Made by a program: the position numbers and the translations under genes
Notes under the pieces: generated by a model
The model's input: the letters and a program-made list of their open reading frames with translations, nothing else
Database searches by the model: none
Told to the model about the DNA's origin: nothing
Shown: piece by piece, positions 1 through 63,863 of the stretch
Numbering within the stretch: position 1 is the first letter of the stretch
Layout of the letters: every line of letters starts with the position of its first letter
Source of the DNA: an uncultured Eubacteriales bacterium
GTDB lineage: Bacteria > Bacillota > Clostridia > Lachnospirales > Lachnospiraceae
Length of the DNA: 63,863 nt
Assembly (NCBI GenBank): GCA_900316755.1
Contig: ONED01000003.1
Location: 1 to 63,863, forward strand
Reading direction: 5' to 3'

Positions 1-137
1 TGGCTTTTCGCCAATATTTTAATGTTTGAACAATTACATCTATTTACAGAAAGGTCGGATGCCTATGATTGTAAAAATCCTTGATTTTTTACTGTTACTC
101 ATCAACAAACTATGCTAAAATACAAGGAGAAGGATTT

Positions 138-960
138 ATGAACAAAACAAATCATCATGATTCGCTTTCCTCTACCCCGTATGATGATGTCCACCGAACA
201 CTCTTAAATGATTGTCCGCAACTGATTATACCGGTGGTAAATGAAGCGTTTCACCAAACACACGACAGAAACGAAAAGGTAACTCTTTTTAACAACGAAG
301 TATTCATCAACAAGCAGGGCGGCAATCAGACTGAGCGTGTTACCGATTCCAACTTTTTAATCGGGACCACCCGTTATCATCTGGAATGCCAGAGCACCAC
401 AGACGGCACCATGATTTTGCGGATTTTTGAGTATGATTCCCAGCTCGCACTGCAGGACAGCACGATTACAGGGGAACACCTGACTGTCCGGTTTCCAAAG
501 ACAGCCATCTTGTACCTCCGGCATAATAAAAACACACCGGATTACATGCGTATTACGATTCAGGCTCCGGATGCTTCCTGTACTTACCGCGTACCGGTTA
601 TGAAGGTGCAAAACTATACGCTGGATGAGATTTTTGAAAAGAATCTGCTGTTTTTGATTCCATTCCACATTTTCTCTTACGAGAAAAACTTTTCGGAATA
701 CGAATCCAATGGAACACATAGCCAGAAAATATGCAAACATAAAGAAAGGGTTGGGTGACATTATGGGTGGCAAGATATTAGACTATCCTGCAAAGGATAT
801 CTTGAACAAAGGTCGTGCGGAAGGCAACAAAGAACACCTTGTTTCTCTGATTCAGAAGAAACTTGTGAAAGGAAAATCTGTAGAAGTCATTGCAGATGAA
901 GTGGAAGAAACAGTAGATACGGTTCTTGAAATCATGAAAGAATTGAAACATACTCCATAG
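138..960 (+). pseudogene. Decayed Rpn-family PD-(D/E)XK nuclease/putative transposase
   Basis: This looks like a broken member of the Rpn/PDDEXK family, whose intact members are transposase-like nucleases of about 300 residues in gut Clostridia. A good ribosome site (AAGGAGAAGG) precedes ATG 138. The first frame (138-758) holds the N-terminal half, including a TEVTDSNF-like region (here TERVTDSNFLIG) and IPFHIFSYEKNF. After EYES near 702 the reading must jump to another frame (from about 709), which holds EHIARKYANIKKGLGDIMGG and the C-terminal tail and ends at 960. The segment normally linking the two parts is missing, so a deletion with a frame change has inactivated the gene. The family call is from memory of its motifs. 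Confidence in the break is high because both halves look coding. Confidence 0.7.
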
Positions 961-965
961 GAACC

Positions 966-1004
966 GAAAAGAGACTGTCGCAATAGCGAAATCGGTCTCT
1001 TTTC
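966..1004 (+). terminator. Intrinsic terminator after the Rpn-type pseudogene
   Basis: A 10-bp perfect stem (GAAAAGAGAC with GTCTCTTTTC) encloses a 19-nt loop and ends in a T-rich strand. It lies directly after the pseudogene stop. It could also serve the convergent mgtE gene, which ends at 1025 on the other strand. Confidence 0.7.
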
Positions 1005-1024
1005 TTGATTTCCAATCCCATTTT

Positions 1025-2419
1025 CTATATTATATGAAACATCTGGATGAGCAATACCCACGCCATGCCATAATAGGTCACCACCGCCACAAGGTCGTTG
1101 ATGGTGGTGATAAGCGGTCCGGATGCCACTGCAGGGTCAATCTTGATTTTGTGGAAAAACATAGGAACCAGAGTTCCCACCATGCTGGAAATCACCATTG
1201 CAGCCAAAAGCGCAATTCCCACGCAACCGGAAATCAAGAATGCCTGTCCCATAGGCGTATGCTTCAAAAAAGCAACGTATAACCCGATGAAAACAAATGC
1301 CATTCCACCGAGGAAGAGTCCGTTGAAAAAGCCAACCCGCACTTCCTTTCCGACCAATTCCGCTTTCTGCTTTGTCGTCAGATTTTCATCCATCAGCACA
1401 CGGATGGTAACAGCCAGTGACTGGGTTCCCACATTACCTGCCATGTCTAAAATCAGCGACTGAAAACAGATTACGATGGGAAGTATCGCTACAACAGTCT
1501 CAAAAACCCCCACTACGGAAGAAACCATCATGCCAAGAAACAGCAGAGCAACCAGCCATGGAAGTCTTTTTTTCATGCTTTCTATCGTGGTTTCCTCTAA
1601 ATCTTCTTCTGCAGTCAAACCGGCCAGCTTTGCGTAATCGTCGCCCATCTCATCGTCTACCACTTCCACAATATCCTGAGCTGTGATAATCCCCAAAATC
1701 CTGCCTTCCGCATTTAGCACGGGAATGGAATCCTCCGCATAATCTTTCACCCGTTCCAGACAATCGCTGATTTTTTCATGATCTGTCACATAAGGGTATG
1801 AGGTGCTGATGATATCCTCCAAATCTACATACTCCCGCGCGATAATCAAATCCTTCAGGTCAATAGCTCCATAAAAGTGCGACTCTCCATCCACCACATA
1901 AATCGTAGAGATGTTGTCATTCTCTCCGGCCTGCCGGATAAGTTCATGCATTGCCTGCCGAATCGTCAGATGATTGGGAATGACAATGAAATTGGTGGTC
2001 ATGCAACTTCCAATTTCTTCATCGTCATAGGACAACAATAGCTGCACATCCCGGCTGGACTCATCATCCATCATACTAACCAGCCGCTCCTGCGTCGGGT
2101 CATCCATTTCTTCCAACACATCCACTGCATCATCGGAGTCCATGTAGGATATAACTTTGGCGGCACTTTCCAGTTTTAATTCTTTCAGATAAAACGCCGC
2201 ATCTTCCAGATAAGTAAAAATTTCCGCTGCTCGTTCCGCTCCCAGAACAGGATATAATTTTTTGCGTTCCTCCGTTGTCAACTGCTCCAACGCTCCAGCA
2301 ATATCTTTTTCATGATAATCAGACAGCTTATCCAAAAGCTCTTCTTCCGACAAATGACTGCGAATAATGTGCAACAGTTCCTCTACATAATTCGGTTCTT
2401 TCATTACTTCTTTTTCCAT
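1025..2419 (-). CDS. mgtE: MgtE-type magnesium transporter
   Basis: This is a 464-aa magnesium channel/transporter of the inner membrane with the full MgtE plan. A helical cytoplasmic N domain (about 1-130) has DPTQERLVSMMDDE-like repeats. A CBS pair (about 135-255) has ISTIYVVDG and ILGIITAQDIVEVVDDE. Five membrane segments follow from about 285. In the family the N and CBS domains sense cytoplasmic Mg2+ and close the pore. The start at 2419 is supported by AGGAGG 7 nt upstream. The gene stands alone, downstream of the ilvE terminator. I looked for an M-box riboswitch in the leader and did not recognise one, but a palindrome followed by a T tract is present there. Confidence 0.93.
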   Translation of the reverse strand: MEKEVMKEPNYVEELLHIIRSHLSEEELLDKLSDYHEKDIAGALEQLTTEERKKLYPVLGAERAAEIFTYLEDAAFYLKELKLESAAKVISYMDSDDAVDVLEEMDDPTQERLVSMMDDESSRDVQLLLSYDDEEIGSCMTTNFIVIPNHLTIRQAMHELIRQAGENDNISTIYVVDGESHFYGAIDLKDLIIAREYVDLEDIISTSYPYVTDHEKISDCLERVKDYAEDSIPVLNAEGRILGIITAQDIVEVVDDEMGDDYAKLAGLTAEEDLEETTIESMKKRLPWLVALLFLGMMVSSVVGVFETVVAILPIVICFQSLILDMAGNVGTQSLAVTIRVLMDENLTTKQKAELVGKEVRVGFFNGLFLGGMAFVFIGLYVAFLKHTPMGQAFLISGCVGIALLAAMVISSMVGTLVPMFFHKIKIDPAVASGPLITTINDLVAVVTYYGMAWVLLIQMFHII

Positions 2420-2452
2420 GTTTTGCCTCCTCTACACGTATTATGCCAAAAT

Positions 2453-2489
2453 GAGCACAAAAAAACACCGCTTTGGAAATTTCCAAAGC
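2453..2489 (-). terminator. Possible attenuator hairpin in the mgtE leader
   Basis: A perfect 20-bp palindrome (2470-2489, GCTTTGG plus centre plus CCAAAGC) is followed on the minus strand by a run of seven T. It lies about 50 nt upstream of mgtE. It could be an intrinsic terminator that limits readthrough into mgtE, or a palindromic operator. No antiterminator or known riboswitch was recognised beside it. Confidence 0.4.
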
Positions 2490-2568
2490 AAACCTTTTGC
2501 TTACTTTAAAATTCGGAAATAACCTGATGTGGTGTAAATAGGTTCTGATATGCAAAAACAGAGAATAA

Positions 2569-2606
2569 AAGCACAGCTTAGGGAAGTCTCACAGACAGCT
2601 GTGCTT
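2569..2606 (-). terminator. Intrinsic terminator of ilvE
   Basis: A 10-bp stem (AAGCACAGCT with AGCTGTGCTT) sits about 80 nt past the ilvE stop and is followed by TTATT on the minus strand. It separates ilvE from mgtE. Confidence 0.75.
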
Positions 2607-2687
2607 CTAATACTTTCCTTTTTCCACCACAAATAGTACTTCGTCCCGTACTGTCACAACTGTCCATGATTCTTCACCTCCTATGTC

Positions 2688-3713
2688 TTATTTAATCACG
2701 CGAATCCAACCCTCCGGCGCTTCGATTCTGCCCATCTGGATACCGGTCAATGTGTCATACAGCTTCTTTGTAACCGGTCCCATCTCTTCCATTCCGCTTG
2801 GGAAACAGATATCCTTCCCGTGGTCTACGATTTTTCCAACCGGAGAAATCACTGCCGCTGTACCGCAAAGACCGCATTCTGCAAAGTCTTTTACTTCTTC
2901 CAGATATACTTCTCTTTCTTCTACTTCCATTCCCAGATATTCTTTTGCCACATAGCACAGAGAACGTCTTGTAATGGAGGGCAGAATGGTACTTGATTTT
3001 GGAGTTACCAATTTTCCGTCTTTTGTAATGAAGATAAAGTTCGCCCCGCCTGTTTCCTCTACCTTTGTCCGGGTAGCGGAATCCAGATACATATTTTCAT
3101 CATATCCCTGCTGGTGCGCATCCACGATTGCATGTAAACTCATGGCATAATTGAGCCCTGCTTTGATATGACCTGTTCCATGCGGAGCTGCACGGTCAAA
3201 ATCACACACGCGAATCGTAATCGGTTTGGCACCGCCTTTAAAATACGGTCCTACCGGAGTGCCGAACAATCTGAACTGATACTCGTCCGCCGGTTTTACA
3301 CCGATAACCGGATTGGTACCAAACATATACGGACGCAGATACAAGGTAGCACCGGAACCATACGGCGGAACAAAATCTTCATTTGCAGCAACCACTTTAT
3401 CTACTGCATCTAAAAACTGTTTCTCTGAAAACGGCGGCATCTCCAGCCTCTTTGCGCTGTCCACCAGTCTCTTTGCATTTAAATCCGGGCGAAAAGTCAC
3501 GATATGTCCGTCTTCCGTCCGATATGCTTTCAATCCTTCAAACACTGTCTGTGCATACTGGAGCACCCCTGCACATTCGTTTAATACGATTGTCGCATCT
3601 TTCGTAAGAGTCCCCTCGTCCCATGCACCGTTTTTATAATTCGAAACATATCTGAAATCTGTCTGGATATAACCGAATCCAATATTTGCCCAATCAATCT
3701 GTTTGTTACTCAT
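2688..3713 (-). CDS. ilvE: Branched-chain amino acid aminotransferase
   Basis: This 341-aa PLP enzyme of fold type IV transfers amino groups between glutamate and the keto acids of valine, leucine and isoleucine. It is the last step of the pathway whose first step is encoded just upstream (ilvBN). The length and N-terminal part match the longer BCAT group rather than the ~300-aa E. coli type. The PLP lysine is K184 in GHIKAGLNYA. The EETGGANFIFI segment around 220 and the glycine-rich CGTAAVISPVG segment near 290 are typical of the family. A strong promoter lies directly upstream, so ilvE is probably its own transcription unit. Confidence 0.95.
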   Translation of the reverse strand: MSNKQIDWANIGFGYIQTDFRYVSNYKNGAWDEGTLTKDATIVLNECAGVLQYAQTVFEGLKAYRTEDGHIVTFRPDLNAKRLVDSAKRLEMPPFSEKQFLDAVDKVVAANEDFVPPYGSGATLYLRPYMFGTNPVIGVKPADEYQFRLFGTPVGPYFKGGAKPITIRVCDFDRAAPHGTGHIKAGLNYAMSLHAIVDAHQQGYDENMYLDSATRTKVEETGGANFIFITKDGKLVTPKSSTILPSITRRSLCYVAKEYLGMEVEEREVYLEEVKDFAECGLCGTAAVISPVGKIVDHGKDICFPSGMEEMGPVTKKLYDTLTGIQMGRIEAPEGWIRVIK

Positions 3714-3749
3714 AGCAATTCCTCCGTTCCTAAATGTTATCTAAAAGTT

Positions 3750-3778
3750 ATTATCATACTTTTTTCCCCGGATGTCAA
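3750..3778 (-). promoter_or_regulatory. Sigma-A promoter of ilvE
   Basis: On the minus strand TTGACA (3773-3778) is followed after exactly 17 nt by GATAAT (3750-3755). The -10 box lies about 37 nt before the ilvE start. Confidence 0.8.
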
Positions 3779-3780
3779 GA

Positions 3781-3809
3781 GAGTGCACTCCAAAAATTAG
3801 AGTGCACTC
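3781..3809. promoter_or_regulatory. Twin 10-bp palindromes upstream of ilvE promoter
   Basis: Two identical perfect palindromes, GAGTGCACTC, occur at 3781-3790 and 3800-3809, centre to centre 19 bp. The nearer one abuts the -35 box of ilvE. This arrangement suggests two sites for a dimeric regulator. The two copies can also pair with each other as a hairpin, but the T tract lies on the plus-strand side, so it would not terminate ilvN transcripts. The regulator is unknown. Confidence 0.55.
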
Positions 3810-3862
3810 CATTTTTTACAATTAGACCACAGACTGTCTTGTAGGTGGCACGAACCGCCCTA

Positions 3863-4375
3863 TTATCTCTGTGTCATATTGATTGCTTCAATTCCGACAC
3901 TTCCCCCGCGCACCACTTCAATCGACTGAAATTCCTCTTTCATCAGTTTAATCAGCGCGTCGTTTTTCGTCGCAGACTGTACAAACTCCAAAAGCAGGCT
4001 GTCCTTTCCGTAATCCACAATCTTCGCGTGGAAAGACTGCGCGATTTGGAACAGTTCTTCCTTATCTTCCCGCTTGCATTTCTTTACTTTTACATAGAGA
4101 ATTTCCTTCATGCACACAGAGCTGTTGGTAAAATCGAGCACCTTGATGACCTCGACCATCTTATTTAACTGCTTTTTAATCTGTTCAAATGTCTCATCAT
4201 CACTGTAGGTCGCAATCGTCATTCTGGAAACAGTCGGGTCTTCCGTTGTTCCCACAGTGAGACTTTCCAGATTGTAAAGCTTTCCGGAAAACAATCCGGA
4301 AATCTTGGGAAGTACGCCCACCTGATTTTCCACAAACAGAGAAATCCATCTTTTTTTCATCGTTGTCTGATCCAT
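3863..4375 (-). CDS. ilvN: Acetolactate synthase small (regulatory) subunit
   Basis: This 170-aa partner of IlvB has an N-terminal ACT domain (about 8-80; WISLFVENQVGVLPKISGLFSG and the NLESLTVG strand) that in the family binds valine for feedback control. A C-terminal ALS_ss_C domain begins at about 90. The length is normal for bacterial IlvN/IlvH. A clear ribosome site (AAGGAGGA) precedes ATG 4375, and the gene starts 13 nt after the ilvB stop, so the two subunits are co-translated from one message. Confidence 0.93.
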   Translation of the reverse strand: MDQTTMKKRWISLFVENQVGVLPKISGLFSGKLYNLESLTVGTTEDPTVSRMTIATYSDDETFEQIKKQLNKMVEVIKVLDFTNSSVCMKEILYVKVKKCKREDKEELFQIAQSFHAKIVDYGKDSLLLEFVQSATKNDALIKLMKEEFQSIEVVRGGSVGIEAINMTQR

Positions 4376-4388
4376 ATCCGCATCCTCC

Positions 4389-6116
4389 TTAGCAGTCCAT
4401 AATCAGTTCTTCCAGAGTCCCGCCCGGTTTCACCATCGGGAATACCAAATCCTCCGGATCCATGATAAATTCGATTAAAGTTGGAGTCTTCGTGTTCTGT
4501 TTTGCCGCCTCCAAAGCAGACAAAATCTCCTCCGGATGGAACACACGGATTCCCTTTGCGCCATAGCTTTCTGCCAGTTTCACAAAATCCGGTGTATACG
4601 GCGGACACTCACAGCCCTCCGTACCACATTTTCCCTCACAGGCTTTTCCTGCACGCAGGCAGGTCATAGAATAGCGTTTGCCATAAAATAGCTTCTGCCA
4701 CTGCCGCACCATACCAAGGTAAGTATTATTAAATACACATAAAATCAGTGGTAATTCCTGTAAAACTGCAGTTGCAAACTCCTGAATATTCATCTGCATA
4801 CCGCCATCTCCCGAAATCATAATGACCGGAGTGTCCGGATTTCCAAGCTTTGCACCGATTGCTCCCGGAAATCCATAGCCCATTGTCCCAAGTCCGCCTG
4901 ATGTCAGCAATCTCTTATTCTCGTCTAATTCCAGATACTGCGTTGTAAACATCTGGTGCTGTCCTACATCCGTCACCACAATCGCTTTGTCGAACGTCGC
5001 ATTGATGGTCTCAATGACTTTCTGAGGAGTAAGCGTTGGTTTCTCCTTCATCTTCAGCGGATGCTCTTCCTTCCAGCTTTCAATCTGTGCCACCCACTCT
5101 TTCGTATCCCGCTCCTCTGCATATTCCAGAATCTTCTCCGTCGCCTCCTGCGCATCCGCAACAATCGGCACATCTACGTGTACGTTTCTGGAAATAGAGC
5201 CGGTATCAATATCGATATGTACGATTTGTGCCTTTGGCGCAAATTCGTGAAGTTTCCCCGTAATACGGTCATTAAATCTGGTGCCGATAGAAAAGAGTAA
5301 ATCACACTCACTCACCGCCATATTTGCTGCATAAGCGCCGTGCATTCCCAGATTTCCGATAAACAAGGGATGCGTCGTAGGAATGGCTCCTCTCCCCATA
5401 ATTGTTGTCACAACCGGAATCTTGGTAAGATCCACAATCTTTTTAAAATTCTCGTTTGCCTTTGCGATATTCACACCGCCTCCTGCCAGAAACAGTGGTC
5501 TCTCCGCACGGTTTAACATCTTCATGGCACGTTTTAACTGCCCGATATGTACCCCCGGATTCGGCTTATATCCCCGGATATTGACGCTCTCCGGGTATTC
5601 CGGACTTCCAAGCTCTGCCATCACATCCTTCGGCAGATCCACCACAACCGGGCCCGGTCTGCCGGATCTTGCAATATAAAAAGCCTCTTTGATAATTTTC
5701 CCTAAATCTTCCCTATTTTGCACCGTGATGCCCCATTTGCAGATGCTTCTCGTAATACCCACGATATCCACTTCCTGAAAAGCATCATTTCCAATCAAGT
5801 GTCTCGCAACCTGACCGGTAAAACAAACCAGTGGCACACTGTCATAATTTGCGGTTGCAATGCCTGTTACCAGATTCGTTGCCCCGGGACCACTGGTCAC
5901 AAGGCAGACTCCCACCTTCCCCGTAGATCTCGCATATGCATCTGCTGCATGGACAAGCGCCTGCTCGTGCCTTGGAAGCACGACTTTGATATCGTCCTGT
6001 TTATACAGTTCATCACTGATATCAATGGTACATGCTCCCGGATATCCGAAGAGGATTTCTACCCCCTCTTCCTTTAATGCTTTTACCAACAACTTATTTC
6101 CAGAGATTTTTCTCAT
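4389..6116 (-). CDS. ilvB: Acetolactate synthase large (catalytic) subunit
   Basis: This 575-aa thiamine-diphosphate enzyme condenses pyruvate with pyruvate or 2-ketobutyrate, the first common step to branched-chain amino acids. Visible features are the N-terminal pyrimidine-binding domain with the catalytic glutamate region (LPRHEQALVHAADAYAR), the central FAD domain, and the C-terminal TPP motif (GDGGMQMN and, about 30 residues on, NNTYLGMVRQWQ). Near residue 490 a small insert has several cysteines (RAGKACEGKCGTEGCECPP), which is unusual against the E. coli enzymes and may be a local lineage trait. It lies 15 nt after folA and is followed by ilvN. Confidence 0.95.
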   Translation of the reverse strand: MRKISGNKLLVKALKEEGVEILFGYPGACTIDISDELYKQDDIKVVLPRHEQALVHAADAYARSTGKVGVCLVTSGPGATNLVTGIATANYDSVPLVCFTGQVARHLIGNDAFQEVDIVGITRSICKWGITVQNREDLGKIIKEAFYIARSGRPGPVVVDLPKDVMAELGSPEYPESVNIRGYKPNPGVHIGQLKRAMKMLNRAERPLFLAGGGVNIAKANENFKKIVDLTKIPVVTTIMGRGAIPTTHPLFIGNLGMHGAYAANMAVSECDLLFSIGTRFNDRITGKLHEFAPKAQIVHIDIDTGSISRNVHVDVPIVADAQEATEKILEYAEERDTKEWVAQIESWKEEHPLKMKEKPTLTPQKVIETINATFDKAIVVTDVGQHQMFTTQYLELDENKRLLTSGGLGTMGYGFPGAIGAKLGNPDTPVIMISGDGGMQMNIQEFATAVLQELPLILCVFNNTYLGMVRQWQKLFYGKRYSMTCLRAGKACEGKCGTEGCECPPYTPDFVKLAESYGAKGIRVFHPEEILSALEAAKQNTKTPTLIEFIMDPEDLVFPMVKPGGTLEELIMDC

Positions 6117-6131
6117 AAATGTGCTCCACCT

Positions 6132-6623
6132 CTATTTCACTCTTTCATATCTAACAAATTCGTATTCCAAATCAAAATATGTCTGTTCCTCGCTCACACC
6201 TGTAACTTCCCAATCTTCTGTCTCATCCAGATTCGGAAAATAGGTGTCCGCCTCATACGCATGGTGAATCTTTGTCACATAAGCAGTCTTACAATACGGA
6301 AGAAGTAGTTTATAAACACTATCTCCTCCGATGACATAGATTTCTTCTTCCTCATATTTTTTTATTTCTTCCAATAAAGTCTTCACAGAATGGACAGCCA
6401 CAGCATCCTTCACATGATAACTTGTGTCTTTTGTGAGAACAATATTCGTCCTGTTTTTTAGGGGCTGTCCGCCCGGAAAGCTCTCCAGCGTCTTCCTCCC
6501 CATCACAACGACCTTTCCCATCGTCGTCTCACGGAAAAACTTCATATCTGCCGGAATACTGACCAACAATTGGTTTCTAAGGCCGATTGCCCAATTTTCA
6601 TCCACTGCAACAATTAGATTCAT
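6132..6623 (-). CDS. folA: Dihydrofolate reductase
   Basis: This 163-aa enzyme reduces dihydrofolate with NADPH and so regenerates the folate oxidised by thymidylate synthase, whose gene lies just upstream. Family features are NLIVAVDENWAIG at the N terminus, the FRETTMGKVVVMGRKTLES segment and IYVIGGDSVYKLLLP. I chose ATG 6623 because TAGGAGGAAATG lies correctly before it. An in-frame ATG at 6644 would put the ribosome site inside the gene and add seven unlikely residues. Confidence 0.94.
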   Translation of the reverse strand: MNLIVAVDENWAIGLRNQLLVSIPADMKFFRETTMGKVVVMGRKTLESFPGGQPLKNRTNIVLTKDTSYHVKDAVAVHSVKTLLEEIKKYEEEEIYVIGGDSVYKLLLPYCKTAYVTKIHHAYEADTYFPNLDETEDWEVTGVSEEQTYFDLEYEFVRYERVK

Positions 6624-6647
6624 CACATTTCCTCCTACAACCATACC

Positions 6648-7496
6648 TTATACGGCAATCGGGATATCTTTTATCTGCGGCCCTGTCATATAATGATCCA
6701 GTCGCACATCCTCAGGTGTAAAATCATAAAAATTCTTAACTTCCGGATTCAGCCAGAATTCCGGTGCCGGAAATGGTTCCCTTGAAATCAGTTCTTCCAC
6801 AAGCGGAATATGTCTGTCATAAATATGGGCATCCGCAATCACATGTACGAGCTCACCCACCACCATGTCACACACTTGTGCCAGCATATGCACAAGCACT
6901 GCATACTGGCACACATTCCAGTTATTTGCGGCAAGGACATCCTGAGAACGCTGATTTAAAATCGCATTTAAAACAAGCTTATCACTGTCCGCTCTTTTCG
7001 TTACATTAAAAGTCATGCTGTACGCACAAGGATACAGATTCATCTCGTGCAAATCCTGATGCACATAGATGTTGGTCATGATGCGACGGCTGTACGGATT
7101 GTTCTTCAAATCATAAATCACCCGGTCCACCTGATCCATCATCCCTTCTTTATACTGATGCTTCACCCCCATCTGATAGCCGTATGCCTTCCCGATTGAG
7201 CCACTTTCGTCCGCCCAACTGTCCCAGATGTGTGGTTTCAGATCATGGATATTGTTTGATTTTCTCTGCCAAATCCATAACATCTCATCTACACAGCTCT
7301 TAATCCCGGTACGCCGCAGAGTCAATGCTGGGAATTCTTTTGACAAATCATACCGGTTTACCACACAGAACTTTTTCATCGTGTAAGCAGAAGTCCCATC
7401 CTCCCACTTCGGACGAACCTTCTCTCCTTCTGTGCTGACTCCATGATCAATGATATCGCGGCACATCTCAATAAATACTTTATCTGCATAACTCAT
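6648..7496 (-). CDS. thyA: Thymidylate synthase
   Basis: This 282-aa enzyme makes dTMP from dUMP using methylenetetrahydrofolate. The catalytic cysteine is C157 in LYPCAYSM, and the phosphate-binding segment is NQRSQD (about 181-186). The residue after the cysteine is alanine where most ThyA have histidine; Bacillus subtilis ThyA also lacks the histidine here, and the C-terminal WLNPEVKNFYDFTPEDVRL matches that branch closely. GAGGAGG precedes ATG 7496. The gene opens the thyA-folA-ilvB-ilvN run and has its own promoter. Confidence 0.94.
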   Translation of the reverse strand: MSYADKVFIEMCRDIIDHGVSTEGEKVRPKWEDGTSAYTMKKFCVVNRYDLSKEFPALTLRRTGIKSCVDEMLWIWQRKSNNIHDLKPHIWDSWADESGSIGKAYGYQMGVKHQYKEGMMDQVDRVIYDLKNNPYSRRIMTNIYVHQDLHEMNLYPCAYSMTFNVTKRADSDKLVLNAILNQRSQDVLAANNWNVCQYAVLVHMLAQVCDMVVGELVHVIADAHIYDRHIPLVEELISREPFPAPEFWLNPEVKNFYDFTPEDVRLDHYMTGPQIKDIPIAV

Positions 7497-7517
7497 ACCA
7501 GAACCTCCTCGAACATT

Positions 7518-7546
7518 ATTTTACATTGTATCACAAAACAAGTCAA
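7518..7546 (-). promoter_or_regulatory. Sigma-A promoter of thyA-folA-ilvBN
   Basis: On the minus strand TTGACT (7541-7546) and TAAAAT (7518-7523) are separated by 17 nt. The -10 box lies about 22 nt before the thyA start. It places the ilvBN genes under a promoter next to thyA, with no other clear promoter inside the run. Confidence 0.7.
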
Positions 7547-7551
7547 ACTGT

Positions 7552-8103
7552 CTATCCAAGCTGTTTAAATACTTTCGTTTTTTCCAGAGCCTTCACAAAC
7601 AAATAGAAAATCACAGATTGAATCGGCACCTGGATGAGCTGCTGCACACATTTTGTCGGCAGAACTGCCATAAGTGCCTTTCCGTATAGCAGATACATCC
7701 AGCAGCAATGCATACCAATATTGACGATGACGGCAACCACCGCTTTGGAAGCGAAAATTCGGATAAAAGTCATTTTCTTCTTATAAAGCATGATACCATA
7801 GATAACCGGGCCCACAATTGCATTCAGTGTCCACAAAATAGAAAAGGCGCCTGTTGGTTTGATGATAAACTTCAAAACGTCACCGATTCCCCCCATAATA
7901 CCACCTGCCACCGGGCCAAATAATGCCGCAGCCAGTTGATTTGCCACAAAAGAAATCCCTATTTTCACATTTTCCGTCACCTGAATACTGCCAAAATAGT
8001 CCAACACAATCCCAAGCGCGATAAGTAACGCTAAAAGAACCAGCGTGTTTGGTTTTTTCAGTTCCCGATAAGAATCCACGAATTGTTGTTTTAATTTGTT
8101 CAT
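7552..8103 (-). CDS. folT: Folate ECF transporter S component (FolT)
   Basis: This 183-aa, six-helix membrane protein is the substrate-binding subunit of an energy-coupling-factor importer. The family signature is the sequence of short helices with ELKKPNTLVLLALLIAL near the start and a small-residue helix (LFGPVAGGIMGGIGDVLK). The folate assignment rests on the tetrahydrofolate riboswitch directly upstream and the thyA-folA neighbours. ATG 8103 is preceded by AAAGGAGGT; the longer frame reaching 8199 runs through the leader and is not the start. No EcfA/EcfT genes lie beside it, so it presumably uses a shared ECF module encoded elsewhere. Confidence 0.88.
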   Translation of the reverse strand: MNKLKQQFVDSYRELKKPNTLVLLALLIALGIVLDYFGSIQVTENVKIGISFVANQLAAALFGPVAGGIMGGIGDVLKFIIKPTGAFSILWTLNAIVGPVIYGIMLYKKKMTFIRIFASKAVVAVIVNIGMHCCWMYLLYGKALMAVLPTKCVQQLIQVPIQSVIFYLFVKALEKTKVFKQLG

Positions 8104-8160
8104 AAAAAATACCTCCTTTGCAGTAGTCCTGAAGCTACGCATAGCAGGTATCTCTATATC
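8104..8160 (-). promoter_or_regulatory. folT riboswitch expression platform
   Basis: On the minus strand ATACCT (near 8150) can pair with AGGTAT, which contains the folT Shine-Dalgarno sequence AAAGGAGGT (8109-8117). This suggests that folate binding upstream masks the ribosome site. A T6 run after the second arm leaves transcription termination possible as well. Confidence 0.45.
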
Positions 8161-8170
8161 TGTCATGGGC

Positions 8171-8283
8171 AGCAGCGGGATGCAGAACCTGTACCGCAAG
8201 TACCCCGGCCACGCCGAAGCCTTTTCGTCCGACCGGCAACTCCCCGTCCGGTCAGCACTTAACGCACATGTTCTTACTCTGCT
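8171..8283 (-). ncRNA. Tetrahydrofolate (THF) riboswitch upstream of folT
   Basis: The minus strand carries the conserved class-I THF elements in order. The P1 arm AGCAG (8279-8283) is followed by AGTAAGAAC and the nearly invariant GCGTTAAGTG. A P3 hairpin (GACCGG with CCGGTC) comes next, then ACGAA, and GGTTCTGCATCCCGCTGCT closes P2 and P1 (CTGCT at 8171-8175). The layout matches the Eubacterium siraeum and Streptococcus mutans examples as I remember them. It controls a folate transporter, as is usual for this class. Confidence 0.88.
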
Positions 8284-8363
8284 CTTCTTTTTAATTTTAT
8301 TTTACCGGAAAATTGTAACACAGACACGGTCATCCGTAAAGACTTATTTTTTTGCACAAAAAA

Positions 8364-8435
8364 AGCACGAGACGGGATTCGAACCCGCGACCCTCGCCTT
8401 GGCAAGGCGATACTCCACCACTGAGCCACTCGTGC
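8364..8435 (-). tRNA. tRNA-Gly (GCC anticodon)
   Basis: The minus strand folds as a complete cloverleaf. The acceptor is GCACGAG with CTCGTGC. The D arm has GGCTCAGTGGTGGAG, the anticodon stem is CGCCT/AGGCG with loop TTGCCAA, and the T arm has GGGTTCGAATCCC. The anticodon is GCC, so it reads GGC and GGT. The discriminator is U and CCA is not encoded. A T7 run follows the 3' end and probably terminates the transcript. Confidence 0.96.
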
Positions 8436-8470
8436 ATGTTCCAGCCGTATTTTGCAACCGAACAATGCTT

Positions 8471-8499
8471 ATTATACCCAGGAACATTCTCTTTGTCAA
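8471..8499 (-). promoter_or_regulatory. Consensus promoter of tRNA-Gly
   Basis: On the minus strand TTGACA (8494-8499) and TATAAT (8471-8476) are exactly 17 nt apart. The tRNA 5' end is about 35 nt beyond the -10 box. The promoter overlaps the last codons of the HD-domain gene. Confidence 0.88.
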
Positions 8500-9074
8500 C
8501 CACTTTTTTTATTTTTTTCTATTTTTTCTCTTGTCCATTCATCCACCACTTTTTTGAATTCCCGGAGATATGGTGAAAACTGCACTTGCTCTTTTCCATA
8601 AGACAACTGCAGCTCATACTCCAAAGGAATCCATGTGGAAATATCCGACTCGTCATGCTGAATCACTGCTTCCAGTTTATCCAGCGCCTTATATATCTTG
8701 GCTTCGACTGTCCTTTGCTCTGCCATTTCTGCTAATAGACTCTGGAATTCCAGTTTTTGCACTTTTGGAAAGCTCTCTACCCATTCTGCATAAAGCACTT
8801 CTTCTTTTTCCTCGTCCGTTTCGGTCTTCTCAAAAGTCGGAACATCCCCGGTGAATGCTTCCCCCAAATCATGAATCAGGCACATCCGAATCACTTTATC
8901 CATATCTGCATCCTGAAACTCCTTCTCCCCGGAAAGAAGCATTGCCATCAGAGCTATCCTCCAGCTATGCTCCGCAACACTTTCCCTTCGGCCGCTGGTG
9001 GTATAACAATGTCTCGTACTGCATTTTAATCTTTCTGCCACCCTTAAAATATCCAATAGTTCTTTTGGGCTCAT
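8496..9074 (-). CDS. HD-domain phosphohydrolase, YfbR/HDDC2-like
   Basis: This 192-aa cytoplasmic protein is of the HD superfamily. Metal ligands are visible as H36 (SVAEHSWRI) and the HD pair H68-D69 (LIHDLGEAFTGDVP), with a later aspartate in ALDKLEAV. The pattern fits the YfbR/HDDC2 group, which removes phosphate from 5'-deoxynucleoside monophosphates; the exact substrate here is inferred. I chose ATG 9074 over the longer frame to 9131 because AAGGAG lies about 10 nt upstream and the first conserved helix starts there. It lies after the terminator of the lipoprotein gene. Confidence 0.8.
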   Translation of the reverse strand: MSPKELLDILRVAERLKCSTRHCYTTSGRRESVAEHSWRIALMAMLLSGEKEFQDADMDKVIRMCLIHDLGEAFTGDVPTFEKTETDEEKEEVLYAEWVESFPKVQKLEFQSLLAEMAEQRTVEAKIYKALDKLEAVIQHDESDISTWIPLEYELQLSYGKEQVQFSPYLREFKKVVDEWTREKIEKNKKSG

Positions 9075-9117
9075 CTGCCTTTGCGCTCCTTTTGAAATCT
9101 TTCGCTTATATCCCAAA

Positions 9118-9149
9118 AGAGACCAACCCACTTTCTGGAATTGGTCTCT
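9118..9149 (-). terminator. Intrinsic terminator after the foldase-like gene
   Basis: A 9-bp stem (AGAGACCAA with TTGGTCTCT) with T-rich flanks sits just past the stop at 9155. The T tracts on both sides would let it work in both directions. Confidence 0.7.
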
Positions 9150-9154
9150 CTCTT

Positions 9155-10315
9155 TTATTTTTCTGCATTTGTATCTTCGGTTTCGCTTGCCGTATCTTCA
9201 GTTTCACTCGCCGTATCTTCAGTTTCGCTTGCTGTATCTTCGGTTTCACTCGCTGTATCTTCATTTACATCTGTCGTATCTTCGCTTTCGTCCGCTTCTT
9301 CTACCGTTTTCGCCGTTACTCCTAATCCCTGGAGACTAATCTTCTTCCAGACCTTTTCATGTACGGTAATCTCGGTCGCTTCCTTCCATGCATCAAATAT
9401 TTCCTGATACTTGTCATTCTGGCGTTCCTTAACAATACTTTCCTTTTTGGTATCGGTAGCCTCTCTGTCAAGCAGGCTTGTAAGCTGGACCACATAATAT
9501 CCGGAATCTGTCTCAATCACTTCCGCAAATTCGCCTTCGCCCAAGGCATCTGCCGCCTTAATCACCTCTTCTGCAAGACTTGTACTCTCTGCATCAAAAG
9601 TCTGTTTCTTTGCTTCCAGCCCTGCCTCTGTTGCATATGCCTCCAGATTTCCGTTTTCCTTTGCTTTTGCAAGGCAGTCTTCTGCATTCGCCTTGACTGT
9701 TGCTATCTCTTCCTCGCTCATCTCTGTGGTGGAACCGTCTTCCTCTGTCGTCGATGTTGCAAACAATACATACTGCATTGCTTTCTGAGCAGCCTCTTCA
9801 TCTGAGACCTCGGTGTCCACATCTGCTATCATTGCATCGTACATCTTTTCGCTGATGGTCATCAGTTCCAGCACTTCCTGTACAATCGCTTTGTCTCCGG
9901 ACACTTTCTTTTTCGCATTGTCCGTGTTTGCCTCGTCAAATGCTTTCGCAGCCTCTTCAATCGAAGCTTTCTCTTCATCCGTCAGAGAAACGTTGTATTC
10001 CTCCATATGGTCTCTTAAAATGTAGAACTGCTGCAAAGATTCCATCACACTGTCCTTCATGTTGTCTTCGTAGGTCACACCGTCTGAAACTTCCTGCGTC
10101 CACATATCTTCCCCAAGATAAGACATATAATAACCTTCCATGGATGCCTGCTGAAATCTGATATAGAAGTTCGCAACTCCAGCTGTAATCTCGCTTTCTC
10201 CCACGGTTGCTACAACCTCACTATTATCAACGCTCCCGGCACATCCCACAAGTGATGTCATTACCAATGCTGCCGCTGCCGCAAGTGCAACTGCTTTCTT
10301 TCTTAAACCTCTCAT
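9155..10315 (-). CDS. PrsA/SurA-like foldase lipoprotein with repeat tail
   Basis: This 386-aa exported lipoprotein has a basic start, a hydrophobic stretch and the lipobox LVGC (Cys25). A SurA-type N-terminal helical region (ATVGESEITAGVANFYIRFQQ) is followed by a divergent parvulin-like part (about 180-300; FAEVIETDSGYYVVQL). In the family such proteins help exported proteins fold at the outer face of the membrane. Catalytic parvulin residues are not obvious, so it may act as a chaperone only. The last ~45 residues are acidic repeats built on DTASETE, encoded by 21-bp direct repeats. It follows mfd by 48 nt. Confidence 0.78.
   Translation of the reverse strand: MRGLRKKAVALAAAAALVMTSLVGCAGSVDNSEVVATVGESEITAGVANFYIRFQQASMEGYYMSYLGEDMWTQEVSDGVTYEDNMKDSVMESLQQFYILRDHMEEYNVSLTDEEKASIEEAAKAFDEANTDNAKKKVSGDKAIVQEVLELMTISEKMYDAMIADVDTEVSDEEAAQKAMQYVLFATSTTEEDGSTTEMSEEEIATVKANAEDCLAKAKENGNLEAYATEAGLEAKKQTFDAESTSLAEEVIKAADALGEGEFAEVIETDSGYYVVQLTSLLDREATDTKKESIVKERQNDKYQEIFDAWKEATEITVHEKVWKKISLQGLGVTAKTVEEADESEDTTDVNEDTASETEDTASETEDTASETEDTASETEDTNAEK
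9172..9290. repeat. 21-bp tandem repeats in the lipoprotein tail
   Basis: About five to six copies of a 21-bp unit, read on the plus strand as GTATCTTCGGTTTCGCTTGC with small changes, encode DTASETE in tandem. The middle copies are near identical and the outer ones are degenerate (DTTDVNE, ESEDTT). The repeat length keeps frame, so gain or loss of copies would only change tail length. Confidence 0.85.
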
Positions 10316-10363
10316 ATTTGGCCTCCTTCGTATTTCCTAATTCCTTATTATAGCGTTTTTTTC

Positions 10364-13300
10364 TCAATCATTCAATGATTTTATGTCAATTAACACATTT
10401 TTCACAAGCTCCGTCACATCTTCGTCCTTTTCCCGCTTGTTTTTTCCCTTCTTTTGATACAAAAAATAGGGATTGGAATCCACCGTGAACTGCAAATCCC
10501 CCTTATATTTTCGGAGCAATTCCGGAATCCGCTCTGCTTTTACCTTCGCCTGCTCATACATAACGAATTTAAATACATCTCCCTTTTGCTCCACTGAAAT
10601 CACATAAGCACTGTGAGCAAGGGCTTTTAAAAGGGCAATCGACAGAAGCTGCTGCACCTTCCTTGGCACGTCACCAAACCGGTCAATAAGTTCCTCCAAC
10701 ATGTCTTCCATTTCGTCATTGTTCTCAATGGCTGCAATCCTTTTATAAATATCCAGCTTCTGATATTCATTTGGGATATATGTCGAGGGAATAAATGCAT
10801 CCACATTCAAATCCACCGTTGTAGTATAGGTGTCTTCCTCCATCTCTCCCTTAAGATGCTTCACCGCCTCATTTAGCATCTTGCAGTACAAATCATATCC
10901 CACGGCTTCCATGTGTCCATGCTGCTCTGCGCCCAAAAGATTTCCCGCGCCGCGGATTTCCAAATCCCGCATGGCAATCTTAAACCCTGAGCCCAAATCC
11001 GTAAACTCCCGAATCGCCGCCAGTCTCTTCTCAGCCACTTCTTTGAGAAGCTTATCCCGCCGGTACAGAAGGAATGCATATGCCATCCGGTTCGAACGCC
11101 CCACGCGTCCCCGGAGCTGATACATCTGCGCCAGACCGAGCTGGTCCGCATCATGGATAATCATGGTATTCGCATTTGGGATATCCAGTCCGGTCTCAAT
11201 AATTGTGGTAGAAACCAGCACATCAATCTCTCCGTTAATAAAATCCAACATAATGTTTTCCAGCTTGTGTTCCCGCATCTGCCCGTGTGCATAGGCAACC
11301 GTTGCTTCCGGCACCAGTTTCTGAATTCTGTCTGCTATCTCGTCAATATCTTTTACCTTATTATACACGTAGTAGACCTGTCCGTTTCGGGACAGCTCCC
11401 GGCAAATCGCCTCCCGTACCATTTCATCATTATATTCCATCACATAGGTCTGTATCGGCATCCGGTCGACCGGAGCCTCTTCGAGCACACTCATATCCCG
11501 GATTCCGATAAGGCTCATATGCAGCGTCCTCGGAATCGGCGTCGCCGTCAGGGTCAGCACATCCACATTCTCTTTTAACTTCTTGATTTTTTCTTTATGC
11601 TGTACTCCAAAACGCTGTTCTTCGTCAATCACCAGAAGACCTAGATTTTTAAACTCCATGTCATTACTCAGAACCCGGTGCGTGCCAATCACGATATCCA
11701 CCAGCCCCCGCCTGGTATCTTCCACCGTTTTCTTCTGCTCTGCCGGCGTTCGAAAACGGCACATCAAATCCACGCGAACCGGAAAGTCCTTCATTCTCTG
11801 CACAAAGGTATTATAATGCTGCTGCGCCAGAATCGTAGTCGGGCACAGATACACCACCTGCTTATTTTCCTGCACCGCTTTAAATGCTGCGCGAATGGCA
11901 ATCTCTGTCTTCCCGTAGCCTACATCTCCGCAAATCAGACGGTCCATGATTTTCTTGCTTTCCATATCGCGCTTGGTTTCTTCAATGGCAGCCAGTTGAT
12001 CCTCTGTCTCCTCAAACGGAAACATTTCTTCAAACTCTTTCTGCCAAACGGTATCCTCCCCGTAAACAAAGCCTTCCTTTTCCTGACGCGCCGCGTAAAG
12101 CTCGACCAAATCCCTCGCAATCTCCTTTACCGCACCGCGCACCCGACTCTTCGTCTTATTCCATTCCTGTCCTCCCAGACGATTTAATTTGGGTTTTTTC
12201 GCATCCGCACTGGCATACTTCTGTATCAAATCCAACTGGGTTGCGGGAATGTAAAGGTTCCCGCCTCCGGCATAGGAAATCTTCATATAATCCTTAGAGA
12301 CCCTGTCCACTTCTATTTTTTCAATGCCCTGATAAATTCCAAGCCCGTGGTTTTCGTGAACCACATAATCTCCGGGCCGAAGCTCCGCAAAGCTCTGAAT
12401 TTTCTGTCCTTCATAGGTCTTTCTCTTTTTCTTCTTTTTCCGCTGTCCAAAAATATCCGATTCTGAAATCACCATAAACTTTAGCATTGGATATTCATAT
12501 CCTTCTGCCACATGACCGTAAGTCACCATGATTTCGCCGTCTTGTATCTCTCTCTCCAAATCCTCACTGTAAAAACTGCTTAGATTGTAATCCCGCAAAT
12601 CCTCGGCAAGACGCTTTGCTCTCGTGCGGGAACCGGACAACAGAAGCACCCGGTATCCTGCTCTCTTCAAGCGCTTCAAATCCCGGGTCAGCGTTTCAAA
12701 GCTATTGTTATACGGGTTGATTCCCTTCGTCTGCACATGAAACACTTCCCGGGGTCTTAACTCCTTACTCTTCATATCCAGCGCAGAAAATCCGATCCCA
12801 TAAAACCGGTTCATCTTCTCCGCCACTTCCTCTGCCGAAAAAAGCTTCATCTCTTCGTTTGAGATTTGAAATCCGCTTTCCATGCGGTTTGCCTGTGCCT
12901 GTACAAACTCTTTTTCCACTCCGGTTCCGTTTTCCATAAGCCGCACCGGCTCGTCCAGAAACAGGATGGTATCCTCCGGATTAAAATAATCCAGAAAAGA
13001 AACCCGGTTCCGCTCTTCCTCCGGAAAATCACTGGCGGGATAAATCACAAATGCTTCCAGATTTTCGATTGAGCGCTGACTTTCCACATCAAAGGTACGG
13101 ATAGAGTCAATCTCATCTCCCCATAATTCCACACGAATCGGAACTTCCTCCGTAAGTGGATACATATCCAGAATTCCGCCCCGGACTGCGAATTGTCCCG
13201 GCATCTCAATCTGTTCTTCCCGCTCATATCCCAAAAGAGCAATATCCCTGATAAGCTGTTCAAAATCAACAGTCTGCCCTGTTTTTAGGGAAATGACCCT

Positions 13301-13702
13301 CTTTTTCAATTCTTCCAACGGAATCAGTGCATCCATAAACCCGTCAAACGTGGTCACAACTGTCATTTCCCGGTCTTCCATCCTGGCCTGAAAGACTTCC
13401 ATGCGCTTTTGAAGCAAATATTTTCCGCGAAGATCCGCCTGATAAAACAGCAAATCCTTCGCCGGATACAGATACACCTGATTCTCTAAAAGCCGATATT
13501 CCTCATAAATCTGCTTTGCCTTTGCCTCACTGGAAACAGCGATGATTTTATTGGTAAAACCATCACCAAGTGCATACATCAAATGCGTCTTCTGAGAGGT
13601 GACACAGCCTGTGATTTGTATCATCCCCTGTTTTTCCCTGCGCTTTTTTTGAATGATTTCAAATTCCGCCAATTCCGATAAAGGTGCTACAAAAGCCTGC
13701 AT
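10364..13702 (-). CDS. mfd: Transcription-repair coupling factor Mfd
   Basis: This 1112-aa ATP-driven DNA translocase removes RNA polymerase stalled at lesions and recruits UvrA. The N-terminal UvrB-like region has the FDGFMDALIPLEEL stretch. A polymerase-interaction domain starts near 480 (PGDYVVHENHGLGIYQGIEK). The helicase core has GDVGYGKTEIAIRAAF (Walker A), VIDEEQRFGV (motif II) and LTATPIPRTLHMSLIG. A TRCF C-terminal domain closes it. The length is slightly short of E. coli Mfd but usual for Clostridia. It sits directly after pth, as in Bacillus. Confidence 0.96.
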   Translation of the reverse strand: MQAFVAPLSELAEFEIIQKKRREKQGMIQITGCVTSQKTHLMYALGDGFTNKIIAVSSEAKAKQIYEEYRLLENQVYLYPAKDLLFYQADLRGKYLLQKRMEVFQARMEDREMTVVTTFDGFMDALIPLEELKKRVISLKTGQTVDFEQLIRDIALLGYEREEQIEMPGQFAVRGGILDMYPLTEEVPIRVELWGDEIDSIRTFDVESQRSIENLEAFVIYPASDFPEEERNRVSFLDYFNPEDTILFLDEPVRLMENGTGVEKEFVQAQANRMESGFQISNEEMKLFSAEEVAEKMNRFYGIGFSALDMKSKELRPREVFHVQTKGINPYNNSFETLTRDLKRLKRAGYRVLLLSGSRTRAKRLAEDLRDYNLSSFYSEDLEREIQDGEIMVTYGHVAEGYEYPMLKFMVISESDIFGQRKKKKKRKTYEGQKIQSFAELRPGDYVVHENHGLGIYQGIEKIEVDRVSKDYMKISYAGGGNLYIPATQLDLIQKYASADAKKPKLNRLGGQEWNKTKSRVRGAVKEIARDLVELYAARQEKEGFVYGEDTVWQKEFEEMFPFEETEDQLAAIEETKRDMESKKIMDRLICGDVGYGKTEIAIRAAFKAVQENKQVVYLCPTTILAQQHYNTFVQRMKDFPVRVDLMCRFRTPAEQKKTVEDTRRGLVDIVIGTHRVLSNDMEFKNLGLLVIDEEQRFGVQHKEKIKKLKENVDVLTLTATPIPRTLHMSLIGIRDMSVLEEAPVDRMPIQTYVMEYNDEMVREAICRELSRNGQVYYVYNKVKDIDEIADRIQKLVPEATVAYAHGQMREHKLENIMLDFINGEIDVLVSTTIIETGLDIPNANTMIIHDADQLGLAQMYQLRGRVGRSNRMAYAFLLYRRDKLLKEVAEKRLAAIREFTDLGSGFKIAMRDLEIRGAGNLLGAEQHGHMEAVGYDLYCKMLNEAVKHLKGEMEEDTYTTTVDLNVDAFIPSTYIPNEYQKLDIYKRIAAIENNDEMEDMLEELIDRFGDVPRKVQQLLSIALLKALAHSAYVISVEQKGDVFKFVMYEQAKVKAERIPELLRKYKGDLQFTVDSNPYFLYQKKGKNKREKDEDVTELVKNVLIDIKSLND

Positions 13703-13706
13703 GTCT

Positions 13707-14288
13707 TTACTCCTTACGCACTACTTTTTGATTGAACTGATTCATCGCCGCGTCAATCTCTCCCTGCACAATCCTCCCCACTGCAGAGATTGCATTCTGA
13801 TATCCTTCCTCCATCAGCTCCTGTTCTGCTTTGGTAAAATGTCCTAGCACATAATCTGCCAAATCATATCCCTTCGGTTTCTCGCCGACACCCACCTTAA
13901 TCCGCTCAAACGTGTCTGTACCAAGATTGGCAATGATATTTTTGATTCCGTTATGACCTCCTGCACTCCCCTTTTTCCGGATACGGATCTGTCCTACATC
14001 CAGACTGACATCGTCAAAAATCACCAGAAGCTCTGTTTCCACATCTATTTTATAATAATCTGCCAGACTCCTTATGCTCTCTCCGCTCAGATTCATATAA
14101 GTCTGCGGTTTCGCCAGTAATACCTTTTGTCCTCCAATGATACCTTTTCCGCAGAAAGCGCGGCTTTTCCGGTCTGCCACCGATATATTATATTTGTCCG
14201 CAAGTGCATCTATGACTGCAAATCCCACATTATGCCTTGTCTTCTCGTACTCCCTTCCCGGGTTTCCAAGACCAACGATCAGAAACAT
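13707..14288 (-). CDS. pth: Peptidyl-tRNA hydrolase
   Basis: This 193-aa enzyme frees tRNAs from prematurely released peptidyl-tRNA. Family marks are FLIVGLGNPGREYEKTRHNVGF with the catalytic His near residue 19-20, the asparagines in TYMNLSGES and SAGGHNGIKNI, and the active-site aspartate in VIFDDVSLD. The normal length and the pth-mfd order support the call. The gap to mfd is four nt. Confidence 0.96.
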   Translation of the reverse strand: MFLIVGLGNPGREYEKTRHNVGFAVIDALADKYNISVADRKSRAFCGKGIIGGQKVLLAKPQTYMNLSGESIRSLADYYKIDVETELLVIFDDVSLDVGQIRIRKKGSAGGHNGIKNIIANLGTDTFERIKVGVGEKPKGYDLADYVLGHFTKAEQELMEEGYQNAISAVGRIVQGEIDAAMNQFNQKVVRKE

Positions 14289-14424
14289 TTTCCCACCTCA
14301 TTTCCATACTGTTCTTCCTATTTTACAGGATAGCTTTGCATTTGTCACGCAAAGATGTGAATAATTTTCCCTGCTTCTTCATACATTATAAAAACAAACC
14401 TAATCATTGGAGCAGGAGGCCTCT

Positions 14425-14859
14425 ATGAGTTCAAAAACGAAAATTGTAGTATTACACATGAAAGAAATTATATACACAACCATTTTTGTTGTGTTAGGAA
14501 TATTATTACTGGTTTTGCTGGCATTTATGTTCTCCTCCAAAGGAGAAAAACATTCTTCCGAGCGTTCCAGTTATGTGCCGGGTGTATATACCTCTACCGT
14601 CACCATCAACAATGCGGATTTAGAGGTTGAAGTGTCCGTGGACAGCTCCCATATCAACGCGATTCGATTCAGTAATCTGGATGAATCCGTTACAACCATG
14701 TATCCTCTCATGCAGCCGACCATCGAGTCCATTGCCGAGCAGGTTTATCAGACACAGTCACTGGAAAACATTAAATACTCCGAAGACAGTCCCTATACCT
14801 CACAGGTCATCTTAAATGCCATTAGAGAGGCATTAGAAAAAGCCGAAGTCCCCGACTGA
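14425..14859 (+). CDS. Membrane-anchored protein with FMN_bind-like fold
   Basis: This 144-aa protein has a single N-terminal membrane anchor (about 14-36; IIYTTIFVVLGILLLVLLAF) and an extracytoplasmic domain. The domain (YVPGVYTSTVTINNADLEVEV through YTSQVILNAIREALEKA) follows the strand and helix order of FMN_bind domains. However, the usual flavin-attachment motif (SGAT-S/T) is replaced by EDSPYTS, so covalent FMN binding is doubtful. GGAGG precedes ATG 14425; the track start at 14407 is upstream of that site. It is divergent from pth and stands alone on this strand. Function unknown. Confidence 0.65.
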   Translation: MSSKTKIVVLHMKEIIYTTIFVVLGILLLVLLAFMFSSKGEKHSSERSSYVPGVYTSTVTINNADLEVEVSVDSSHINAIRFSNLDESVTTMYPLMQPTIESIAEQVYQTQSLENIKYSEDSPYTSQVILNAIREALEKAEVPD

Positions 14860-14870
14860 CCTCGGCTTTT
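14838..14870. terminator. Bidirectional terminator between convergent genes
   Basis: A 9-bp stem (AAAAGCCGA with TCGGCTTTT) overlaps the stop of the plus-strand membrane protein and lies just past the minus-strand 87-aa gene. T tracts are present in both directions. Confidence 0.75.
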
Positions 14871-14873
14871 CTT

Positions 14874-15137
14874 TTATCCTTCTACGATAAGATATCGACC
14901 GCTCGGCATCGCAAACACCTCAGATGCATCTTCCAACTGGTCATCTGTCATATCGGAAATATCCGAACCGTTTTCTTCAAAATACTCTCTGACCTCTCTG
15001 AGAGAATCCACTACCACTGCCATACAGTCTTCCAGAAACGCCTCTGCCTCCTCCGGATTTTCTGCCACCGGCTCGTCAAATAACTGTCCCTGTTTCTTCA
15101 AAAATACCTTCAAACACTCTTCATCATACTCGTACAT
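14874..15137 (-). CDS. Small acidic protein of unknown function
   Basis: This is an 87-aa, very acidic, cytoplasmic-looking protein (MYEYDEECLKVFLKKQ at the start, SEVFAMPSGRYLIVEG at the end), with no signal peptide or membrane segment. Similar small proteins are, as I recall, widespread in Lachnospiraceae and sometimes labelled glyoxalase on weak grounds; I see no glyoxalase metal-ligand pattern. It starts six nt after the HAD phosphatase stop and so is probably co-expressed with it. Confidence 0.6.
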   Translation of the reverse strand: MYEYDEECLKVFLKKQGQLFDEPVAENPEEAEAFLEDCMAVVVDSLREVREYFEENGSDISDMTDDQLEDASEVFAMPSGRYLIVEG

Positions 15138-15143
15138 ATTCCC

Positions 15144-15809
15144 CTATACTCCTTTTTCCTTTATGATTGATACTAATTCCTCCGGGTGGTCGATGATATG
15201 CTTCGCGCCATGTGCTTTCAGCACCTCCTTCGAACGAAATCCCCAGGTCACTCCTACACTTTCTACACCTGCAGCACCTGCCGTCTCCATATCCACATCG
15301 GAATCACCCACATAAAGGCACTCCTTCGGGTCTGCCCCAAGTTTTTCTGCAATCATCCATACCGCCGTCGGATTCGGTTTCCTCGGGATTCCTTCCATCT
15401 GACCCTGAACATAGGTAAACGTGTCTTTCTCAAAAAACGCGTCGACCACATCCAGTGTCCGTAAATGAGGTTTATTGGATAGTACCGCCAGCAAAATGCC
15501 CTGCTCCTTCAAAGTCTTCAAAAGCTCCAAAATCCCCTCATAGGGCTTTACCCGGTATGTGCAGTTTTTCTGAAACACTCGCCCGTAAACTCTCATAGCT
15601 TCCTCTATCTGCGTCAGCTTTTCATCTCCCGCAGCCGCAAGTGCCTTCTCCAGCAGATATCTGGCACCATTCCCGACAAAGGCTCTGCACTGCTCCCCGG
15701 TAATACAGGAAAGCCCAAGCTCTTTCAGAGTTTCATTCACCGAATACGTCAAAGATTCCAAGGTATCCGTAAGTGTTCCGTCCAAATCAAAAATGCACGC
15801 CTTATACAT
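15144..15809 (-). CDS. HAD-family phosphatase, phosphoglycolate phosphatase-like
   Basis: This 221-aa HAD subfamily I hydrolase has all four motifs: DLDGTLTDTLES (nucleophile and acid Asp near 8 and 10), the LSNKPH threonine/serine motif, a lysine in GIPRKPNPT, and GDSDVDMETAGAAG. The cap region is helical and placed between motifs I and II, as in Gph and PpaX. The substrate cannot be fixed by sequence; phosphoglycolate or a similar small phosphoester is likely. It is encoded just upstream of the 87-aa acidic protein. Confidence 0.85.
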   Translation of the reverse strand: MYKACIFDLDGTLTDTLESLTYSVNETLKELGLSCITGEQCRAFVGNGARYLLEKALAAAGDEKLTQIEEAMRVYGRVFQKNCTYRVKPYEGILELLKTLKEQGILLAVLSNKPHLRTLDVVDAFFEKDTFTYVQGQMEGIPRKPNPTAVWMIAEKLGADPKECLYVGDSDVDMETAGAAGVESVGVTWGFRSKEVLKAHGAKHIIDHPEELVSIIKEKGV

Positions 15810-15870
15810 CTTCTCCCTCCCTTTCGGTTGATAGCACTATCATAGTATGAAGAGCAGTAAATTTCAATAT

Positions 15871-16653
15871 CTAATTTGAAAAAAGGTACTGACGCATCAC
15901 TTTTAAGGCATGCTTTTCCAAACGGCTCACCTGCGCCTGGGAAATATCAATCTCCCGCGCCACTTCAATCTGGGTCTTGCCCTCAAAAAAACGGAGCTTT
16001 ATAATATAGCGTTCCCGCTCCCCAAGACGCTCCATGGCAGCCTGAAGTGCCAGCTCTTCCACCCAGTTTTCTTCTTTATTTTTCTTGTCGCTCACCTGAT
16101 CCATCACATAGAGTACATCTCCCCCGTCATTATAAACCGGCTCCTGCAGGCTCATAGGGGTCTGTATTGCATCCAGCGCAAACACGATTTCTTCCTTGTC
16201 AATTCCGATTTCTGACGCAATCTCCTCTAAAGTCGGCTCCCTCAGATTGCGCCTTGCATAATTCTCCTTCGCGTAAATTGCCTTGTACGCAGTGTCTCTT
16301 AAGGAACGACTGACACGGATGGAATTGTTGTCCCGCATATATCTCCGGATTTCTCCGATAATCATCGGAACTGCATAGGTAGAAAACTTTACGTCCAGCT
16401 CCGTATTAAAATTGTTAATTGCCTTAATCAGCCCCACACAGCCGATTTGAAATAAATCATCCGCATTCTCATTGCTGCCTGAAAATCGCCTGATGACACT
16501 TAATACCAGTCTTAAATTTCCTTTAATATATTCTTCTTTTGCATCTTTATCTCCCGCCTTTATCCGTTCAAACAGTACCTTCTTTTCTTCTTCTCCAAGA
16601 ATCGGAAGCTTTGAGGTGTCCACCCCACAAATTTCAACTTTACTAAGAGCCAT
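15871..16653 (-). CDS. sigG: Sporulation sigma factor G
   Basis: This 260-aa sigma-70 family factor directs late forespore transcription. The call rests on the N terminus (KVEICGVDTSKLPILGEEEK), which carries the SigG-type anti-sigma contact region, plus region 2 (NADDLFQIGCVGLIKAINNF, KFSTYAVPMIIGEIRRYMRDN) and region 4 (ERERYIIKLRFFEGKTQIEVAREIDISQAQVSRLEK). The length is as in Bacillus. ATAGGAGGA precedes ATG 16653. Unlike in Bacillus, it is not next to sigE here; about 1.7 kb with a beta-CASP gene lies between. Confidence 0.95.
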   Translation of the reverse strand: MALSKVEICGVDTSKLPILGEEEKKVLFERIKAGDKDAKEEYIKGNLRLVLSVIRRFSGSNENADDLFQIGCVGLIKAINNFNTELDVKFSTYAVPMIIGEIRRYMRDNNSIRVSRSLRDTAYKAIYAKENYARRNLREPTLEEIASEIGIDKEEIVFALDAIQTPMSLQEPVYNDGGDVLYVMDQVSDKKNKEENWVEELALQAAMERLGERERYIIKLRFFEGKTQIEVAREIDISQAQVSRLEKHALKVMRQYLFSN

Positions 16654-16762
16654 CCTGTCATCCTCCTATCACATTTCGTAATAGTAAAATGATGTACAAG
16701 ATGGCTCTCATCTATTCTTTTTCCCTATGAAATAAAAAAACTTTTAGTCCTTGACAAATCCC

Positions 16763-18370
16763 TTATCTATCCCACTTATCCGCCAGATTCTGAATCTGAC
16801 CTTCCAATTTCGCAAGGTCCTTATTTGCAAGTCCCTCATTCTTCATCACGACTTCCATAAGATGTTTCGCCGCCAGTACCACACGGTGAAAGGCGTTCTC
16901 CGCCTTCGCTCTCGTCGGCTTTGTCACGGCTTTCTTTGCCTGCTTTGTGCCCTCTGTCAGAATCTGATTTGTTGCCAAATCCACACATCCGCCGGAATAT
17001 GGAGCAATCGCTTTCCATCCGAAGGTGTCTGTCACCATCCGGGCAAATTCATCCGTCACCGCATCTTCTCCATGCACCACAAACACATGCTGTACCTCTG
17101 AGCAAAATCCACGAAGCCAATTCAAAAGTCCCCGCATATCTGCATGACCGCTGATTCCTTTTAGAGATTCAATTCTGGCAGACACCTCAATATTTTCTCC
17201 AAACAGTTTCACGGCACTTGCTCCGTCAATCAATTTTCGACCCAGTGTCCCTGCTGCCTGATATCCCACAAAGAGAATCGTACACTCTCTCCTCCAAAGA
17301 TTGTGTTTCAGATGATGACGGATTCTGCCTGCCTCGCACATGCCGGAAGCAGAAATGATGACTTTCGGTTTTTCATCAAAGTTAATCCGTTTGGAGTCAT
17401 CACTTGTCACAGAAAGCTTTAATCCCGGAAAAATCAGAGGGTTCACCCCTTTATCCACCAGCTCCATCGCCTCTTTGTCAAAACAGCTCCTTCTGTTTTT
17501 GGTGAACACGTTCGTTGCCTCGATTGCCAGCGGACTGTCTACATATACCTCAAAATCCGGGAACTCAGAAATCAAATTCCGCTCCTTTATCTCACGGATA
17601 AAATAGAGTATTTCCTGCGTCCTCCCGACTGCAAAAGAAGGAATTACAACATTTCCGCCCTTGGCAAAGGTCTCCCTCAGGATTCTCGTAAATTCTCCCA
17701 GATAATCCGGCTTTTCCTCGCTGTGTACCCGGTCCCCGTATGTAGATTCGATTACAATATAATCGGCCTCTTCCGTCAGGCTCGGATCCTTTATAATCGG
17801 CTGATCCGTATTTCCCACATCTCCCGAGAATACAATCTTCTTCGAAACCCCATCCTCCTTGAGCCAGATCTCAATACTTGCCGAGCCAAGAAGATGCCCT
17901 ACATCCGTAAACCGCACCTCGATTCCCGGGCAAAGAGTAAGCCTCTGTCCATAGTCACAAGGTGCCAACAGTGCAATCGCGTCTAAAGCATCCTGCGTGG
18001 TATAGAGCGGCTCGTACATCGGCTGTCCTGAACGTCTTGCCTTCCGGTTTCGCCACTCTGCCTCAAACTCCTGTATATGTGCGCTGTCACGCAGCATGAT
18101 ATCACATAAATCTGCAGTCGCAAATGTGGTCACAACCTCTCCTTTGAATCCGTTTTTACACAGAAGCGGAATCAGACCAGAGTGGTCAATATGTGCATGC
18201 GTCAGGAGGATGTAATCAATCTCTCCCGGTGCAACCGGCAATTCTTGATTCTCATACAAATCCGGTCCCTGCTCCATCCCACAGTCAATCAGAATGTGCA
18301 TGCCGTTTGCCTCCAAAAGGTGGCAGCTTCCCGTCACTTCGTGAGCTGCACCGATAAATGTCAGTTTCAT
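16763..18370 (-). CDS. MBL-fold beta-CASP ribonuclease-like protein
   Basis: This 535-aa zinc hydrolase of the metallo-beta-lactamase superfamily has the ligand motif H58-A-H60-I-D62-H63 (THAHIDHSG). Further MBL motifs are GHLLGSASIEIW and VFSGDVGNTDQPI, and the beta-CASP motifs are IESTYGDR, SGMCEAGRIRHHL and a late histidine in GISGHADMRGLL. This matches the YsiK/CPSF-like group of RNA nucleases. The final ~70 residues, rich in lysine, are an extra tail. It lies between sigE and sigG, with no close operon partner. Cytoplasmic RNA processing is the likely role. Confidence 0.87.
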   Translation of the reverse strand: MKLTFIGAAHEVTGSCHLLEANGMHILIDCGMEQGPDLYENQELPVAPGEIDYILLTHAHIDHSGLIPLLCKNGFKGEVVTTFATADLCDIMLRDSAHIQEFEAEWRNRKARRSGQPMYEPLYTTQDALDAIALLAPCDYGQRLTLCPGIEVRFTDVGHLLGSASIEIWLKEDGVSKKIVFSGDVGNTDQPIIKDPSLTEEADYIVIESTYGDRVHSEEKPDYLGEFTRILRETFAKGGNVVIPSFAVGRTQEILYFIREIKERNLISEFPDFEVYVDSPLAIEATNVFTKNRRSCFDKEAMELVDKGVNPLIFPGLKLSVTSDDSKRINFDEKPKVIISASGMCEAGRIRHHLKHNLWRRECTILFVGYQAAGTLGRKLIDGASAVKLFGENIEVSARIESLKGISGHADMRGLLNWLRGFCSEVQHVFVVHGEDAVTDEFARMVTDTFGWKAIAPYSGGCVDLATNQILTEGTKQAKKAVTKPTRAKAENAFHRVVLAAKHLMEVVMKNEGLANKDLAKLEGQIQNLADKWDR

Positions 18371-18437
18371 ACACTCAACCCCTTTTTCTTTTTATTCTAC
18401 CACATTCTGCTATACACGGATATAGTTTTTATCGTTT

Positions 18438-19181
18438 TTACAACTCATAGCGAACCATTTCCCGCTTCAGCCGCTGCATAATTTTCTTCTCCAGCCGCGA
18501 GATATAGGATTGAGAGATTCCAAGAAGGTCTGCGACCTCCTTCTGCGTTTTTTCCTCTCCGTCCTCGGATTCCAGACCATACCGCATTTTCACAATCAGG
18601 CGTTCTCTGCTGGAAAGCCCATTGATTGCTTTTATAAGCAGCCTCCGCTCTGCCTCATTTTCCATGTCTTTGTAAATGGTATCCTCCTCTGTCCCCAGAA
18701 TATCCGATAATAAGAGCTCATTGCCATCCCAATCCACATTGAGCGGCTCATCAATGGAAACCTCCAGCTTTGTCTTATTATTGCGCCTCAAATACATCAA
18801 TATTTCATTTTCAATGCATCTGGATGCGTATGTTGCCAGCTTTATCTTTTTTGTCGGATTAAATGTATTAATTGCCTTGATAAGTCCTATCGTCCCTATG
18901 GAAATCAAATCTTCTACGCCAACCCCTGTATTGTCGAATTTCTTGGCAATATATACAACCAACCGTAAATTGTGTTCAATCAATTTCTTTTTTGCCTCAT
19001 TCCCAAATTCTGTTCCTAACTTTGAGATTGCGGCATCCTCCTCTTCTGTCTCCAATGGAGCCGGTAAAACCTCCGTGCCCCCTATGTAATGTATATCCTT
19101 TCTTTCCGGAAACAGGATTGTTCGAAATCCTGATATCACCTTCCACTTTAACTGATGTGGTATTGCTGCTTCTACAACCAT
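18438..19181 (-). CDS. sigE: Sporulation sigma factor E precursor
   Basis: This 247-aa precursor of the mother-cell sigma factor carries an N-terminal pro-sequence (about the first 25 residues, [19 protein letters not shown]) that SpoIIGA removes in the known pathway. The core has [51 protein letters not shown] and the region-4 helix-turn-helix ending [19 protein letters not shown] precedes the ATG. It starts 12 nt after spoIIGA, the standard arrangement. Confidence 0.96.
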
Positions 19182-19193
19182 TCTAACATCCCC

Positions 19194-19976
19194 CTAAAAT
19201 AAATTCGGATTTAAAATCAGTTCATACTCTCCTTCCGCGGAAATGGTTTCTTCGCTCACACCTATCAAAGGCTCTTTTATCCAGCATTCCGTCTCCCCGT
19301 GAATGCACATTTGATCCATTTTCAGAGCAAGTAACACTCCCTCCTTTTTCCCAATCGAATGATAGGGAATATAGCGCACCTTTGACATCGTTTCATCCCC
19401 CAAGAACTGTCTGGCGACATTCTTATCCAGAATACTGACCGGCTGATGGGAAACAGGATCTAAAAGCCCATTTCCGGTGTCAATGATTCCTTCTACCTGA
19501 CACCTTCTATCACCCAGATACAAATCCACCTTACAGTGATACTGATGCATCCTTTGCACATGCAGAATAAAATCCCAGAGCTTCGAAACAATATAATATC
19601 CACCGACTGCGACTGCAAAAAACAGACTCCCCGTCCTTACATACGGATTCAGTGCCTGCAGCACCCCTCCCATCAGAAAGCTCCCGATGTAGAGCAGGAA
19701 ATATGCTTTCAGAAACATCCCCGCTTTTTTGATTTTAAGTCCGGCTCGAATCATAATTGTGTTTACAACCATATGGAACAATATAAATTTTATAGCGGCG
19801 TACGGAATCGGCAGCACTACGACGACACAGGTCAATAGTGACCCCAATGCAGCTCCTATGCAGATTCTTCCATGTGTGGCAGTACATTTCAGCATCTTCT
19901 TTAAAAGGAGCAAAAGCAGATAGTCCATCATAAAATTCACCAAAAACAGTACGTCTACATATAATTCATAGTACAC
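19194..19976 (-). CDS. spoIIGA: SpoIIGA, pro-sigma-E processing peptidase
   Basis: This 260-aa membrane aspartic protease cleaves pro-sigma-E in the mother cell. The N-terminal half has about five membrane helices starting YELYVDVLFLVNFMMDYLLLLL. The C-terminal half is the protease domain with the catalytic aspartate in GIIDTGNGLLDPVS and the RYIPYHSIGKKEGVL strand. It is followed directly by its substrate gene, sigE. A Spo0A-type promoter lies upstream. Confidence 0.95.
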   Translation of the reverse strand: MYYELYVDVLFLVNFMMDYLLLLLLKKMLKCTATHGRICIGAALGSLLTCVVVVLPIPYAAIKFILFHMVVNTIMIRAGLKIKKAGMFLKAYFLLYIGSFLMGGVLQALNPYVRTGSLFFAVAVGGYYIVSKLWDFILHVQRMHQYHCKVDLYLGDRRCQVEGIIDTGNGLLDPVSHQPVSILDKNVARQFLGDETMSKVRYIPYHSIGKKEGVLLALKMDQMCIHGETECWIKEPLIGVSEETISAEGEYELILNPNLF

Positions 19977-20031
19977 GTTCCACCTACTTTCTCTTTCGCT
20001 ACTAAATCGATTTGGTACTCAAGCAAGACCT

Positions 20032-20064
20032 ATTATAAGAAATGAATTCTGAAAAGTTTGTCGT
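20032..20064 (-). promoter_or_regulatory. Spo0A-type promoter of spoIIGA-sigE
   Basis: On the minus strand TATAAT (20032-20037) lies 21 nt from ACGACA (20059-20064), which is part of ACGACAAA. That sequence resembles an 0A box (consensus TTTGTCGAA or its reverse). The wide spacing with an 0A box over the -35 position is the hallmark of the Bacillus spoIIG promoter. No second 0A box was clearly seen. Confidence 0.5.
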
Positions 20065-20307
20065 ATTTTCTGCAAAATCCAAGTTTTTATTCCCCATATT
20101 TCCCGATGAATCGACCTTTGGAATAGGCGAAACAGATTCCATAGAAATCCTTTTCTGGAAATAATAGCTTGTTGGTGTGTTAGATGTGAAGCTGACAGAT
20201 TTGCTGCAAGGGGATATCTCCCAGTGGGAAATTTTTTTCATTTCCAGATTGCCAAGATTTTTCGCAATTCTTTGTTTTATTATTAAAATCAAGAGGAGAA
20301 AAATAAC

Positions 20308-20502
20308 ATGCGTAAAATAATTTCTATTCTGATGACCGCATGTCCGCAATGTATGATGAACTTATTCACAAGACCAACGCCGCCCAAAATGGCAATGTTG
20401 TAGTTCTTGAGCATTCCAATGTATGGTATACTGCTGAGGGCGGTATTACTGCCCTGGGAGTAATGCTTTCCGATTTAGAAAGTGCTCCTTTTATGTCATA
20501 GA
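20308..20502 (+). pseudogene. Internally deleted remnant of a secreted protein gene
   Basis: AGAGGAGAAA precedes ATG 20308, which opens with MRKIISILMTA, the start of a signal peptide, and then runs out of sense. From ATG 20340 another frame reads MSAMYDELIHKTNAAQNG and continues to LSDLESAPFMS before TAG at 20500-20502. The two pieces look like the ends of one longer gene joined by a frame-changing deletion. The family was not recognised. The stretch 19977-20307 otherwise holds only the spoIIG promoter. Confidence 0.45.
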
Positions 20503-20508
20503 AAAAAG

Positions 20509-20532
20509 AGCGAGGTCTTTCACCTCGCTCTC
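20509..20532 (-). terminator. Intrinsic terminator of ftsZ
   Basis: A strong stem (GAGCGAGGT with ACCTCGCTC, 5-nt loop) is followed on the minus strand by T6, about 10 nt past the ftsZ stop. Confidence 0.88.
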
Positions 20533-20542
20533 ATATTTTATC

Positions 20543-21760
20543 CTATTTTTTCAGAAATGAAGGAATTTTAATGGATTGCTCTTTTACCTGACTACTCGGC
20601 GTTCTCGGTGTCTGCATAGACGGAACCGTGCCGGTGGTTCTTGGCTGTACCGGGGATACCGTCTTTGAGGAGGACGGATTTGCCAACCCCAAATCCAGTT
20701 CCTGAATCTTTGGCGTCGGTATCACCGGAGCTTCATACTTTTCTACATTCTGAATCGGTGGCACCTTTGTACCCTCTAATCTGGACTTTAATTTTGAAGC
20801 AGTACCGCCTACATTATGTAATCCGGTAGCGATAACTGTAATCGTTGCTTCGTCTGTCTTAGAATCGTCATACATTGCACCGAAGATAATATTTGCCTCT
20901 TCGCCTGCAAGATCCTGCACATACTCAGCTGCATCACTTGCATCCATAAGGGTGATGTCACCGGAAATATTGATGATGACATGAGATGCCCCTGAAATCG
21001 TCGTCTCAAGAAGCGGACTTGCAACTGCCTGTTTCACTGCTTCCAGAGCCTTGTCATCTCCCTTACCATAACCGATACCAATGTGGGCAATGCCCTTGTC
21101 AATCATAACGGTCTGGATATCTGCAAAATCAAGGTTAATCAAAGAAGGTACGTTAATCAGGTCGGTAATTCCCTGAATACCCTGTTGTAATACTGCGTCT
21201 GCTTTCTTCAGTGCTTCCGGCATCGTCGTCCTTCTGTCCACGATTTCCAACAACTTGTCATTTGGGATGACAATCAATGTATCTACGTTTTCTTTTAATT
21301 TTTCAATTCCTGCAAGCGCATTGTTCATACGAGTCTTTGACTCAAAACGGAACGGCTTTGTGACAACACCTACCGTCAATGCACCCATTTCTTTTGCAAT
21401 ACGTGCTACCACCGGAGTCGCACCTGTACCGGTTCCACCACCCATACCACAGGTTACAAACACCATGTCGGCTCCTTTGATAGCTTCCGCAATCTCTTCT
21501 GCGCTCTCCTCTGCTGCTTTTTCTCCAACTTCCGGTTTCGCTCCGGCACCAAGACCTTTTGTAATCTTGTCCCCAATCTGCATAAGGGTAGGCGCTTTTG
21601 ACAACTGTAGTGCCTGTTTATCTGTATTGATTGCAATAAATTCCACACCTGCAATCTGCTCGTCAATCATCCGGTTCACAGCATTGTTTCCGCCGCCGCC
21701 AATACCGATTACAATAATTTTTGCTGCTGCTTCTGATTCATTTGTTTTGATTTCTAACAA
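20543..21760 (-). CDS. ftsZ: Cell division protein FtsZ (TTG start)
   Basis: This tubulin-like GTPase forms the division ring. The nucleotide signature GGGTGTG is present in [19 protein letters not shown], and [18 protein letters not shown] marks the N-terminal Rossmann region. The tail ends in [12 protein letters not shown], the conserved peptide that in the family binds FtsA and other partners. I place the start at TTG 21760 (405 aa) because GAAGGAGGAG lies about 8 nt before it and homologues begin LLEIKTNE or similar. The open frame to ATG 21934 runs through the promoter region and is not real coding. Confidence 0.93.
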
Positions 21761-21832
21761 GAGTTTCTCCTCCTTCGTTTCCCTATTTATCTTATACGTC
21801 CCTAACTTAATCGTACTTTGCCATACATTTAT

Positions 21833-21861
21833 ATAATATAGGCTTTTCGTCAAATAATCAA
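21833..21861 (-). promoter_or_regulatory. Likely promoter of ftsZ
   Basis: On the minus strand TTGATT (21856-21861) and TATTAT (21833-21838) are 17 nt apart, about 75 nt upstream of the TTG start. Its position inside the upstream open frame supports the shorter FtsZ. Confidence 0.5.
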
Positions 21862-21952
21862 TACCTAAATTTACTTTTTTATTTTTCGCTGAAGTGAAAA
21901 GTTTATTGCCCCCTCGGGGCACGCTGTGCAACAAAAACTCAGGCGGTACCTT

Positions 21953-22606
21953 CTAATCTCTCGTCTCCATAAGAATCACTTTTCCCTGCGGAAACGTAAT
22001 CCGAACTTCATCCTCCAGAAACTCATTGCTGACACAACGGCTTTCATACGGACTCAGGACATAATCTTTCAGCGGATACTTCGCGCCCTGTATAGAAAAT
22101 CCGGGAATACTCCCGCCAAGCGGGAAGAAGGAAAAGTAGGGTCCAAACGCATTTTCCCTCGTAAGAGTTGCTTCTTTCTCTATCAAAGAAATCCGGTTCC
22201 AGCGGTCCACAAGGTAAGCAAAAACCCCTGCTTCCTGTGCAATCGTAAGAATCTGGATGTTCGCCAGCACATGATCCAATCTGGTGCCCGTAGCCCCAAG
22301 AATCCATAACCTGCTTACTCCCATATCAATCGCAAGCCGCAGCGCAATCTCTGTGTCGGTGTCATCTTTCTCCGGCAAAAACTCTTGAATCGGAACCTTT
22401 GTCTCCGTTCGGTAATAGTGAATCACCTCGGGCGGAACACTGTCAAAGTCTCCCACAATCCGGGTCGGCATCACCTGATGATGGTACAGAAAAGAAAGTC
22501 CGCTGTCCACACCTATGATAATCTCCGGTTTTATTTTTTCCAACTGTTCCAATGCGAAAGCTTCATCCATGCTGCCTCCGCTGAAAATCATTCCTGTCTT
22601 ACTCAT
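21953..22606 (-). CDS. thiN: Thiamine pyrophosphokinase
   Basis: This 217-aa enzyme makes thiamine diphosphate from thiamine and ATP. Family marks are IIGVDSGLSFLYHH, RIVGDFDSVPPEV, FLPEKDDTDTEIAL and LGATGTRLDHVLANI. The length is usual. It overlaps the 3' end of rpe by 8 nt and is the last gene of the long run that begins with murE, the same order as in Bacillus. Confidence 0.94.
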   Translation of the reverse strand: MSKTGMIFSGGSMDEAFALEQLEKIKPEIIIGVDSGLSFLYHHQVMPTRIVGDFDSVPPEVIHYYRTETKVPIQEFLPEKDDTDTEIALRLAIDMGVSRLWILGATGTRLDHVLANIQILTIAQEAGVFAYLVDRWNRISLIEKEATLTRENAFGPYFSFFPLGGSIPGFSIQGAKYPLKDYVLSPYESRCVSNEFLEDEVRITFPQGKVILMETRD

Positions 22607-23261
22607 ATTTTTTCAAAATTTCCATCATTGTTCTTGTATTTTGTGCCGTATCCCCCTTAAAAACAGCGGAACCGGCCACGATAATATTGGCTCCTGCCAA
22701 GATCACTTCTTCCACATTGTGAGGATAGATACCGCCGTCTACCTGAATGTCTGTATCAAGCCCCTTTTTCTCCAACATGGCTTTCAACTCACGAATCTTA
22801 TCCAGAGATTCCGGAATAAACTTTTGTCCGCCGAATCCCGGATGTACCGACATGATTAAAATCATATCTACTTGTTCCAGCAGATTTTCCAAGGAAGCAA
22901 CCGGCGTCTCCGGACAAATGGAAATGCCAACCCTGCAGCCACATGCTCTGATTTTTGCAATAGTTGCCTCCACGTCCTCACAGGCCTCCAGATGAATCGT
23001 AATCAAATCCGCTCCGGCTTTTGCAAAGGCTTCGATATAACGGATGGGCTCTGTAATCATTAAATGAGCGTCACACACCAGCTTTGTTGCCGGACGGATG
23101 GACTCCAAAACCGGCATCCCGAAAGAAATACTTGGCACGAAAATCCCGTCCATCACATCAAAATGCAGATATTCCGCTCCGTTTTCTTCAATCGTCTGAA
23201 TTTCCTTTCCCAGTTCTTTGAAATCTGCCGACAACATGGACGGCGCTAATATCATCTTCAT
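22599..23261 (-). CDS. rpe: Ribulose-phosphate 3-epimerase
   Basis: This 220-aa TIM-barrel enzyme interconverts ribulose-5-phosphate and xylulose-5-phosphate in the pentose phosphate pathway. Signatures are LAPSMLSADF at the N terminus, the metal-binding HFDVMDGIFVPSISFG, LMITEP, MSVHPGFGGQKFI and QVDGGI. It begins directly after rsgA stops, so the two are co-translated. Confidence 0.96.
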   Translation of the reverse strand: MKMILAPSMLSADFKELGKEIQTIEENGAEYLHFDVMDGIFVPSISFGMPVLESIRPATKLVCDAHLMITEPIRYIEAFAKAGADLITIHLEACEDVEATIAKIRACGCRVGISICPETPVASLENLLEQVDMILIMSVHPGFGGQKFIPESLDKIRELKAMLEKKGLDTDIQVDGGIYPHNVEEVILAGANIIVAGSAVFKGDTAQNTRTMMEILKKYE

Positions 23262-24140
23262 TTAATATCTCCTCTTCTCTTTCTGTTCCTCATACATTTC
23301 CAGATAGTTCTGATAACGGCTCGGATGAATCTTTCCCTCCTCCAAAGCCTGCTTTACCGCACATCCGGGCTCATGGATGTGGTCGCATCCAATAAATTTA
23401 CACTGTACTTCATAGGGAGCAAACTCCCTGAAATAATATTTGAATTCCTCTTTTTCAAACGCATTGATATAAAGGGAGCTGAATCCCGGCGTATCCATAA
23501 TATAGGTATCTGTGTCAATCCGAATCAGCTCCGAATGTCTCGTCGTATGCTTTCCGCGCTCAATCTTCTCACTGATGCTTCCGGTTTCCATACATGCTTC
23601 CGGCTGCAAGAGATTGATAAGCGAAGATTTTCCCACCCCGGAGGGTCCTGCGATTGCAGTCGTTTTCCCGCGCAAAAGCTTCTTTACCTCTTCCACATTC
23701 TCTTTCTGAAACGCACTTGTAAAAATCATCTGATAGTCACATGTTTCATAAATTTCCTGCAGCTTTTGGATTTCCTGCTCTGTCGCAATGTCCTTTTTAT
23801 TGAAACAAAGAATCACCGGAATGCCTCGGCTTTCCATCATAACCAGAAAGCGGTCCAACAGATTGAAATGCGGTTTAGGTTTTGTCACCGCAAACACAAC
23901 CAGTGCCTGATCAATATTTGAAACCGCCGGACGAATCAGTTCATTCTTTCGTTCTAAAATCTCTACAATATTGCCGCTTTTTTTTGCTTCATCCAAAACC
24001 GTAATTTCTACCCAATCCCCAACAAGGGGTTTCAGCTTTTCCTTTCGAAAAATCCCTTTTGCCTTACATTCATAAAGACCGGATTCTACTACGTCAACGT
24101 AGTAGAATCCGGCAATTCCTTTTACAATCTTTCCCTGCAT
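23262..24140 (-). CDS. rsgA: Ribosome small-subunit GTPase RsgA
   Basis: This 292-aa circularly permuted GTPase assists 30S subunit maturation. The order of motifs shows the permutation. An N-terminal OB fold comes first, then NKKD (G4), then GPSGVGKSSLIN (G1) and DTPGFSSL (G3). A C-terminal zinc module follows, with the ligands in QCKFIGCDHIHEPGCAV. It lies between the PASTA kinase gene and rpe, as in Bacillus. Confidence 0.95.
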   Translation of the reverse strand: MQGKIVKGIAGFYYVDVVESGLYECKAKGIFRKEKLKPLVGDWVEITVLDEAKKSGNIVEILERKNELIRPAVSNIDQALVVFAVTKPKPHFNLLDRFLVMMESRGIPVILCFNKKDIATEQEIQKLQEIYETCDYQMIFTSAFQKENVEEVKKLLRGKTTAIAGPSGVGKSSLINLLQPEACMETGSISEKIERGKHTTRHSELIRIDTDTYIMDTPGFSSLYINAFEKEEFKYYFREFAPYEVQCKFIGCDHIHEPGCAVKQALEEGKIHPSRYQNYLEMYEEQKEKRRY

Positions 24141-24200
24141 AGATTCGTCCTTTAATTTACTCTTCTATGGTGAGACTGATGTCTTTCCATACAACCCTTG

Positions 24201-26216
24201 CTAATTTGGAGTATTTGCCCCTCCATCTGAGCCTCCGGGTGCATCATTTCTCCAATTACTTACATACACTTTTACTGTGCTTCCTTTTGGAAGCTCTTTT
24301 CCTTCGTTCTCAACCTCGACTACGATGCCATAATCGTATCCCGGATAAGAATCATACTGTACAGAAACCTTAAACCCTTTGCTTTCCAGACGTTTGGTTA
24401 CATAGTCTATATCTTTCTCCGTAAGTCCCGTTGGAATTGGAACCATTTCTTTTGGTTCTTCGCCTTTACTTACGACATAGTCCACCTTGGTTCCCTTAGC
24501 CACTTCATCCCCATAATCGGTACCCTGATGAATGACTTTTCCGGCTTCTGTGGTGCTGTATTCCTCTGTAACACTTCCGACTCCGAGCCCTTTATCGCTC
24601 AATGATTTTTCTGCCTCTTCTTTTGTAAGTCCAACCAGATTCGGCACCTTCACCATCTCGATACCGGAGCTTACATAGACCGTAATCTCAGACTCCTTGT
24701 TCAGCCATTCCCCGGCTTCCGGATCGGTGCGAATGACTTTGTCTTCCTCAATATCATCACTCGGCTCTTCTACCATCTTAATCTTGCTCTTTGCAAAACC
24801 AAGGTCAATAAGGGCATCTCTCGCATCAATATACTCTTTCTTACTCAAATCCGGAATTTCTACCAGTTTCCCGCTGCTTATCACAACCTGTACAATGGCA
24901 TCTTCCGGAACCCTTGCACCTGCTTCTGTCTTCTGGCTATCGATGACACCCTTTTCATATTTCTTGGATTCCACTTCAGAAACGACCTTCATGCGCAGTC
25001 CTGCCTCTTCACATGCTTTCTCTGCCTCTTCCTCTGTCTTTCCAACTAAATTCGGTACATCTGTTTTCACATTCGAGCTATTTGGATTGACACCCGGTCC
25101 GATTTTCAAAATTCCGGTAGCTTTTCCAATTACAAAAATCAAAATAAAGAAGAAAATAACCGTAACCACAATGGTCAAAATTTTCATAACCTTTGCCATC
25201 TTCGGGTCAATTTCTTTCTTCGAAGCCTCCTGTCTGCGTGCACTTTTTTCTTCGTACCCGTCGTCCTCATCATCGTCATAGTCATCATCGGAATCTTCGT
25301 AAGCTGCTGCCTGCTGGATGCGGCTTAGCTCCTCCGCTGTGATGGTTCTCGTATCATTCGCACTCATAAGCGGTGCAATCACCACAAAATCTCCGTCCGG
25401 ATCGGTGAGAGAATGTCTCAAATCCTTCTCAAGCTGCGTAATATCCGTATAACGTCTGTCCGGACTCTTCTGTGTACATTTCAAAATAATCTGCTCTAAG
25501 CTGTACGGAATATCCGGAACCAGTTCGGATGGCGGGGTAATGTCCTCCTGCAGATGCTTTAATGCAATCGATACGGTAGAATCTCCGTCAAACGGAAGCT
25601 CGCCCGTAATCATCTCATACATCGTGATACCAAGAGAATAGATATCGCTCTTTGCATCACTGTATCCGCCTCTTGCCTGCTCCGGTGAGGTATAATGTAC
25701 GGATCCCATCACATTCGTGCTGATGGTATTGGAAGAAGTTGCTTTTGCAATTCCAAAGTCCGTCACTTTCACTTTTCCTTCTTTGGAAATCATAATATTC
25801 TGCGGCTTAATATCGCGGTGCACAATATTGTGGCTGTGCGCCATCTCCATTGCAGAACATACCTGAACCGCAATACTAATGACTTCCTTGGTCGTCAGAC
25901 GCCCTTTTTTCTGGATGTATTCTTTCAAAGTGATGCCCTCTACAAGTTCCATCACTATGTAATACAATCCCCGGTCTTCTCCAACATCATATACATTGAC
26001 TACATTCGGGTGCAGAAGTCCTGCTGCTGACTGCGCTTCCGTCTGAAATTTTCTCACGAAAGAAGCATCCTCACGAAATTCACGTTTCAAAACCTTGACA
26101 GCTACGTAACGGTTTAATTTCTGATCAATCGCTTTATACACATCGGCCATCCCACCGGTGCCGATTCTACCCATAATCTCATATCTGCCGCTTATTATAA
26201 CGCCTTCTTTTATCAT
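24201..26216 (-). CDS. pknB: PASTA-domain Ser/Thr protein kinase
   Basis: This 671-aa membrane kinase is of the PrkC/PknB/Stk1 type. The kinase domain (about 10-270) has GTGGMADVYKA, the ATP lysine in YVAVKVLKREF, HRDIKPQNIM, DFGIAKA and the SPEQARGG activation segment end. A very acidic linker (DSDDDYDDDEDD) precedes one membrane helix (about 345-368). Outside, three to four PASTA repeats begin DVPNLVGKTEEEAEKA; in the family they bind peptidoglycan fragments or lipid II. The phosphatase gene upstream overlaps its start by 4 nt. Confidence 0.95.
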   Translation of the reverse strand: MIKEGVIISGRYEIMGRIGTGGMADVYKAIDQKLNRYVAVKVLKREFREDASFVRKFQTEAQSAAGLLHPNVVNVYDVGEDRGLYYIVMELVEGITLKEYIQKKGRLTTKEVISIAVQVCSAMEMAHSHNIVHRDIKPQNIMISKEGKVKVTDFGIAKATSSNTISTNVMGSVHYTSPEQARGGYSDAKSDIYSLGITMYEMITGELPFDGDSTVSIALKHLQEDITPPSELVPDIPYSLEQIILKCTQKSPDRRYTDITQLEKDLRHSLTDPDGDFVVIAPLMSANDTRTITAEELSRIQQAAAYEDSDDDYDDDEDDGYEEKSARRQEASKKEIDPKMAKVMKILTIVVTVIFFFILIFVIGKATGILKIGPGVNPNSSNVKTDVPNLVGKTEEEAEKACEEAGLRMKVVSEVESKKYEKGVIDSQKTEAGARVPEDAIVQVVISSGKLVEIPDLSKKEYIDARDALIDLGFAKSKIKMVEEPSDDIEEDKVIRTDPEAGEWLNKESEITVYVSSGIEMVKVPNLVGLTKEEAEKSLSDKGLGVGSVTEEYSTTEAGKVIHQGTDYGDEVAKGTKVDYVVSKGEEPKEMVPIPTGLTEKDIDYVTKRLESKGFKVSVQYDSYPGYDYGIVVEVENEGKELPKGSTVKVYVSNWRNDAPGGSDGGANTPN

Positions 26217-26953
26217 ACATTCTCCTCTCCTGCAAATGGTTCTGCGAGGATGACTCCGATATTATCATTTCCTCCGTTTTCATTTGCCCTCTCTACTAAT
26301 CGTTCTACTGCTTCCACGATATCCCGGGAACTTTTTACAATATAAAACATTTCTTCGTCTTCCATCATATTACTGAGCCCATCGGTACACATCAAAATCA
26401 TGTCCCCTTTTTTCAATCGGTATTCAAAAAAATCAGTTTCGACTTTTTCTTTTACACCGACTGCCCTCGTAATAATGTTTTTATCCGGATGATGTTTTGC
26501 TTCTTCTGCATTAATCCCTCCCAGACGCACCATTTCCTGCACGAAAGAATGATCCCTTGACAACTGTCTAATCTTGTCATTTAGTAAATAAAGCCTGCTG
26601 TCTCCGATATTTGCGAAATACAGCGTATGCTCTATCACCGTCGCTGCAACCAGCGTAGTCCCCATTCCTTCCAGACGTGCGTCCTGTCTCGCCACTTCTC
26701 TCAGTTTGCGATTCGCAGATTGGATTGCATTCCTCATCATCGCTTCCGGTCCGTCCTGTGTGCTTTTTAAAAGCTCCTCCTTGAACGACTCTACCACAAA
26801 CCGGGATGCAAAATCTCCTGCTTTGTGACCACCCATACCATCCGCGACGACTAAAAGATTCGGAAGTGCGCCAAGCGGTCCGTCGGATACATACACGTAA
26901 TCCTGATTGACTTCACGCTTTCTCCCGATATCAACCTTTGAAAACGTCCTCAT
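26213..26953 (-). CDS. stp: PP2C-type protein phosphatase Stp/PrpC
   Basis: This 246-aa metal-dependent phosphatase reverses phosphorylation by the PASTA kinase. The PP2C motifs are visible: RKREVNQDYVYV, VVADGMGGHKAGDFAS, NIGDSRLYLLND, MILMCTDGLSNM and GGNDNIGVILAE, which supply the metal-binding aspartates. It is cytoplasmic with no membrane segment. It overlaps pknB by 4 nt and follows rlmN by 12 nt. Confidence 0.95.
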   Translation of the reverse strand: MRTFSKVDIGRKREVNQDYVYVSDGPLGALPNLLVVADGMGGHKAGDFASRFVVESFKEELLKSTQDGPEAMMRNAIQSANRKLREVARQDARLEGMGTTLVAATVIEHTLYFANIGDSRLYLLNDKIRQLSRDHSFVQEMVRLGGINAEEAKHHPDKNIITRAVGVKEKVETDFFEYRLKKGDMILMCTDGLSNMMEDEEMFYIVKSSRDIVEAVERLVERANENGGNDNIGVILAEPFAGEENV

Positions 26954-26965
26954 ATGGTTCTCCTT

Positions 26966-28003
26966 TTATCTTGCCTCTACATAACGTCGTCTTAATTGCC
27001 CACAGGCTCCGTCTATATCAGAGCCTAGTTCTCTTCTTATAGTAACATTTATTCCACTTTTTTCAAGTTTATTTTTAAAATTCTCTGCACTTTTTTTATC
27101 CGGTCTCACAAAATTCCGCTCTTTAATCGGATTCACCGGGATGAGATTTAAGTGGCAGTTGCGGCATTTCAAAAGATTTACGAGCTCGTTTTCATCTTCT
27201 TTCCCATCATTGACTCCGTGCACCAGACTGTATTCAAAGGTAACCCTTCTCCCTGTTTTTTCAAAATAAGAATCGCAGGCAGCCAGCACCTCTGAAAGCT
27301 CATATTTGTTTGCAATCGGCATCAATGCCTTTCGTTTCTCCTGTGTGGAGCCATGAAGAGAAAGTGCCAGTGTAATCTGAAATTTCTCTTCTGCAAGACG
27401 TTTCATGTTCGGCACAATCCCACAGGTGGAAACCGTCACATTCCGCTGGCTGATATGAAGACCTCTCTCATCTGTCAGAAGTCTTAAAAACCGGACCAGA
27501 TTGTCATAGTTATCCAATGGTTCCCCGGTGCCCATTACAACCACATTGGAAACCCGCTCACCGGAAATTTTCTGAATCCGGTAAATCTGTCCCAACATTT
27601 CCGATGGTCTCAGGTTTCGTTCCAAACCGCCAATGGTGGAAGCGCAAAACCGGCATCCCATACGGCATCCCACCTGCGAAGAAATGCAGACGGAATTTCC
27701 ATGCTTATATTTCATCAGCACGCTCTCTATCACGTGCCCGTCCTCTAGTTCAAACAGGAACTTGTTCGTTCCGTCAAGCGCTGACACCTGACGCTCCACT
27801 AATTTTACCTGCGGTATCTCATACGCTGCCTCTAATTTTTCCCGCAGTGGCTTGGAAAGATTCGTCATCTCATCAAAATGCTCCGCAAGTTTCACATGAA
27901 GCCATTCGTAAATCTGTTTTGCGCGGAATGCCTTTTCTCCCATCTGCTCTATTTCCTTAACAAGCTCCTCCAGCGTACAGGAGCTGATATCCTTCTTATC
28001 CAT
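26966..28003 (-). CDS. rlmN: 23S rRNA / tRNA adenine-C2 methyltransferase
   Basis: This 345-aa radical-SAM enzyme methylates A2503 of 23S rRNA and A37 of some tRNAs. The iron-sulfur cluster motif is CRMGCRFCAST, with EPLDNYDN in the SAM region. The catalytic C-terminal cysteine lies in GACGQLRRRY. The N terminus carries the RNA-binding ELVKEIEQMGEKAFRAKQIYEWLH helix. It overlaps rsmB by 8 nt. Confidence 0.95.
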   Translation of the reverse strand: MDKKDISSCTLEELVKEIEQMGEKAFRAKQIYEWLHVKLAEHFDEMTNLSKPLREKLEAAYEIPQVKLVERQVSALDGTNKFLFELEDGHVIESVLMKYKHGNSVCISSQVGCRMGCRFCASTIGGLERNLRPSEMLGQIYRIQKISGERVSNVVVMGTGEPLDNYDNLVRFLRLLTDERGLHISQRNVTVSTCGIVPNMKRLAEEKFQITLALSLHGSTQEKRKALMPIANKYELSEVLAACDSYFEKTGRRVTFEYSLVHGVNDGKEDENELVNLLKCRNCHLNLIPVNPIKERNFVRPDKKSAENFKNKLEKSGINVTIRRELGSDIDGACGQLRRRYVEAR

Positions 28004-29342
28004 GTTTCACCTTCCTGAATTTTGCGAGGAAAAATCCATCGCTCTTATGCACACCCGGCAGCAGATTCAGGCACCCTTCTTCCCGGACGCTCCCTTTTAA
28101 CGCTTCACACACATCCTGCCGAATCGAAGCAAGCTCAAACTCCGGATAGTGCGAAAGGAACCAGTACACATTTCCCATATTCTCTTTCTCATGGATGGTG
28201 CAGGTACTGTACATCAGGACTCCACCCGGTTTTACATATGCCTGCACCTCGGACAGAATGCTTTGCTGCAAATGCACAAGTTCCGCCTGTGTTTCTTTTG
28301 TCATCTTGTATTTCAAATCCGTCTTCTTTCCAAGCACCCCAAGTCCGGAGCAGGGAAGATCTGCTATCACAATGTCGGCTGTTTCTACAGAAGATGCGTC
28401 CGACACTGTCGCGTCCCATCTGACTGCATCGATGTTGGTAAGACCGGAGCGGACAATATTCTCCCGAATCAGATTCACCTTGTAGTCCGTCAAATCCCGT
28501 GCCTCTACATGGCCGGTTTCGTGAAGCAGTTCCGCCATATGAAGTGCTTTTCCGCCGGGCGATGCGCAGACGTCGATGACGCTATCCCCCTCTTTCGGAG
28601 CCGCCAGATGCGACACCAGCATGGAACTAATATCCTGCACAGAAAACATGCCTTTTTGAAAGCTTTCCAGACCTTCCAGATAATCGTAACCGGAAATGCA
28701 TAGTGCATATGGAAGATACGGATGAATGTCCACACAGACTCCTTCCTTCTCCAGAGACTGCTTCAGCGTTTCCACACTGCATCGGCTTAGATTGCAGCGG
28801 ATGACCGTCGGTTTTTCCTTCAGAAAATCCTCCAGCATAACTTCCACCGTCTCCCTGGAGAAGCAGGAAAGCCACTCTGTAAGAATCCATTCCGGCATAG
28901 AATACCGAACCGACAAATACGAAACGGTATCCGCCGGATTCGGATATGTAATTTTGTCCAGATTCCGGGCAATGTTTCGAAGTACCCCGTTCACAAACCC
29001 TTTCAGGCTGCCAAAGCCCTTTTTCTGAGCCAGTTTCACAGCTTCGTTACATACCGCCGAATCCGGAACGGAATCCATATATTTGAGCTGATACACGGCA
29101 CTTCGTAAAATACAGCGAATCACCGGTTTCATTTTATCCACTTTTACCTTTGAAAATTGATTAATGATATAGTCCAACTCTATCAGGTGTTCCAGCGTTC
29201 CTTCTGTGACTCTGGTAATAAATGCGCGCTCTTTCTTATCCAGATACTGATACTTACTCAGCACATTTCGAAGCGCAATATGGCTGTATTCCCCGTCCCT
29301 TGTCACCTCTAATAAAACGGCGAGTACCAATTCTCTAGTCAT
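27996..29342 (-). CDS. rsmB: 16S rRNA (cytosine967-C5)-methyltransferase
   Basis: This 448-aa enzyme has an N-terminal NusB-like RNA-binding domain (about 1-140) and a C-terminal SAM methyltransferase domain. Motifs are SVIDVCASPGGKALHMAELL for SAM, DLPCSGLGVLGKK and the catalytic cysteine in YSTCTIHEKEN. It is embedded between the metallopeptidase and rlmN with overlaps at both ends. Length and order match the usual Firmicutes cluster. Confidence 0.94.
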   Translation of the reverse strand: MTRELVLAVLLEVTRDGEYSHIALRNVLSKYQYLDKKERAFITRVTEGTLEHLIELDYIINQFSKVKVDKMKPVIRCILRSAVYQLKYMDSVPDSAVCNEAVKLAQKKGFGSLKGFVNGVLRNIARNLDKITYPNPADTVSYLSVRYSMPEWILTEWLSCFSRETVEVMLEDFLKEKPTVIRCNLSRCSVETLKQSLEKEGVCVDIHPYLPYALCISGYDYLEGLESFQKGMFSVQDISSMLVSHLAAPKEGDSVIDVCASPGGKALHMAELLHETGHVEARDLTDYKVNLIRENIVRSGLTNIDAVRWDATVSDASSVETADIVIADLPCSGLGVLGKKTDLKYKMTKETQAELVHLQQSILSEVQAYVKPGGVLMYSTCTIHEKENMGNVYWFLSHYPEFELASIRQDVCEALKGSVREEGCLNLLPGVHKSDGFFLAKFRKVKHG

Positions 29343-30039
29343 TCCGTCTTCTTCCTCCCGTCAGAATCAGGATTCGAAGCAGTTGTAAAATCGCAGTCGC
29401 CGCACCTGCCACGTAAGTGAGTGCCGCTGCACCCAGCACCTTTTTTGCCGATTTAATTTCCTCGCCGTACAGAATGCCTGTGTCTGCGAGCGCACGAATC
29501 GCGCGATTCGAAGCATTGAATTCCACCGGCAAAGTCACAATCTGAAACAATACGGCTGCCGAAAATGCGATGATTCCGATTTGAATCAAAAGCCATGACG
29601 ATTCACTGCGAATCAGAAGACCAATCAGAATCAACGGCCATGCAATCTGCGCTCCAAAATTTGCTACCGGAACAAGTACGCTGCGGAGTCTTAAAGGTAC
29701 ATATCCCTTTGCATGCTGGATGGCGTGCCCGCACTCATGAGCAGCCACTCCCACTGCCGCCACGGAAGTCTGCCCATAAACGGAATCGGAGAGCCGAAGC
29801 ACCTTGCTCCTAGGGTCATAATGATCCGTCAGATTTCCGGATACCCGCTGGATTTTCACATCATAAATGCCTGCTCTATGAAGCACCTGCTCTGCAGCCT
29901 GCGCACCGGTAATCCCTCTGGCATTCCTCACCCCCGCATACCTGCCAAACGTACTTTTAACCTTTGCGGATGCAAGTAGACTCAGCACCACGCCAATCAA
30001 AACTAAAATATAAGTCGGATCAAAATAATACCAGAACAT
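29335..30039 (-). CDS. YugP-like zinc membrane metallopeptidase
   Basis: This 234-aa integral membrane protein is of the neutral-zinc-metallopeptidase type (YugP/DUF zinc_peptidase_2). The zinc site is HECGHAIQHAKG near residue 108. There are an N-terminal anchor and two to three further helices (FGAQIAWPLILIGLLI, IGIIAFSAAVLFQIVTL, AAATAILQLLRILIL). The substrate is unknown. It overlaps fmt upstream and rsmB downstream, so it is a fixed part of this translation and cell-wall cluster. Confidence 0.85.
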   Translation of the reverse strand: MFWYYFDPTYILVLIGVVLSLLASAKVKSTFGRYAGVRNARGITGAQAAEQVLHRAGIYDVKIQRVSGNLTDHYDPRSKVLRLSDSVYGQTSVAAVGVAAHECGHAIQHAKGYVPLRLRSVLVPVANFGAQIAWPLILIGLLIRSESSWLLIQIGIIAFSAAVLFQIVTLPVEFNASNRAIRALADTGILYGEEIKSAKKVLGAAALTYVAGAATAILQLLRILILTGGRRRND

Positions 30040-30964
30040 CTCCTGCTTTCACCTCGTTTCCTCTCAAAAATGCGCCTGCATCCATCCGTTTTTTCCCCGG
30101 AATCTGAAGCTCACACACTTTTAATAAACCATCTCCTGTCTGCACATAAAATGCATCCTTCTCCACCCGGACAATCATGCCGGGATTTTCACTCTTTCCA
30201 TTTCCGGAATCGCCCGCTACCTGTGCATCCCAGATTTTCATAACAATCCCGTTCCATCCTGTATAGGCGCTGGGCCATGGATTCAATCCCCGCACAAGCC
30301 GTTCAATGGCTGCGGCGCTTTGATTCCAGTCAATCTTTCCCAGTTGTTTGTCCAGCATTTTTGCATAGGCAGTCGTTGTCTCTCCCTGTGGCACAGGAGT
30401 AATGGTCTGATTTTTTAGTCCTTCCAACGTCTCTATGCAAAGCTTTGCTCCTGCCGCAGCAAGTTTGTCATGCAGGCTTCCTCCGGTCTCTTTTTCCTCG
30501 ATAACAACCTCCGTCTTAAGAAGCATATCACCCGTATCTAACCCTTCATCCATTTGCATAGTGGTCACGCCGGTCACCGTTTCGCCGTCTATAATCGCCC
30601 ATTGAATCGGCGCAGCGCCACGGTATTTAGGAAGCAGGGAAGCATGCACATTGATGCATCCATATGGCGTCATCTCCAGAATTTCCTTCGGCAGAATCTG
30701 ACCAAATGCCACAACCACCATGATGTCCGCATGCTGTTTGCGAAGCTCTTCGATACACTCTGCATCCCGCACCCGTCCCGGCTGAAAAACCGGAATCTGA
30801 TGCCTTAATGCGCACTCCTTTACCGGCGGAAACTGCATCTCTCTGCCACGCCCTTTTTGCTTATCCGGCTGGGTCACGGCAAGAACCACTTCATGGCCTG
30901 CCTCAATCAGCGCTTCCAGTGTCCCCACAGAAAAATCGGGGGTTCCCATAAAAATCACTTTCAT
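30020..30964 (-). CDS. fmt: Methionyl-tRNA formyltransferase
   Basis: This 314-aa enzyme formylates the initiator Met-tRNA using 10-formyltetrahydrofolate. The N-terminal Rossmann domain has KVIFMGTPDFSVGTLEALI. The catalytic region is INVHASLLPKYRGAAPIQWAI, with the Asn-His-Asp set known for the family. The C-terminal domain that grips the tRNA has RGLNPWPSAYTGW. It follows def by 12 nt, so the formylating and deformylating enzymes are made together. Confidence 0.96.
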   Translation of the reverse strand: MKVIFMGTPDFSVGTLEALIEAGHEVVLAVTQPDKQKGRGREMQFPPVKECALRHQIPVFQPGRVRDAECIEELRKQHADIMVVVAFGQILPKEILEMTPYGCINVHASLLPKYRGAAPIQWAIIDGETVTGVTTMQMDEGLDTGDMLLKTEVVIEEKETGGSLHDKLAAAGAKLCIETLEGLKNQTITPVPQGETTTAYAKMLDKQLGKIDWNQSAAAIERLVRGLNPWPSAYTGWNGIVMKIWDAQVAGDSGNGKSENPGMIVRVEKDAFYVQTGDGLLKVCELQIPGKKRMDAGAFLRGNEVKAGDVLVLF

Positions 30965-30976
30965 CTGCCATCCTCC

Positions 30977-31462
30977 TTATGATTCCCCTTCGGGTCCTTC
31001 TTCATACGTCGCATCGTGAAGCTCTCCCTCTACCTTTTCCACGTACAAATGTCCGTCAAGATGGTCAATTTCATGGCAGAAGGCTCTTGCAAGCAGTTCT
31101 TCTCCCTCATAAAACACTTCTTTCATTTTCGTGTTTAACGCTTTCACCTTTACATAATTCGGGCGAGTCACACATCCGGCTTTTCCCGGAACACTAAGGC
31201 ACCCCTCATCTCCGGTCTGCTCACCGGAAGTCTCCACAATCTCCGGATTGATAAGGACAATCGGACCTTCTCCCACATCAATGACAACAATCCGCTTTAG
31301 AATCCCCACCTGTGGAGCTGCAAGTCCCACGCCTCCGGACTCATACATGGTATCCAGCATGTCATCAATCAACATAAGAGTTCTCGGTGTCATCACCTTG
31401 ACTGCTTTGCTTACTTTTGTCAATACCTCGTCTCCGATTTCTCTGATTTCTCTAATCGCCAT
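30977..31462 (-). CDS. def: Peptide deformylase
   Basis: This 161-aa metalloenzyme removes the N-formyl group from new proteins. The three family motifs are present: [18 protein letters not shown] (metal cysteine) and HEIDHLDG (metal histidines and catalytic glutamate). The short form without insertions matches the Clostridial type. It lies between priA and fmt. Confidence 0.96.
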
Positions 31463-31500
31463 TTTCTTCTCTCCCTTGTTTTATTTGTCCCATATTTTTT

Positions 31501-33747
31501 CTAAAATATCCGCATCGGATCAAAATCAAACTGAATCCGGATATTCCGAAATCCCGGATTAATTTCGATATATTGTTCTAATCGGTCTTTCATCTCAATC
31601 AAAACATCATACTCTGCATGTTTGAAATATATGACTCTGCGGTAGACATCTTTTACTTTTCCCACACTTGGACTCGCAGGTCCGATAATCACTGCCTGCT
31701 GTCTGTTGATACGCTCTGCATACCGCTTCAGATAGTCTGCCGCCGTAGAAAGGAAATCTTCCTCTTTCCCCGTCAAAAGGATTGCCGCCAAATGTGCAGC
31801 CGGAGGATACCCCATCACCTTTCGGTAGGAGATCTCTTCCGCATAGAAGCTCTCATAATCCTGCCTCGCAGCCGTCTCTATGGCATAGTGCTCCGGGCTG
31901 TAGGTCTGAATCACAACCTCTCCTTTTTCGCTTCCCCGTCCCGCACGTCCTGCCGCCTGAGTGAGCAGTTGGAAGGTTCGCTCTCCTGCCCGATAATCGT
32001 CTGCATACAGAGACATATCTGCTGCCAGAATTCCCACCAGCGTCACATTCGGGAAGTCGTGCCCTTTTACAATCATCTGGGTTCCCACAAGTACATCTGC
32101 TTCCTCATTGGCAAACTGCTCCAGAATCTTCTCATGTCCATCTTTTTCTTTGGTGGTGTCCATGTCCATCCGAAGCACTCTGGCAGCCGGAAATTCCTTT
32201 TTCACCAGTTCTTCGATTTGCTGTGTACCTGCCCGGAATCCACCGATATGCTTTGATCCGCAAGACGGGCAAACAGAAACCTCCGGCTCTTCATATCCAC
32301 AATAGTGACAGACCAGTTTTCCATTCCGGTGTGCCGTTAACGACACATCACAGTGAGGACATTTTACTACATATCCGCAGGCTCTGCAAGAAAGGAATCC
32401 CGCATATCCCCTTCGATTCAAAAAAAGCATGACCTGCTGCTTCTTCAAAAGCCGCTCTTCCATGAGCTCATGCAGCCGTCCACTTAAGATAGAACGGTTG
32501 CCTTTCTTTAACTCCTCCCGCAAATCCACTACATGAACCTCCGGCAGATTCTGCCTGCGGGAACGATTCCGCAAGATCAGAAGTTCATATTGCGGCTTTT
32601 CTCCATCCGGGCCTGTCTGACTTCGGTAGAAGCTTTCCAAAGATGGAGTCGCAGAGCCGAGCACCACACTGGCTCCCTCTAACTCTGCCCTAAAAATTGC
32701 AGTTTCTCTGGCATGATACCGCGGAACCTGCTCGCTCTTATAGGTAGGCTCATGCTCTTCGTCGATGACAATCAGTCCCAGATTTGGAAAGGGGGTAAAC
32801 AGAGCAGAGCGCGGCCCAATCATCACATCAATTTCCCCTGCCTTTGCCCGCATCATCTGATCATACCGCTCCCCGTTTGACATCCTGGAATTCAAAATAG
32901 AAATACGGTCCCCGAAACGCCGGTAAAATCGCATCACCGTCTGATAGGTCAATGCAATTTCCGGAATCAGTACAATCGCCTGCCGGCCTTCTTCCATGAC
33001 ACGGGCAATCATTTCCATATAAACCTCTGTCTTGCCGCTTCCCGTCACTCCGTAGAGCAGATAGGTTTTCCGGATTCCCTTTGCATAGTCTTCCCGAAAC
33101 ACATCAATGGCATGTTGCTGTTCCCCGGTATAGGAAAGCTCCTTCCTCATCTGCTCACACTTTCTGACCGGATTTCGAAGTACCTGCTCTGATTCCACTC
33201 GAAGTACTCCCTGTTCTTCCATCGCAGATAAAACCGTCTTCGTAACACTCAGTTTTTTTATCACGAATCCGTACTCCAGCACTCCGTTGTCCAAAAGGGC
33301 AGCAAGAACCCTTGCTCTCGCCTTCTGATTTTTCTTATCTAAATATTCGGAAAGTTTCGCTCTTCCTGCTTCTTCATCGAGCAGCAAGCGAACGTAACGC
33401 CGAATCTTTGCATTCTCTTCTTTCTTAATGGGGAGCACCGTCTTCAATGCCTGAATCATGGTTCCGCCATAATATTCCTTCATCCACGCAGCCAAAGCCA
33501 CCATTTTTCCTTCAATCGCAACTTTTTTTTCTGCAATTTGCAGGATTTCCTTCACTTTTTCACAATCATATTCACAGGCATCCGAAATCTCCACCACATA
33601 TCCATTGGTCCTTCTGTTGCCTTTTCCAAAAGGAATCACCACCTCAGAACCGACTTTCAGCACCCCCTCCAGCCCGGAAGGGATGCTGTATTCAAAAACT
33701 TTATCCAGTTTTTCATTCGTAATGTCTACAATCACTTTTGCATACAT
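31501..33747 (-). CDS. priA: Primosomal protein N' (PriA helicase)
   Basis: This 748-aa DNA helicase restarts collapsed replication forks. A winged N-terminal DNA-binding part is followed by a helicase core with GVTGSGKTEVY (Walker A) and IVIDEEHEPTYKSEQ (DEEH box). Two zinc sites are supplied by cysteine pairs in FLSCRACGYVVKCPHC and VCHYCG ... VCPSCG. ILAADMSLYADDYRAGERTFQLL marks the C-terminal helicase motifs. It overlaps murE by 16 nt. Confidence 0.96.
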   Translation of the reverse strand: MYAKVIVDITNEKLDKVFEYSIPSGLEGVLKVGSEVVIPFGKGNRRTNGYVVEISDACEYDCEKVKEILQIAEKKVAIEGKMVALAAWMKEYYGGTMIQALKTVLPIKKEENAKIRRYVRLLLDEEAGRAKLSEYLDKKNQKARARVLAALLDNGVLEYGFVIKKLSVTKTVLSAMEEQGVLRVESEQVLRNPVRKCEQMRKELSYTGEQQHAIDVFREDYAKGIRKTYLLYGVTGSGKTEVYMEMIARVMEEGRQAIVLIPEIALTYQTVMRFYRRFGDRISILNSRMSNGERYDQMMRAKAGEIDVMIGPRSALFTPFPNLGLIVIDEEHEPTYKSEQVPRYHARETAIFRAELEGASVVLGSATPSLESFYRSQTGPDGEKPQYELLILRNRSRRQNLPEVHVVDLREELKKGNRSILSGRLHELMEERLLKKQQVMLFLNRRGYAGFLSCRACGYVVKCPHCDVSLTAHRNGKLVCHYCGYEEPEVSVCPSCGSKHIGGFRAGTQQIEELVKKEFPAARVLRMDMDTTKEKDGHEKILEQFANEEADVLVGTQMIVKGHDFPNVTLVGILAADMSLYADDYRAGERTFQLLTQAAGRAGRGSEKGEVVIQTYSPEHYAIETAARQDYESFYAEEISYRKVMGYPPAAHLAAILLTGKEEDFLSTAADYLKRYAERINRQQAVIIGPASPSVGKVKDVYRRVIYFKHAEYDVLIEMKDRLEQYIEINPGFRNIRIQFDFDPMRIF

Positions 33748-35201
33748 ATCTCGCTTACGACCTCCGCAATCAAAACACGCTCATCCATATCGTGTTTGAC
33801 GCCTTTGATTTCCTGATAATCCTCATGTCCCTTTCCGGCAAGTACAATCACATCCCCTGCCTTTGCGTTTTCAATGGCATAACGAATCGCCTCTTTCCGG
33901 TCGATGATTTCCACATACGTTCCCGAGGTCTTTTCTATCCCTATTTTGATATCATCAATAATCGCCTGCGGCTCCTCAAATCTTGGATTATCGGATGTAA
34001 TAATAGTCAAATCAGCCAGTCTTCCGGATACCTCGCCCATCTCATATCGTCTTGACTTCGCCCGGTTTCCGCCGCAGCCAAATACACATACCAGACGCTT
34101 CGGATGGTATTCCCGCAAAGTCGTCAAAAGGCTCTCGAGACTCATGGCATTGTGTGCATAATCAATCATTAAGGTAAAGTCATCAGACACCTTCACCATC
34201 TCAATACGTCCCTTTACTTTTGCAACCTTTAGCGCTGCCTGAATCTTTTCCACCGGCACCCCAAAATGCCTGCACACGGCTATCGCAGTCAAGGAATTGT
34301 ACACGCTGAACGTTCCCGGAATGTCAATCTCCACATCAAACTGCATAAGTCCGGACACCGTGTACGAAACGCCCAGATATCCTGAGCCGGACAAAAGCTT
34401 TACGCCTGTCGCCCGCAAATCGGCTTTCTCCGAAAATCCAAAGGTCTCCACCTGACAGGTTGCCCCCTGTAAAACCTCTTCAAAATAAGGGTCATCTCCA
34501 TTTACAATTCCGATTTTGCACTGCTTAAATAATAATCCTTTGCACCGTTTATACTCTTCAAAATCCTTGTGTTCATTCGGACCGATATGGTCTTCTCCCA
34601 GGTTCGTAAAAATCCCGATTTCAAACGGAATCCCCGCCGTCCGGTGCAGTTTAAGCCCCTGGGAAGACACTTCCATCACCACTGCATCACAGCCGGCATC
34701 CACCATTTTTCGAAAATAGTTGTGGATGGTAAAGGATTCCGGCGTCGTATTGCTGGCGGGAATCACCTCATCTCCGATAATCGCCTCGATGGTGCCGATT
34801 AACCCCACCTTGTGTCCCGCACCCTCCAGAATGGATTTCACCATGTAAGTGGTCGTCGTCTTTCCTTTCGTCCCTGTAATCCCGATGACCTTTAACTGTT
34901 CTGCAGGATAGCCAAAATAAGCAGCCGAAGCAAGTGCCAGCGCATATCTGGTATCTTCTACCCGGATGACCGTCACATCTTTCGGTGCCTTCACCTCTTT
35001 CTCCACAATCACCGCAGCAGCACCTTTTTCTGCCACTTCACCTACAAACTTATGTCCGTCTGATACCGCACCGCTGATGCAGACAAAAACGCTCCCTTCG
35101 CACACCTTTCTGGAATCATTCGTAAGCTCCGTAATCTCGATTTCTTCGTTCCCCTGTATGACTTCATATGTGAGACGCTCTAAAAGCTTGGTTAATTTCA
35201 T
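33732..35201 (-). CDS. murE: UDP-MurNAc-tripeptide synthetase MurE (meso-DAP type)
   Basis: This 489-aa Mur ligase adds the third residue to the peptidoglycan stem peptide. The ATP loop is GTKGKTTTTYMV, the substrate-binding TTPESF lies near 157, and SDNPRFEEP contains the DNPR motif that marks ligases using meso-diaminopimelate instead of lysine. So the wall is probably of the DAP type. It is the first gene of the run continuing into priA. A 376-nt gap separates it from the next gene upstream. Confidence 0.94.
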   Translation of the reverse strand: MKLTKLLERLTYEVIQGNEEIEITELTNDSRKVCEGSVFVCISGAVSDGHKFVGEVAEKGAAAVIVEKEVKAPKDVTVIRVEDTRYALALASAAYFGYPAEQLKVIGITGTKGKTTTTYMVKSILEGAGHKVGLIGTIEAIIGDEVIPASNTTPESFTIHNYFRKMVDAGCDAVVMEVSSQGLKLHRTAGIPFEIGIFTNLGEDHIGPNEHKDFEEYKRCKGLLFKQCKIGIVNGDDPYFEEVLQGATCQVETFGFSEKADLRATGVKLLSGSGYLGVSYTVSGLMQFDVEIDIPGTFSVYNSLTAIAVCRHFGVPVEKIQAALKVAKVKGRIEMVKVSDDFTLMIDYAHNAMSLESLLTTLREYHPKRLVCVFGCGGNRAKSRRYEMGEVSGRLADLTIITSDNPRFEEPQAIIDDIKIGIEKTSGTYVEIIDRKEAIRYAIENAKAGDVIVLAGKGHEDYQEIKGVKHDMDERVLIAEVVSEICMQK

Positions 35202-35577
35202 GATTTACACATCCTCCCGTTGGCTTCCATAAATTATAATCAGTATACCACACTTTATGGGGGAATGCAAAAATGAATCACGCTACCATACACCGAAATA
35301 TATTGACACACACTATATTAAATGCAAACATAAAAAAATTCTTCTTGCATGGTTTTCATCTTTGTGCTAAACTTCTACGTGTATCAGCAGAGGCACTGAT
35401 TTCATATAAGCATTTCAATGTGCCTTGTAGCGTCATTACAAAATCGACGCATCTGATCTTAGAGGTATTTTCACCATAAAAATTCAGGTTAGATGAACAA
35501 AATAATCGATTGATATTCATGATTTATTAGCGTATACTATCAATGTAACTAAGTGTTATCGGAAAGGAAGTGTTTAT
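35202..35577. other. Intergenic region upstream of the GNAT cassette
   Basis: This 376-nt AT-rich stretch holds the cassette promoter at its right end. A 68-codon open frame (35273-35479) follows a GGGGGA sequence, but I recognised nothing in it and its composition does not look clearly coding. No terminator or repeat was obvious in the left part. Confidence 0.4.
35510..35538 (+). promoter_or_regulatory. Promoter of the GNAT cassette with flanking inverted repeat
   Basis: TTGATA (35510-35515) and TATACT (35533-35538) are 17 nt apart, 40 nt before the first gene. The inverted repeat ATTGATA (35509-35515) / TATCAAT (35538-35544) frames the whole promoter, a layout expected for autoregulation by the cassette's own small protein. 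Confidence 0.65.
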
Positions 35578-35757
35578 ATGGCAACAGACAGTATTTTCAG
35601 AACAATTGTACTCAAGGATGCACAAAGCATCGAAGCATTTGTCACTGCCGTAGAAGAATCTGCTCGTTTTTCTAAAAGAAACCCTTTACCTAAGGTTGAA
35701 TCCCACGATTTAACTAGAGAAGAACTCATTGAAATGTTTGGAGAACCTAGTAAATAA
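35578..35757 (+). CDS. Small protein paired with GNAT enzyme, antitoxin-like
   Basis: This 59-aa gene lies directly before the acetyltransferase, with AAAGGAAG about 8 nt before its ATG. The protein opens MATDSIFRTIVLKDAQSIEAF and ends REELIEMFGEPSK. It is charged and predicted mostly helical, with a short beta-like start (IFRTIVL). That would suit a ribbon-helix-helix type DNA-binding start, but the motif is not firm. Its TAA overlaps the next ATG (TAATG), so the two proteins are translationally coupled. The antitoxin role is inferred only from this layout and from the promoter inverted repeat. Confidence 0.6.
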   Translation: MATDSIFRTIVLKDAQSIEAFVTAVEESARFSKRNPLPKVESHDLTREELIEMFGEPSK

Positions 35758-36335
35758 TGTTGAACATTGTCCAAACAAGCATTCTCGAAATGATAGAGAT
35801 ATATGGAGAGGATAAATGTAAAAGTATTTTATCCTCTTTCCATTGCCCACTTAATCAAGATGTAGAAAACTTCTTACATAATAAAGCAATCGCTTTTGCA
35901 AAACAGTATCTGGCAATGACATTTCTGGTCTTTATTACTTATAACAAACAATTATTACCAGTCGGTTATTACACTCTCGCTAACAAATTTTTGTCTTTAT
36001 CAGACACCACAATCAGCAAAACAATTCAGAAAAAAATCTTCAAATTTGCACAATTGGAACCTTATTCCAAACAGTATTTCGTACCGATTCCACTTATAGC
36101 ACAATTGGGAAAGAACGATAAATATTCTGAACTCATTTCCGGAGAACAGTTACTTACACTTGCCTGTAATCGTGTCAAAAAAGCGCAAAAAATCATCGGT
36201 GGAAAAATGGTCTATATCGAATGTGCTTCGAACCCCAAGCTACATTCTTTTTATTCTGCAAACGGTTTTTCTGAGTTTGGTCAAAGAGGGGGAAATAACG
36301 TTCTTCCTCTAATACAGATGGTGAAATACTTTTAG
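35757..36335 (+). CDS. GNAT-family N-acetyltransferase, possible toxin
   Basis: This 192-aa acetyltransferase has the GNAT core. A strand precedes the acetyl-CoA loop (PIPLIAQLGKNDKYSELISGEQLL, about 110-133), followed by a helix. Strand VYIECASNP comes next, then FYSANGF (165-171), whose tyrosine is the usual general acid. The loop departs from the common Q/R-x-x-G-x-G/A, but the order resembles TacT/AtaT toxins that acetylate aminoacyl-tRNA. It could equally be a resistance or metabolic acetyltransferase. Coupling to a 59-aa gene, its own promoter and a strong terminator make it a compact cassette placed between minus-strand operons, which suggests horizontal transfer. Confidence 0.75.
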   Translation: MLNIVQTSILEMIEIYGEDKCKSILSSFHCPLNQDVENFLHNKAIAFAKQYLAMTFLVFITYNKQLLPVGYYTLANKFLSLSDTTISKTIQKKIFKFAQLEPYSKQYFVPIPLIAQLGKNDKYSELISGEQLLTLACNRVKKAQKIIGGKMVYIECASNPKLHSFYSANGFSEFGQRGGNNVLPLIQMVKYF

Positions 36336-36376
36336 AAAATGAACGAGCCCCAAAATCAAAGGGGCTCGTTCATTTT
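36336..36376. terminator. Strong bidirectional terminator
   Basis: A perfect 16-bp stem (AAAATGAACGAGCCCC with its complement) closes a 9-nt loop. It lies one nt after the GNAT stop and at the 3' end of the convergent cobalamin operon. T runs on both strands suit termination in both directions. Confidence 0.93.
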
Positions 36377-37996
36377 TTAGGGAAGGTCTTTCCCCAACTC
36401 GCAGGTATAGCACCACTCAATTTTATCTCCTGCAGACAGCTCATACTCGCCGCAGCTTAATGATGGCTCTTTCCCGTTCACAAAATACATCCAGCCGGAC
36501 AAATCCCCGAACGCAAACTCGTAGATATGATGGATTCCTTTCACATAGACAGACTTGTCACTGCCGCTCGTCTCAAGATGGATTTGATTCTTAGAGACTG
36601 CTTCTAAAAGGATATCGTATACCGTATCCCCTTCTTCTATCTCATACTCTGCCTCGGAGAGCACGATTCCGTCAGATGGAATATAGTCTGCATCACTTTT
36701 TACGACGATTGTATCACAGCGAATAGATAGCGTCACCTCTCCTACCGGATGCTCTTTCACGGCATCTGCATTCTCATAGTATTGCCTGGTTGTTTGGAAA
36801 TCCGTTACCCACACGATAACAATGGCAACTGCCGCGACTGCCAAAATCAAAAGAAAATTTTTTCGATTCCGTTTTTTCAAACAAAACAAAGTCACGCAAA
36901 TCCCACCGGCAAGAATCAGGATGCCAAGGGTGACCCATGGCTTATAGCTGCCATTTCCACCCATCTGTCCTGTCGGTGGATTTGTTCCGCCATTTCCGGA
37001 GCCGCTTCCCTGACTTGGAATCACAAGCCCCGCCGGATTCCTTGCATCCAGGATATAGAAACTGCTTCTGCCATTTTGCATTCGCAAATAAGATACCATA
37101 GAATAAAATACCTGAACGGTTGCCGTTCCGTTAGAGTCGCCGCCCAGCTTGTGGCAAAAACTTCCATCCGATAACTGATAGAGCCGGATTCCGTCAAAAA
37201 TGGTATTCCCGTTTTTGATAAAACGGCTGTCATTTTCACAATCTATCCCCAAAGCAGAAAGTGCCGTCAAAACCTGTGCCCCGCTTTCCGGATTGTTGAC
37301 CCCATAGCTTGCATACTCCCCGGAATCTTTCTGTTTCCCGGAAAGAAACGATAGTGCTCTGTCAATCCCACTCCTTACGGAAGAATCGGTTCCATAATAT
37401 TGTGCCAGCGCCTGTACCGCCATGGCTGTTACATCCACATCACCATAGGAGCCGGAAATTGCCCATCCCCCGTCACCAAGCTGTAGCGAAAGCAATTCTG
37501 ACTTCACGTCGGACACGGAATAAGCCTGACTGGTATAGCCATTATTCAATAGATGAAGTCCATAAATCCAGCTCATCACGCCCTGTTGCCCACTGGAATT
37601 CTGTAAAGTCTCGTAAATATAAGAATCCGTGCTTCCGGTGGCAATCAGTGCCAATGCATACTTTTGCCGGGAAGATGCCGATGATACCTGATTTTTTGCA
37701 AGATAACTCAAAAGTGCCCTCTGATAAGCAGAAAAATCAAAACTTCCATTCTGACTCAATCCGATGACGAACCATTCCGAAGAGACACCGGCATTTTTCG
37801 TAAGAGAGTCATTTATCCATTGCTGTACGGAAGAGGCACCTGCTTCCCTTAACTGATAAGCAACAATACCGTCGATGAAGCTCTGTGCTTCACCGACGGT
37901 TCGTGTTTCTCCTGCTTCGCAAGTGGAAAATAGGTTCAAAAACATTGCAAAAACTGCAATGATTGAGGCGGTTGTTTTTCGTAGTTTATTTCTCAT
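36377..37996 (-). CDS. Exported alpha-toroid plus DUF4430 protein, intrinsic-factor-like
   Basis: This 539-aa membrane protein starts with a signal peptide (about 1-28). An alpha/alpha-toroid of the prenyltransferase/terpene-cyclase repeat type spans about 40-310, with repeats such as LQLGDGGWAISGSYGDVDVTAMAVQAL and SGAQVLTALSALG. A Gly/Pro/Asn-rich linker follows. Two membrane helices (about 349-370, 377-395) flank a KKRNRKN turn. A C-terminal DUF4430 domain (about 430-535) has TVYDILLEAV, GWMYFVNGKEPS and LSAGDKIEW. Both folded domains would face outside. This domain pair is that of intrinsic factor and transcobalamin, where cobalamin lies between them. It is the last gene of the cobalamin-riboswitch operon and overlaps the previous gene by 11 nt. 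Corrinoid binding is inferred. Confidence 0.8.
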   Translation of the reverse strand: MRNKLRKTTASIIAVFAMFLNLFSTCEAGETRTVGEAQSFIDGIVAYQLREAGASSVQQWINDSLTKNAGVSSEWFVIGLSQNGSFDFSAYQRALLSYLAKNQVSSASSRQKYALALIATGSTDSYIYETLQNSSGQQGVMSWIYGLHLLNNGYTSQAYSVSDVKSELLSLQLGDGGWAISGSYGDVDVTAMAVQALAQYYGTDSSVRSGIDRALSFLSGKQKDSGEYASYGVNNPESGAQVLTALSALGIDCENDSRFIKNGNTIFDGIRLYQLSDGSFCHKLGGDSNGTATVQVFYSMVSYLRMQNGRSSFYILDARNPAGLVIPSQGSGSGNGGTNPPTGQMGGNGSYKPWVTLGILILAGGICVTLFCLKKRNRKNFLLILAVAAVAIVIVWVTDFQTTRQYYENADAVKEHPVGEVTLSIRCDTIVVKSDADYIPSDGIVLSEAEYEIEEGDTVYDILLEAVSKNQIHLETSGSDKSVYVKGIHHIYEFAFGDLSGWMYFVNGKEPSLSCGEYELSAGDKIEWCYTCELGKDLP

Positions 37997-38831
37997 GAGA
38001 TTTTCTTCTTTTTACTGCCAAAACTACAATACTTATAAAAGCAATTACTATAAATACAACTAATAGTACCGCCCAAATTGAAAATCCAGCTTCAGAATTT
38101 TCTGATGCTTTAGAGATTTCCGACTGTTCTGTCACGGAGACCTTGCATATCGGAGAAACCAGAATCTGTGTCTCAGATTTTGCGCTAATCACATGGTTTC
38201 CGACTTCTGCAATCTGAATCGTTGCTTTTCCCTCTGCATCGGTTGTCACTCCGGTTTCCTTCCCGTCAACTATTATCATGGCTTCGACAACCGGCATAAC
38301 TATCGGATTGTATTCTGCATCATATCCTGTACCGGAAAGCGTCAGCGTGATGTCTGCTTCTGCTTCAACTATTACCTCTTTTTTATCAAAATAGCAATAC
38401 ATGTCAGACCATGCAGTTTCGTCTGCATAAACGAATGCATTAATATAATCTCCATTGCTTATCTCATCTGCGAGACTCCATGCAGATGCATCATTTACAT
38501 AATACCCAAAACTCCCGCTTACATCTCCCCAGAGTTTGATTAAAGAAATACCATACTCCGTGATACCGGATTCATATCCCGCAGCCGCACCGCCTTCATA
38601 TTTTGCTTCATGGGCAGCATAAAGCGCCTCATCAATCGTGAGTTTTCCATCATTGTCCCTGTCTGTGACGGTCACTTTCTCCTGCACCACCTCAAGAGTT
38701 CCCTTATTCGCAATCGTCACATACACCTCTGCGGAGAGTGCTTCTCCCTCTGCCAAAGCAGTCAGACTCATGCCTCCTGCCAGCATGCATAAGCTCATCA
38801 TAAGAGCCAGTAATTTTTTCATTTTCTTCAT
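37986..38831 (-). CDS. Exported DUF4430-like surface protein with EF-hand-like loop
   Basis: This 281-aa protein has a signal peptide (about 1-27, ending LTALA), a transcobalamin-C/DUF4430-like domain (about 32-145; GSFGYYVNDASAWSLADEISNGDYI), a second beta domain (about 155-240, DAEGKATIQIAEVGNHVI), a spacer, and a C-terminal membrane helix (about 247-272) followed by KRRKSHEK. Inside the first domain, DRDNDGKLTIDEAL (57-70) reads like a calcium-binding EF-hand loop. I chose ATG 38831, preceded by AAGAGGA, over the ORF start at 38867. It lies between the S component and the toroid protein, so a corrinoid-handling role is likely but unproven. Confidence 0.75.
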   Translation of the reverse strand: MKKMKKLLALMMSLCMLAGGMSLTALAEGEALSAEVYVTIANKGTLEVVQEKVTVTDRDNDGKLTIDEALYAAHEAKYEGGAAAGYESGITEYGISLIKLWGDVSGSFGYYVNDASAWSLADEISNGDYINAFVYADETAWSDMYCYFDKKEVIVEAEADITLTLSGTGYDAEYNPIVMPVVEAMIIVDGKETGVTTDAEGKATIQIAEVGNHVISAKSETQILVSPICKVSVTEQSEISKASENSEAGFSIWAVLLVVFIVIAFISIVVLAVKRRKSHEK

Positions 38832-38893
38832 GTTCTTTTCCTCTTTTCTTTTAAAATAATCTATCAAAACAGGACTGCTCCTGATTTTGAACC

Positions 38894-39595
38894 TTACAAA
38901 CGGTCTGTGGCAAATATCCCGTATTTCTTTTTGAGCCGTTCCAGCTTTTCTCCCACTGGCTTTGATAGCAGCAATAAAAACACCACATTGGAAACAGCAT
39001 ATTCTGCTGTCACCGGAAGCGCCGTCGCCGCCATGGCAAGGTAGCGGGACAACCGGAAACCGCCGTCAGCCCAAAGGGTTGTCCAGATATCCATAATGGA
39101 TGAATATAAGATTCCTGCAAACACACCGAACAGGCACAATAGCACCTTGCTCTTTTGCAGAGGTTTTCGAAACACACCTGCTAAGAATCCCAAGAATCCC
39201 CAGGAAAACATCTGGAACGGGGTCCAAGGTCCCTGCCCAAAATAAAAATTGGATATCACCGCCGAAAGCGCCCCTACCACAAATCCGGCTTCCTTCCCGA
39301 GCCAGATGGCTGCAATCACCGTAATCGCCGTCACCGGTTTCAATCCGGGAAGCCATGCGAACACGAATCTTCCCAGAGAAGACAGGGCGATTAAAACCGC
39401 CAGAATCGTCAGTTCTTTTGACGAGCTTTCTCTCCGCTCAAAGCAGTAAAACAGCGGCAGACAGGAGAGAATGCATACACAGAGCGAAATCCACGCATAA
39501 TATTTTTCCCGAAAAACGAACGCCCCTCCGACTACAATCAGCGGAATCAGCAAAAGCAAAATACAGATGGTCATCCCATTCTTTTTCTTACGCAT
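38894..39595 (-). CDS. ECF transporter S component, probably for corrinoids
   Basis: This 233-aa membrane protein has seven to eight helices. After two N-terminal helices the S-component core begins at KELTILAVLIALSSLGRFVFAW, with GLKPVTAITVIAAIWLGKEAGFVVGALSAVISNFYFGQGPWTPFQM typical of this ECF family. The cobalamin riboswitch at the head of the operon makes a vitamin B12/corrinoid substrate most likely, as for CbrT. The start overlaps the stop of the ATPase gene by 8 nt. The dedicated EcfA and EcfT genes beside it make this a self-contained (group I) ECF system. Confidence 0.85.
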   Translation of the reverse strand: MRKKKNGMTICILLLLIPLIVVGGAFVFREKYYAWISLCVCILSCLPLFYCFERRESSSKELTILAVLIALSSLGRFVFAWLPGLKPVTAITVIAAIWLGKEAGFVVGALSAVISNFYFGQGPWTPFQMFSWGFLGFLAGVFRKPLQKSKVLLCLFGVFAGILYSSIMDIWTTLWADGGFRLSRYLAMAATALPVTAEYAVSNVVFLLLLSKPVGEKLERLKKKYGIFATDRL

Positions 39596-41237
39596 CCTTC
39601 TCTCCTGCCTTTCTCCCGTTCTGTCTGCAAAGCTTTGCTACCTCTTCGCACCGGATTGTATTTTTATAATATCCTCTCGAAATCCGGTTTGCCGCAGTCG
39701 TGTAAAAATGATTTTTCGTGAAGAATTTTGTCGGCGTATCCGTAGATACCAATTCCCCCGCAAAAAACATCCCGCACCGGTCTGCTTCCCGGGCAGCAAA
39801 CTCGACATCATGGGTCACCGTCAATATCGTGCCGCCTTTTTCTTTCCATTCGTTCAGAATTTGAGAAAGAGTCTGTTTCGCACCGGCATCCATGCCTTTC
39901 GTGGGCTCATCCAAAAGCAGAATCTCCGGCTTTAGGAGCATCATCTTTGCCAGCGCCGCTTTTTGCTGCTCCCCTCCGCTCAAATCATACGGATGCATCT
40001 TCTGCAGGTGTCCGATTCCAAGCCGTTCCAGAATCTCAGCGATTCTCCTTTCTGCTTCCGCCGATGTATATTCCATAAGTTCACAAGCTTCCTGCAAATC
40101 CTCCCTTACGGTCTTTCCGAGGAACAACGTCGCAGGGTTTTGGGGCAAAAGTGCCATCTTTCCATTGGTCCAAACCTTCCCCCGGTATGCCTTTAATATG
40201 CCTGCAAGGATGCCAAGCAGAGTCGTTTTCCCGGCTCCGTTCCCTCCCAATATACAGAAATGTTCTCCTTCATATACACATAGGGAAACGCCTTTCACCA
40301 CGTCCGGCAAAGATTTCCCATACCGGAACCAGACTTCTTTTAGCTCAGCCTTTTTTTCTTCCCGGTGAATATAGGGCGAAAGCTCCAGCGTATCCTCTTC
40401 ATTTCGGTAATTCCGGGTAATAAAATCTCTTCCTTCGCGCACGGTAATCGGGCACTCTCCCTCTTCTCCCAGCAAATTGAAAATACGTGTCGCGGACGGA
40501 AGCGCTTCATACATGGGATGAGACGGATGTTGTTTCAAATAAGCACCTATCCGTTTCGGACAGTCGTCAAATGTAAGCCTTCCCTGTTCCATAAAAAACA
40601 CCCGGTCGGCAATCGCAAATACCTCCTCCAGTCGGTGTTCCACCAGAAGGATGGTAATTCCCAAATCCCGGTTCAGCTTCTGGAGCGTCCCGATAAAATT
40701 CGTCGCAGCAATGGGGTCGAGCTGTGCCGTCGGCTCATCCAGAAGCAGGATTTCCGGCTGCATTGCCATAATGGAAGCAAGATTCAGGAGCTGTTTCTGC
40801 CCGCCGGACAATTCTGCCGTCTTTCTATAAAACCATTCCTCAATGCCAAAATAGCTTGCCATCTCAGCCACTCTCCGTCGGATGCTTTGTGTATCCAGTC
40901 CCAAGCTTTCCAGCCCAAAAGCCAGTTCATGCCACACCGTATCTGTCACAATCTGGCTCTCCGGATTTTGAAGGACAAACCCAATCTCCGCTGCCGCAGT
41001 GCGCTCACATAGCTCTGACAATGGCGTATCATGGTACAAAATCTCACCACTCACCTCGCCAAACGGAGAAAGCTCTCTCTTTAACAGCCGAAGCAGGGTG
41101 GACTTTCCGCAACCGGACTCCCCACATATCACAAGAAACTCTCCGTCCCTGACCGAAAATGAAATCTCCTCCAGGGCTCTTTTTTCTTCTCCCGGATAAC
41201 GAAAACTCAAATCTTTGATCTGTAATACTTCCACCAC
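39588..41237 (-). CDS. ECF transporter ATPase with two fused ABC domains
   Basis: This 549-aa cytoplasmic protein carries both nucleotide-binding domains of an ECF importer in one chain. Domain 1 has GESGCGKSTLLRLL, LSGGQKQLLNLAS and LLLDEPTAQLDP. Domain 2 begins near 290 and has GGNGAGKTTLLGIL, LSGGEQQKAALAK and LLLDEPTKGMDAG. Both carry the H-loop (VEHRLEEVF, VTHDVEF). In many ECF systems these are two genes (ecfA1, ecfA2). It overlaps ecfT by 31 nt and the S component by 8 nt, so the three subunits are tightly coupled. Confidence 0.92.
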   Translation of the reverse strand: MVEVLQIKDLSFRYPGEEKRALEEISFSVRDGEFLVICGESGCGKSTLLRLLKRELSPFGEVSGEILYHDTPLSELCERTAAAEIGFVLQNPESQIVTDTVWHELAFGLESLGLDTQSIRRRVAEMASYFGIEEWFYRKTAELSGGQKQLLNLASIMAMQPEILLLDEPTAQLDPIAATNFIGTLQKLNRDLGITILLVEHRLEEVFAIADRVFFMEQGRLTFDDCPKRIGAYLKQHPSHPMYEALPSATRIFNLLGEEGECPITVREGRDFITRNYRNEEDTLELSPYIHREEKKAELKEVWFRYGKSLPDVVKGVSLCVYEGEHFCILGGNGAGKTTLLGILAGILKAYRGKVWTNGKMALLPQNPATLFLGKTVREDLQEACELMEYTSAEAERRIAEILERLGIGHLQKMHPYDLSGGEQQKAALAKMMLLKPEILLLDEPTKGMDAGAKQTLSQILNEWKEKGGTILTVTHDVEFAAREADRCGMFFAGELVSTDTPTKFFTKNHFYTTAANRISRGYYKNTIRCEEVAKLCRQNGRKAGEKDA

Positions 41238-42088
41238 AACTCCTCCTTTCCATCAAGGATAAACGGCAGCAGGCAGAGAATCAAAAATGCTGCCAGCGCC
41301 AAACTAAGGCCAAGCGTAACCGGTGTGGCGGAAATTGCAGGATAAAAAGCAAATTCCAGACTTCCGGCAGCCATTGCCCCCAAAATCACCATATCCAATA
41401 CTACAATCAATAACAGAAACCCGGCATCCCGTTTTTGAAACCGAAACAGGGAATAGTGACTTCTGCCTTTCAGCCCATATCCACGCCCTTTCATAGATGC
41501 GCCTGTTTCAATGGCATGTTCAAACGCCCATGTCAGCAGTGCGGAATATACCCTGACCGTCCCCCGGAATCTGTCTACAAAGCTTTCCGATGCATAGAGA
41601 CCCATGGCTTTCTGCGACTGCCGTATTTTCGAAGCCTGTCCTTTCAATAAGGGAACAAACCGCAGTGCCGTCGAGAGGAGCAGCGCAATCTTCGGCGATA
41701 CTTTTCCAAACAGAAACAATAGTTTGTCTTCGGTCAGCACCTGATTCAGACAGTGAAACCAAAGCACCACTGCTGCCAAAGTCACTGCCATATGTACTCC
41801 ATACAGTAATGCCTCCAGTGTCACCGGATTGCCGTTCAGGAAAAATAAGGGAGTCACACCATTGTGGGAAAACAGCGGATTCGTAACCGCAATCACGCCA
41901 AATAGCAGAAGATATCTTCCCCATCCCCAAAAGCTCTTGTTCCCTTTTTCATTTTTTACATAAAGTAACATTCCTCCGAATAACGCAGCCACCTGTATCA
42001 CCGGATTTCCGGAAAACATCGTAAATCCCAAAACAGATACAAAATACACTGCCAAAACCACCGGATGGAACGAAAAAGACCGCTCCAT
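41207..42088 (-). CDS. ecfT: ECF transporter transmembrane subunit EcfT
   Basis: This 293-aa membrane scaffold links the ATPase to the S component. It has about six helices plus the cytoplasmic coupling region. ALRFVPLLKGQASKIRQSQKAMG and HAIETGASMKGRGYGLKGR supply the coupling helices, with the conserved arginine of the x-R-G motifs. I prefer ATG 42088 (MERSFSFHP) because GGAGGG lies about 6 nt before it; the open frame to 42127 would overlap the riboswitch terminator. It is the first gene after the cobalamin riboswitch. Confidence 0.9.
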   Translation of the reverse strand: MERSFSFHPVVLAVYFVSVLGFTMFSGNPVIQVAALFGGMLLYVKNEKGNKSFWGWGRYLLLFGVIAVTNPLFSHNGVTPLFFLNGNPVTLEALLYGVHMAVTLAAVVLWFHCLNQVLTEDKLLFLFGKVSPKIALLLSTALRFVPLLKGQASKIRQSQKAMGLYASESFVDRFRGTVRVYSALLTWAFEHAIETGASMKGRGYGLKGRSHYSLFRFQKRDAGFLLLIVVLDMVILGAMAAGSLEFAFYPAISATPVTLGLSLALAAFLILCLLPFILDGKEELWWKYYRSKI

Positions 42089-42127
42089 TTGTTCCCTCCC
42101 TCTCAAATTCAAAACTTGCCAAGACAT

Positions 42128-42163
42128 AAAAAATACTCTTCCAACAATTCCGTTAAAAGAGTA
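42128..42163 (-). terminator. Expression-platform terminator of the cobalamin riboswitch
   Basis: On the minus strand a TACTCTT / AAGAGTA stem closes a loop of about 16 nt and runs into T6, about 40 nt before ecfT. Its place between aptamer and first gene suggests control by transcription termination when cobalamin is bound. Confidence 0.65.
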
Positions 42164-42271
42164 CTCTCGATTTTATATATTTCAAAAACACCTTGGACAT
42201 CTTTCATCCAAAGCCTTCTTCCCACAATATCATCGATTGCACCCTTCACACCCAAGCTGTGTAAATCGAAA

Positions 42272-42460
42272 GAATACGGCAGGTCTCCTGACTTATGATA
42301 TAACAGTGTCTGCTGTCCGAAAAAGCTCACCTTCTCAGGAATGTTTCTCCCAATGGCTTATCTGCTCTTTCTTCATCAAATACAGTAATGGCAGTTGTTC
42401 CGGATTCTGACCGGATTCCCTTTTCATCTACTTAAGCTACCGCTTTTCAAACCGTATTCC
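42272..42460 (-). ncRNA. Cobalamin riboswitch
   Basis: The minus strand carries the class features in order. P1 pairs GAATACGG (42452-42459) with CCGTATTC (42272-42279). AAAAGGGAATCCGGT, ATCCGGAACAACTGCC and GCCATTGGGAGAAACATTCCTGAGAAGG follow. The 3' B12 box reads AAGTCAGGAGACCTGCC. The aptamer precedes an operon encoding an ECF importer and two exported proteins, so these are expected to be made when cobalamin is short. Confidence 0.95.
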
Positions 42461-42483
42461 CTGTCATCTATTCAACTGCTAAC

Positions 42484-42512
42484 ATTGTACTACCGTTTTT
42501 GCACGAATGCAA
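42484..42512 (-). promoter_or_regulatory. Promoter of the cobalamin operon
   Basis: On the minus strand TTGCAT (42507-42512) and TACAAT (42484-42489) are 17 nt apart. The -10 box lies about 25 nt before the riboswitch P1 stem, as expected for a leader RNA. Confidence 0.65.
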
Positions 42513-42634
42513 CCTTTTTTCCGGCAGATTGTTTTTCTCATTTGCTCGACTTTTTGGGCATATACAGGGAAAATACTCCTTCATCGTCCAAAAATGTCTC
42601 GATTTGTCTCCGAAAAGAGGTGTAAGAGGCAGCT

Positions 42635-42726
42635 TTTGGGCATATAACGCAATATTTATCTTGTAATGTCCATCAAATTTCCAAAATCTGGGCAAAATAA
42701 GATAAATATTTCATTATATGCCCAAA
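42635..42726. repeat. Inverted repeat with 28-bp arms, MITE-like
   Basis: Arms at 42635-42662 and 42699-42726 match at 26 of 28 positions when one is reversed (outer end TTTGGGCATATAA). They are separated by 36 nt. The outer ends carry the motif TTTGGGCATATA, which also occurs once more at about 42548. The region 42513-42860 otherwise holds no gene that I can support. It could be a small non-autonomous element or a long regulatory hairpin. Confidence 0.6.
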
Positions 42727-42860
42727 CTAGGTTTTAAAACACATGATTTCTTCGCAAATTGGGCAAAGGAGAAGGTTGTCTTCTATATCTGCCCATATAT
42801 TCACTCAGTGTAACTACACAGGAAAAAGTCTTTCTGCAAATCATATCAGCAATTCATAGC

Positions 42861-43746
42861 TCAACCTCCTATGATATTCTCTCTCCCACAAACGCTCAGC
42901 CCAAGTACAATCAAATCCAGAAGATGGAGAGCAAGCTGCCCAATTCGCTTTCCTTCTGTATAAATATAGTGACTGTATTCTCTTCTTTTTTCCGGTTCCA
43001 AATCGAATGTCCTGAGCAAATCGGCATACCCGATAATAGAAGTCAGCGGTGTTTTAATTTCATGCGTAAAACTCCCCATAAAGTCTTCTTTCTTCCTTGC
43101 ATTCTCCTCCAGCTCTCTGATATGCCGTTCTGTATGCTCTGCCAAATGATTCAATGCTCTTCCAAGCTCTGCCACTTCATAGGATTTCATGTTGCGATAG
43201 GCACAATCCATCCTTACAGAATAATCTCCGCCGGAAATCTGTCTTGCAGCTTTCGTCACCCGCGTTAATGGTCTCGTAATATACCAGGAAAACACATATA
43301 AAACTGCTGCGACTACTACGAAAGTACAGATAATCAATTTCCGGTACAACTCATAATTCTGATTTCGCCACTCCAAAATCCCGGAGATATCGTGGTAATT
43401 GAGAATATATTGTTCTTCTTATTTACTGACAACCTGTATTTCGGTTGCCTGATTTTCAGAAACAATCGAATACCGGTATTCCCCGCTTTGCAATGTTTCG
43501 GCCTCTTGTTCCTTAACCAACAGACGGACTTCCTCATCGGTTCCCACTACAATTTCCGTCTCTTCCCCTTTTTCCATAGACTCTATAAAACGACTGAGGG
43601 AGTCCTCTGCATTCTTGATTCCCACCGTTTCATCCAACGTTGCCACATAGGAATACAGCATTTCATTATTTACAATAGCAGCCTATCATAGTAAGCGCCA
43701 TCATGATACAGTATGTAAAAATAAAAATTTTAAACGAAATTTTCAT
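42861..43746 (-). pseudogene. Broken sensor histidine kinase
   Basis: The gene is disrupted three times. ATG 43746 starts a membrane segment (MKISFKIFIFTYCIMMALT) and hits TAA within about 27 codons; shifting frame gives IVNNEMLYSYVATLDE and the sensor region. That frame meets an in-frame TAA at about 43420 (VVSK-stop-EEQYILNYHD) and then continues into a second helix, HAMP and HisKA with the phospho-histidine in FTHEIKTPLTSIIGYADLLR. Coding stops at 42861 after LIVLG with no ATP-binding domain. It therefore cannot make a working kinase. Its response regulator gene upstream is damaged too. Confidence 0.85.
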
Positions 43747-43758
43747 AGCTGCCCTTTC

Positions 43759-44145
43759 CTAATCCGTCTGCTCCATAAATCGATACCCCACTTTAAATAC
43801 GGTCTGAATCTGCTTTTCCATTCCAAGTTTTTTGCGCAGCCTCTGGATATGCAAATCCACTGTCCTCGTGTCCTCGCAGAACGGGTCTTTCCAAATCTTC
43901 TCGTAAATGGTCTCCCGATACAACGCAATGTTTTTATTTCTCACCAGCAACAAAAGCAGCTCAAATCCATCTATTTTCGGCAGCATCACATCCAGCAGAA
44001 TCAAATCATAGACTTCCGTTTCTACCTCTGTTGCCGCATTCTCTCCGTCAAACAGACACTTACAGAAATACCCTTGATTTTCCAGTGTTTCTTTTATTAA
44101 GTTTGCAATGAGAAACTCATCCTCCACAATCAATATCCGAATCAT
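43759..44145 (-). pseudogene. Response regulator with internal in-frame deletion
   Basis: The 128-codon frame starts MIRILIVEDEFLIANLI (ATG 44145, after GGAGGGAGAAGG) and keeps the phospho-acceptor aspartate in ILLDVMLPKIDG. It then jumps at FELL into LLLLVRNKNIALYRETIYEKIW, the middle of an OmpR-type winged helix, ending VDLHIQRLRKKLG and VGYRFME. The receiver's conserved Thr and Lys and the start of the DNA-binding domain, about 90 residues, are gone. Frame is preserved, so a short protein may still be made, but normal switching is not possible. Its kinase partner is also broken. Confidence 0.8.
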
Positions 44146-44333
44146 ACCTTCTCCCTCCGTCACCATAATACTATCCACTTGTATCATTTTTGTAAAGCTC
44201 AGATGCAAACGAAACTGTTGCAGCTTTTCGTAAAATTTTACACGGATGATACAACTTCTTAAAAAAAAAGATACACCCCTTCCTTAAGATAAGCACCGTA
44301 AAATACAAACAACTTTTAGGGAGGGCCTGCCTT

Positions 44334-45152
44334 ATGAGAAAACGAAAGAATACAAAGCAACGCAGAAGAATAATATTAATACTGAAATTCCTATGTATGA
44401 TGGTAATCCTTATGATATTGAAAATCACCTTTTTTTCTTCCTCTGCAATCTCAGAAAATCCGTCTTCCAAAGATACCGCATCTCTTAATGAAAAGCCTGA
44501 AACAGATTCTGAAAATGAGAAAGGCAGCACAACGCTCCCCATAAAGGGACTTTCACAGGAAGGGATTCCCACCGGATGTGAATCGGTCAGCACCGTTGCT
44601 GCCCTGCAATACTTCGGTGTCAATATCACAACAGATGAATTTATCGAAAGCTTCCTGCCCTGCAAAAGATTTTATTGGAAAAATGATATGCTATACGGAC
44701 CGGACCCTCAAGAATACTTTGCCGGCGACCCCTATCAATCCCAAAGCTTAGGCTGCTACCCAGCCGTCATTTTGAAGGCACTCACCAAAATGAAACGCGC
44801 AGAATATCCGGGAATGGAAGGGCTGTCCTTTCACAATGTTTCCGGCACAGATTTAGAAACGCTCACTGCACAATATATTGACAAACGGATTCCGGTCATC
44901 CTCTGGGTAACGATTGACATGAAAGAATCCTACCCGGGAATGCAGTACCATTTGGAGGACGACTCCCTCTACACATGGACAGCGCAGGAGCACTGCACCG
45001 TCCTCTGCGGATACGATGAGACCTCCTATTATCTCATGGATCCGCTAAAAGGCGGAGAAATTGTCTCCCGTCCCAAAGAATTGGTTCAGAAACGATATCA
45101 GGAAATCGGAAAATATGCCCTCGTAATTATTCCTTCAGACTCCCTCTCATAA
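44334..45152 (+). CDS. Membrane-anchored C39-like cysteine peptidase
   Basis: This 272-aa protein has a basic N terminus and one membrane anchor (about 13-36), then an Asp/Glu/Ser-rich linker and a Peptidase_C39_2 domain outside the cell. The catalytic residues are C82 (GIPTGCESVS), H220 (AQEHCTVLCGYD) and D236 (YYLMDPLKGG). In the family the substrates are mostly unknown; some members act on peptides or are inactive binding proteins. No bacteriocin or transporter genes are adjacent. Its 3' end overlaps the convergent dinB by 26 nt. Confidence 0.82.
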   Translation: MRKRKNTKQRRRIILILKFLCMMVILMILKITFFSSSAISENPSSKDTASLNEKPETDSENEKGSTTLPIKGLSQEGIPTGCESVSTVAALQYFGVNITTDEFIESFLPCKRFYWKNDMLYGPDPQEYFAGDPYQSQSLGCYPAVILKALTKMKRAEYPGMEGLSFHNVSGTDLETLTAQYIDKRIPVILWVTIDMKESYPGMQYHLEDDSLYTWTAQEHCTVLCGYDETSYYLMDPLKGGEIVSRPKELVQKRYQEIGKYALVIIPSDSLS

Positions 45153-46335
45153 CTGCGTGCTCCCCATATTTCTTTCGAATCTGATCCAGCGCCTGATTCA
45201 GTCTTTGATGCTTTTCGTCCTCGGAGGGTCTCTTCTCTGCTGCGCTCTGCAAATCAAAAATACTCATCTGCTCCGGTTCCGTCTCATCCACCAGCTTCGA
45301 GGTACGAATTCCAAGAAGCCGGATGGGTTCTCCGCTCCAAAGCTCACGGAACAGCTCACAAGCAGTCTCATAGAGCACCTGGTCTGTGTTGGTTGCTCTG
45401 GATAGCTGTTTCTGGTGAGACACACTCCGAAACGTATGATACTTAATTTCCACGCTCACCATCTTTGCTTTCACGCCTTCCTTCCGCACTCTCCTGCCGA
45501 CAGTCTCTGCAAGACTAAGAAGTACTCTTTTTGCCTCCTTCTCCGTTGTCACGTCCTTGGGAAGCGTAGTGGAATTGCCAATTCCCTTGCTCTCCACCCG
45601 TTCCCGTATTACCTTCGCGCTATCGATTCCGTTGGCAAATTCCCACAGGGTGCGCCCATGGCTTTTCAAATGTAACTCTAATAATTCCGGGGCTGTATTT
45701 GCCAGTTCTCCTATCGTGCGGATTTCCAGTTTGTGCAATACCTCCACACTGGAATGTCCTGCCATATAGAGTTTTGAAACCGGAAGCGGCCACATTTTGA
45801 CCGGAACCTCTTCCGGAAACAACGTATGTACTTTATTTGGTTTTTCAAAGTCGGATGCCATCTTTGCAAGCAGGCGATTGACCGAGATTCCAATATTCAC
45901 CGTAAATCCGAATTTCTGACAGACGGCATCCTTGATTTCAAATGCAGCCGCTACCGGCGAAGCATACCGATGCGCAATCCCCGTGAAATCCATATAACAC
46001 TCGTCCACACTGACCTGCTCAATATCCGGTGTGTAACCGGACAAAAATTCCATGAGTTTCCGACTGTATTCCCCATACATCTCATGGTTTGGCGACGCCA
46101 TCACAAGCTCCGGGCATTTTCGAAACGCATTTACCACCGGTTCCCCGGTCACGATACCATATTTCTTCGCAGGCATGGATTTTGCAAGCACAATCCCATG
46201 ACGAGACTCCTGATTGCCTCCGATAATAGAAGGGATGGTACGCAAATCTACTTCCGCGCCCTGCTTTAACTGCTCCACCGCAGTCCAGCTCAAAAACGCA
46301 GAATTTACATCAATATGAAAAATAATCTGTTTCAT
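45127..46335 (-). CDS. dinB: Y-family DNA polymerase (DinB-like)
   Basis: This 402-aa translesion polymerase has the Y-family active site in IIFHIDVNSAFLSW and SVDECYMDFTG, the helix-hairpin-helix thumb (GNSTTLPKDVTTE region) and a little-finger domain (VKAMVSVEIKYHTFRSVSHQ). The length is slightly above E. coli Pol IV. A beta-clamp motif may lie in QMSIFDL near the C terminus. No LexA box was recognised upstream. The start ATG overlaps the TGA of a short upstream frame. Confidence 0.92.
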   Translation of the reverse strand: MKQIIFHIDVNSAFLSWTAVEQLKQGAEVDLRTIPSIIGGNQESRHGIVLAKSMPAKKYGIVTGEPVVNAFRKCPELVMASPNHEMYGEYSRKLMEFLSGYTPDIEQVSVDECYMDFTGIAHRYASPVAAAFEIKDAVCQKFGFTVNIGISVNRLLAKMASDFEKPNKVHTLFPEEVPVKMWPLPVSKLYMAGHSSVEVLHKLEIRTIGELANTAPELLELHLKSHGRTLWEFANGIDSAKVIRERVESKGIGNSTTLPKDVTTEKEAKRVLLSLAETVGRRVRKEGVKAKMVSVEIKYHTFRSVSHQKQLSRATNTDQVLYETACELFRELWSGEPIRLLGIRTSKLVDETEPEQMSIFDLQSAAEKRPSEDEKHQRLNQALDQIRKKYGEHAVMRGSLKE

Positions 46336-46469
46336 GCGTGACTCACCCCCTTTGTTCCTAATTCTATCATGCCCACAATCTTTTGTAAATCCGTTCCAAA
46401 ATCAGCATGTACATTTCGTAACAGCTCTGCTTCCTGACCTTTGGAAAAATGCGTCAGAACACCCCAAAC
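46332..46469 (-). other. Short open frame coupled to dinB
   Basis: Between the symporter stop (TGA 46470-46472) and dinB lies a 45-codon open frame, in the same frame as the symporter, with coding-like composition (FSKGQEAELLRNVHADFG and LQKIVGMIELGTKG). It ends in ATGA, overlapping the dinB start by 4 nt. No good start codon with a ribosome site is visible. It may be the 3' remnant of a deleted gene that once preceded dinB, or a read-through extension. Confidence 0.35.
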
Positions 46470-47882
46470 TCAGGAAATGGAGCTGCCACGACCCTCCCGC
46501 CTTGCTTTCAGTGCCTCCACATTTTCCCGGACACGCCTCTTACTGAGCGGATAGATAAAAATCAATACCAGTCCCACTCCGACATAAAGAAGTCCCGGAT
46601 ACAGAGTCGCCACATTATAAATCCCGCTCGCCACCGACTGCGCCTGCACCTGTACCGTCTCATCATACCCGGTCATGGCAAGGGCAAAGCCTCCAAGACC
46701 TCCTGCCGCCGCCTGTCCGAATTTCCGTGCAAAGGAATAAATGGCGTAAATGGTTCCATCCTCCCGCTTTCCGGTTTTGACCTCCTGATCATCAATGACA
46801 TCAGTGATAAAGGACCAGATGACAAGGTTGAAAAAACCGAACCCTACATAGCCCAGCGTGGAAATGGCAATAAACACCCACATAGAATCTACATGGAGAA
46901 CATAAAGCAAAAGGGATGCTGCCCCGGCGAGAAGACATCCAAACGCACTTGCTTCCTTCTTTCCAAACGTCCGTGTAATCGGAATAACAAACGGTGCCAG
47001 TAAAAGTGCCGGAATAATGCCTACCGCCGACATTACCGAAATCCCCGTCTTGTCTTTAAAATAATCCAGAAATACATACTGGTTAATCGACTGTGTAAGC
47101 AGCGATGCAAGGAGCAGAAGGATTGCTGCCAGAATAATTCCAAGCAGTGCCCGGTCTAAAATCAAACGCTTCAAGGTGCCGGCAATTCCAACCCTTTCTC
47201 CTGCCTCCCCCGGTGCTACCTGAACACGCTCTGTAGTCAGAAAATAACAAATCAGATAACAGATGACTGCCCCGATGGAAAATACGCCGGCAATCATTGT
47301 CATTCTGGCGCCCTCCACAATCTGATTCCCATTGGCATCCGTGGTATACACCAAAAGTGGCGCTATCACCCCGATAATCAGAGAAGCGAGGGACGCACCG
47401 ATACTGCGGAACGTAGACAGAGAAGCCCGGTCGTCCGCATCCTCACTGATAACCGATGCCATCGAACCATACGGAATGTTGATTGCTGTGTAACAAATGC
47501 TGCCCCATAGAATATATGTAGCAAACATATACACTACCTTTACTGTCATCGATGCATCGGCTAATCCCGACTGGTACATTAAAAAGCTTGCAATCGCCAC
47601 CGGACCGCACATCCTGCGAATCCATGGTTTAAACCTGCCATCCTTTCCCGGTCTTACCCGGTCCACGATTCGTCCCATGGTTAGGTCGGTAAATGCATCT
47701 ACCAGACGGGCAACCACAAACAAAAGTCCGACTAATTCTGCCCTCACCCCCAACACCTTCGTGTAAAATACCATCAAAAAAAGGCTGGCAAAGATAAAGG
47801 TAAAGTCATTGCCGAAATCTCCGAACATATACCCGATTTTATCCCGCCAACCAAAAGGTCTCATTTCATTTTTTGCATTCAT
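46470..47882 (-). CDS. GPH-family sugar symporter (MFS)
   Basis: This 470-aa membrane protein has twelve helices and belongs to the glycoside-pentoside-hexuronide:cation symporters. Family marks are RPFGWRDKIGYMFGDFGNDFTF, RLVDAFTDLTMGRIVDRVRPGKDGRFKPW and YGSMASVISEDADDRASLSTFRS. Substrates are usually beta- or alpha-glycosides or uronides. The two GH3 glycosidase genes 4 kb upstream offer a possible link, but clpB lies between. I chose ATG 47882, after AAGGAGAG, rather than 47921. Confidence 0.9.
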   Translation of the reverse strand: MNAKNEMRPFGWRDKIGYMFGDFGNDFTFIFASLFLMVFYTKVLGVRAELVGLLFVVARLVDAFTDLTMGRIVDRVRPGKDGRFKPWIRRMCGPVAIASFLMYQSGLADASMTVKVVYMFATYILWGSICYTAINIPYGSMASVISEDADDRASLSTFRSIGASLASLIIGVIAPLLVYTTDANGNQIVEGARMTMIAGVFSIGAVICYLICYFLTTERVQVAPGEAGERVGIAGTLKRLILDRALLGIILAAILLLLASLLTQSINQYVFLDYFKDKTGISVMSAVGIIPALLLAPFVIPITRTFGKKEASAFGCLLAGAASLLLYVLHVDSMWVFIAISTLGYVGFGFFNLVIWSFITDVIDDQEVKTGKREDGTIYAIYSFARKFGQAAAGGLGGFALAMTGYDETVQVQAQSVASGIYNVATLYPGLLYVGVGLVLIFIYPLSKRRVRENVEALKARREGRGSSIS

Positions 47883-47969
47883 GTTTTCTCTCCTTGCACA
47901 AATCATTTCGTAATCGTACAAAACGTATTATGTGCAGGAAAAAAACTTTTATAACAGCTTCTTTCATTT

Positions 47970-48833
47970 TTAAAAAAGAATCTCTAAAAGGACACCACAA
48001 CAAACACTGATAGCGTAAATGCCGCCCGTAATCATCACACTCTTTTTCCAATTCGGATTCATTTTAAACAAAACCGCAATCCCGATGCCTGCACAGGACA
48101 AAAGTCCTGCAAACATACTTCCAAGTGACAATACCCCTTCCAGATACAAGGTGGTAATCGCCACGGAGACCGCGCAGTTTGGAATCAATCCCAAAAGCGC
48201 CACCACAAACACACTGAAAAACGGGTACTTCGAGGCTGTTTCAAGAAGCTGCTCCATTCCAATCACTTCCGAAAGCAGATGAATTACAAAAAGCACCGCG
48301 AATATAAATACCGTAATATTGGCACAATGTATCAGGGCTGATTTCAAAATACTGCCTTCCTCACAATGACAGTGATCCTTTTCACAGATTTCGTGAATCT
48401 GTAATCCTTTCTGATGCCCATGATTCTGTCTTCGGACGGCATAATCTACCAGAAATCCAAAAATGCATCCCACAACTCCTTTTGCCAATACGATTGCGAT
48501 AATCTCTTTTGTGCCTGCTCTTCCTGAGATCAAAATCGGAAGCATCTCATCCGAGGTCGACAAAAATACAGCAACCAGCGTGCCTACCGTAATCACCCCG
48601 CCGGCGTACAAATTTGCCGCAGCCGCAGAAAAACCGCACTGGGGAATCATCCCCAGTGCAGCACCTATCACGGGTCCCTTTTTTCCTGTCCGCGACAGCA
48701 TTTTTATCGTCTCCTGCCCCGCCCTGTTCTCCAGATACTCCATAAGGAGGTAGGTCACAAACAGAAACGGAATCAGTTTCAGCGTTTCCTCTAACGAATG
48801 CAGCAACGCATGCTCTAACATATGAATCCACAT
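47970..48833 (-). CDS. ArsP_2-type heavy-metal permease (putative Mn/As exporter)
   Basis: This 287-aa membrane protein with about eight to ten helices has two related halves. Each carries an IPxCGFS/IPNCAVS-type motif (GMIPQCGFSAAAANLYAGG; GLIPNCAVSVAITTLYLEG). This is the PF11449-like family annotated as heavy-metal or putative manganese exporter. The loop between the halves is rich in His and Cys (QNHGHQK, EKDHCHCEE) and could bind metal. It starts 13 nt after the clpB stop, so it may be expressed with the heat-shock gene. Confidence 0.78.
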   Translation of the reverse strand: MWIHMLEHALLHSLEETLKLIPFLFVTYLLMEYLENRAGQETIKMLSRTGKKGPVIGAALGMIPQCGFSAAAANLYAGGVITVGTLVAVFLSTSDEMLPILISGRAGTKEIIAIVLAKGVVGCIFGFLVDYAVRRQNHGHQKGLQIHEICEKDHCHCEEGSILKSALIHCANITVFIFAVLFVIHLLSEVIGMEQLLETASKYPFFSVFVVALLGLIPNCAVSVAITTLYLEGVLSLGSMFAGLLSCAGIGIAVLFKMNPNWKKSVMITGGIYAISVCCGVLLEILF

Positions 48834-48846
48834 AAATCTTCTCTCT

Positions 48847-51444
48847 TTATATCCTTACTTGCGATTTTGTTCCGGCACACAATTCTCCGTTTTCCACGTC
48901 AATGAGAATCACATCGCCTCTGCTTACATCGCCCTCCAGAATCAGTTTCGCTGCCAAAGTCTCCACATATTTCTGCAGGTATCGCTTGAGAGGTCTTGCA
49001 CCATACATCGGTTCATAGCCTCCTTCTACTACAAATGCTTTCGCATCATCGGTAAGCTCAATGCTGAGTTCCTTGTCTGCCAGCCGTTTATTGACATCCG
49101 CAATCAATAAATCTACAATAGCGGTTACATTCCGTTTTGTCAATGGCTTAAACATAATTGTCTCGTCCAGACGATTCAAAAATTCCGGCCGGAAGTGTGC
49201 ACGAAGCTCGTTCATCACCAGTTTCTGGCTTTCCTCGCTGATTTCCCCGTTCTCGTCAATTCCGTCAAGCAGATAAGAAGAACCGATATTGGAAGTCATA
49301 ATCAGAATCGTATTCTTAAAGTCCACCGTTCTTCCCTGTGAATCCGTGATACGTCCGTCATCCAGTACCTGCAAAAGTACGTTGAACACATCCGGATGTG
49401 CCTTCTCAATTTCATCAAACAACACAACCGAATACGGCTTTCTCCGGACTGCCTCGGTAAGCTGTCCGCCTTCATCGTAACCCACATATCCCGGAGGCGC
49501 TCCGATTAATCTGGATACGGAGTATTTCTCCATATACTCACTCATATCGATACGCACCATGTTGCTCTCATCATCAAACAGGCTTTCTGCAAGTGCCTTT
49601 GCAAGCTCCGTCTTGCCGACACCGGTGGGTCCAAGGAACAGGAAGGAACCAATCGGTTTACTCGGGTCCTTGATGCCCGCCTTAGAACGAATAATTGCCT
49701 CCGTCACCTTCGTCACACCTTCATCCTGCCCGATCACACGCTTATGCAGTTCTTCGTCCAAATGCAGGGTCTTGCTTCGTTCACTCTCGTTCAGCTTTGC
49801 CACCGGAATTCCGGTCCATCTGGAAATAATTCTGGCAATCTCCTCCTCCGTGACACTCTCGTGTACCAATGACAGTTCCCGTGCTTTTACCTTTTCTTCC
49901 TCGTCTTCCAACTGTTTGTTCAGCTGCGGAAGTTTTCCGTATTGCAGTTCTGCCGCACGTTCCAAATCATAACTTCTCTGCGCTTTTTGAATCTCCTGAT
50001 TTACCTGTTCAATCTCCTCACGAATCTTCTGCAGACGTTCTACGGAAGTCTTTTCATTGTCCCACTGCGCTTTCTTGCCTTTGAAATCTTCTCTGAGTTC
50101 CGCAAGCTCCTGCTGCAGATTCTCCAGACGTTCCCGGCTCAGGTGGTCATCCTCTTTCTTAAGAGCTGCCTCCTCAATCTCCAACTGCATAATCCTTCTC
50201 TGAAGCTCATCCAGTTCCGTCGGCATCGAATCCAGTTCGGTCTTAATCAGGGCACATGCCTCATCTACAAGGTCAATTGCCTTATCCGGCAGGAACCGGT
50301 CTGATATATAACGATGGGACAACGTTGCCGCTGCCACAAGCGCACCATCCGTAATCTTCACCCCATGGAACACTTCATAGCGTTCTTTCAGCCCACGCAG
50401 AATGGAAATGGCATCCTCCACGCTTGGCTCCTCTACCATAACCGGCTGAAAACGACGCTCCAGTGCCGCGTCTTTCTCAATATACTGACGATATTCATCC
50501 AAGGTCGTTGCACCGATACAGTGAAGCTCTCCACGGGCAAGCATGGGTTTTAGCATATTGCCTGCATCCATGGCGCCGTCCGTCTTTCCCGCACCCACAA
50601 TCGTATGGAGTTCATCAATAAACAGAATGATATTTCCCTCACTCTTCTTGACCTCTTCCAAAACAGCTTTCAGACGTTCCTCAAATTCGCCACGGTATTT
50701 CGCACCGGCTACCAGTGCACCCATATCCAATGCAAACAGCTTCTTATTCTTCAGTCCCTCCGGCACATCCCCGCGCACGATACGCTGTGCCAGTCCTTCT
50801 ACAACCGCCGTCTTACCGACACCGGGTTCTCCGATTAAAACCGGATTGTTCTTCGTCTTTCTGGAAAGAATCCGGATGACATTTCGAATCTCCGCATCCC
50901 TGCCGATGACCGGATCCAGCTTCTGTTCTCTGGCACGCTCCACCAAATCCTGTCCGTATTTGTTCAGGGTATCGTAGGTTGCCTCCGGATTATCACTGGT
51001 CACTCTCTGGTTGCCACGCACTGTGGACAAAACCTGTAAAAACCCGTCCCTCGTAATATTGAATTCCTTCAAAATCGCTTTGATTTCCGGATTCGGATGT
51101 TTCATCAGTGACAAAAACAAATGCTCGACAGAGACATACTCATCTCCCATCTGCTTCGCCTCATCCTCTGCGCTAATCAGTGCAGTATTTAAGTCACGTC
51201 CGATATAAACCTGACCGCCCTGCACCTTCGTCCGCTTGCGGAGTGCTTCCTCTACACGATTTACGAACAGTTCCTTCTGGATATTCATCTTTTCCAGTAA
51301 TTTTAAAATCAAACTGTCTTCCTGTGTAATAAGTGCATATAATAAATGTTCCTGTTCTATCTCCTGATTGCCATATTCATAGGCAACCTTCTCGCAGTTT
51401 TGTACTGCCTGTAATGAATTTTGCGTAAATTTTTGGATATTCAT
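48847..51444 (-). CDS. clpB: Chaperone ClpB (protein disaggregase)
   Basis: This 865-aa AAA+ disaggregase has the two-repeat N domain (1-145), AAA-1 with [15 protein letters not shown] and the Walker [14 protein letters not shown], a long coiled-coil M domain (about 410-525) that sets ClpB apart from ClpA/C, and AAA-2 with [16 protein letters not shown] and [14 protein letters not shown]. In known systems it works with DnaK to rescue aggregated proteins. A CIRCE element and a sigma-A promoter overlap directly upstream, so HrcA control is expected. Confidence 0.96.
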
Positions 51445-51495
51445 AAAAGTTACCTCCTGTTTTTCTTTGTTCTAGGATAGATATAACACAGTTTG

Positions 51496-51522
51496 TTAGC
51501 ACTGTCAATAGGTGAGTGCTAA
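51496..51522. promoter_or_regulatory. CIRCE element (HrcA operator) at clpB
   Basis: TTAGCACT-G, 9 nt, GAGTGCTAA matches the CIRCE inverted repeat (TTAGCACTC-N9-GAGTGCTAA) with one mismatch. A sigma-A promoter on the minus strand, TTGACA then 17 nt then TATATC, overlaps it. This is the operator of the heat-shock repressor HrcA. Confidence 0.93.
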
Positions 51523-51539
51523 TTTTTTTAAAAAAGAAT

Positions 51540-51557
51540 GCAGGCATTTCTGCCCGC
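51540..51557 (-). terminator. Intrinsic terminator of the GH3-GtrA operon
   Basis: On the minus strand a 7-bp stem (GCGGGCA with TGCCTGC, one G-T pair) with a GAAA loop is followed by a T-rich run, 17 nt past the GtrA-like stop. Confidence 0.75.
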
Positions 51558-51573
51558 ATCCATTTTGCTATTT

Positions 51574-52194
51574 TTATTTCTCTTTTTTCTCAGGTTCCCC
51601 TTCCGGGAAGATAATCTTAAACACGAAGAAGAAGATTACCATGGAAACTCCGCCTGTGATAAAGGTTACCAGCAGATTGTATATTGCCGGCGGTACATAA
51701 GCCGATGCAATCGGCATCCACAGGTTGTTGAATCCATTACAGATTAACGAAATCACAACCCATGCGATAAAATACCACATTGCCTGATAAACCGGATTTC
51801 CTTTACTCTTAAAGGTAATGTTTCTCTGCAGCGGGAAATTGATACACTGTGCGAGGAAGGATCCTGTCTCATAGCTGATAAAGTATCCAAGTCCTCCACC
51901 AATCAAAACTGCTCCGCTTGCATCCCGGAGTACATTGTACCCCAGAAGGCTCCATGTGAAGTCTACCCCGAAGAGGTGCATCTCTTTCTGTGGCCACATA
52001 AACTCAGTTCCTGCCAGGTCTTTCCCAAGAATCCCCGGCATAAACGTAAATACCAGATACTGAAACACGGTAACGCCCATGCTGAACACGAAGAAATAAA
52101 AGATTTGATACACCCACTTGGAGAGTTTCGGATGTTTTTCTTCAAATCCGTGCCAGATGGTAAGCCACTTATTTTTGATACTGCTCATTTTCAT
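51574..52194 (-). CDS. GtrA-like membrane protein
   Basis: This 206-aa protein has four membrane helices in the GtrA pattern (WVYQIFYFFVFSMGVTVFQYLVF; IGGGLGYFISYETGSFLAQCINFPLQRNITFKS; YFIAWVVISLICNGFNN; VTFITGGVSMVIFFFVFKIIF). GtrA proteins are thought to flip lipid-linked sugars. It is longer than the usual ~130 residues because of an extra loop between helices 1 and 2. ATG 52188 (MSSIKNK) has the better ribosome-site spacing, so the first two residues are uncertain. It follows the cytosolic GH3 gene by 9 nt. Confidence 0.8.
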   Translation of the reverse strand: MKMSSIKNKWLTIWHGFEEKHPKLSKWVYQIFYFFVFSMGVTVFQYLVFTFMPGILGKDLAGTEFMWPQKEMHLFGVDFTWSLLGYNVLRDASGAVLIGGGLGYFISYETGSFLAQCINFPLQRNITFKSKGNPVYQAMWYFIAWVVISLICNGFNNLWMPIASAYVPPAIYNLLVTFITGGVSMVIFFFVFKIIFPEGEPEKKEK

Positions 52195-52203
52195 TCACCT
52201 CAT

Positions 52204-54621
52204 TTATTTTCTGGAAAGCTTTGCCTCGTAAGCCTTGTTGGCTTTGGAGTTTGCAAAGAATCCTGCTATAATCTGTTTCATTCCCCGGAAGAAATGTCCG
52301 TTGACCGCCGTAACCATTCCATGCACCATGTCCATGCTTACCATTCCGTTCGTCATCTTGGCGATTCCGCGGAACGGCATGTTATAGATAAACAGAATAT
52401 TAAGGTCCGGTTTCCCTTTTGCCTCACTCTTTTTCTTCATATTGGTCAAAATTCGGTACAAAAACCGTGCCACAGGGCTCTTTGCGTAATACATCTGACA
52501 GATGGCGTCATTGATGCCAAGTTCTCCCGCCCACTGTCCATGAGGAATCGGGCGTCCCAGAAGTTTTTCAAACTCTGTATCGGATACCTGCTGCACCAGC
52601 CCGGAATAGTAAGACTGCATTTCTTCTTTCACATATGGAATTTCTGCATTTGTCCCTTCTACCGCAAGTTCGCTGCGCAGCCGGATGTCTGCCACACTGG
52701 CGCCGATTTGAATCTGCCATGCGCCGCCTTCTATCTCCCACCGGTTTGTCTTCACATTCCAGTAGCGGAAGGTTTTATCGTCAAAGGCAATCCGGACATC
52801 CTTTTTCTCTCCGGCTTTTAAGAATACCTTTCGGAATCCTTTCAGTTCTTTCTCCGGACGGAACACCTTACCATCCTTCATACCCACATAGAGCTGCACG
52901 ACCTCCGCTCCATCCATAGTGCCGGTGTTTTCCAGCGTAAAAGTAACGCCGTCTTTGTCCACTTGAAGGTCAGAATAAGCAAATGTGGTATAAGAAAGTC
53001 CATATCCGAACGGATATAATACTCTTACCTTACTGGTGTCATAGTACCGGTATCCCACAAAAATGCTCTCCCGATACTCCGCATTTCTCTGCGGACTTGG
53101 GAAATAGCGGAATGCCGGTGTGTCCTCATACTTAACCGGATAGGTTTCGTTAAGACGACCTGAGGGGTTTACTTTCCCGGTTAAGATGTCTAACATGGCA
53201 CCTGCACCCGCCTGCCCATACAAATATCCATGGAGAAGTGCCTTGAAGCAGTGATGCCACGGCATCTCCACAGCTGCGCCTGCGCTCAGAATCCCCACTA
53301 CATTGGCGTTTACCTGTACAATTGCCTCCAAAAGTTCTATCTGATTTTGCGGAATCCGCATATGGGTACGGTCCATTCCCTCAGATTCACTGAGTTCATC
53401 CAAACCAAAGCAGTAGAGAACCACATCTGCCATCGCAGCAAGATCCAATGCCTCTTTTTTCAGCACCGCATCCTCCTCGCCGCTCCGTTTGTAACCACGG
53501 TTGATTCCTACGACCTGAAGGTCGTAGCCATTCACGACTTCTTCGATGGTTTCTAACGAAGTAGGATTCACCATAGATGAACCGGCGCCCTGATACCTGG
53601 GCTCTACTGCAAAATCCCCAATCAGTGCCACCTTCGTACCCGGAGCAAGCGGCAGAATATTATCTTTGTTTTTCAGGAGTACTGCGCTTTCCTCTGCTGC
53701 CCGTCTGGCAAGCTTATGATGAGCCTCTTTGTCAAAGGCAGGTTTCTTTTCTGTTTTTGACAGAGTCAGAACCGCATCCAGCAGATCATCTACACAAGCA
53801 TCCAGTTCTTCCATCGAAAGCGTTTTGTTTTCAATCGCCTTCAGAATCTCTCTTGCCGAATCCAGACCCGGAGACGGCATTTCCAGATTAGAGCCTGCCG
53901 CTACGCCCTTTACGTGGTCATCCGATGCGCCCCAGTCCGTAATGACAATCCCGTCAAATCCCCATTCTTTCCGGAGAATCTCTTGAAGCAGGTGTTTGTC
54001 TTCATTGGCATACACTCCGTTGATTTCATTGTAACTGCTCATGATGGACTTTGCTCCGCCCTCTTTCACAGCAATTTCAAAACCGGTCAGATAAATTTCC
54101 CGAAGGGTTCTTTCATCCAGCACGGAGTTCATCGCCATTCGGCGAAGCTCCTGACTGTTCACCGCAAAATGCTTCGGGCAGGCATAAACGCCCTGACTCT
54201 GAATTCCCCGGATATAAGAGGCTGCCATTTTCCCTGCAAGATAAGGATCTTCTGAAAAGTATTCAAAATTTCGCCCGCAGAGAGGACTTCTCTTGATATT
54301 GAGTCCCGGACCTAAAAGCACATTAACTTCCTGCGCCGCAGCTTCTTCGCCAAGGGCCTTCCCGATTTCTTCTCCCAGCTCTTCATCCCAACTGTTGGCA
54401 ATGGTTGCCGCAGTCGGGAAACAGGTCGCGGGGAGGGATGCGTTGAGACCCAAATGGTCTCCCGCACCTGCCTGTTTGCGAATCCCGTGAGGACCATCAG
54501 AGCAGAAAATGGAAGGAATCCCAAGATGTGGAAACTCTCTCGTCTGCCACACATTTTTTCCGCTTAAGAATGCTGCTTTTTCTTCCAGTGTCATTTGTTC
54601 AAGCAATTCCTGATGTTTCAC
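52204..54621 (-). CDS. GH3 beta-glycosidase, cytoplasmic
   Basis: This 805-aa glycoside hydrolase family 3 enzyme has domains in the usual order: TIM barrel, alpha/beta sandwich with GAGSSMVNPTSLETI, then fibronectin-III-like. The catalytic nucleophile is D229 in GIVITDWGASD, and KHFAVNSQE (150-158) binds substrate. There is no signal peptide, so it probably cleaves imported glycosides. About 100 extra C-terminal residues follow the Fn3-like domain. The start is GTG 54621, overlapping the stop of the upstream GH3 gene by one nt (TAGTG). Whether it is a glucosidase or xylosidase cannot be read by eye. Confidence 0.9.
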   Translation of the reverse strand: MKHQELLEQMTLEEKAAFLSGKNVWQTREFPHLGIPSIFCSDGPHGIRKQAGAGDHLGLNASLPATCFPTAATIANSWDEELGEEIGKALGEEAAAQEVNVLLGPGLNIKRSPLCGRNFEYFSEDPYLAGKMAASYIRGIQSQGVYACPKHFAVNSQELRRMAMNSVLDERTLREIYLTGFEIAVKEGGAKSIMSSYNEINGVYANEDKHLLQEILRKEWGFDGIVITDWGASDDHVKGVAAGSNLEMPSPGLDSAREILKAIENKTLSMEELDACVDDLLDAVLTLSKTEKKPAFDKEAHHKLARRAAEESAVLLKNKDNILPLAPGTKVALIGDFAVEPRYQGAGSSMVNPTSLETIEEVVNGYDLQVVGINRGYKRSGEEDAVLKKEALDLAAMADVVLYCFGLDELSESEGMDRTHMRIPQNQIELLEAIVQVNANVVGILSAGAAVEMPWHHCFKALLHGYLYGQAGAGAMLDILTGKVNPSGRLNETYPVKYEDTPAFRYFPSPQRNAEYRESIFVGYRYYDTSKVRVLYPFGYGLSYTTFAYSDLQVDKDGVTFTLENTGTMDGAEVVQLYVGMKDGKVFRPEKELKGFRKVFLKAGEKKDVRIAFDDKTFRYWNVKTNRWEIEGGAWQIQIGASVADIRLRSELAVEGTNAEIPYVKEEMQSYYSGLVQQVSDTEFEKLLGRPIPHGQWAGELGINDAICQMYYAKSPVARFLYRILTNMKKKSEAKGKPDLNILFIYNMPFRGIAKMTNGMVSMDMVHGMVTAVNGHFFRGMKQIIAGFFANSKANKAYEAKLSRK

Positions 54622-57506
54622 TATTTTGTCACCTTACTTCTCTTTCTTAATTTCTGAATAGCAACCAATTCAAGCAGAATGATTCCTGCTGCCAAGATGA
54701 CGTCGATTACGATTGCTGCAATCTGCCATGTCATCAGACCGGTCTGTAAGTTTTCTGCATCATATGCACGGCTGTTTACAACTGTGTACATAATATTCTT
54801 ACAAGCCTGACGCATTGCCTTTACAGAGGTTGCACTCTTTGTATCGGTTACATGGTTGGTTTCTGTGTCGTATGCAACTAACATACAGTCGTTTCCGTTC
54901 CGAATCATACGGTCTGCATCCTGATATCCATATACTCCGTAGTAGTCGGTCAGTGCGAATCCATCGAATCCCCATTCGTCACGGAGAATGCCGTTTAATA
55001 CTTCCGGACATGCCTGAGCCGGAGTGGTTCCGTAGAAGTTAAATGCAGTCATAACTGCTTTTGCTCCGCCGGTCTTTACACACATTTCAAACGGTTTCAG
55101 ATAAATTTCACGTGCAGACTGCTCGTTAAACCATGTGCAAAGCTGGTTGCAACGGTTGGTTTCCTGATCATTTAATGCAAAGTGTTTGATGTATGCGTAT
55201 ACGCCCTCTTTCTCTGCACCGATGACTGCATTGGCTGCAATCGCACCGGAAAGGAATGGGTCTTCTGAATAGTACTCAAAGTTACGTCCTGCAAATGCGC
55301 TTCTGTGCATGTTCATAGCCGGTGCATACCATCCGGATACGCCCATTTCATCTGCCATCTTACCGATGCTCTGCCCAAACGCTTCTGCAATCTCTACGTT
55401 CCATGTATTTGCAATCATCACGCCTGCCGGGAATCCGATAGAGCCGGTTCCGGTAAAGTTGTTGTTGATAGAAGCCGGTCCGTCACAGTCAATGGTCTGT
55501 ACCTTTCCAACGCTTCCCGCTGCTGCTGTCTGATATCCGCCGATTGCAATCATCATATCCATATCAGAGATGGTGAGCTGGTCGAGAAGCTTCTCCCATG
55601 CCTCATCATCATAATCCTTGCCCCGTAAGTCAACGAGTTCCATACCATTCTTTGCACCGGTTGTCGGCATCTCATCTGAAGAATCGTTGTAATCCTCCGG
55701 ATTATAGTTACTGTTGTTCATGAAGGTTTCCTTGTCTTCGTCAGACATGGTAAAGTTCGTCGGTGCTTTCGTTGCTTCCTCATAGTTTGCAAATCCGTTT
55801 GCACGTGACAGATAAGTGATTTCACCGTTTGCAAAATCTAATTTGTTTGTAGCTGCCTCTGCATCGGTAGAACGTCCATCGCCCTCACCATATGTAATCG
55901 TTTCTGCTACGGCATGTGTCTTTGTATCTACTACCGTGTGTGAGTCTGTACGGAGAGAAATTTCATAATTTCCTGCTTCCAGTACATATGCCTTTGCATC
56001 TTTATAGTCATAAGATGCCATATCTTCTTCCGTAAAGGAAATAGTCAGCGTTTCGCTCTCGCCCGGTTTTAACTCTTTGGTCTTTGCGAATCCTGCTAAG
56101 TTTACAGAAGATTTTTCAATTCCGCCATTTGTGTACGGTGGATTGTAATAAATTTCTGCAACATCTTTTCCAGCTGTATCACCGGTATTTGTTACAGTTA
56201 CGTCTACGGAAATCGTTCCGTTATTGACCTTTAATTCACCCATCTTTTGTTCAAAGGTGGTGTAGCTTAAACCGTATCCGAATGGATACTGAACTGTCTC
56301 ATCGTAGTTAATCAGCCCTTCCTGTGCGGCTGTTTCATAGAAACGGTATCCTACATAAATACCATCTGTGTAGTTTACGAAAGTCGGATTTACACCATCT
56401 ACAGCGAACTCATCCATGTTGTCATAAGTATAGCTTCCGAAATTATTATAAGTAGGTGTCTTAGTCAAATCTCTGACAAAGGTATCACTCGTCTTTGCAG
56501 ACGGATTGATTGCTCCGCTTAAGATTTTTCCTAAGGAATTAAATCCGGACTGACCTGTTCCCGGGCACCATACCACACTCTTAATCTGGCTGTATTTTTC
56601 TACAAAGCCAAGTTCCATGGTGTTTGCTGCGTTGATAATTACCACTACATTGTCATAGTCTGCTGTCACGCGGTCCAGCATTGCAATCTCTCTGTTAGAG
56701 AGTTCCAGATAGTGCTTAGAAGCATCCAAATCATCTTTCTGGTCGCTGTAGCGAAGTCCGGAAGAACCGAATGTGCCACCATCTTTGAAGGTATCCTCTA
56801 CTGCCGGGTCAAGGCTTGTCGGAAGGTCTGCACCTTCTCCACCGGAACGGGCAATTACAACTACTGCGGTATCAGAGTATGCCTTTGCAGATTCAAATAC
56901 ACCTGCTTTTTCATAGTCGTCCATGGATGGCTCCGGAATCGTCCAGTCCTGTCCCCACATTCCGACTGTCGGTCTGGTTGCGCGGAATTCTTTATAAAAG
57001 TCCACCAGATCCTGATTTACTTTAAATCCTGCATTTTCCAATCCTTCTAATAATGAAACGGTTGGGTATGCGTCAGAAAGACTTCCGGAACCTGTGCCGC
57101 CGTATACCGGATTGGTTGAGGACCACCCGAATACATTCAGCTTGGTTCCCTCTGCAAGCGGAAGTGTACTTGCTTCATTTTTCAAAAGTACGATTCCCTC
57201 TCCTGCAATGTCTTCACAAAGCTCGGTTGCGGCTTTGGAGGTCTCCTCTGTGATTGTTCCGTTTCCGGTTGCCAGTGAAATCATGCTGGACATCGGTCCA
57301 AAGCAAATCATGTTCACGATGACTACCAATGCCAAAAGCATGGCAATCCAGCTCTGGGAGCGAACAAATTTCTTCTTTGCTGTCGGCAGTTTCATAACTG
57401 CGATTGTAACAGCAACTACTACTACAAAAATTACTGCGAGTGCAATCAAATACGATTTGCACGAGTTGAGGACGTTAATCACGTCATCGATGTTAATAGC
57501 TAACAT
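54621..57506 (-). CDS. Membrane-anchored GH3 glycosidase with reversed domain order
   Basis: This 961-aa protein has two N-terminal membrane helices (about 18-38, 53-80), and one near the C terminus (about 926-950). Between them the GH3 domains are in reverse order. The alpha/beta sandwich comes first (GIVLLKNEASTLPLAEGTKLNVFGW, about 105-360), then the Fn3-like domain (about 430-545), then the TIM barrel (about 650-890) with AGRNFEYYSEDPF, KHFALND and the nucleophile D854 in GFALTDYYG. Such domain-swapped GH3 enzymes are known from Butyrivibrio and Ruminococcus. The catalytic part faces outside. It is co-translated with the cytosolic GH3. Confidence 0.9.
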   Translation of the reverse strand: MLAINIDDVINVLNSCKSYLIALAVIFVVVVAVTIAVMKLPTAKKKFVRSQSWIAMLLALVVIVNMICFGPMSSMISLATGNGTITEETSKAATELCEDIAGEGIVLLKNEASTLPLAEGTKLNVFGWSSTNPVYGGTGSGSLSDAYPTVSLLEGLENAGFKVNQDLVDFYKEFRATRPTVGMWGQDWTIPEPSMDDYEKAGVFESAKAYSDTAVVVIARSGGEGADLPTSLDPAVEDTFKDGGTFGSSGLRYSDQKDDLDASKHYLELSNREIAMLDRVTADYDNVVVIINAANTMELGFVEKYSQIKSVVWCPGTGQSGFNSLGKILSGAINPSAKTSDTFVRDLTKTPTYNNFGSYTYDNMDEFAVDGVNPTFVNYTDGIYVGYRFYETAAQEGLINYDETVQYPFGYGLSYTTFEQKMGELKVNNGTISVDVTVTNTGDTAGKDVAEIYYNPPYTNGGIEKSSVNLAGFAKTKELKPGESETLTISFTEEDMASYDYKDAKAYVLEAGNYEISLRTDSHTVVDTKTHAVAETITYGEGDGRSTDAEAATNKLDFANGEITYLSRANGFANYEEATKAPTNFTMSDEDKETFMNNSNYNPEDYNDSSDEMPTTGAKNGMELVDLRGKDYDDEAWEKLLDQLTISDMDMMIAIGGYQTAAAGSVGKVQTIDCDGPASINNNFTGTGSIGFPAGVMIANTWNVEIAEAFGQSIGKMADEMGVSGWYAPAMNMHRSAFAGRNFEYYSEDPFLSGAIAANAVIGAEKEGVYAYIKHFALNDQETNRCNQLCTWFNEQSAREIYLKPFEMCVKTGGAKAVMTAFNFYGTTPAQACPEVLNGILRDEWGFDGFALTDYYGVYGYQDADRMIRNGNDCMLVAYDTETNHVTDTKSATSVKAMRQACKNIMYTVVNSRAYDAENLQTGLMTWQIAAIVIDVILAAGIILLELVAIQKLRKRSKVTK

Positions 57507-57536
57507 TTTCTTTTCCTCCTTGGATTTTTTATTGTA

Positions 57537-57608
57537 ATTGTATCTTATCAGAATTTTCCTCTTTTTACGAAAATTTGCACAAACTGCATTTTTTCTGCAC
57601 GAATTGCA
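57537..57608 (-). promoter_or_regulatory. GH3 operon promoter region with four TGCA sites
   Basis: On the minus strand TACAAT (57537-57542) is a likely -10 box with no good -35. Upstream, TGCA occurs four times (57576, 57585, 57596, 57605; steps 9, 11, 9) in repeats of the type TGCAxTTT/TGCAAATT. A paired direct-repeat array upstream of a weak -35 is what LytTR-type activators use, and such a regulator is encoded next door. This link is inferred. Confidence 0.4.
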
Positions 57609-57682
57609 AGCACATTAGACATTGTATCCGAAATAGAAATCTTGTTTTTATGCACTTTTTACAACTTTTCTGATAATAAAAA

Positions 57683-57714
57683 GATACCCTCTTCCTTGTA
57701 GTAAAAAGGGTATC
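57683..57714 (-). terminator. Intrinsic terminator of the LytTR/GHKL operon
   Basis: On the minus strand an 8-bp stem (GATACCCT with AGGGTATC) is followed by T5, just past the kinase stop at 57722. Confidence 0.85.
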
Positions 57715-57721
57715 CTCTCAC

Positions 57722-59047
57722 CTATTCTTTCATCGGTATCAATATTTTTAAAACAAACCAGTTGTCATCAGTATCTACATCCACTTCCCCGCCGTACTTT
57801 CTCACAGTATAGCGAATACTTTTCAAGCCATATCCATGGAAACTTTCGTTGTCCTTCGTGGTAACCGGAAGCCCCGTTTGAAATTCCAAACTGTCCTCAC
57901 AATAATTCTCAAACCGTATAATCAAAAAATTCTTCTGAGAAAATGCAGATACATGTATCAGTCTCTTTTCCTTTTCCGGAATTTTTTTCTCACACTCAAT
58001 CGCATTGTCCAATGCATTTCCAAACACAGAGCAGATGTCCATCACATCCATAAAATCAAACAGCGTTCCGTCTACCACACAGGTCATGGAGATGTCATTC
58101 CTCATACAATATAGCTTCTTCGAAGTAAGCACGGTATCCAGCACATGGTTGCCTGTTTTATTCTGCGCTTCATAATTGGAGATCTCTTCCTCCATCTTGT
58201 CCAGATACGCATTCCGCTTCTGCGAATTTTCTTCTGCACGCAGCGCAATAATATGATGCTTCAAATCATGGTATTTATAATTGATAATGTCCATGGCCTC
58301 CTGGGACTGCTTGTACTGCACATACTGATTGTGCAGAATGTTCTGCACTCCCTCCAGTTCCCGGCGCACACGCAAATCCATTCTCTGCACATGATACGCA
58401 TAGAGAATTGCCACGCCTCCCAAGTCAATCAGCGTCCGCGCATTGAATACCTCTGTCATATAACGGCTGCCAAAGGGAGTGTTCCACGGAACAAATCCCA
58501 CATTGCTGATAAGGAACACCGCCATTCCAATAATCACGTAAGAAAACAGCTCCTTATCCGTCACTTGAAGTGCTTCTTCGGGTGTTGCATATTTGTGAAA
58601 CATCCACCAAATCAACACGTAAACCGTTGCGTAAATGACAACCAGCCAGAAAACCCGGAGCCACTCGGCTGTCCATCCCACGGAAAAATAGAAAAAGCAG
58701 TCAATCTGCCACTCCAGAGAAGCTGCGAATTCGGCAACCACAAACGCCCTCATACAATAATATCCTGCATCCTTTGCATTGGACTCACAGCAAAAATAAA
58801 TAAAACCATACATCATTCCAACGGCTGTTGCCATGCAAAGCATCCACCACACACCTTCCAGGCTCTCCGTCACTTCCAGAAAAGCTGCCTGAATGATTAA
58901 TGCTGCGAATGAAATCCCTGCAAGCTTCCAACCGGAAATCTTTCGCTTTATCTCAAAAATACACAAAAGGCATGCAAGCCACTCCGCAATCGCGGTAAAT
59001 GTCCTGGGAATATCCGGCAGCACGAGCTGCATCTCTGCCGCACTCAT
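57722..59047 (-). CDS. GHKL sensor histidine kinase (AgrC/LytS-like)
   Basis: This 441-aa membrane kinase has about six N-terminal helices (1-220) forming the sensor. A coiled region follows, then the phospho-acceptor H260 in YKYHDLKHHIIALR. The C-terminal GHKL ATPase has SVFGNALDNAIEC (N box) and SFHGYGLKSIRYTVRKYGG (G box). This is the class that pairs with LytTR regulators and often senses peptides. No agrB/agrD-like genes are adjacent. It overlaps the response regulator by 4 nt (ATGA) and lies upstream of the GH3 genes. Confidence 0.92.
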   Translation of the reverse strand: MSAAEMQLVLPDIPRTFTAIAEWLACLLCIFEIKRKISGWKLAGISFAALIIQAAFLEVTESLEGVWWMLCMATAVGMMYGFIYFCCESNAKDAGYYCMRAFVVAEFAASLEWQIDCFFYFSVGWTAEWLRVFWLVVIYATVYVLIWWMFHKYATPEEALQVTDKELFSYVIIGMAVFLISNVGFVPWNTPFGSRYMTEVFNARTLIDLGGVAILYAYHVQRMDLRVRRELEGVQNILHNQYVQYKQSQEAMDIINYKYHDLKHHIIALRAEENSQKRNAYLDKMEEEISNYEAQNKTGNHVLDTVLTSKKLYCMRNDISMTCVVDGTLFDFMDVMDICSVFGNALDNAIECEKKIPEKEKRLIHVSAFSQKNFLIIRFENYCEDSLEFQTGLPVTTKDNESFHGYGLKSIRYTVRKYGGEVDVDTDDNWFVLKILIPMKE

Positions 59048-59751
59048 TTCGAATCCCCCCAGTACTGTGTCAATTCCTGCATAAAATCATTCATGCGGGG
59101 TCTGCTTATCTGAAGCGCCTCGCCTCTTACGATGGCACATTTGTCCCGAATTCCTTCTACATGTTCCAGATTGATTAAATAGCACTTATTTCCTCTGGAA
59201 AAACTTGCATCCGTAAGCTCCTCCGCTATAGACTTCATCGTGCCTGCCGCCATATGATTCCCCGTGGTGCTGTGGAAAATCAGATTGTGTCCTACACTCT
59301 CAATATAATAAATATCCGATACATTCAGGCGAATCATTCCTCCCTTTACCGGAATGGTAATACTTCGGCTTCCACGCTTTCGAATCCTTGCAATCGCCCG
59401 GCCAAGCTTCTGGCTGAATGCAAAATAAGACACCGGTTTTAAAATATAATCCAGTGCATTCACCTCATATCCCCGAATGGCATACTGTGTCATGTTTGTG
59501 ATAAACATAATCACAACCTCAGAATCCTGCTTCCGTATCTCCTCTGCCGCCGACATGCCATCCATAAATTTCATCTGAATATCCATAAGGATAATATCAA
59601 ACTGCGCCCGGTATTTTGCTGTGATGCCATCTCCGTCCCGATACACCGTAACCTCAAACTCTTCCCCGCACTCTTTTTGATATTTCTCCAGATATCCGTT
59701 CAGTTCGTTTACATAATACTCTTCGTCCTCTACAATCGCGATTCGTATCAT
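59044..59751 (-). CDS. LytTR-family response regulator
   Basis: This 235-aa regulator has a receiver domain with acidic residues in AIVEDEEYYV, phospho-acceptor D57 in IILMDIQMKFMDG and a lysine in DYILKPVSYF. A C-terminal LytTR DNA-binding domain (about 130-235) starts SITIPVKGGMIRLNVSDIYYIES and has RGNKCYLINLEHVEGI. Such regulators bind pairs of short direct repeats. The gene is the first of a two-gene operon with the GHKL kinase. The GH3 operon just downstream is a candidate target. Confidence 0.92.
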   Translation of the reverse strand: MIRIAIVEDEEYYVNELNGYLEKYQKECGEEFEVTVYRDGDGITAKYRAQFDIILMDIQMKFMDGMSAAEEIRKQDSEVVIMFITNMTQYAIRGYEVNALDYILKPVSYFAFSQKLGRAIARIRKRGSRSITIPVKGGMIRLNVSDIYYIESVGHNLIFHSTTGNHMAAGTMKSIAEELTDASFSRGNKCYLINLEHVEGIRDKCAIVRGEALQISRPRMNDFMQELTQYWGDSK

Positions 59752-59817
59752 CTTGTCCCCTCCCGCTTCCTCTTTTGTATATTATATCGTTTCTCAGCGC
59801 ACGTGTAAAGAAAAAAA

Positions 59818-59856
59818 GCAGGTTCCTGCTCCTCTGTGTTCGGAAACAAGACCTGC
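59818..59856 (-). terminator. Intrinsic terminator after the PspC gene
   Basis: On the minus strand GCAGGT pairs with ACCTGC around a 27-nt loop and is followed by T7, about 30 nt past the pspC-like stop. Confidence 0.65.
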
Positions 59857-59885
59857 CTGTTTTCTTTATGCTGATTTTTTCTGTC

Positions 59886-60068
59886 CTACTTTGGAATGAT
59901 AATCGCCGCAACAATATACGCCAGAATTCCTGAGCCACCAAGGGCACTAAACAGCACCCATGCAAGGCGAATCAGCGTAGGGTCTAAGTTAAAATACTCT
60001 GCAATCCCTCCGCAGACGCCTGCCAGCATGCAATTCGTAGATGAACGATACAATCTTTTGTCTCCCAT
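59886..60068 (-). CDS. PspC-domain membrane protein
   Basis: This 60-aa protein is a minimal PspC domain. It starts KRLYRSSTNCMLAGVCGGIAEYFNLDPTLIRLAW and ends with a membrane helix (FSALGGSGILAYIVAAIIIP). PspC domains are linked to envelope stress responses. It is the last gene of the padR-HAAS-DUF4097 operon, 36 nt after the DUF4097 gene, with its own ribosome site (GGAGGTAG). Confidence 0.9.
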   Translation of the reverse strand: MGDKRLYRSSTNCMLAGVCGGIAEYFNLDPTLIRLAWVLFSALGGSGILAYIVAAIIIPK

Positions 60069-60104
60069 AACTACTACCTCCTTTATTTATCTATCTATAA
60101 AATC

Positions 60105-60857
60105 TTATTTTTCAAATGTAATCCGGATTTCTCCCACTCCGCATTCCAACTCTAACTTTCGCTGTGCTCCCGGGTTTTGCACATTCTGCTTCCCTCCAAG
60201 TCCTCCGAAAGTACGCTCCCCAATCTGAATTTCCCCGATACCGCACTCTGCCTCATAGTGGTAATCGCTCTCTTCTCCGACCAGTTCTACCGAAAGCTCT
60301 CCGGCTCCGGTCTCTGCCTTCAAAAGCGATGTGTCCAGATTCTTTATATCTGCTTCTCCCGCTCCGACTTCTATCTCAACCTGCCCAGCAGCCAAACCTT
60401 CTAACTTAGCCTCGCCGGCTCCGATTGAAAAATCTGCTTCCTCAAATTTTTTGCCCTTCGGAAGCACCAGGGTAATCTTTCCGTCATCTGCATACATACC
60501 CAGCTTCCTGCCTCCTTCTATATGCAGGGTATCTTCCTCCACATAGCATTGAAACGCCGAAACATCCTCTTGCCCAACCTGAATCTGCTCTATATCATCA
60601 TAATAAACCCAAAGCGTCCCAGCGTCCAGTTCAATGTCCAATTTCCTGCACTCTTCCTTTATTTCCCGGAGTTCGTCACTGTTTCCTTTGAAAAACATTT
60701 CAATATCGTCTTCGCCAAAACTAAATCTTCCCTCCTTCACCATATCCGACAAGGTATGAAAATTCATTCCCAAAGCAACGGCTGCGCTGAGACAAATCAC
60801 CCCGATTCCCACCATGACTGCCGCGAGAATCAATGCGATTTTCGTAAATTTTTTCAT
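60105..60857 (-). CDS. DUF4097-type beta-repeat envelope protein
   Basis: This 250-aa protein has an N-terminal membrane helix (about 8-30; ALILAAVMVGIGVICLSAAVAL) and an extracytoplasmic beta-solenoid-like domain. Short repeats resemble IEVGAGEADI, LETGAGELSVEL and LECGVGEIRITF, as in DUF4097/LiaF-like toast-rack domains. It overlaps the upstream HAAS gene by 4 nt. The role in the family is poorly known, with a link to envelope stress sensing. Confidence 0.82.
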   Translation of the reverse strand: MKKFTKIALILAAVMVGIGVICLSAAVALGMNFHTLSDMVKEGRFSFGEDDIEMFFKGNSDELREIKEECRKLDIELDAGTLWVYYDDIEQIQVGQEDVSAFQCYVEEDTLHIEGGRKLGMYADDGKITLVLPKGKKFEEADFSIGAGEAKLEGLAAGQVEIEVGAGEADIKNLDTSLLKAETGAGELSVELVGEESDYHYEAECGIGEIQIGERTFGGLGGKQNVQNPGAQRKLELECGVGEIRITFEK

Positions 60858-61540
60858 GCATTCTCCCTCCTTTTATTCCTGTGAAACAGTTTCTGACACC
60901 AGTCCACAAAGCCACGAAACAATGCCGGAAGCCATTTTCCTACGCTCCACACAATCAATATCACAAGCAGGATTCCCACCGCCAGAAGCAGCGCTCCCAT
61001 GCCCATCCAAACCAGTCCTTCCAGGGGACTAAACACCACCCGGAATATGCCATACACAAGACACGCAATGCCCGCAACCGGAAATACAATGCCACACGCG
61101 ATAACCGCAACCAGAATCCCAAACAAACCGCCGATGAGTCCAACCAGTCCTCCCAGCAATCCTCCGCCGACTCCGATTAGCAACGGAGAAGCAAAGACAA
61201 GCAGGACAATCAGAAGCACAAGCGGAATTTTCCGCTTCTTATTGGGCTCTTGATAGCCCGTTTCCCTCCGGCTCGGAGCATAAGGATTCTCTTCGTTTCG
61301 CCCGTCAGAATATCCGTGTTCTGTATATTCCGCCTGTTCATTTCCCGATGCATTCAGATCTGCCTTGATAATCGCCGCCACCTTTCCGGGGCTTCCCAGC
61401 TCCCGAATCACCTGTGCCTCATTCTCTGCTCCCGCTTCGTCAAAATAATCATTATAATATGCAATGGCATCCAGCCTGTCACTCTCCGGAATATCCCAGA
61501 GCAACCGCTCTAACTGCCCCATAAATTCTACTCGGTTCAT
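60854..61540 (-). CDS. HAAS/DUF1700-domain membrane protein
   Basis: This 228-aa protein begins with a HAAS domain (MNRVEFMGQLERLLWDIPESDRLDAIAYYNDYFDEAG), a helical module typically encoded next to PadR regulators and shown in related systems to bind them. About four membrane helices rich in Gly follow (LIGVGGGLLGGLVGLIGGLFGILVAVI). I chose ATG 61540, preceded by GGGAGGA; this start lies just past the padR stop, so the two are coupled. The longer frame to 61624 lies inside padR. Confidence 0.88.
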   Translation of the reverse strand: MNRVEFMGQLERLLWDIPESDRLDAIAYYNDYFDEAGAENEAQVIRELGSPGKVAAIIKADLNASGNEQAEYTEHGYSDGRNEENPYAPSRRETGYQEPNKKRKIPLVLLIVLLVFASPLLIGVGGGLLGGLVGLIGGLFGILVAVIACGIVFPVAGIACLVYGIFRVVFSPLEGLVWMGMGALLLAVGILLVILIVWSVGKWLPALFRGFVDWCQKLFHRNKRRENA

Positions 61541-61541
61541 C

Positions 61542-61859
61542 CTATTTTCCTCCCTCAAACAGTCTGTTGATTTTCGATGTGTAAGACTTCCACTCCACCT
61601 GATACAGATGAAGCTGTGCCGCACCTTTCTCCGTCAGCTTATAGTACCTGCGGTTTCTCCCGCCAAATTCCATATCGTATACCGCAAGGCATTCATCCTT
61701 CTGAAGCCTCCTAAGCACCGGATACAGTGTGGACTCGGACACCTCCAGAACCTGCCGCACATCCTGCGTAATCTTATATCCATATGTTCCTTGCTCTTCC
61801 TTCGACACAACCGCCAGCACAATGGCATCCAAAAGAGCCGCACCCGTGTTAAAAACCAT
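61542..61859 (-). CDS. PadR-family transcriptional regulator
   Basis: This 105-aa winged-helix repressor has the PadR core: DAIVLAVVSKEEQGTYGYKITQDV, then SESTLYPVLRRLQKDECLAVYD and GGRNRRYYKLTEKGAAQL. It is the short type, with only one C-terminal dimer helix. It is the first gene of padR-HAAS-DUF4097-pspC, and a perfect 10-bp-arm palindrome upstream is its likely operator. Confidence 0.93.
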   Translation of the reverse strand: MVFNTGAALLDAIVLAVVSKEEQGTYGYKITQDVRQVLEVSESTLYPVLRRLQKDECLAVYDMEFGGRNRRYYKLTEKGAAQLHLYQVEWKSYTSKINRLFEGGK

Positions 61860-61940
61860 ATCTTCACTCCCTTTTCCCGGGTTTTGTAATACTTTGCAGC
61901 ATCCTGCAATGCTTTTAAAAATATAATATTATTTCTTTTT

Positions 61941-61965
61941 CAATATTATATATTGTATAATATTG
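61941..61965. promoter_or_regulatory. Palindromic operator upstream of padR
   Basis: CAATATTATA and TATAATATTG form perfect 10-bp arms around a 5-nt centre, about 80 nt before padR, within an AT-rich promoter region. PadR proteins commonly bind such AT-rich palindromes. A second perfect palindrome, ATGCTATATAGCAT, lies at 61980-61993. Confidence 0.6.
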
Positions 61966-61993
61966 TATATCTATACCATATGCTATATAGCAT

Positions 61994-62301
61994 GTTTTGT
62001 CAACTGTTTTTTCATTTTTTACACAACATTTTTACGCAACATTCTTTCGCAGTTTTTTACGAAGTTTTTTTCGCAGCGTTGGGCATTCATGCGAAACTTC
62101 CTCCATGATTGCCCAATAACTTTCACAATTGGGTAACGCCACACATGTTTTCCCGTTTATTACCCAATAATTGGGCAGCAAGTATACATATAACTCTGTT
62201 ATGCCCAAAACTCCAGATGTTTTGGGTATAAAATTTTATTTTCTGAACTCTACGTCCAAAATGAATCGTAACATTATTTACAGTTGCAACATATTTTGCA
62301 A
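61994..62301. repeat. Intergenic region with repeated TTGGGCA/TGCCCAA motifs
   Basis: The stretch between padR and the deacetylase holds no gene that I can support. It contains several inverted pairs. TGCCCAAT/ATTGGGTA lies around 62110-62135, TTACCCAATAATTGGGCA around 62159-62177, and TATGCCCAAAAC/GTTTTGGGTATA at 62200-62230 (11 of 12 paired, 7-nt loop). The same core occurs in the 42.5-42.8 kb intergenic region. Confidence 0.5.
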
Positions 62302-62427
62302 ATGCGTGATAAAGAAGAGAAGAAACTGGTGGATTTAGAAGAGCGAAAAGGTCAGCAAACTTTTATTCTAATACAAGCAATTCTATGCATAAATTGTGAA
62401 AAAGAGAATGATTTGGAGTGTCAATGA
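62302..62427 (+). CDS. Possible 41-aa protein coupled to the deacetylase
   Basis: An open frame of 41 codons starts at ATG 62302 (MRDKEEKKLVDLEERKG) and ends CINCEKENDLECQ, with a CxxC pair. Its TGA overlaps the ATG of the deacetylase (ATGA). No clear ribosome site precedes it, so it may be a leader peptide, a remnant of a longer gene, or chance. Confidence 0.3.
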   Translation: MRDKEEKKLVDLEERKGQQTFILIQAILCINCEKENDLECQ

Positions 62428-63173
62428 AAAACAAAAACTGGAAATTTTGGATGGCTGCTGCAGTGCTTTTGATTGGAGCAGGGTTCGGCCTTTCAAAAAC
62501 CGTGAATGTCAGTAACACGGTAAACGGAAGAGAACTTCCGATTTATTCAGTGGAGACAGAGGAAAAGAAGGTGGCGCTCAGCTTCGATGCCGCATGGGGG
62601 AATGAAGACACACAGGAAATCTTGGATATCCTGGCAAAATACAATGTGCGTGCCACTTTCTTTATGACAGGCGGCTGGGTGGAATCATATCCGGAGGATG
62701 TGAAAAAGATACAGGCGGCCGGACATGATTTGGGAAATCACAGCGAAAACCATAAGAATATGAGCCAACTCACGGACGAACAGTGTCAGGAAGAATTGAT
62801 GAAGGTACATAATAAGGTAAAAGAGCTCACCGGAGTGGAGATGAACCTGTTCCGTCCACCGTACGGGGATTATGACAACCATGTGATAACCAATGCAAAA
62901 GCATGCGGGTATTACGCGATCCAGTGGTCGGTGGATTCTCTTGATTGGAAGGACTACGGCGTGGATAGTATTATCAAAACCGTGACGGAACACAAGGAAT
63001 TGAAAAACGGCGCTATCATTTTGATGCACAATGGTGCAAAATATACGCATGAAGCGCTGCCGACAGTGATTGAGAAGCTGCAGGCGGCAGGGTATGAGCT
63101 CGTACCGATTTCGGAACTGATTTATAAAGATAATTATCATTTGGATGTAACGGGAAGGCAGATTCAGGATTAG
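62424..63173 (+). CDS. PdaB-like polysaccharide deacetylase
   Basis: This 249-aa NodB-fold enzyme has an N-terminal signal anchor (about 6-24). The catalytic and metal residues are D55 in LSFDAAWGNEDT, H106 and H110 in GNHSENHKNM, RPPYGDYDNH near 140, and the late histidine in ILMHNGAKYTHEA. The DAAWG variant of the first motif is typical of PdaB-type sporulation deacetylases that act on spore cortex or wall glycan. I prefer ATG 62424 over GTG 62418. Two other sporulation loci in the window fit a spore former. Confidence 0.88.
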   Translation: MKNKNWKFWMAAAVLLIGAGFGLSKTVNVSNTVNGRELPIYSVETEEKKVALSFDAAWGNEDTQEILDILAKYNVRATFFMTGGWVESYPEDVKKIQAAGHDLGNHSENHKNMSQLTDEQCQEELMKVHNKVKELTGVEMNLFRPPYGDYDNHVITNAKACGYYAIQWSVDSLDWKDYGVDSIIKTVTEHKELKNGAIILMHNGAKYTHEALPTVIEKLQAAGYELVPISELIYKDNYHLDVTGRQIQD

Positions 63174-63178
63174 ACAGA

Positions 63179-63211
63179 AATGCGATAAACTGGAAGGTTT
63201 GTCGCATTTTT
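63179..63211 (+). terminator. Intrinsic terminator of the deacetylase
   Basis: AAATGCGATAAAC pairs with GTTTGTCGCATTT (13 bp, one G-T pair) around a 6-nt loop and runs into a T tract, about 6 nt past the stop. Confidence 0.85.
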
Positions 63212-63230
63212 AATGTCTGAATAATTAAAC

Positions 63231-63270
63231 AGTTTGACCTTAAAATACTACACTTATTTTAAGGTCAAAC
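63231..63270 (-). terminator. Terminator of the FAD oxidoreductase
   Basis: GTTTGACCTTAAAATA and TATTTTAAGGTCAAAC form a perfect 16-bp stem around 8 nt, just past the minus-strand stop at 63279. The minus-strand flank is only weakly T-rich. Confidence 0.6.
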
Positions 63271-63278
63271 ACTTCTAC

Positions 63279-63863
63279 TTACCTATTTTCAATGATATTT
63301 CGTGCCACATGAACACCACTTGCAGAAGCATGTGACAAAGAATGGGTGATACCGCTTCCGTCACCGATGATATACAGCCCTTTATAGCAGGATTCCAGTT
63401 TTTCATTCACTTCTACTTCCATGTTATAAAACTTGACTTCTACCCCGTAAAGCAGCGTGTCATCATTTGCAGTACCGGGAGCCACCTTATCTAGTGCATA
63501 AATCATCTCTATAATGCCATCCAGAATACGCTTTGGCAGCACCAGACTCAAGTCACCGGGCGTGGCTTTGAGAGTAGGCGTAATGAAAGCTTCTTCAATA
63601 CGACTTGTCGTAGAACGCCGTCCTCGAATCAAATCTCCAAACCTCTGAACAATTACACCGCCGCCCAGCATATTGCTCAGACGGGCAATGGACTCCCCAT
63701 AGCCGTTAGAATCCTTGAACGGCTCAGAGAAATGTTTTGCAACCAATAATGCAAAGTTCGTATTCTCGGTCTGCCTTGCAGGATCCTCATAGCTGTGGCC
63801 GTTTACGGTAATAATCCCATTCGTATTTTCATTCACCACCGCGCCTTTTGGGTTCATACAGAA
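63279..63863 (-). CDS. FAD-dependent oxidoreductase, C-terminal part (cut by window)
   Basis: Only the last 195 codons are visible; the frame runs off the right edge upstream of Met 63857. The segment FCMNPKGAVVNENTNGIITVNGHSY, the NTNFALLVAKHF stretch and the final GLYIIGDGSGITHSLSHASASGVHVARNI (FAD-binding end) match the COG2509-like group of large FAD-dependent dehydrogenase-like proteins of about 460-530 residues. Their substrate is unknown. The M at 63857 is internal, not a start. Confidence 0.8.
   Translation of the reverse strand, partial: FCMNPKGAVVNENTNGIITVNGHSYEDPARQTENTNFALLVAKHFSEPFKDSNGYGESIARLSNMLGGGVIVQRFGDLIRGRRSTTSRIEEAFITPTLKATPGDLSLVLPKRILDGIIEMIYALDKVAPGTANDDTLLYGVEVKFYNMEVEVNEKLESCYKGLYIIGDGSGITHSLSHASASGVHVARNIIENR

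Follow-up and report, generated by a model that had tools for sequence, protein, structure and literature searches.

A minus-strand operon of an uncultured Lachnospiraceae bacterium probably serves to scavenge corrinoids, joining a riboswitch-controlled importer of the CbrT type to surface proteins that would capture its substrate. The operon lies in the window analysed here, a stretch of 63,863 nucleotides from contig ONED01000003.1. When adenosylcobalamin is scarce, the riboswitch would let transcription run past a terminator hairpin, an off-switch logic taken from the riboswitch family, and the genes would then yield a dedicated CbrT/CbrUVT-type ECF importer together with two anchored surface proteins, here called p1 and p2. 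Judging by homology, p1 would be a membrane-tethered counterpart of the animal B12 carriers, whose toroid and beta domain may close on a corrinoid outside the cell as transcobalamin does, and p2, with its divergent beta-domain core and possible calcium loop, might conceivably be a second binder or a docking piece. We infer that the surface proteins capture corrinoids and hand them over to the S component, in that they would raise the local corrinoid concentration before the ECF module drives import.

Operon layout and the predicted importer

The preliminary description had read the region as a single minus-strand unit of riboswitch, terminator hairpins, ecfT, fused double ATPase, S component, two exported anchored proteins and a strong terminator, and each of these elements was recovered (Table 1). 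Its claim of overlaps or short gaps also held, as the distances between ecfT, ATPase, S component, p2 and p1 were measured, in this order, at -31, -8, 62 and -11 bp. Downstream, a convergent gene ending at 36335 adjoins the terminator.

Table 1. Features of the operon, in window coordinates
Feature	Position	Strand	Basis
Promoter-like TTGCAT-17 nt-TACAAT	42484..42512	-	by eye; weak; 3/6 + 5/6 of consensus
Cobalamin riboswitch aptamer (RF00174)	42261..42471	-	86.4 bits, gathering score 31.5; 1-189/189, full length
Expression-platform hairpin, then GU5	42190..42214	-	z -3.3; 1/200 shuffles equally stable
18-pair uninterrupted hairpin + U tract	42128..42168	-	z -4.8; 0/200 shuffles equally stable
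ecfT (CbrV-like), transmembrane component	41207..42127	-	PF02361 49.0 bits, cut-off 25
Fused double ECF ATPase (CbrU-like)	39588..41237	-	TIGR04520 342.7 bits, cut-off 315; two stretches in one chain
ECF S component, CbrT-like	38894..39595	-	PF07155 43.6 bits, PF12822 37.2 bits, both over cut-off
p2: signal peptide, EF-hand/dockerin-like DxDxDG loop, divergent DUF4430-like core, CarboxypepD_reg-like domain, C-terminal hydrophobic segment	37986..38831	-	
p1: signal peptide, alpha toroid, membrane hairpin, DUF4430	36377..37996	-	Pfam, alignment, hydropathy
p1 alpha toroid, ~residues 30-320	37037..37909	-	PF13243 SQHop_cyclase_C 28.6 bits, cut-off 26.1, residues 137-261
p1 membrane hairpin, residues 355-398, basic loop KKRNRK	36803..36934	-	hydropathy
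p1 DUF4430 / transcobalamin-type beta domain	36404..36631	-	PF14478 58.9 bits
Intrinsic terminator, 16-pair stem	36336..36376	-	z -8.3

The aptamer exceeds the curated score on sequence and fold together, and the predicted structure between it and the first gene holds a hairpin with U tract able to stop transcription; the 18-pair hairpin is likely the riboswitch transcription terminator. The promoter-like element is absent from the promoter scan list, its first hexamer fitting the consensus at only 3/6 positions. Since the annotated ATG of ecfT (42127) stands directly behind the terminator U tract, the alternative ATG at 42088, which is preceded by a good Shine-Dalgarno sequence (GGGAGGGAA), is the likelier start.

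All three parts of an ECF transporter, namely a T component, an ATPase pair and an S component, are present, and by sequence the operon encodes an importer of the B12 type. Its assignment to the ECF-CbrT kind was borne out by the S component profile, whose best solved match in the PDB was CbrT (6FNP, E 6.9e-14, from profile position 62), far ahead of the runner-up (E 0.0075). The alignment shows an N-terminal extension of ~60 residues in the S component, and the hydropathy of the window protein displays two hydrophobic peaks within it.

A genome search found that the operon holds the only RF00174 match and the only DUF4430 match of its host. A MetH-like protein is encoded in this genome. CbiC found no match there, so that the corrin ring is apparently not made by the host. 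Because a MetH-like protein stands beside the missing CbiC match and the single RF00174, the operon may well be the main corrinoid source of the host.

The surface proteins p1 and p2

The DUF4430 domain of p1, which lies beside an ECF S component, is, by profile comparison, homologous to the beta domain of intrinsic factor (IF), haptocorrin (HC) and transcobalamin (TC). In hhalign, 29 p1-type DUF4430 domains matched the IF/HC/TC beta domains at E 1.1e-6 over 76 columns, and a piece of human IF matched PF14478 at E 1.9e-4 (22.3 bits, slightly below the 23.8 cut-off); when run against the PDB with an E limit of 5, the 29-domain profile found no animal carrier. For the toroid, the pairwise profile comparison with the animal alpha domain gave E 6.2e-4 over 200 columns, with an hhalign probability of only 28%, and a score of 32.8 against 19.6 for the best of 30 shuffled decoys and 20.0 for the reversed profile. 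With E values up to 1 allowed, the 12-protein p1 profile matched squalene-hopene cyclases in the PDB and no animal B12 carriers. The residues D153, D204 and Q252 of IF, which we take to be cobalamin-contacting, align with D188, N235 and Q295 of p1, all invariant in 12/12 aligned p1 proteins. Of the earlier view of p1 as intrinsic-factor-like, the order of toroid and DUF4430 and the homology of the beta domain stood, whereas the link through the toroid is weaker and its nearest solved relatives are cyclases.

Two hydropathy peaks mark the membrane hairpin in 12/12 aligned p1 proteins, a topology that would put toroid and DUF4430 both outside the cell. A secreted soluble carrier was considered and rejected, as two predicted membrane helices lie between the domains in all 12; for the same reason p1 is not classed as an intrinsic factor. 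By eye, the signal region of p1 ends in a cysteine (LFSTC) in a context that is non-canonical for a lipoprotein signal, and p1 has the membrane hairpin as well. Matches of p1-type toroids to NCBIfam NF053823 ('SCO2321 family membrane protein'), at E 2.6e-4 for p1 of the window and E 1.7e-5 for the relative L079, both far under the 300-bit cut-off, hint at an actinobacterial counterpart.

For p2, the reading as intrinsic-factor-like had to be given up for the protein as a whole. It has no match to Pfam DUF4430 (PF14478) at E up to 1, DUF4430 was missing from the families that nine aligned p2 proteins matched with an E limit of 0.1, and its EF-hand and CarboxypepD_reg-like matches are both under the Pfam cut-off. 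What is left is a divergent DUF4430 core, seen as a 30-column profile match (E 1.6e-5) that scored above 100/100 shuffled decoys; two profile comparisons from smaller alignments were not significant, and that with the animal beta domain gave E 0.52. As p2 is uncommon, occurring in 22/150 genomes of the family (4 of them above 190 bits), it would be dispensable for most such systems.

DUF4430 beside S components and alternative readings

The preliminary description had called for a genome survey, whose outcome mostly agrees with a link between DUF4430 and cobalamin riboswitches and importers, with exceptions among the loci. Within the family, DUF4430 occurred in 34/34 genomes with the S component (base 72/150; p 7e-14) and at 32/35 S loci lay no further than 8 kb away on the same strand; 16 of the 35 showed no RF00174 match within 16 kb upstream. 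Across the class, it was found in 100/104 genomes with the S component (base 133/291; p 4e-43). Among 107 DUF4430 matches, 86 have an ECF S component nearby and 58 follow an RF00174 match on the same strand at a distance of up to 12 kb, against roughly 0.3% expected by chance, the riboswitch exceeding the curated score for 55 of them; on the other side, 49 have no RF00174 match nearby and 18 no ECF gene within 7 kb. A lipobox-like motif was present in 20/54 small DUF4430 ORFs. The 11 fetched relatives of p1 have the S component beside them in 11/11 cases, ecfT in 10 (one shortened) and the double ATPase in 9; a cobalamin-class riboswitch lies upstream in 7/11 at gathering score and in one more slightly under it, and loci L037 and L039 yielded none even at E up to 2. 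As far as sequence can tell, these surveys tie DUF4430 to corrinoid import.

Cobalamin riboswitches also regulate salvage genes for corrinoid precursors and analogues, and a PDB search cannot separate S components without solved structures; both points speak for a substrate such as cobinamide, other cobamides, alpha-ribazole or a lower-ligand base in place of B12 itself. We regard such a substrate as unlikely, for the closest solved S component is that of a B12 transporter, a clamp of toroid and beta domain would suit a whole corrinoid and not a lone base, and the host apparently makes no corrin ring. Less likely still, the system would import corrinoids while p1 and p2 bind none and instead tether the S component, as scaffolds, to the ECF module or the cell wall, or shield it. 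Small DUF4430 proteins do adjoin solitary S components (the 'S only' class counts 44/107 matches, with a distance of at most 0.5 kb in 42), so that it may be the S protein that they contact, and the non-significant comparison of p2 with the animal beta domain points the same way. However, the animal B12 clamp is kept in p1 with its two halves, and the residues aligned with IF D153, D204 and Q252 are conserved. PMC5599065 describes that the human TC beta domain on its own was crystallised with CNCbl bound to it, and that the alpha and beta domains, once separated, come together only in the presence of Cbl.

That p1 is an exported terpene-cyclase-like enzyme, placed in the operon by accident, seems highly improbable to us. 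The PF13243 score and the squalene-hopene cyclases among the PDB profile matches would fit such an enzyme, yet p1 has a single short toroid, carries a signal peptide and is paired with DUF4430, and all fetched loci have the S component beside it. Furthermore, toroid and DUF4430 are separate adjacent genes at L080, L081 and L083, which points to joint work, not catalysis.

Returning to corrinoid capture as the preferred reading, we tentatively suggest that the two-domain corrinoid clamp of the animal type also forms the surface part of a B12 importer widespread in the class of the host, apparently Clostridia to judge from named relatives. The bacterial clamp, either hairpin-tethered or split into toroid and DUF4430 proteins, would be coupled to a CbrT-type ECF transporter able to unload it without the proteolytic step on which animal carriers depend, and the animal carriers would then descend from such a bacterial capture protein or have an ancestor in common with it. 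If p1 binds corrinoids, these bacteria own an intrinsic-factor-like surface B12 catcher, encoded beside the importer across many of the families in the class. Such a catcher would matter for microbial competition for B12 and for the origin of the animal B12 carriers, and would give a function to PF14478, a Pfam domain still named 'unknown'.

Comparison with known systems

With ECF-CbrT of Lactobacillus delbrueckii (CbrUVT) the operon shares EcfT, ECF ATPases and an S component nearest to CbrT; it differs in its dedicated T component and fused double ATPase, in the N-terminal extension of the S component and in the two anchored surface proteins. CbrUVT is named among the B12 uptake systems in gut reconstructions (PMC6593275). 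The passages of PMC5997447 that concern intrinsic factor, transcobalamin or the surface mention no such surface partner, and the terms 'DUF' and 'riboswitch' are absent from its text. Vertebrate intrinsic factor, haptocorrin and transcobalamin have in common with p1 an alpha toroid followed by a beta (DUF4430) domain, the beta domains being homologous. In contrast to these carriers, p1 is bacterial, is apparently anchored in the membrane by its inter-domain hairpin and has a toroid closer in sequence to cyclases.

Extracellular corrinoid capture in Gram-positive bacteria is little described in the searchable literature, and the surface-capture papers found centre on BtuG and BtuH of Bacteroides. 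These share with our model the logic of a high-affinity surface protein feeding an importer and differ in belonging to an outer-membrane system; their folds are presumably unrelated to those of p1 and p2. BtuG is a beta-propeller surface B12 binder that feeds an importer (PMC6977713), and BtuH a surface B12 binder (PMC8941943).

The preliminary description knew of no experimental description of its model, though it did not rule one out. In a table printed in PMC9963975, the DUF4430 protein LGG_02295 of L. rhamnosus (LRHMDP2_2713, K8Q211) is already labelled 'Additional lipoprotein component of putative cobalamin ECF transporter', its gene lying near rtpR, which encodes an adenosylcobalamin-dependent reductase; this assignment is a database label and not an experiment. 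At just 14.3 kDa the protein cannot hold a toroid as well, and it resembles the class of small DUF4430 proteins with a solitary S component, sharing with p1 a DUF4430 domain tied to a cobalamin ECF transporter. As judged from that source, the idea of a DUF4430 partner for such a transporter is not fully new.

The operon, its importer and its host genome

The minus-strand stretch listed in the table reads as one B12-regulated transcription unit, and all parts of the single unit that the preliminary description had read there, from promoter and riboswitch through the importer genes and those of the exported proteins p2 and p1 to the terminator, were located. Successive genes are spaced by -31, -8, 62 and -11 bp. 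The host genome, 2.14 Mb spread over 90 contigs and 96.7% complete, holds a single match to the cobalamin riboswitch family RF00174 and a single match to DUF4430 (PF14478), both at the operon. Since it encodes a MetH-like protein and gave no match to CbiC, the host probably needs external corrinoid. Further genes of the window are included in the table; the FolT-like, thymidylate synthase and dihydrofolate reductase identities are as the translations read.

Features of the operon and other loci in the window
Feature	Position	Strand	Remark
Whole unit	42512-36336	-	
Weak promoter	start of unit, upstream of riboswitch	-	TTGCAT-17-TACAAT; from sequence
Cobalamin riboswitch RF00174, full length	downstream of promoter	-	86.4 bits
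Two hairpins	between riboswitch and ecfT	-	second is an 18-pair stem with U tract
ecfT, fused double ATPase, S component, p2, p1, 16-pair terminator	downstream, in this order	-	
p2	37986-38831	-	exported protein
DxDxDG loop of p2	~38663-38622	-	Pfam EF-hand_1 below cut-off
p1	36377-37996	-	exported toroid-DUF4430 protein
Peptidase_C39_2 protein	44334-45152	+	63.5 bits; upstream of operon, opposite strand
Two-component system	42861-44208	-	decayed-looking; receiver match of response regulator ends at 68/111 positions, ahead of DNA-binding domain
HAMP/HisKA piece	42861-43376	-	separate from its neighbours
THF riboswitch locus	8283-6132	-	riboswitch 86.1 bits, upstream of FolT-like gene
FolT-like S component	7552-8199	-	
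Putative thymidylate synthase	6648-7496	-	follows FolT-like gene; named from translation
Putative dihydrofolate reductase	6132-6644	-	named from translation

A profile of ten S components found its best PDB match in 6FNP (E 6.9e-14; next match 0.0075), which is CbrT, the S component belonging to the B12 transporter ECF-CbrT (PMC5997447); CbrUVT is also one of the B12 uptake systems named in gut reconstructions (PMC6593275). A cobalt or nickel importer was rejected, as the S component matches CbrT and Pfam S-component families; "CbiQ", the label of EcfT, is what Pfam calls the T family. In this group of S proteins, about 60 N-terminal residues precede the CbrT-matching part; in the window protein this stretch shows two hydrophobic peaks. 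Seven smaller S proteins (161-182 residues), from loci in which DUF4430 is accompanied by an S component only, are shorter than those of the window group, and CbrT (E 1.2e-17) is the sole PDB match of their profile at E up to 1. That the open frames holding 52 of the 108 S rows in a survey of 291 genomes of the class are 700-1,021 residues long suggests that fusion of ATPase and S component is common there; in one relative (L034:12116-14725) the double ATPase and S component form a single 869-residue frame.

The exported proteins and the animal B12 carriers

The 12 aligned p1 proteins, one of which is truncated by the end of its contig, all have the same parts: a toroid, a pair of hydrophobic segments with a short basic loop, and DUF4430. 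Given the signal peptide in front and the two hydrophobic segments between the domains, both domains would lie outside the membrane. By profile comparison, the DUF4430 domain of p1 shares homology with the beta domain found in the animal B12 carriers intrinsic factor (IF), haptocorrin (HC) and transcobalamin (TC): 29 bacterial DUF4430 domains aligned with an IF/HC/TC beta profile over 76 columns (E 1.1e-6, probability 91%; hhalign E-values are pairwise, uncorrected for database size or for the choice of profile and cut). A piece of human intrinsic factor matched PF14478 with E 1.9e-4 and 22.3 bits, slightly below the cut-off. Animal carriers were absent from the PDB matches of the DUF4430 profile at E up to 5.

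The preliminary description had called both exported proteins intrinsic-factor-like, which for p1 stands well for the beta domain and less firmly for the toroid. The alignment of the latter with the animal alpha domain spans 200 columns, with E 6.2e-4, a probability of only 28% and a score of 32.8, as compared with 19.6 for the best of 30 column-shuffled decoys and 20.0 for the reversed profile. This alignment pairs D153, D204 and Q252 of intrinsic factor, which we take to be cobalamin contacts, with p1 D188, N235 and Q295, all three invariant in the 12 p1 proteins. In the PDB, the p1 profile matched cyclases and the single p1 sequence squalene-hopene cyclases, in neither case with a B12 carrier among the matches; despite these matches, p1 as a terpene cyclase was rejected. 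There is also a weak match, far below the cut-off, of the toroids of p1 (E 2.6e-4) and of another locus (L079:2975-4831; E 1.7e-5) to the NCBIfam "SCO2321 family membrane protein", possibly an actinobacterial version.

The second protein, p2, combines a signal peptide, an EF-hand/dockerin-type DxDxDG loop and a region marked by a GYYVN...GD motif with a CarboxypepD_reg-like domain that scores below threshold; eight of the nine aligned proteins also have a hydrophobic segment at the C-terminus. The three loop aspartates are invariant in all nine, which suggests calcium binding. As p2 falls below the Pfam level for DUF4430, its reading as a plain DUF4430 protein was rejected. In comparisons of small-alignment profiles, p2 reached E 0.094 with DUF4430 and E 0.52 with the animal beta domains; with 16 p2 proteins and 111 domains, a core of 30 columns aligned with DUF4430 at E 1.6e-5 and a score of 31.4 (best of 100 shuffles, 18.5). 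Two of these 16 frames additionally carry a separate DUF4430 domain elsewhere. Against the p1 profile, signal peptides alone matched, and the PDB gave no credible match to the p2 profile. Thus, what survives of the likeness to intrinsic factor is this divergent core: p2 is probably a distant relative of the beta domain and not a carrier. Matches of p2 type occur in 22 of 150 genomes of the family (four of these above 190 bits), fewer than the 34 that carry the S component or the 72 that carry DUF4430; p2 is therefore an extra of some lineages.

Gene company in relatives, family and class

Searching GTDB contigs with the p1 protein yielded 11 loci, several of them of ruminant origin, whose titles name Clostridia, Ruminococcus or Oscillospiraceae. 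They have the S component in 11/11, ecfT in 10/11, the double ATPase in 9/11 and p2 in 8/11; ecfT is shortened and the ATPase missing in L033, and L039 has neither. The window and L032 share the order ecfT, ATPase, S component, p2, p1, and p2/p1 lie ahead of the importer genes in most other loci. A cobalamin-class riboswitch at curated score stands upstream of the gene set in seven of the 11 (RF00174 in L032, L034, L035 and L036, RF01689 in L038 and L040, RF01482 in L041). L033 has one at 30.3 bits, slightly under the curated score, none was found upstream in L037 and L039, and L042 is truncated by the contig edge. In none of these 11 loci did a riboswitch of another family attain its curated score; L039 has a glycine riboswitch match (E 1.3) that stays below it.

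A genome of the window's genus (G123, locus L115) has ATPase and ecfT along with the riboswitch, the S component and a DUF4430 frame of 176 residues; a toroid match is absent from 8 kb around the locus and a p2 match from the whole genome, so the surface part varies within one genus. In L107, L108 and L121, DUF4430 lies in open frames of about 2,000-2,600 residues, some with toroids, 1-6 kb downstream of cobalamin riboswitches; these giant frames may possibly encode larger surface corrinoid binders.

Across the 150 family genomes, 72 carry DUF4430, with 107 matches at E up to 0.001 (two below the Pfam cut-off), and RF00174 has 96 matches at E up to 0.01 in those 72. Fifty-eight of the 107 DUF4430 matches, in 46 of the 72 genomes, have an RF00174 match on their own strand no more than 12 kb upstream, three of them depending on the four riboswitch matches below curated score; chance would give roughly 0.3%, assuming 3 Mb per genome. 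The co-occurrence with cobalamin riboswitches that the preliminary description had proposed to survey thus extends, at curated score, to 55 of the 107 matches (44/72 genomes) and not to the rest, in a genome-wide search for RF00174 alone, with RF01689 and RF01482 also occurring in relatives.

The S component is present in 34 of the 150, and DUF4430 in all 34 (hypergeometric p 7e-14). At 32 of 35 S loci, a DUF4430 match sits on the same strand no more than 8 kb away, the contigs of the other three having no DUF4430 match, and 19 of the 35 have RF00174 within 16 kb upstream. Classed by same-strand neighbours within 7 kb, 42 of the 107 DUF4430 matches accompany a full module of ecfT, ATPase and S component (in 32 cases there is also a toroid, either fused or separate), 3 have ecfT or ATPase only and 18 have none. 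The remaining 44, 42 of them within 0.5 kb of S, have the S component only, a class that is partly circular because the small-S profile was seeded with six ORFs from the same loci; the CbrT-only match of the seven-protein profile is its independent check.

In the class survey, the S component occurs in 104 of 291 genomes and DUF4430 in 133, and 100 of the 104 have both (p 4e-43; 97 of 101 outside the window's family). DUF4430 is a same-strand neighbour, no more than 8 kb away, of at least 76 of the 108 S loci, a count that excludes the row of the window itself and an overlapping row containing 11 stops. Toroid and DUF4430 are separate neighbouring genes in L080, L081 and L083, and fused in L079 as in p1. 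Separate genes fit with transcobalamin, whose separated alpha and beta domains unite only with cobalamin present (PMC5599065).

Proposed uptake and known B12 carriers

The general link of DUF4430, cobalamin and ECF transport is already known as annotation: in PMC9963975, a DUF4430 lipoprotein of L. rhamnosus is labelled as accessory to a putative cobalamin ECF transporter, its gene lying near that for a B12-dependent reductase. In the literature searched, which covered few subscription papers and preprints, we found no account of the toroid-DUF4430 class, its riboswitch tie or its binding, nor experiments on a bacterial toroid-DUF4430 protein.

Building on the riboswitch, the importer type, the domain make-up and the conserved gene company, which the sequences establish, we infer that low adenosylcobalamin would allow transcription of the operon, that p1, and perhaps p2, would capture corrinoid outside the membrane, and that the captured corrinoid would pass to the S component for inward transport driven by the ECF module. 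The animal carriers release B12 only after proteolysis (PMC11107200), and a bacterial clamp feeding an importer would therefore need another way of letting go.
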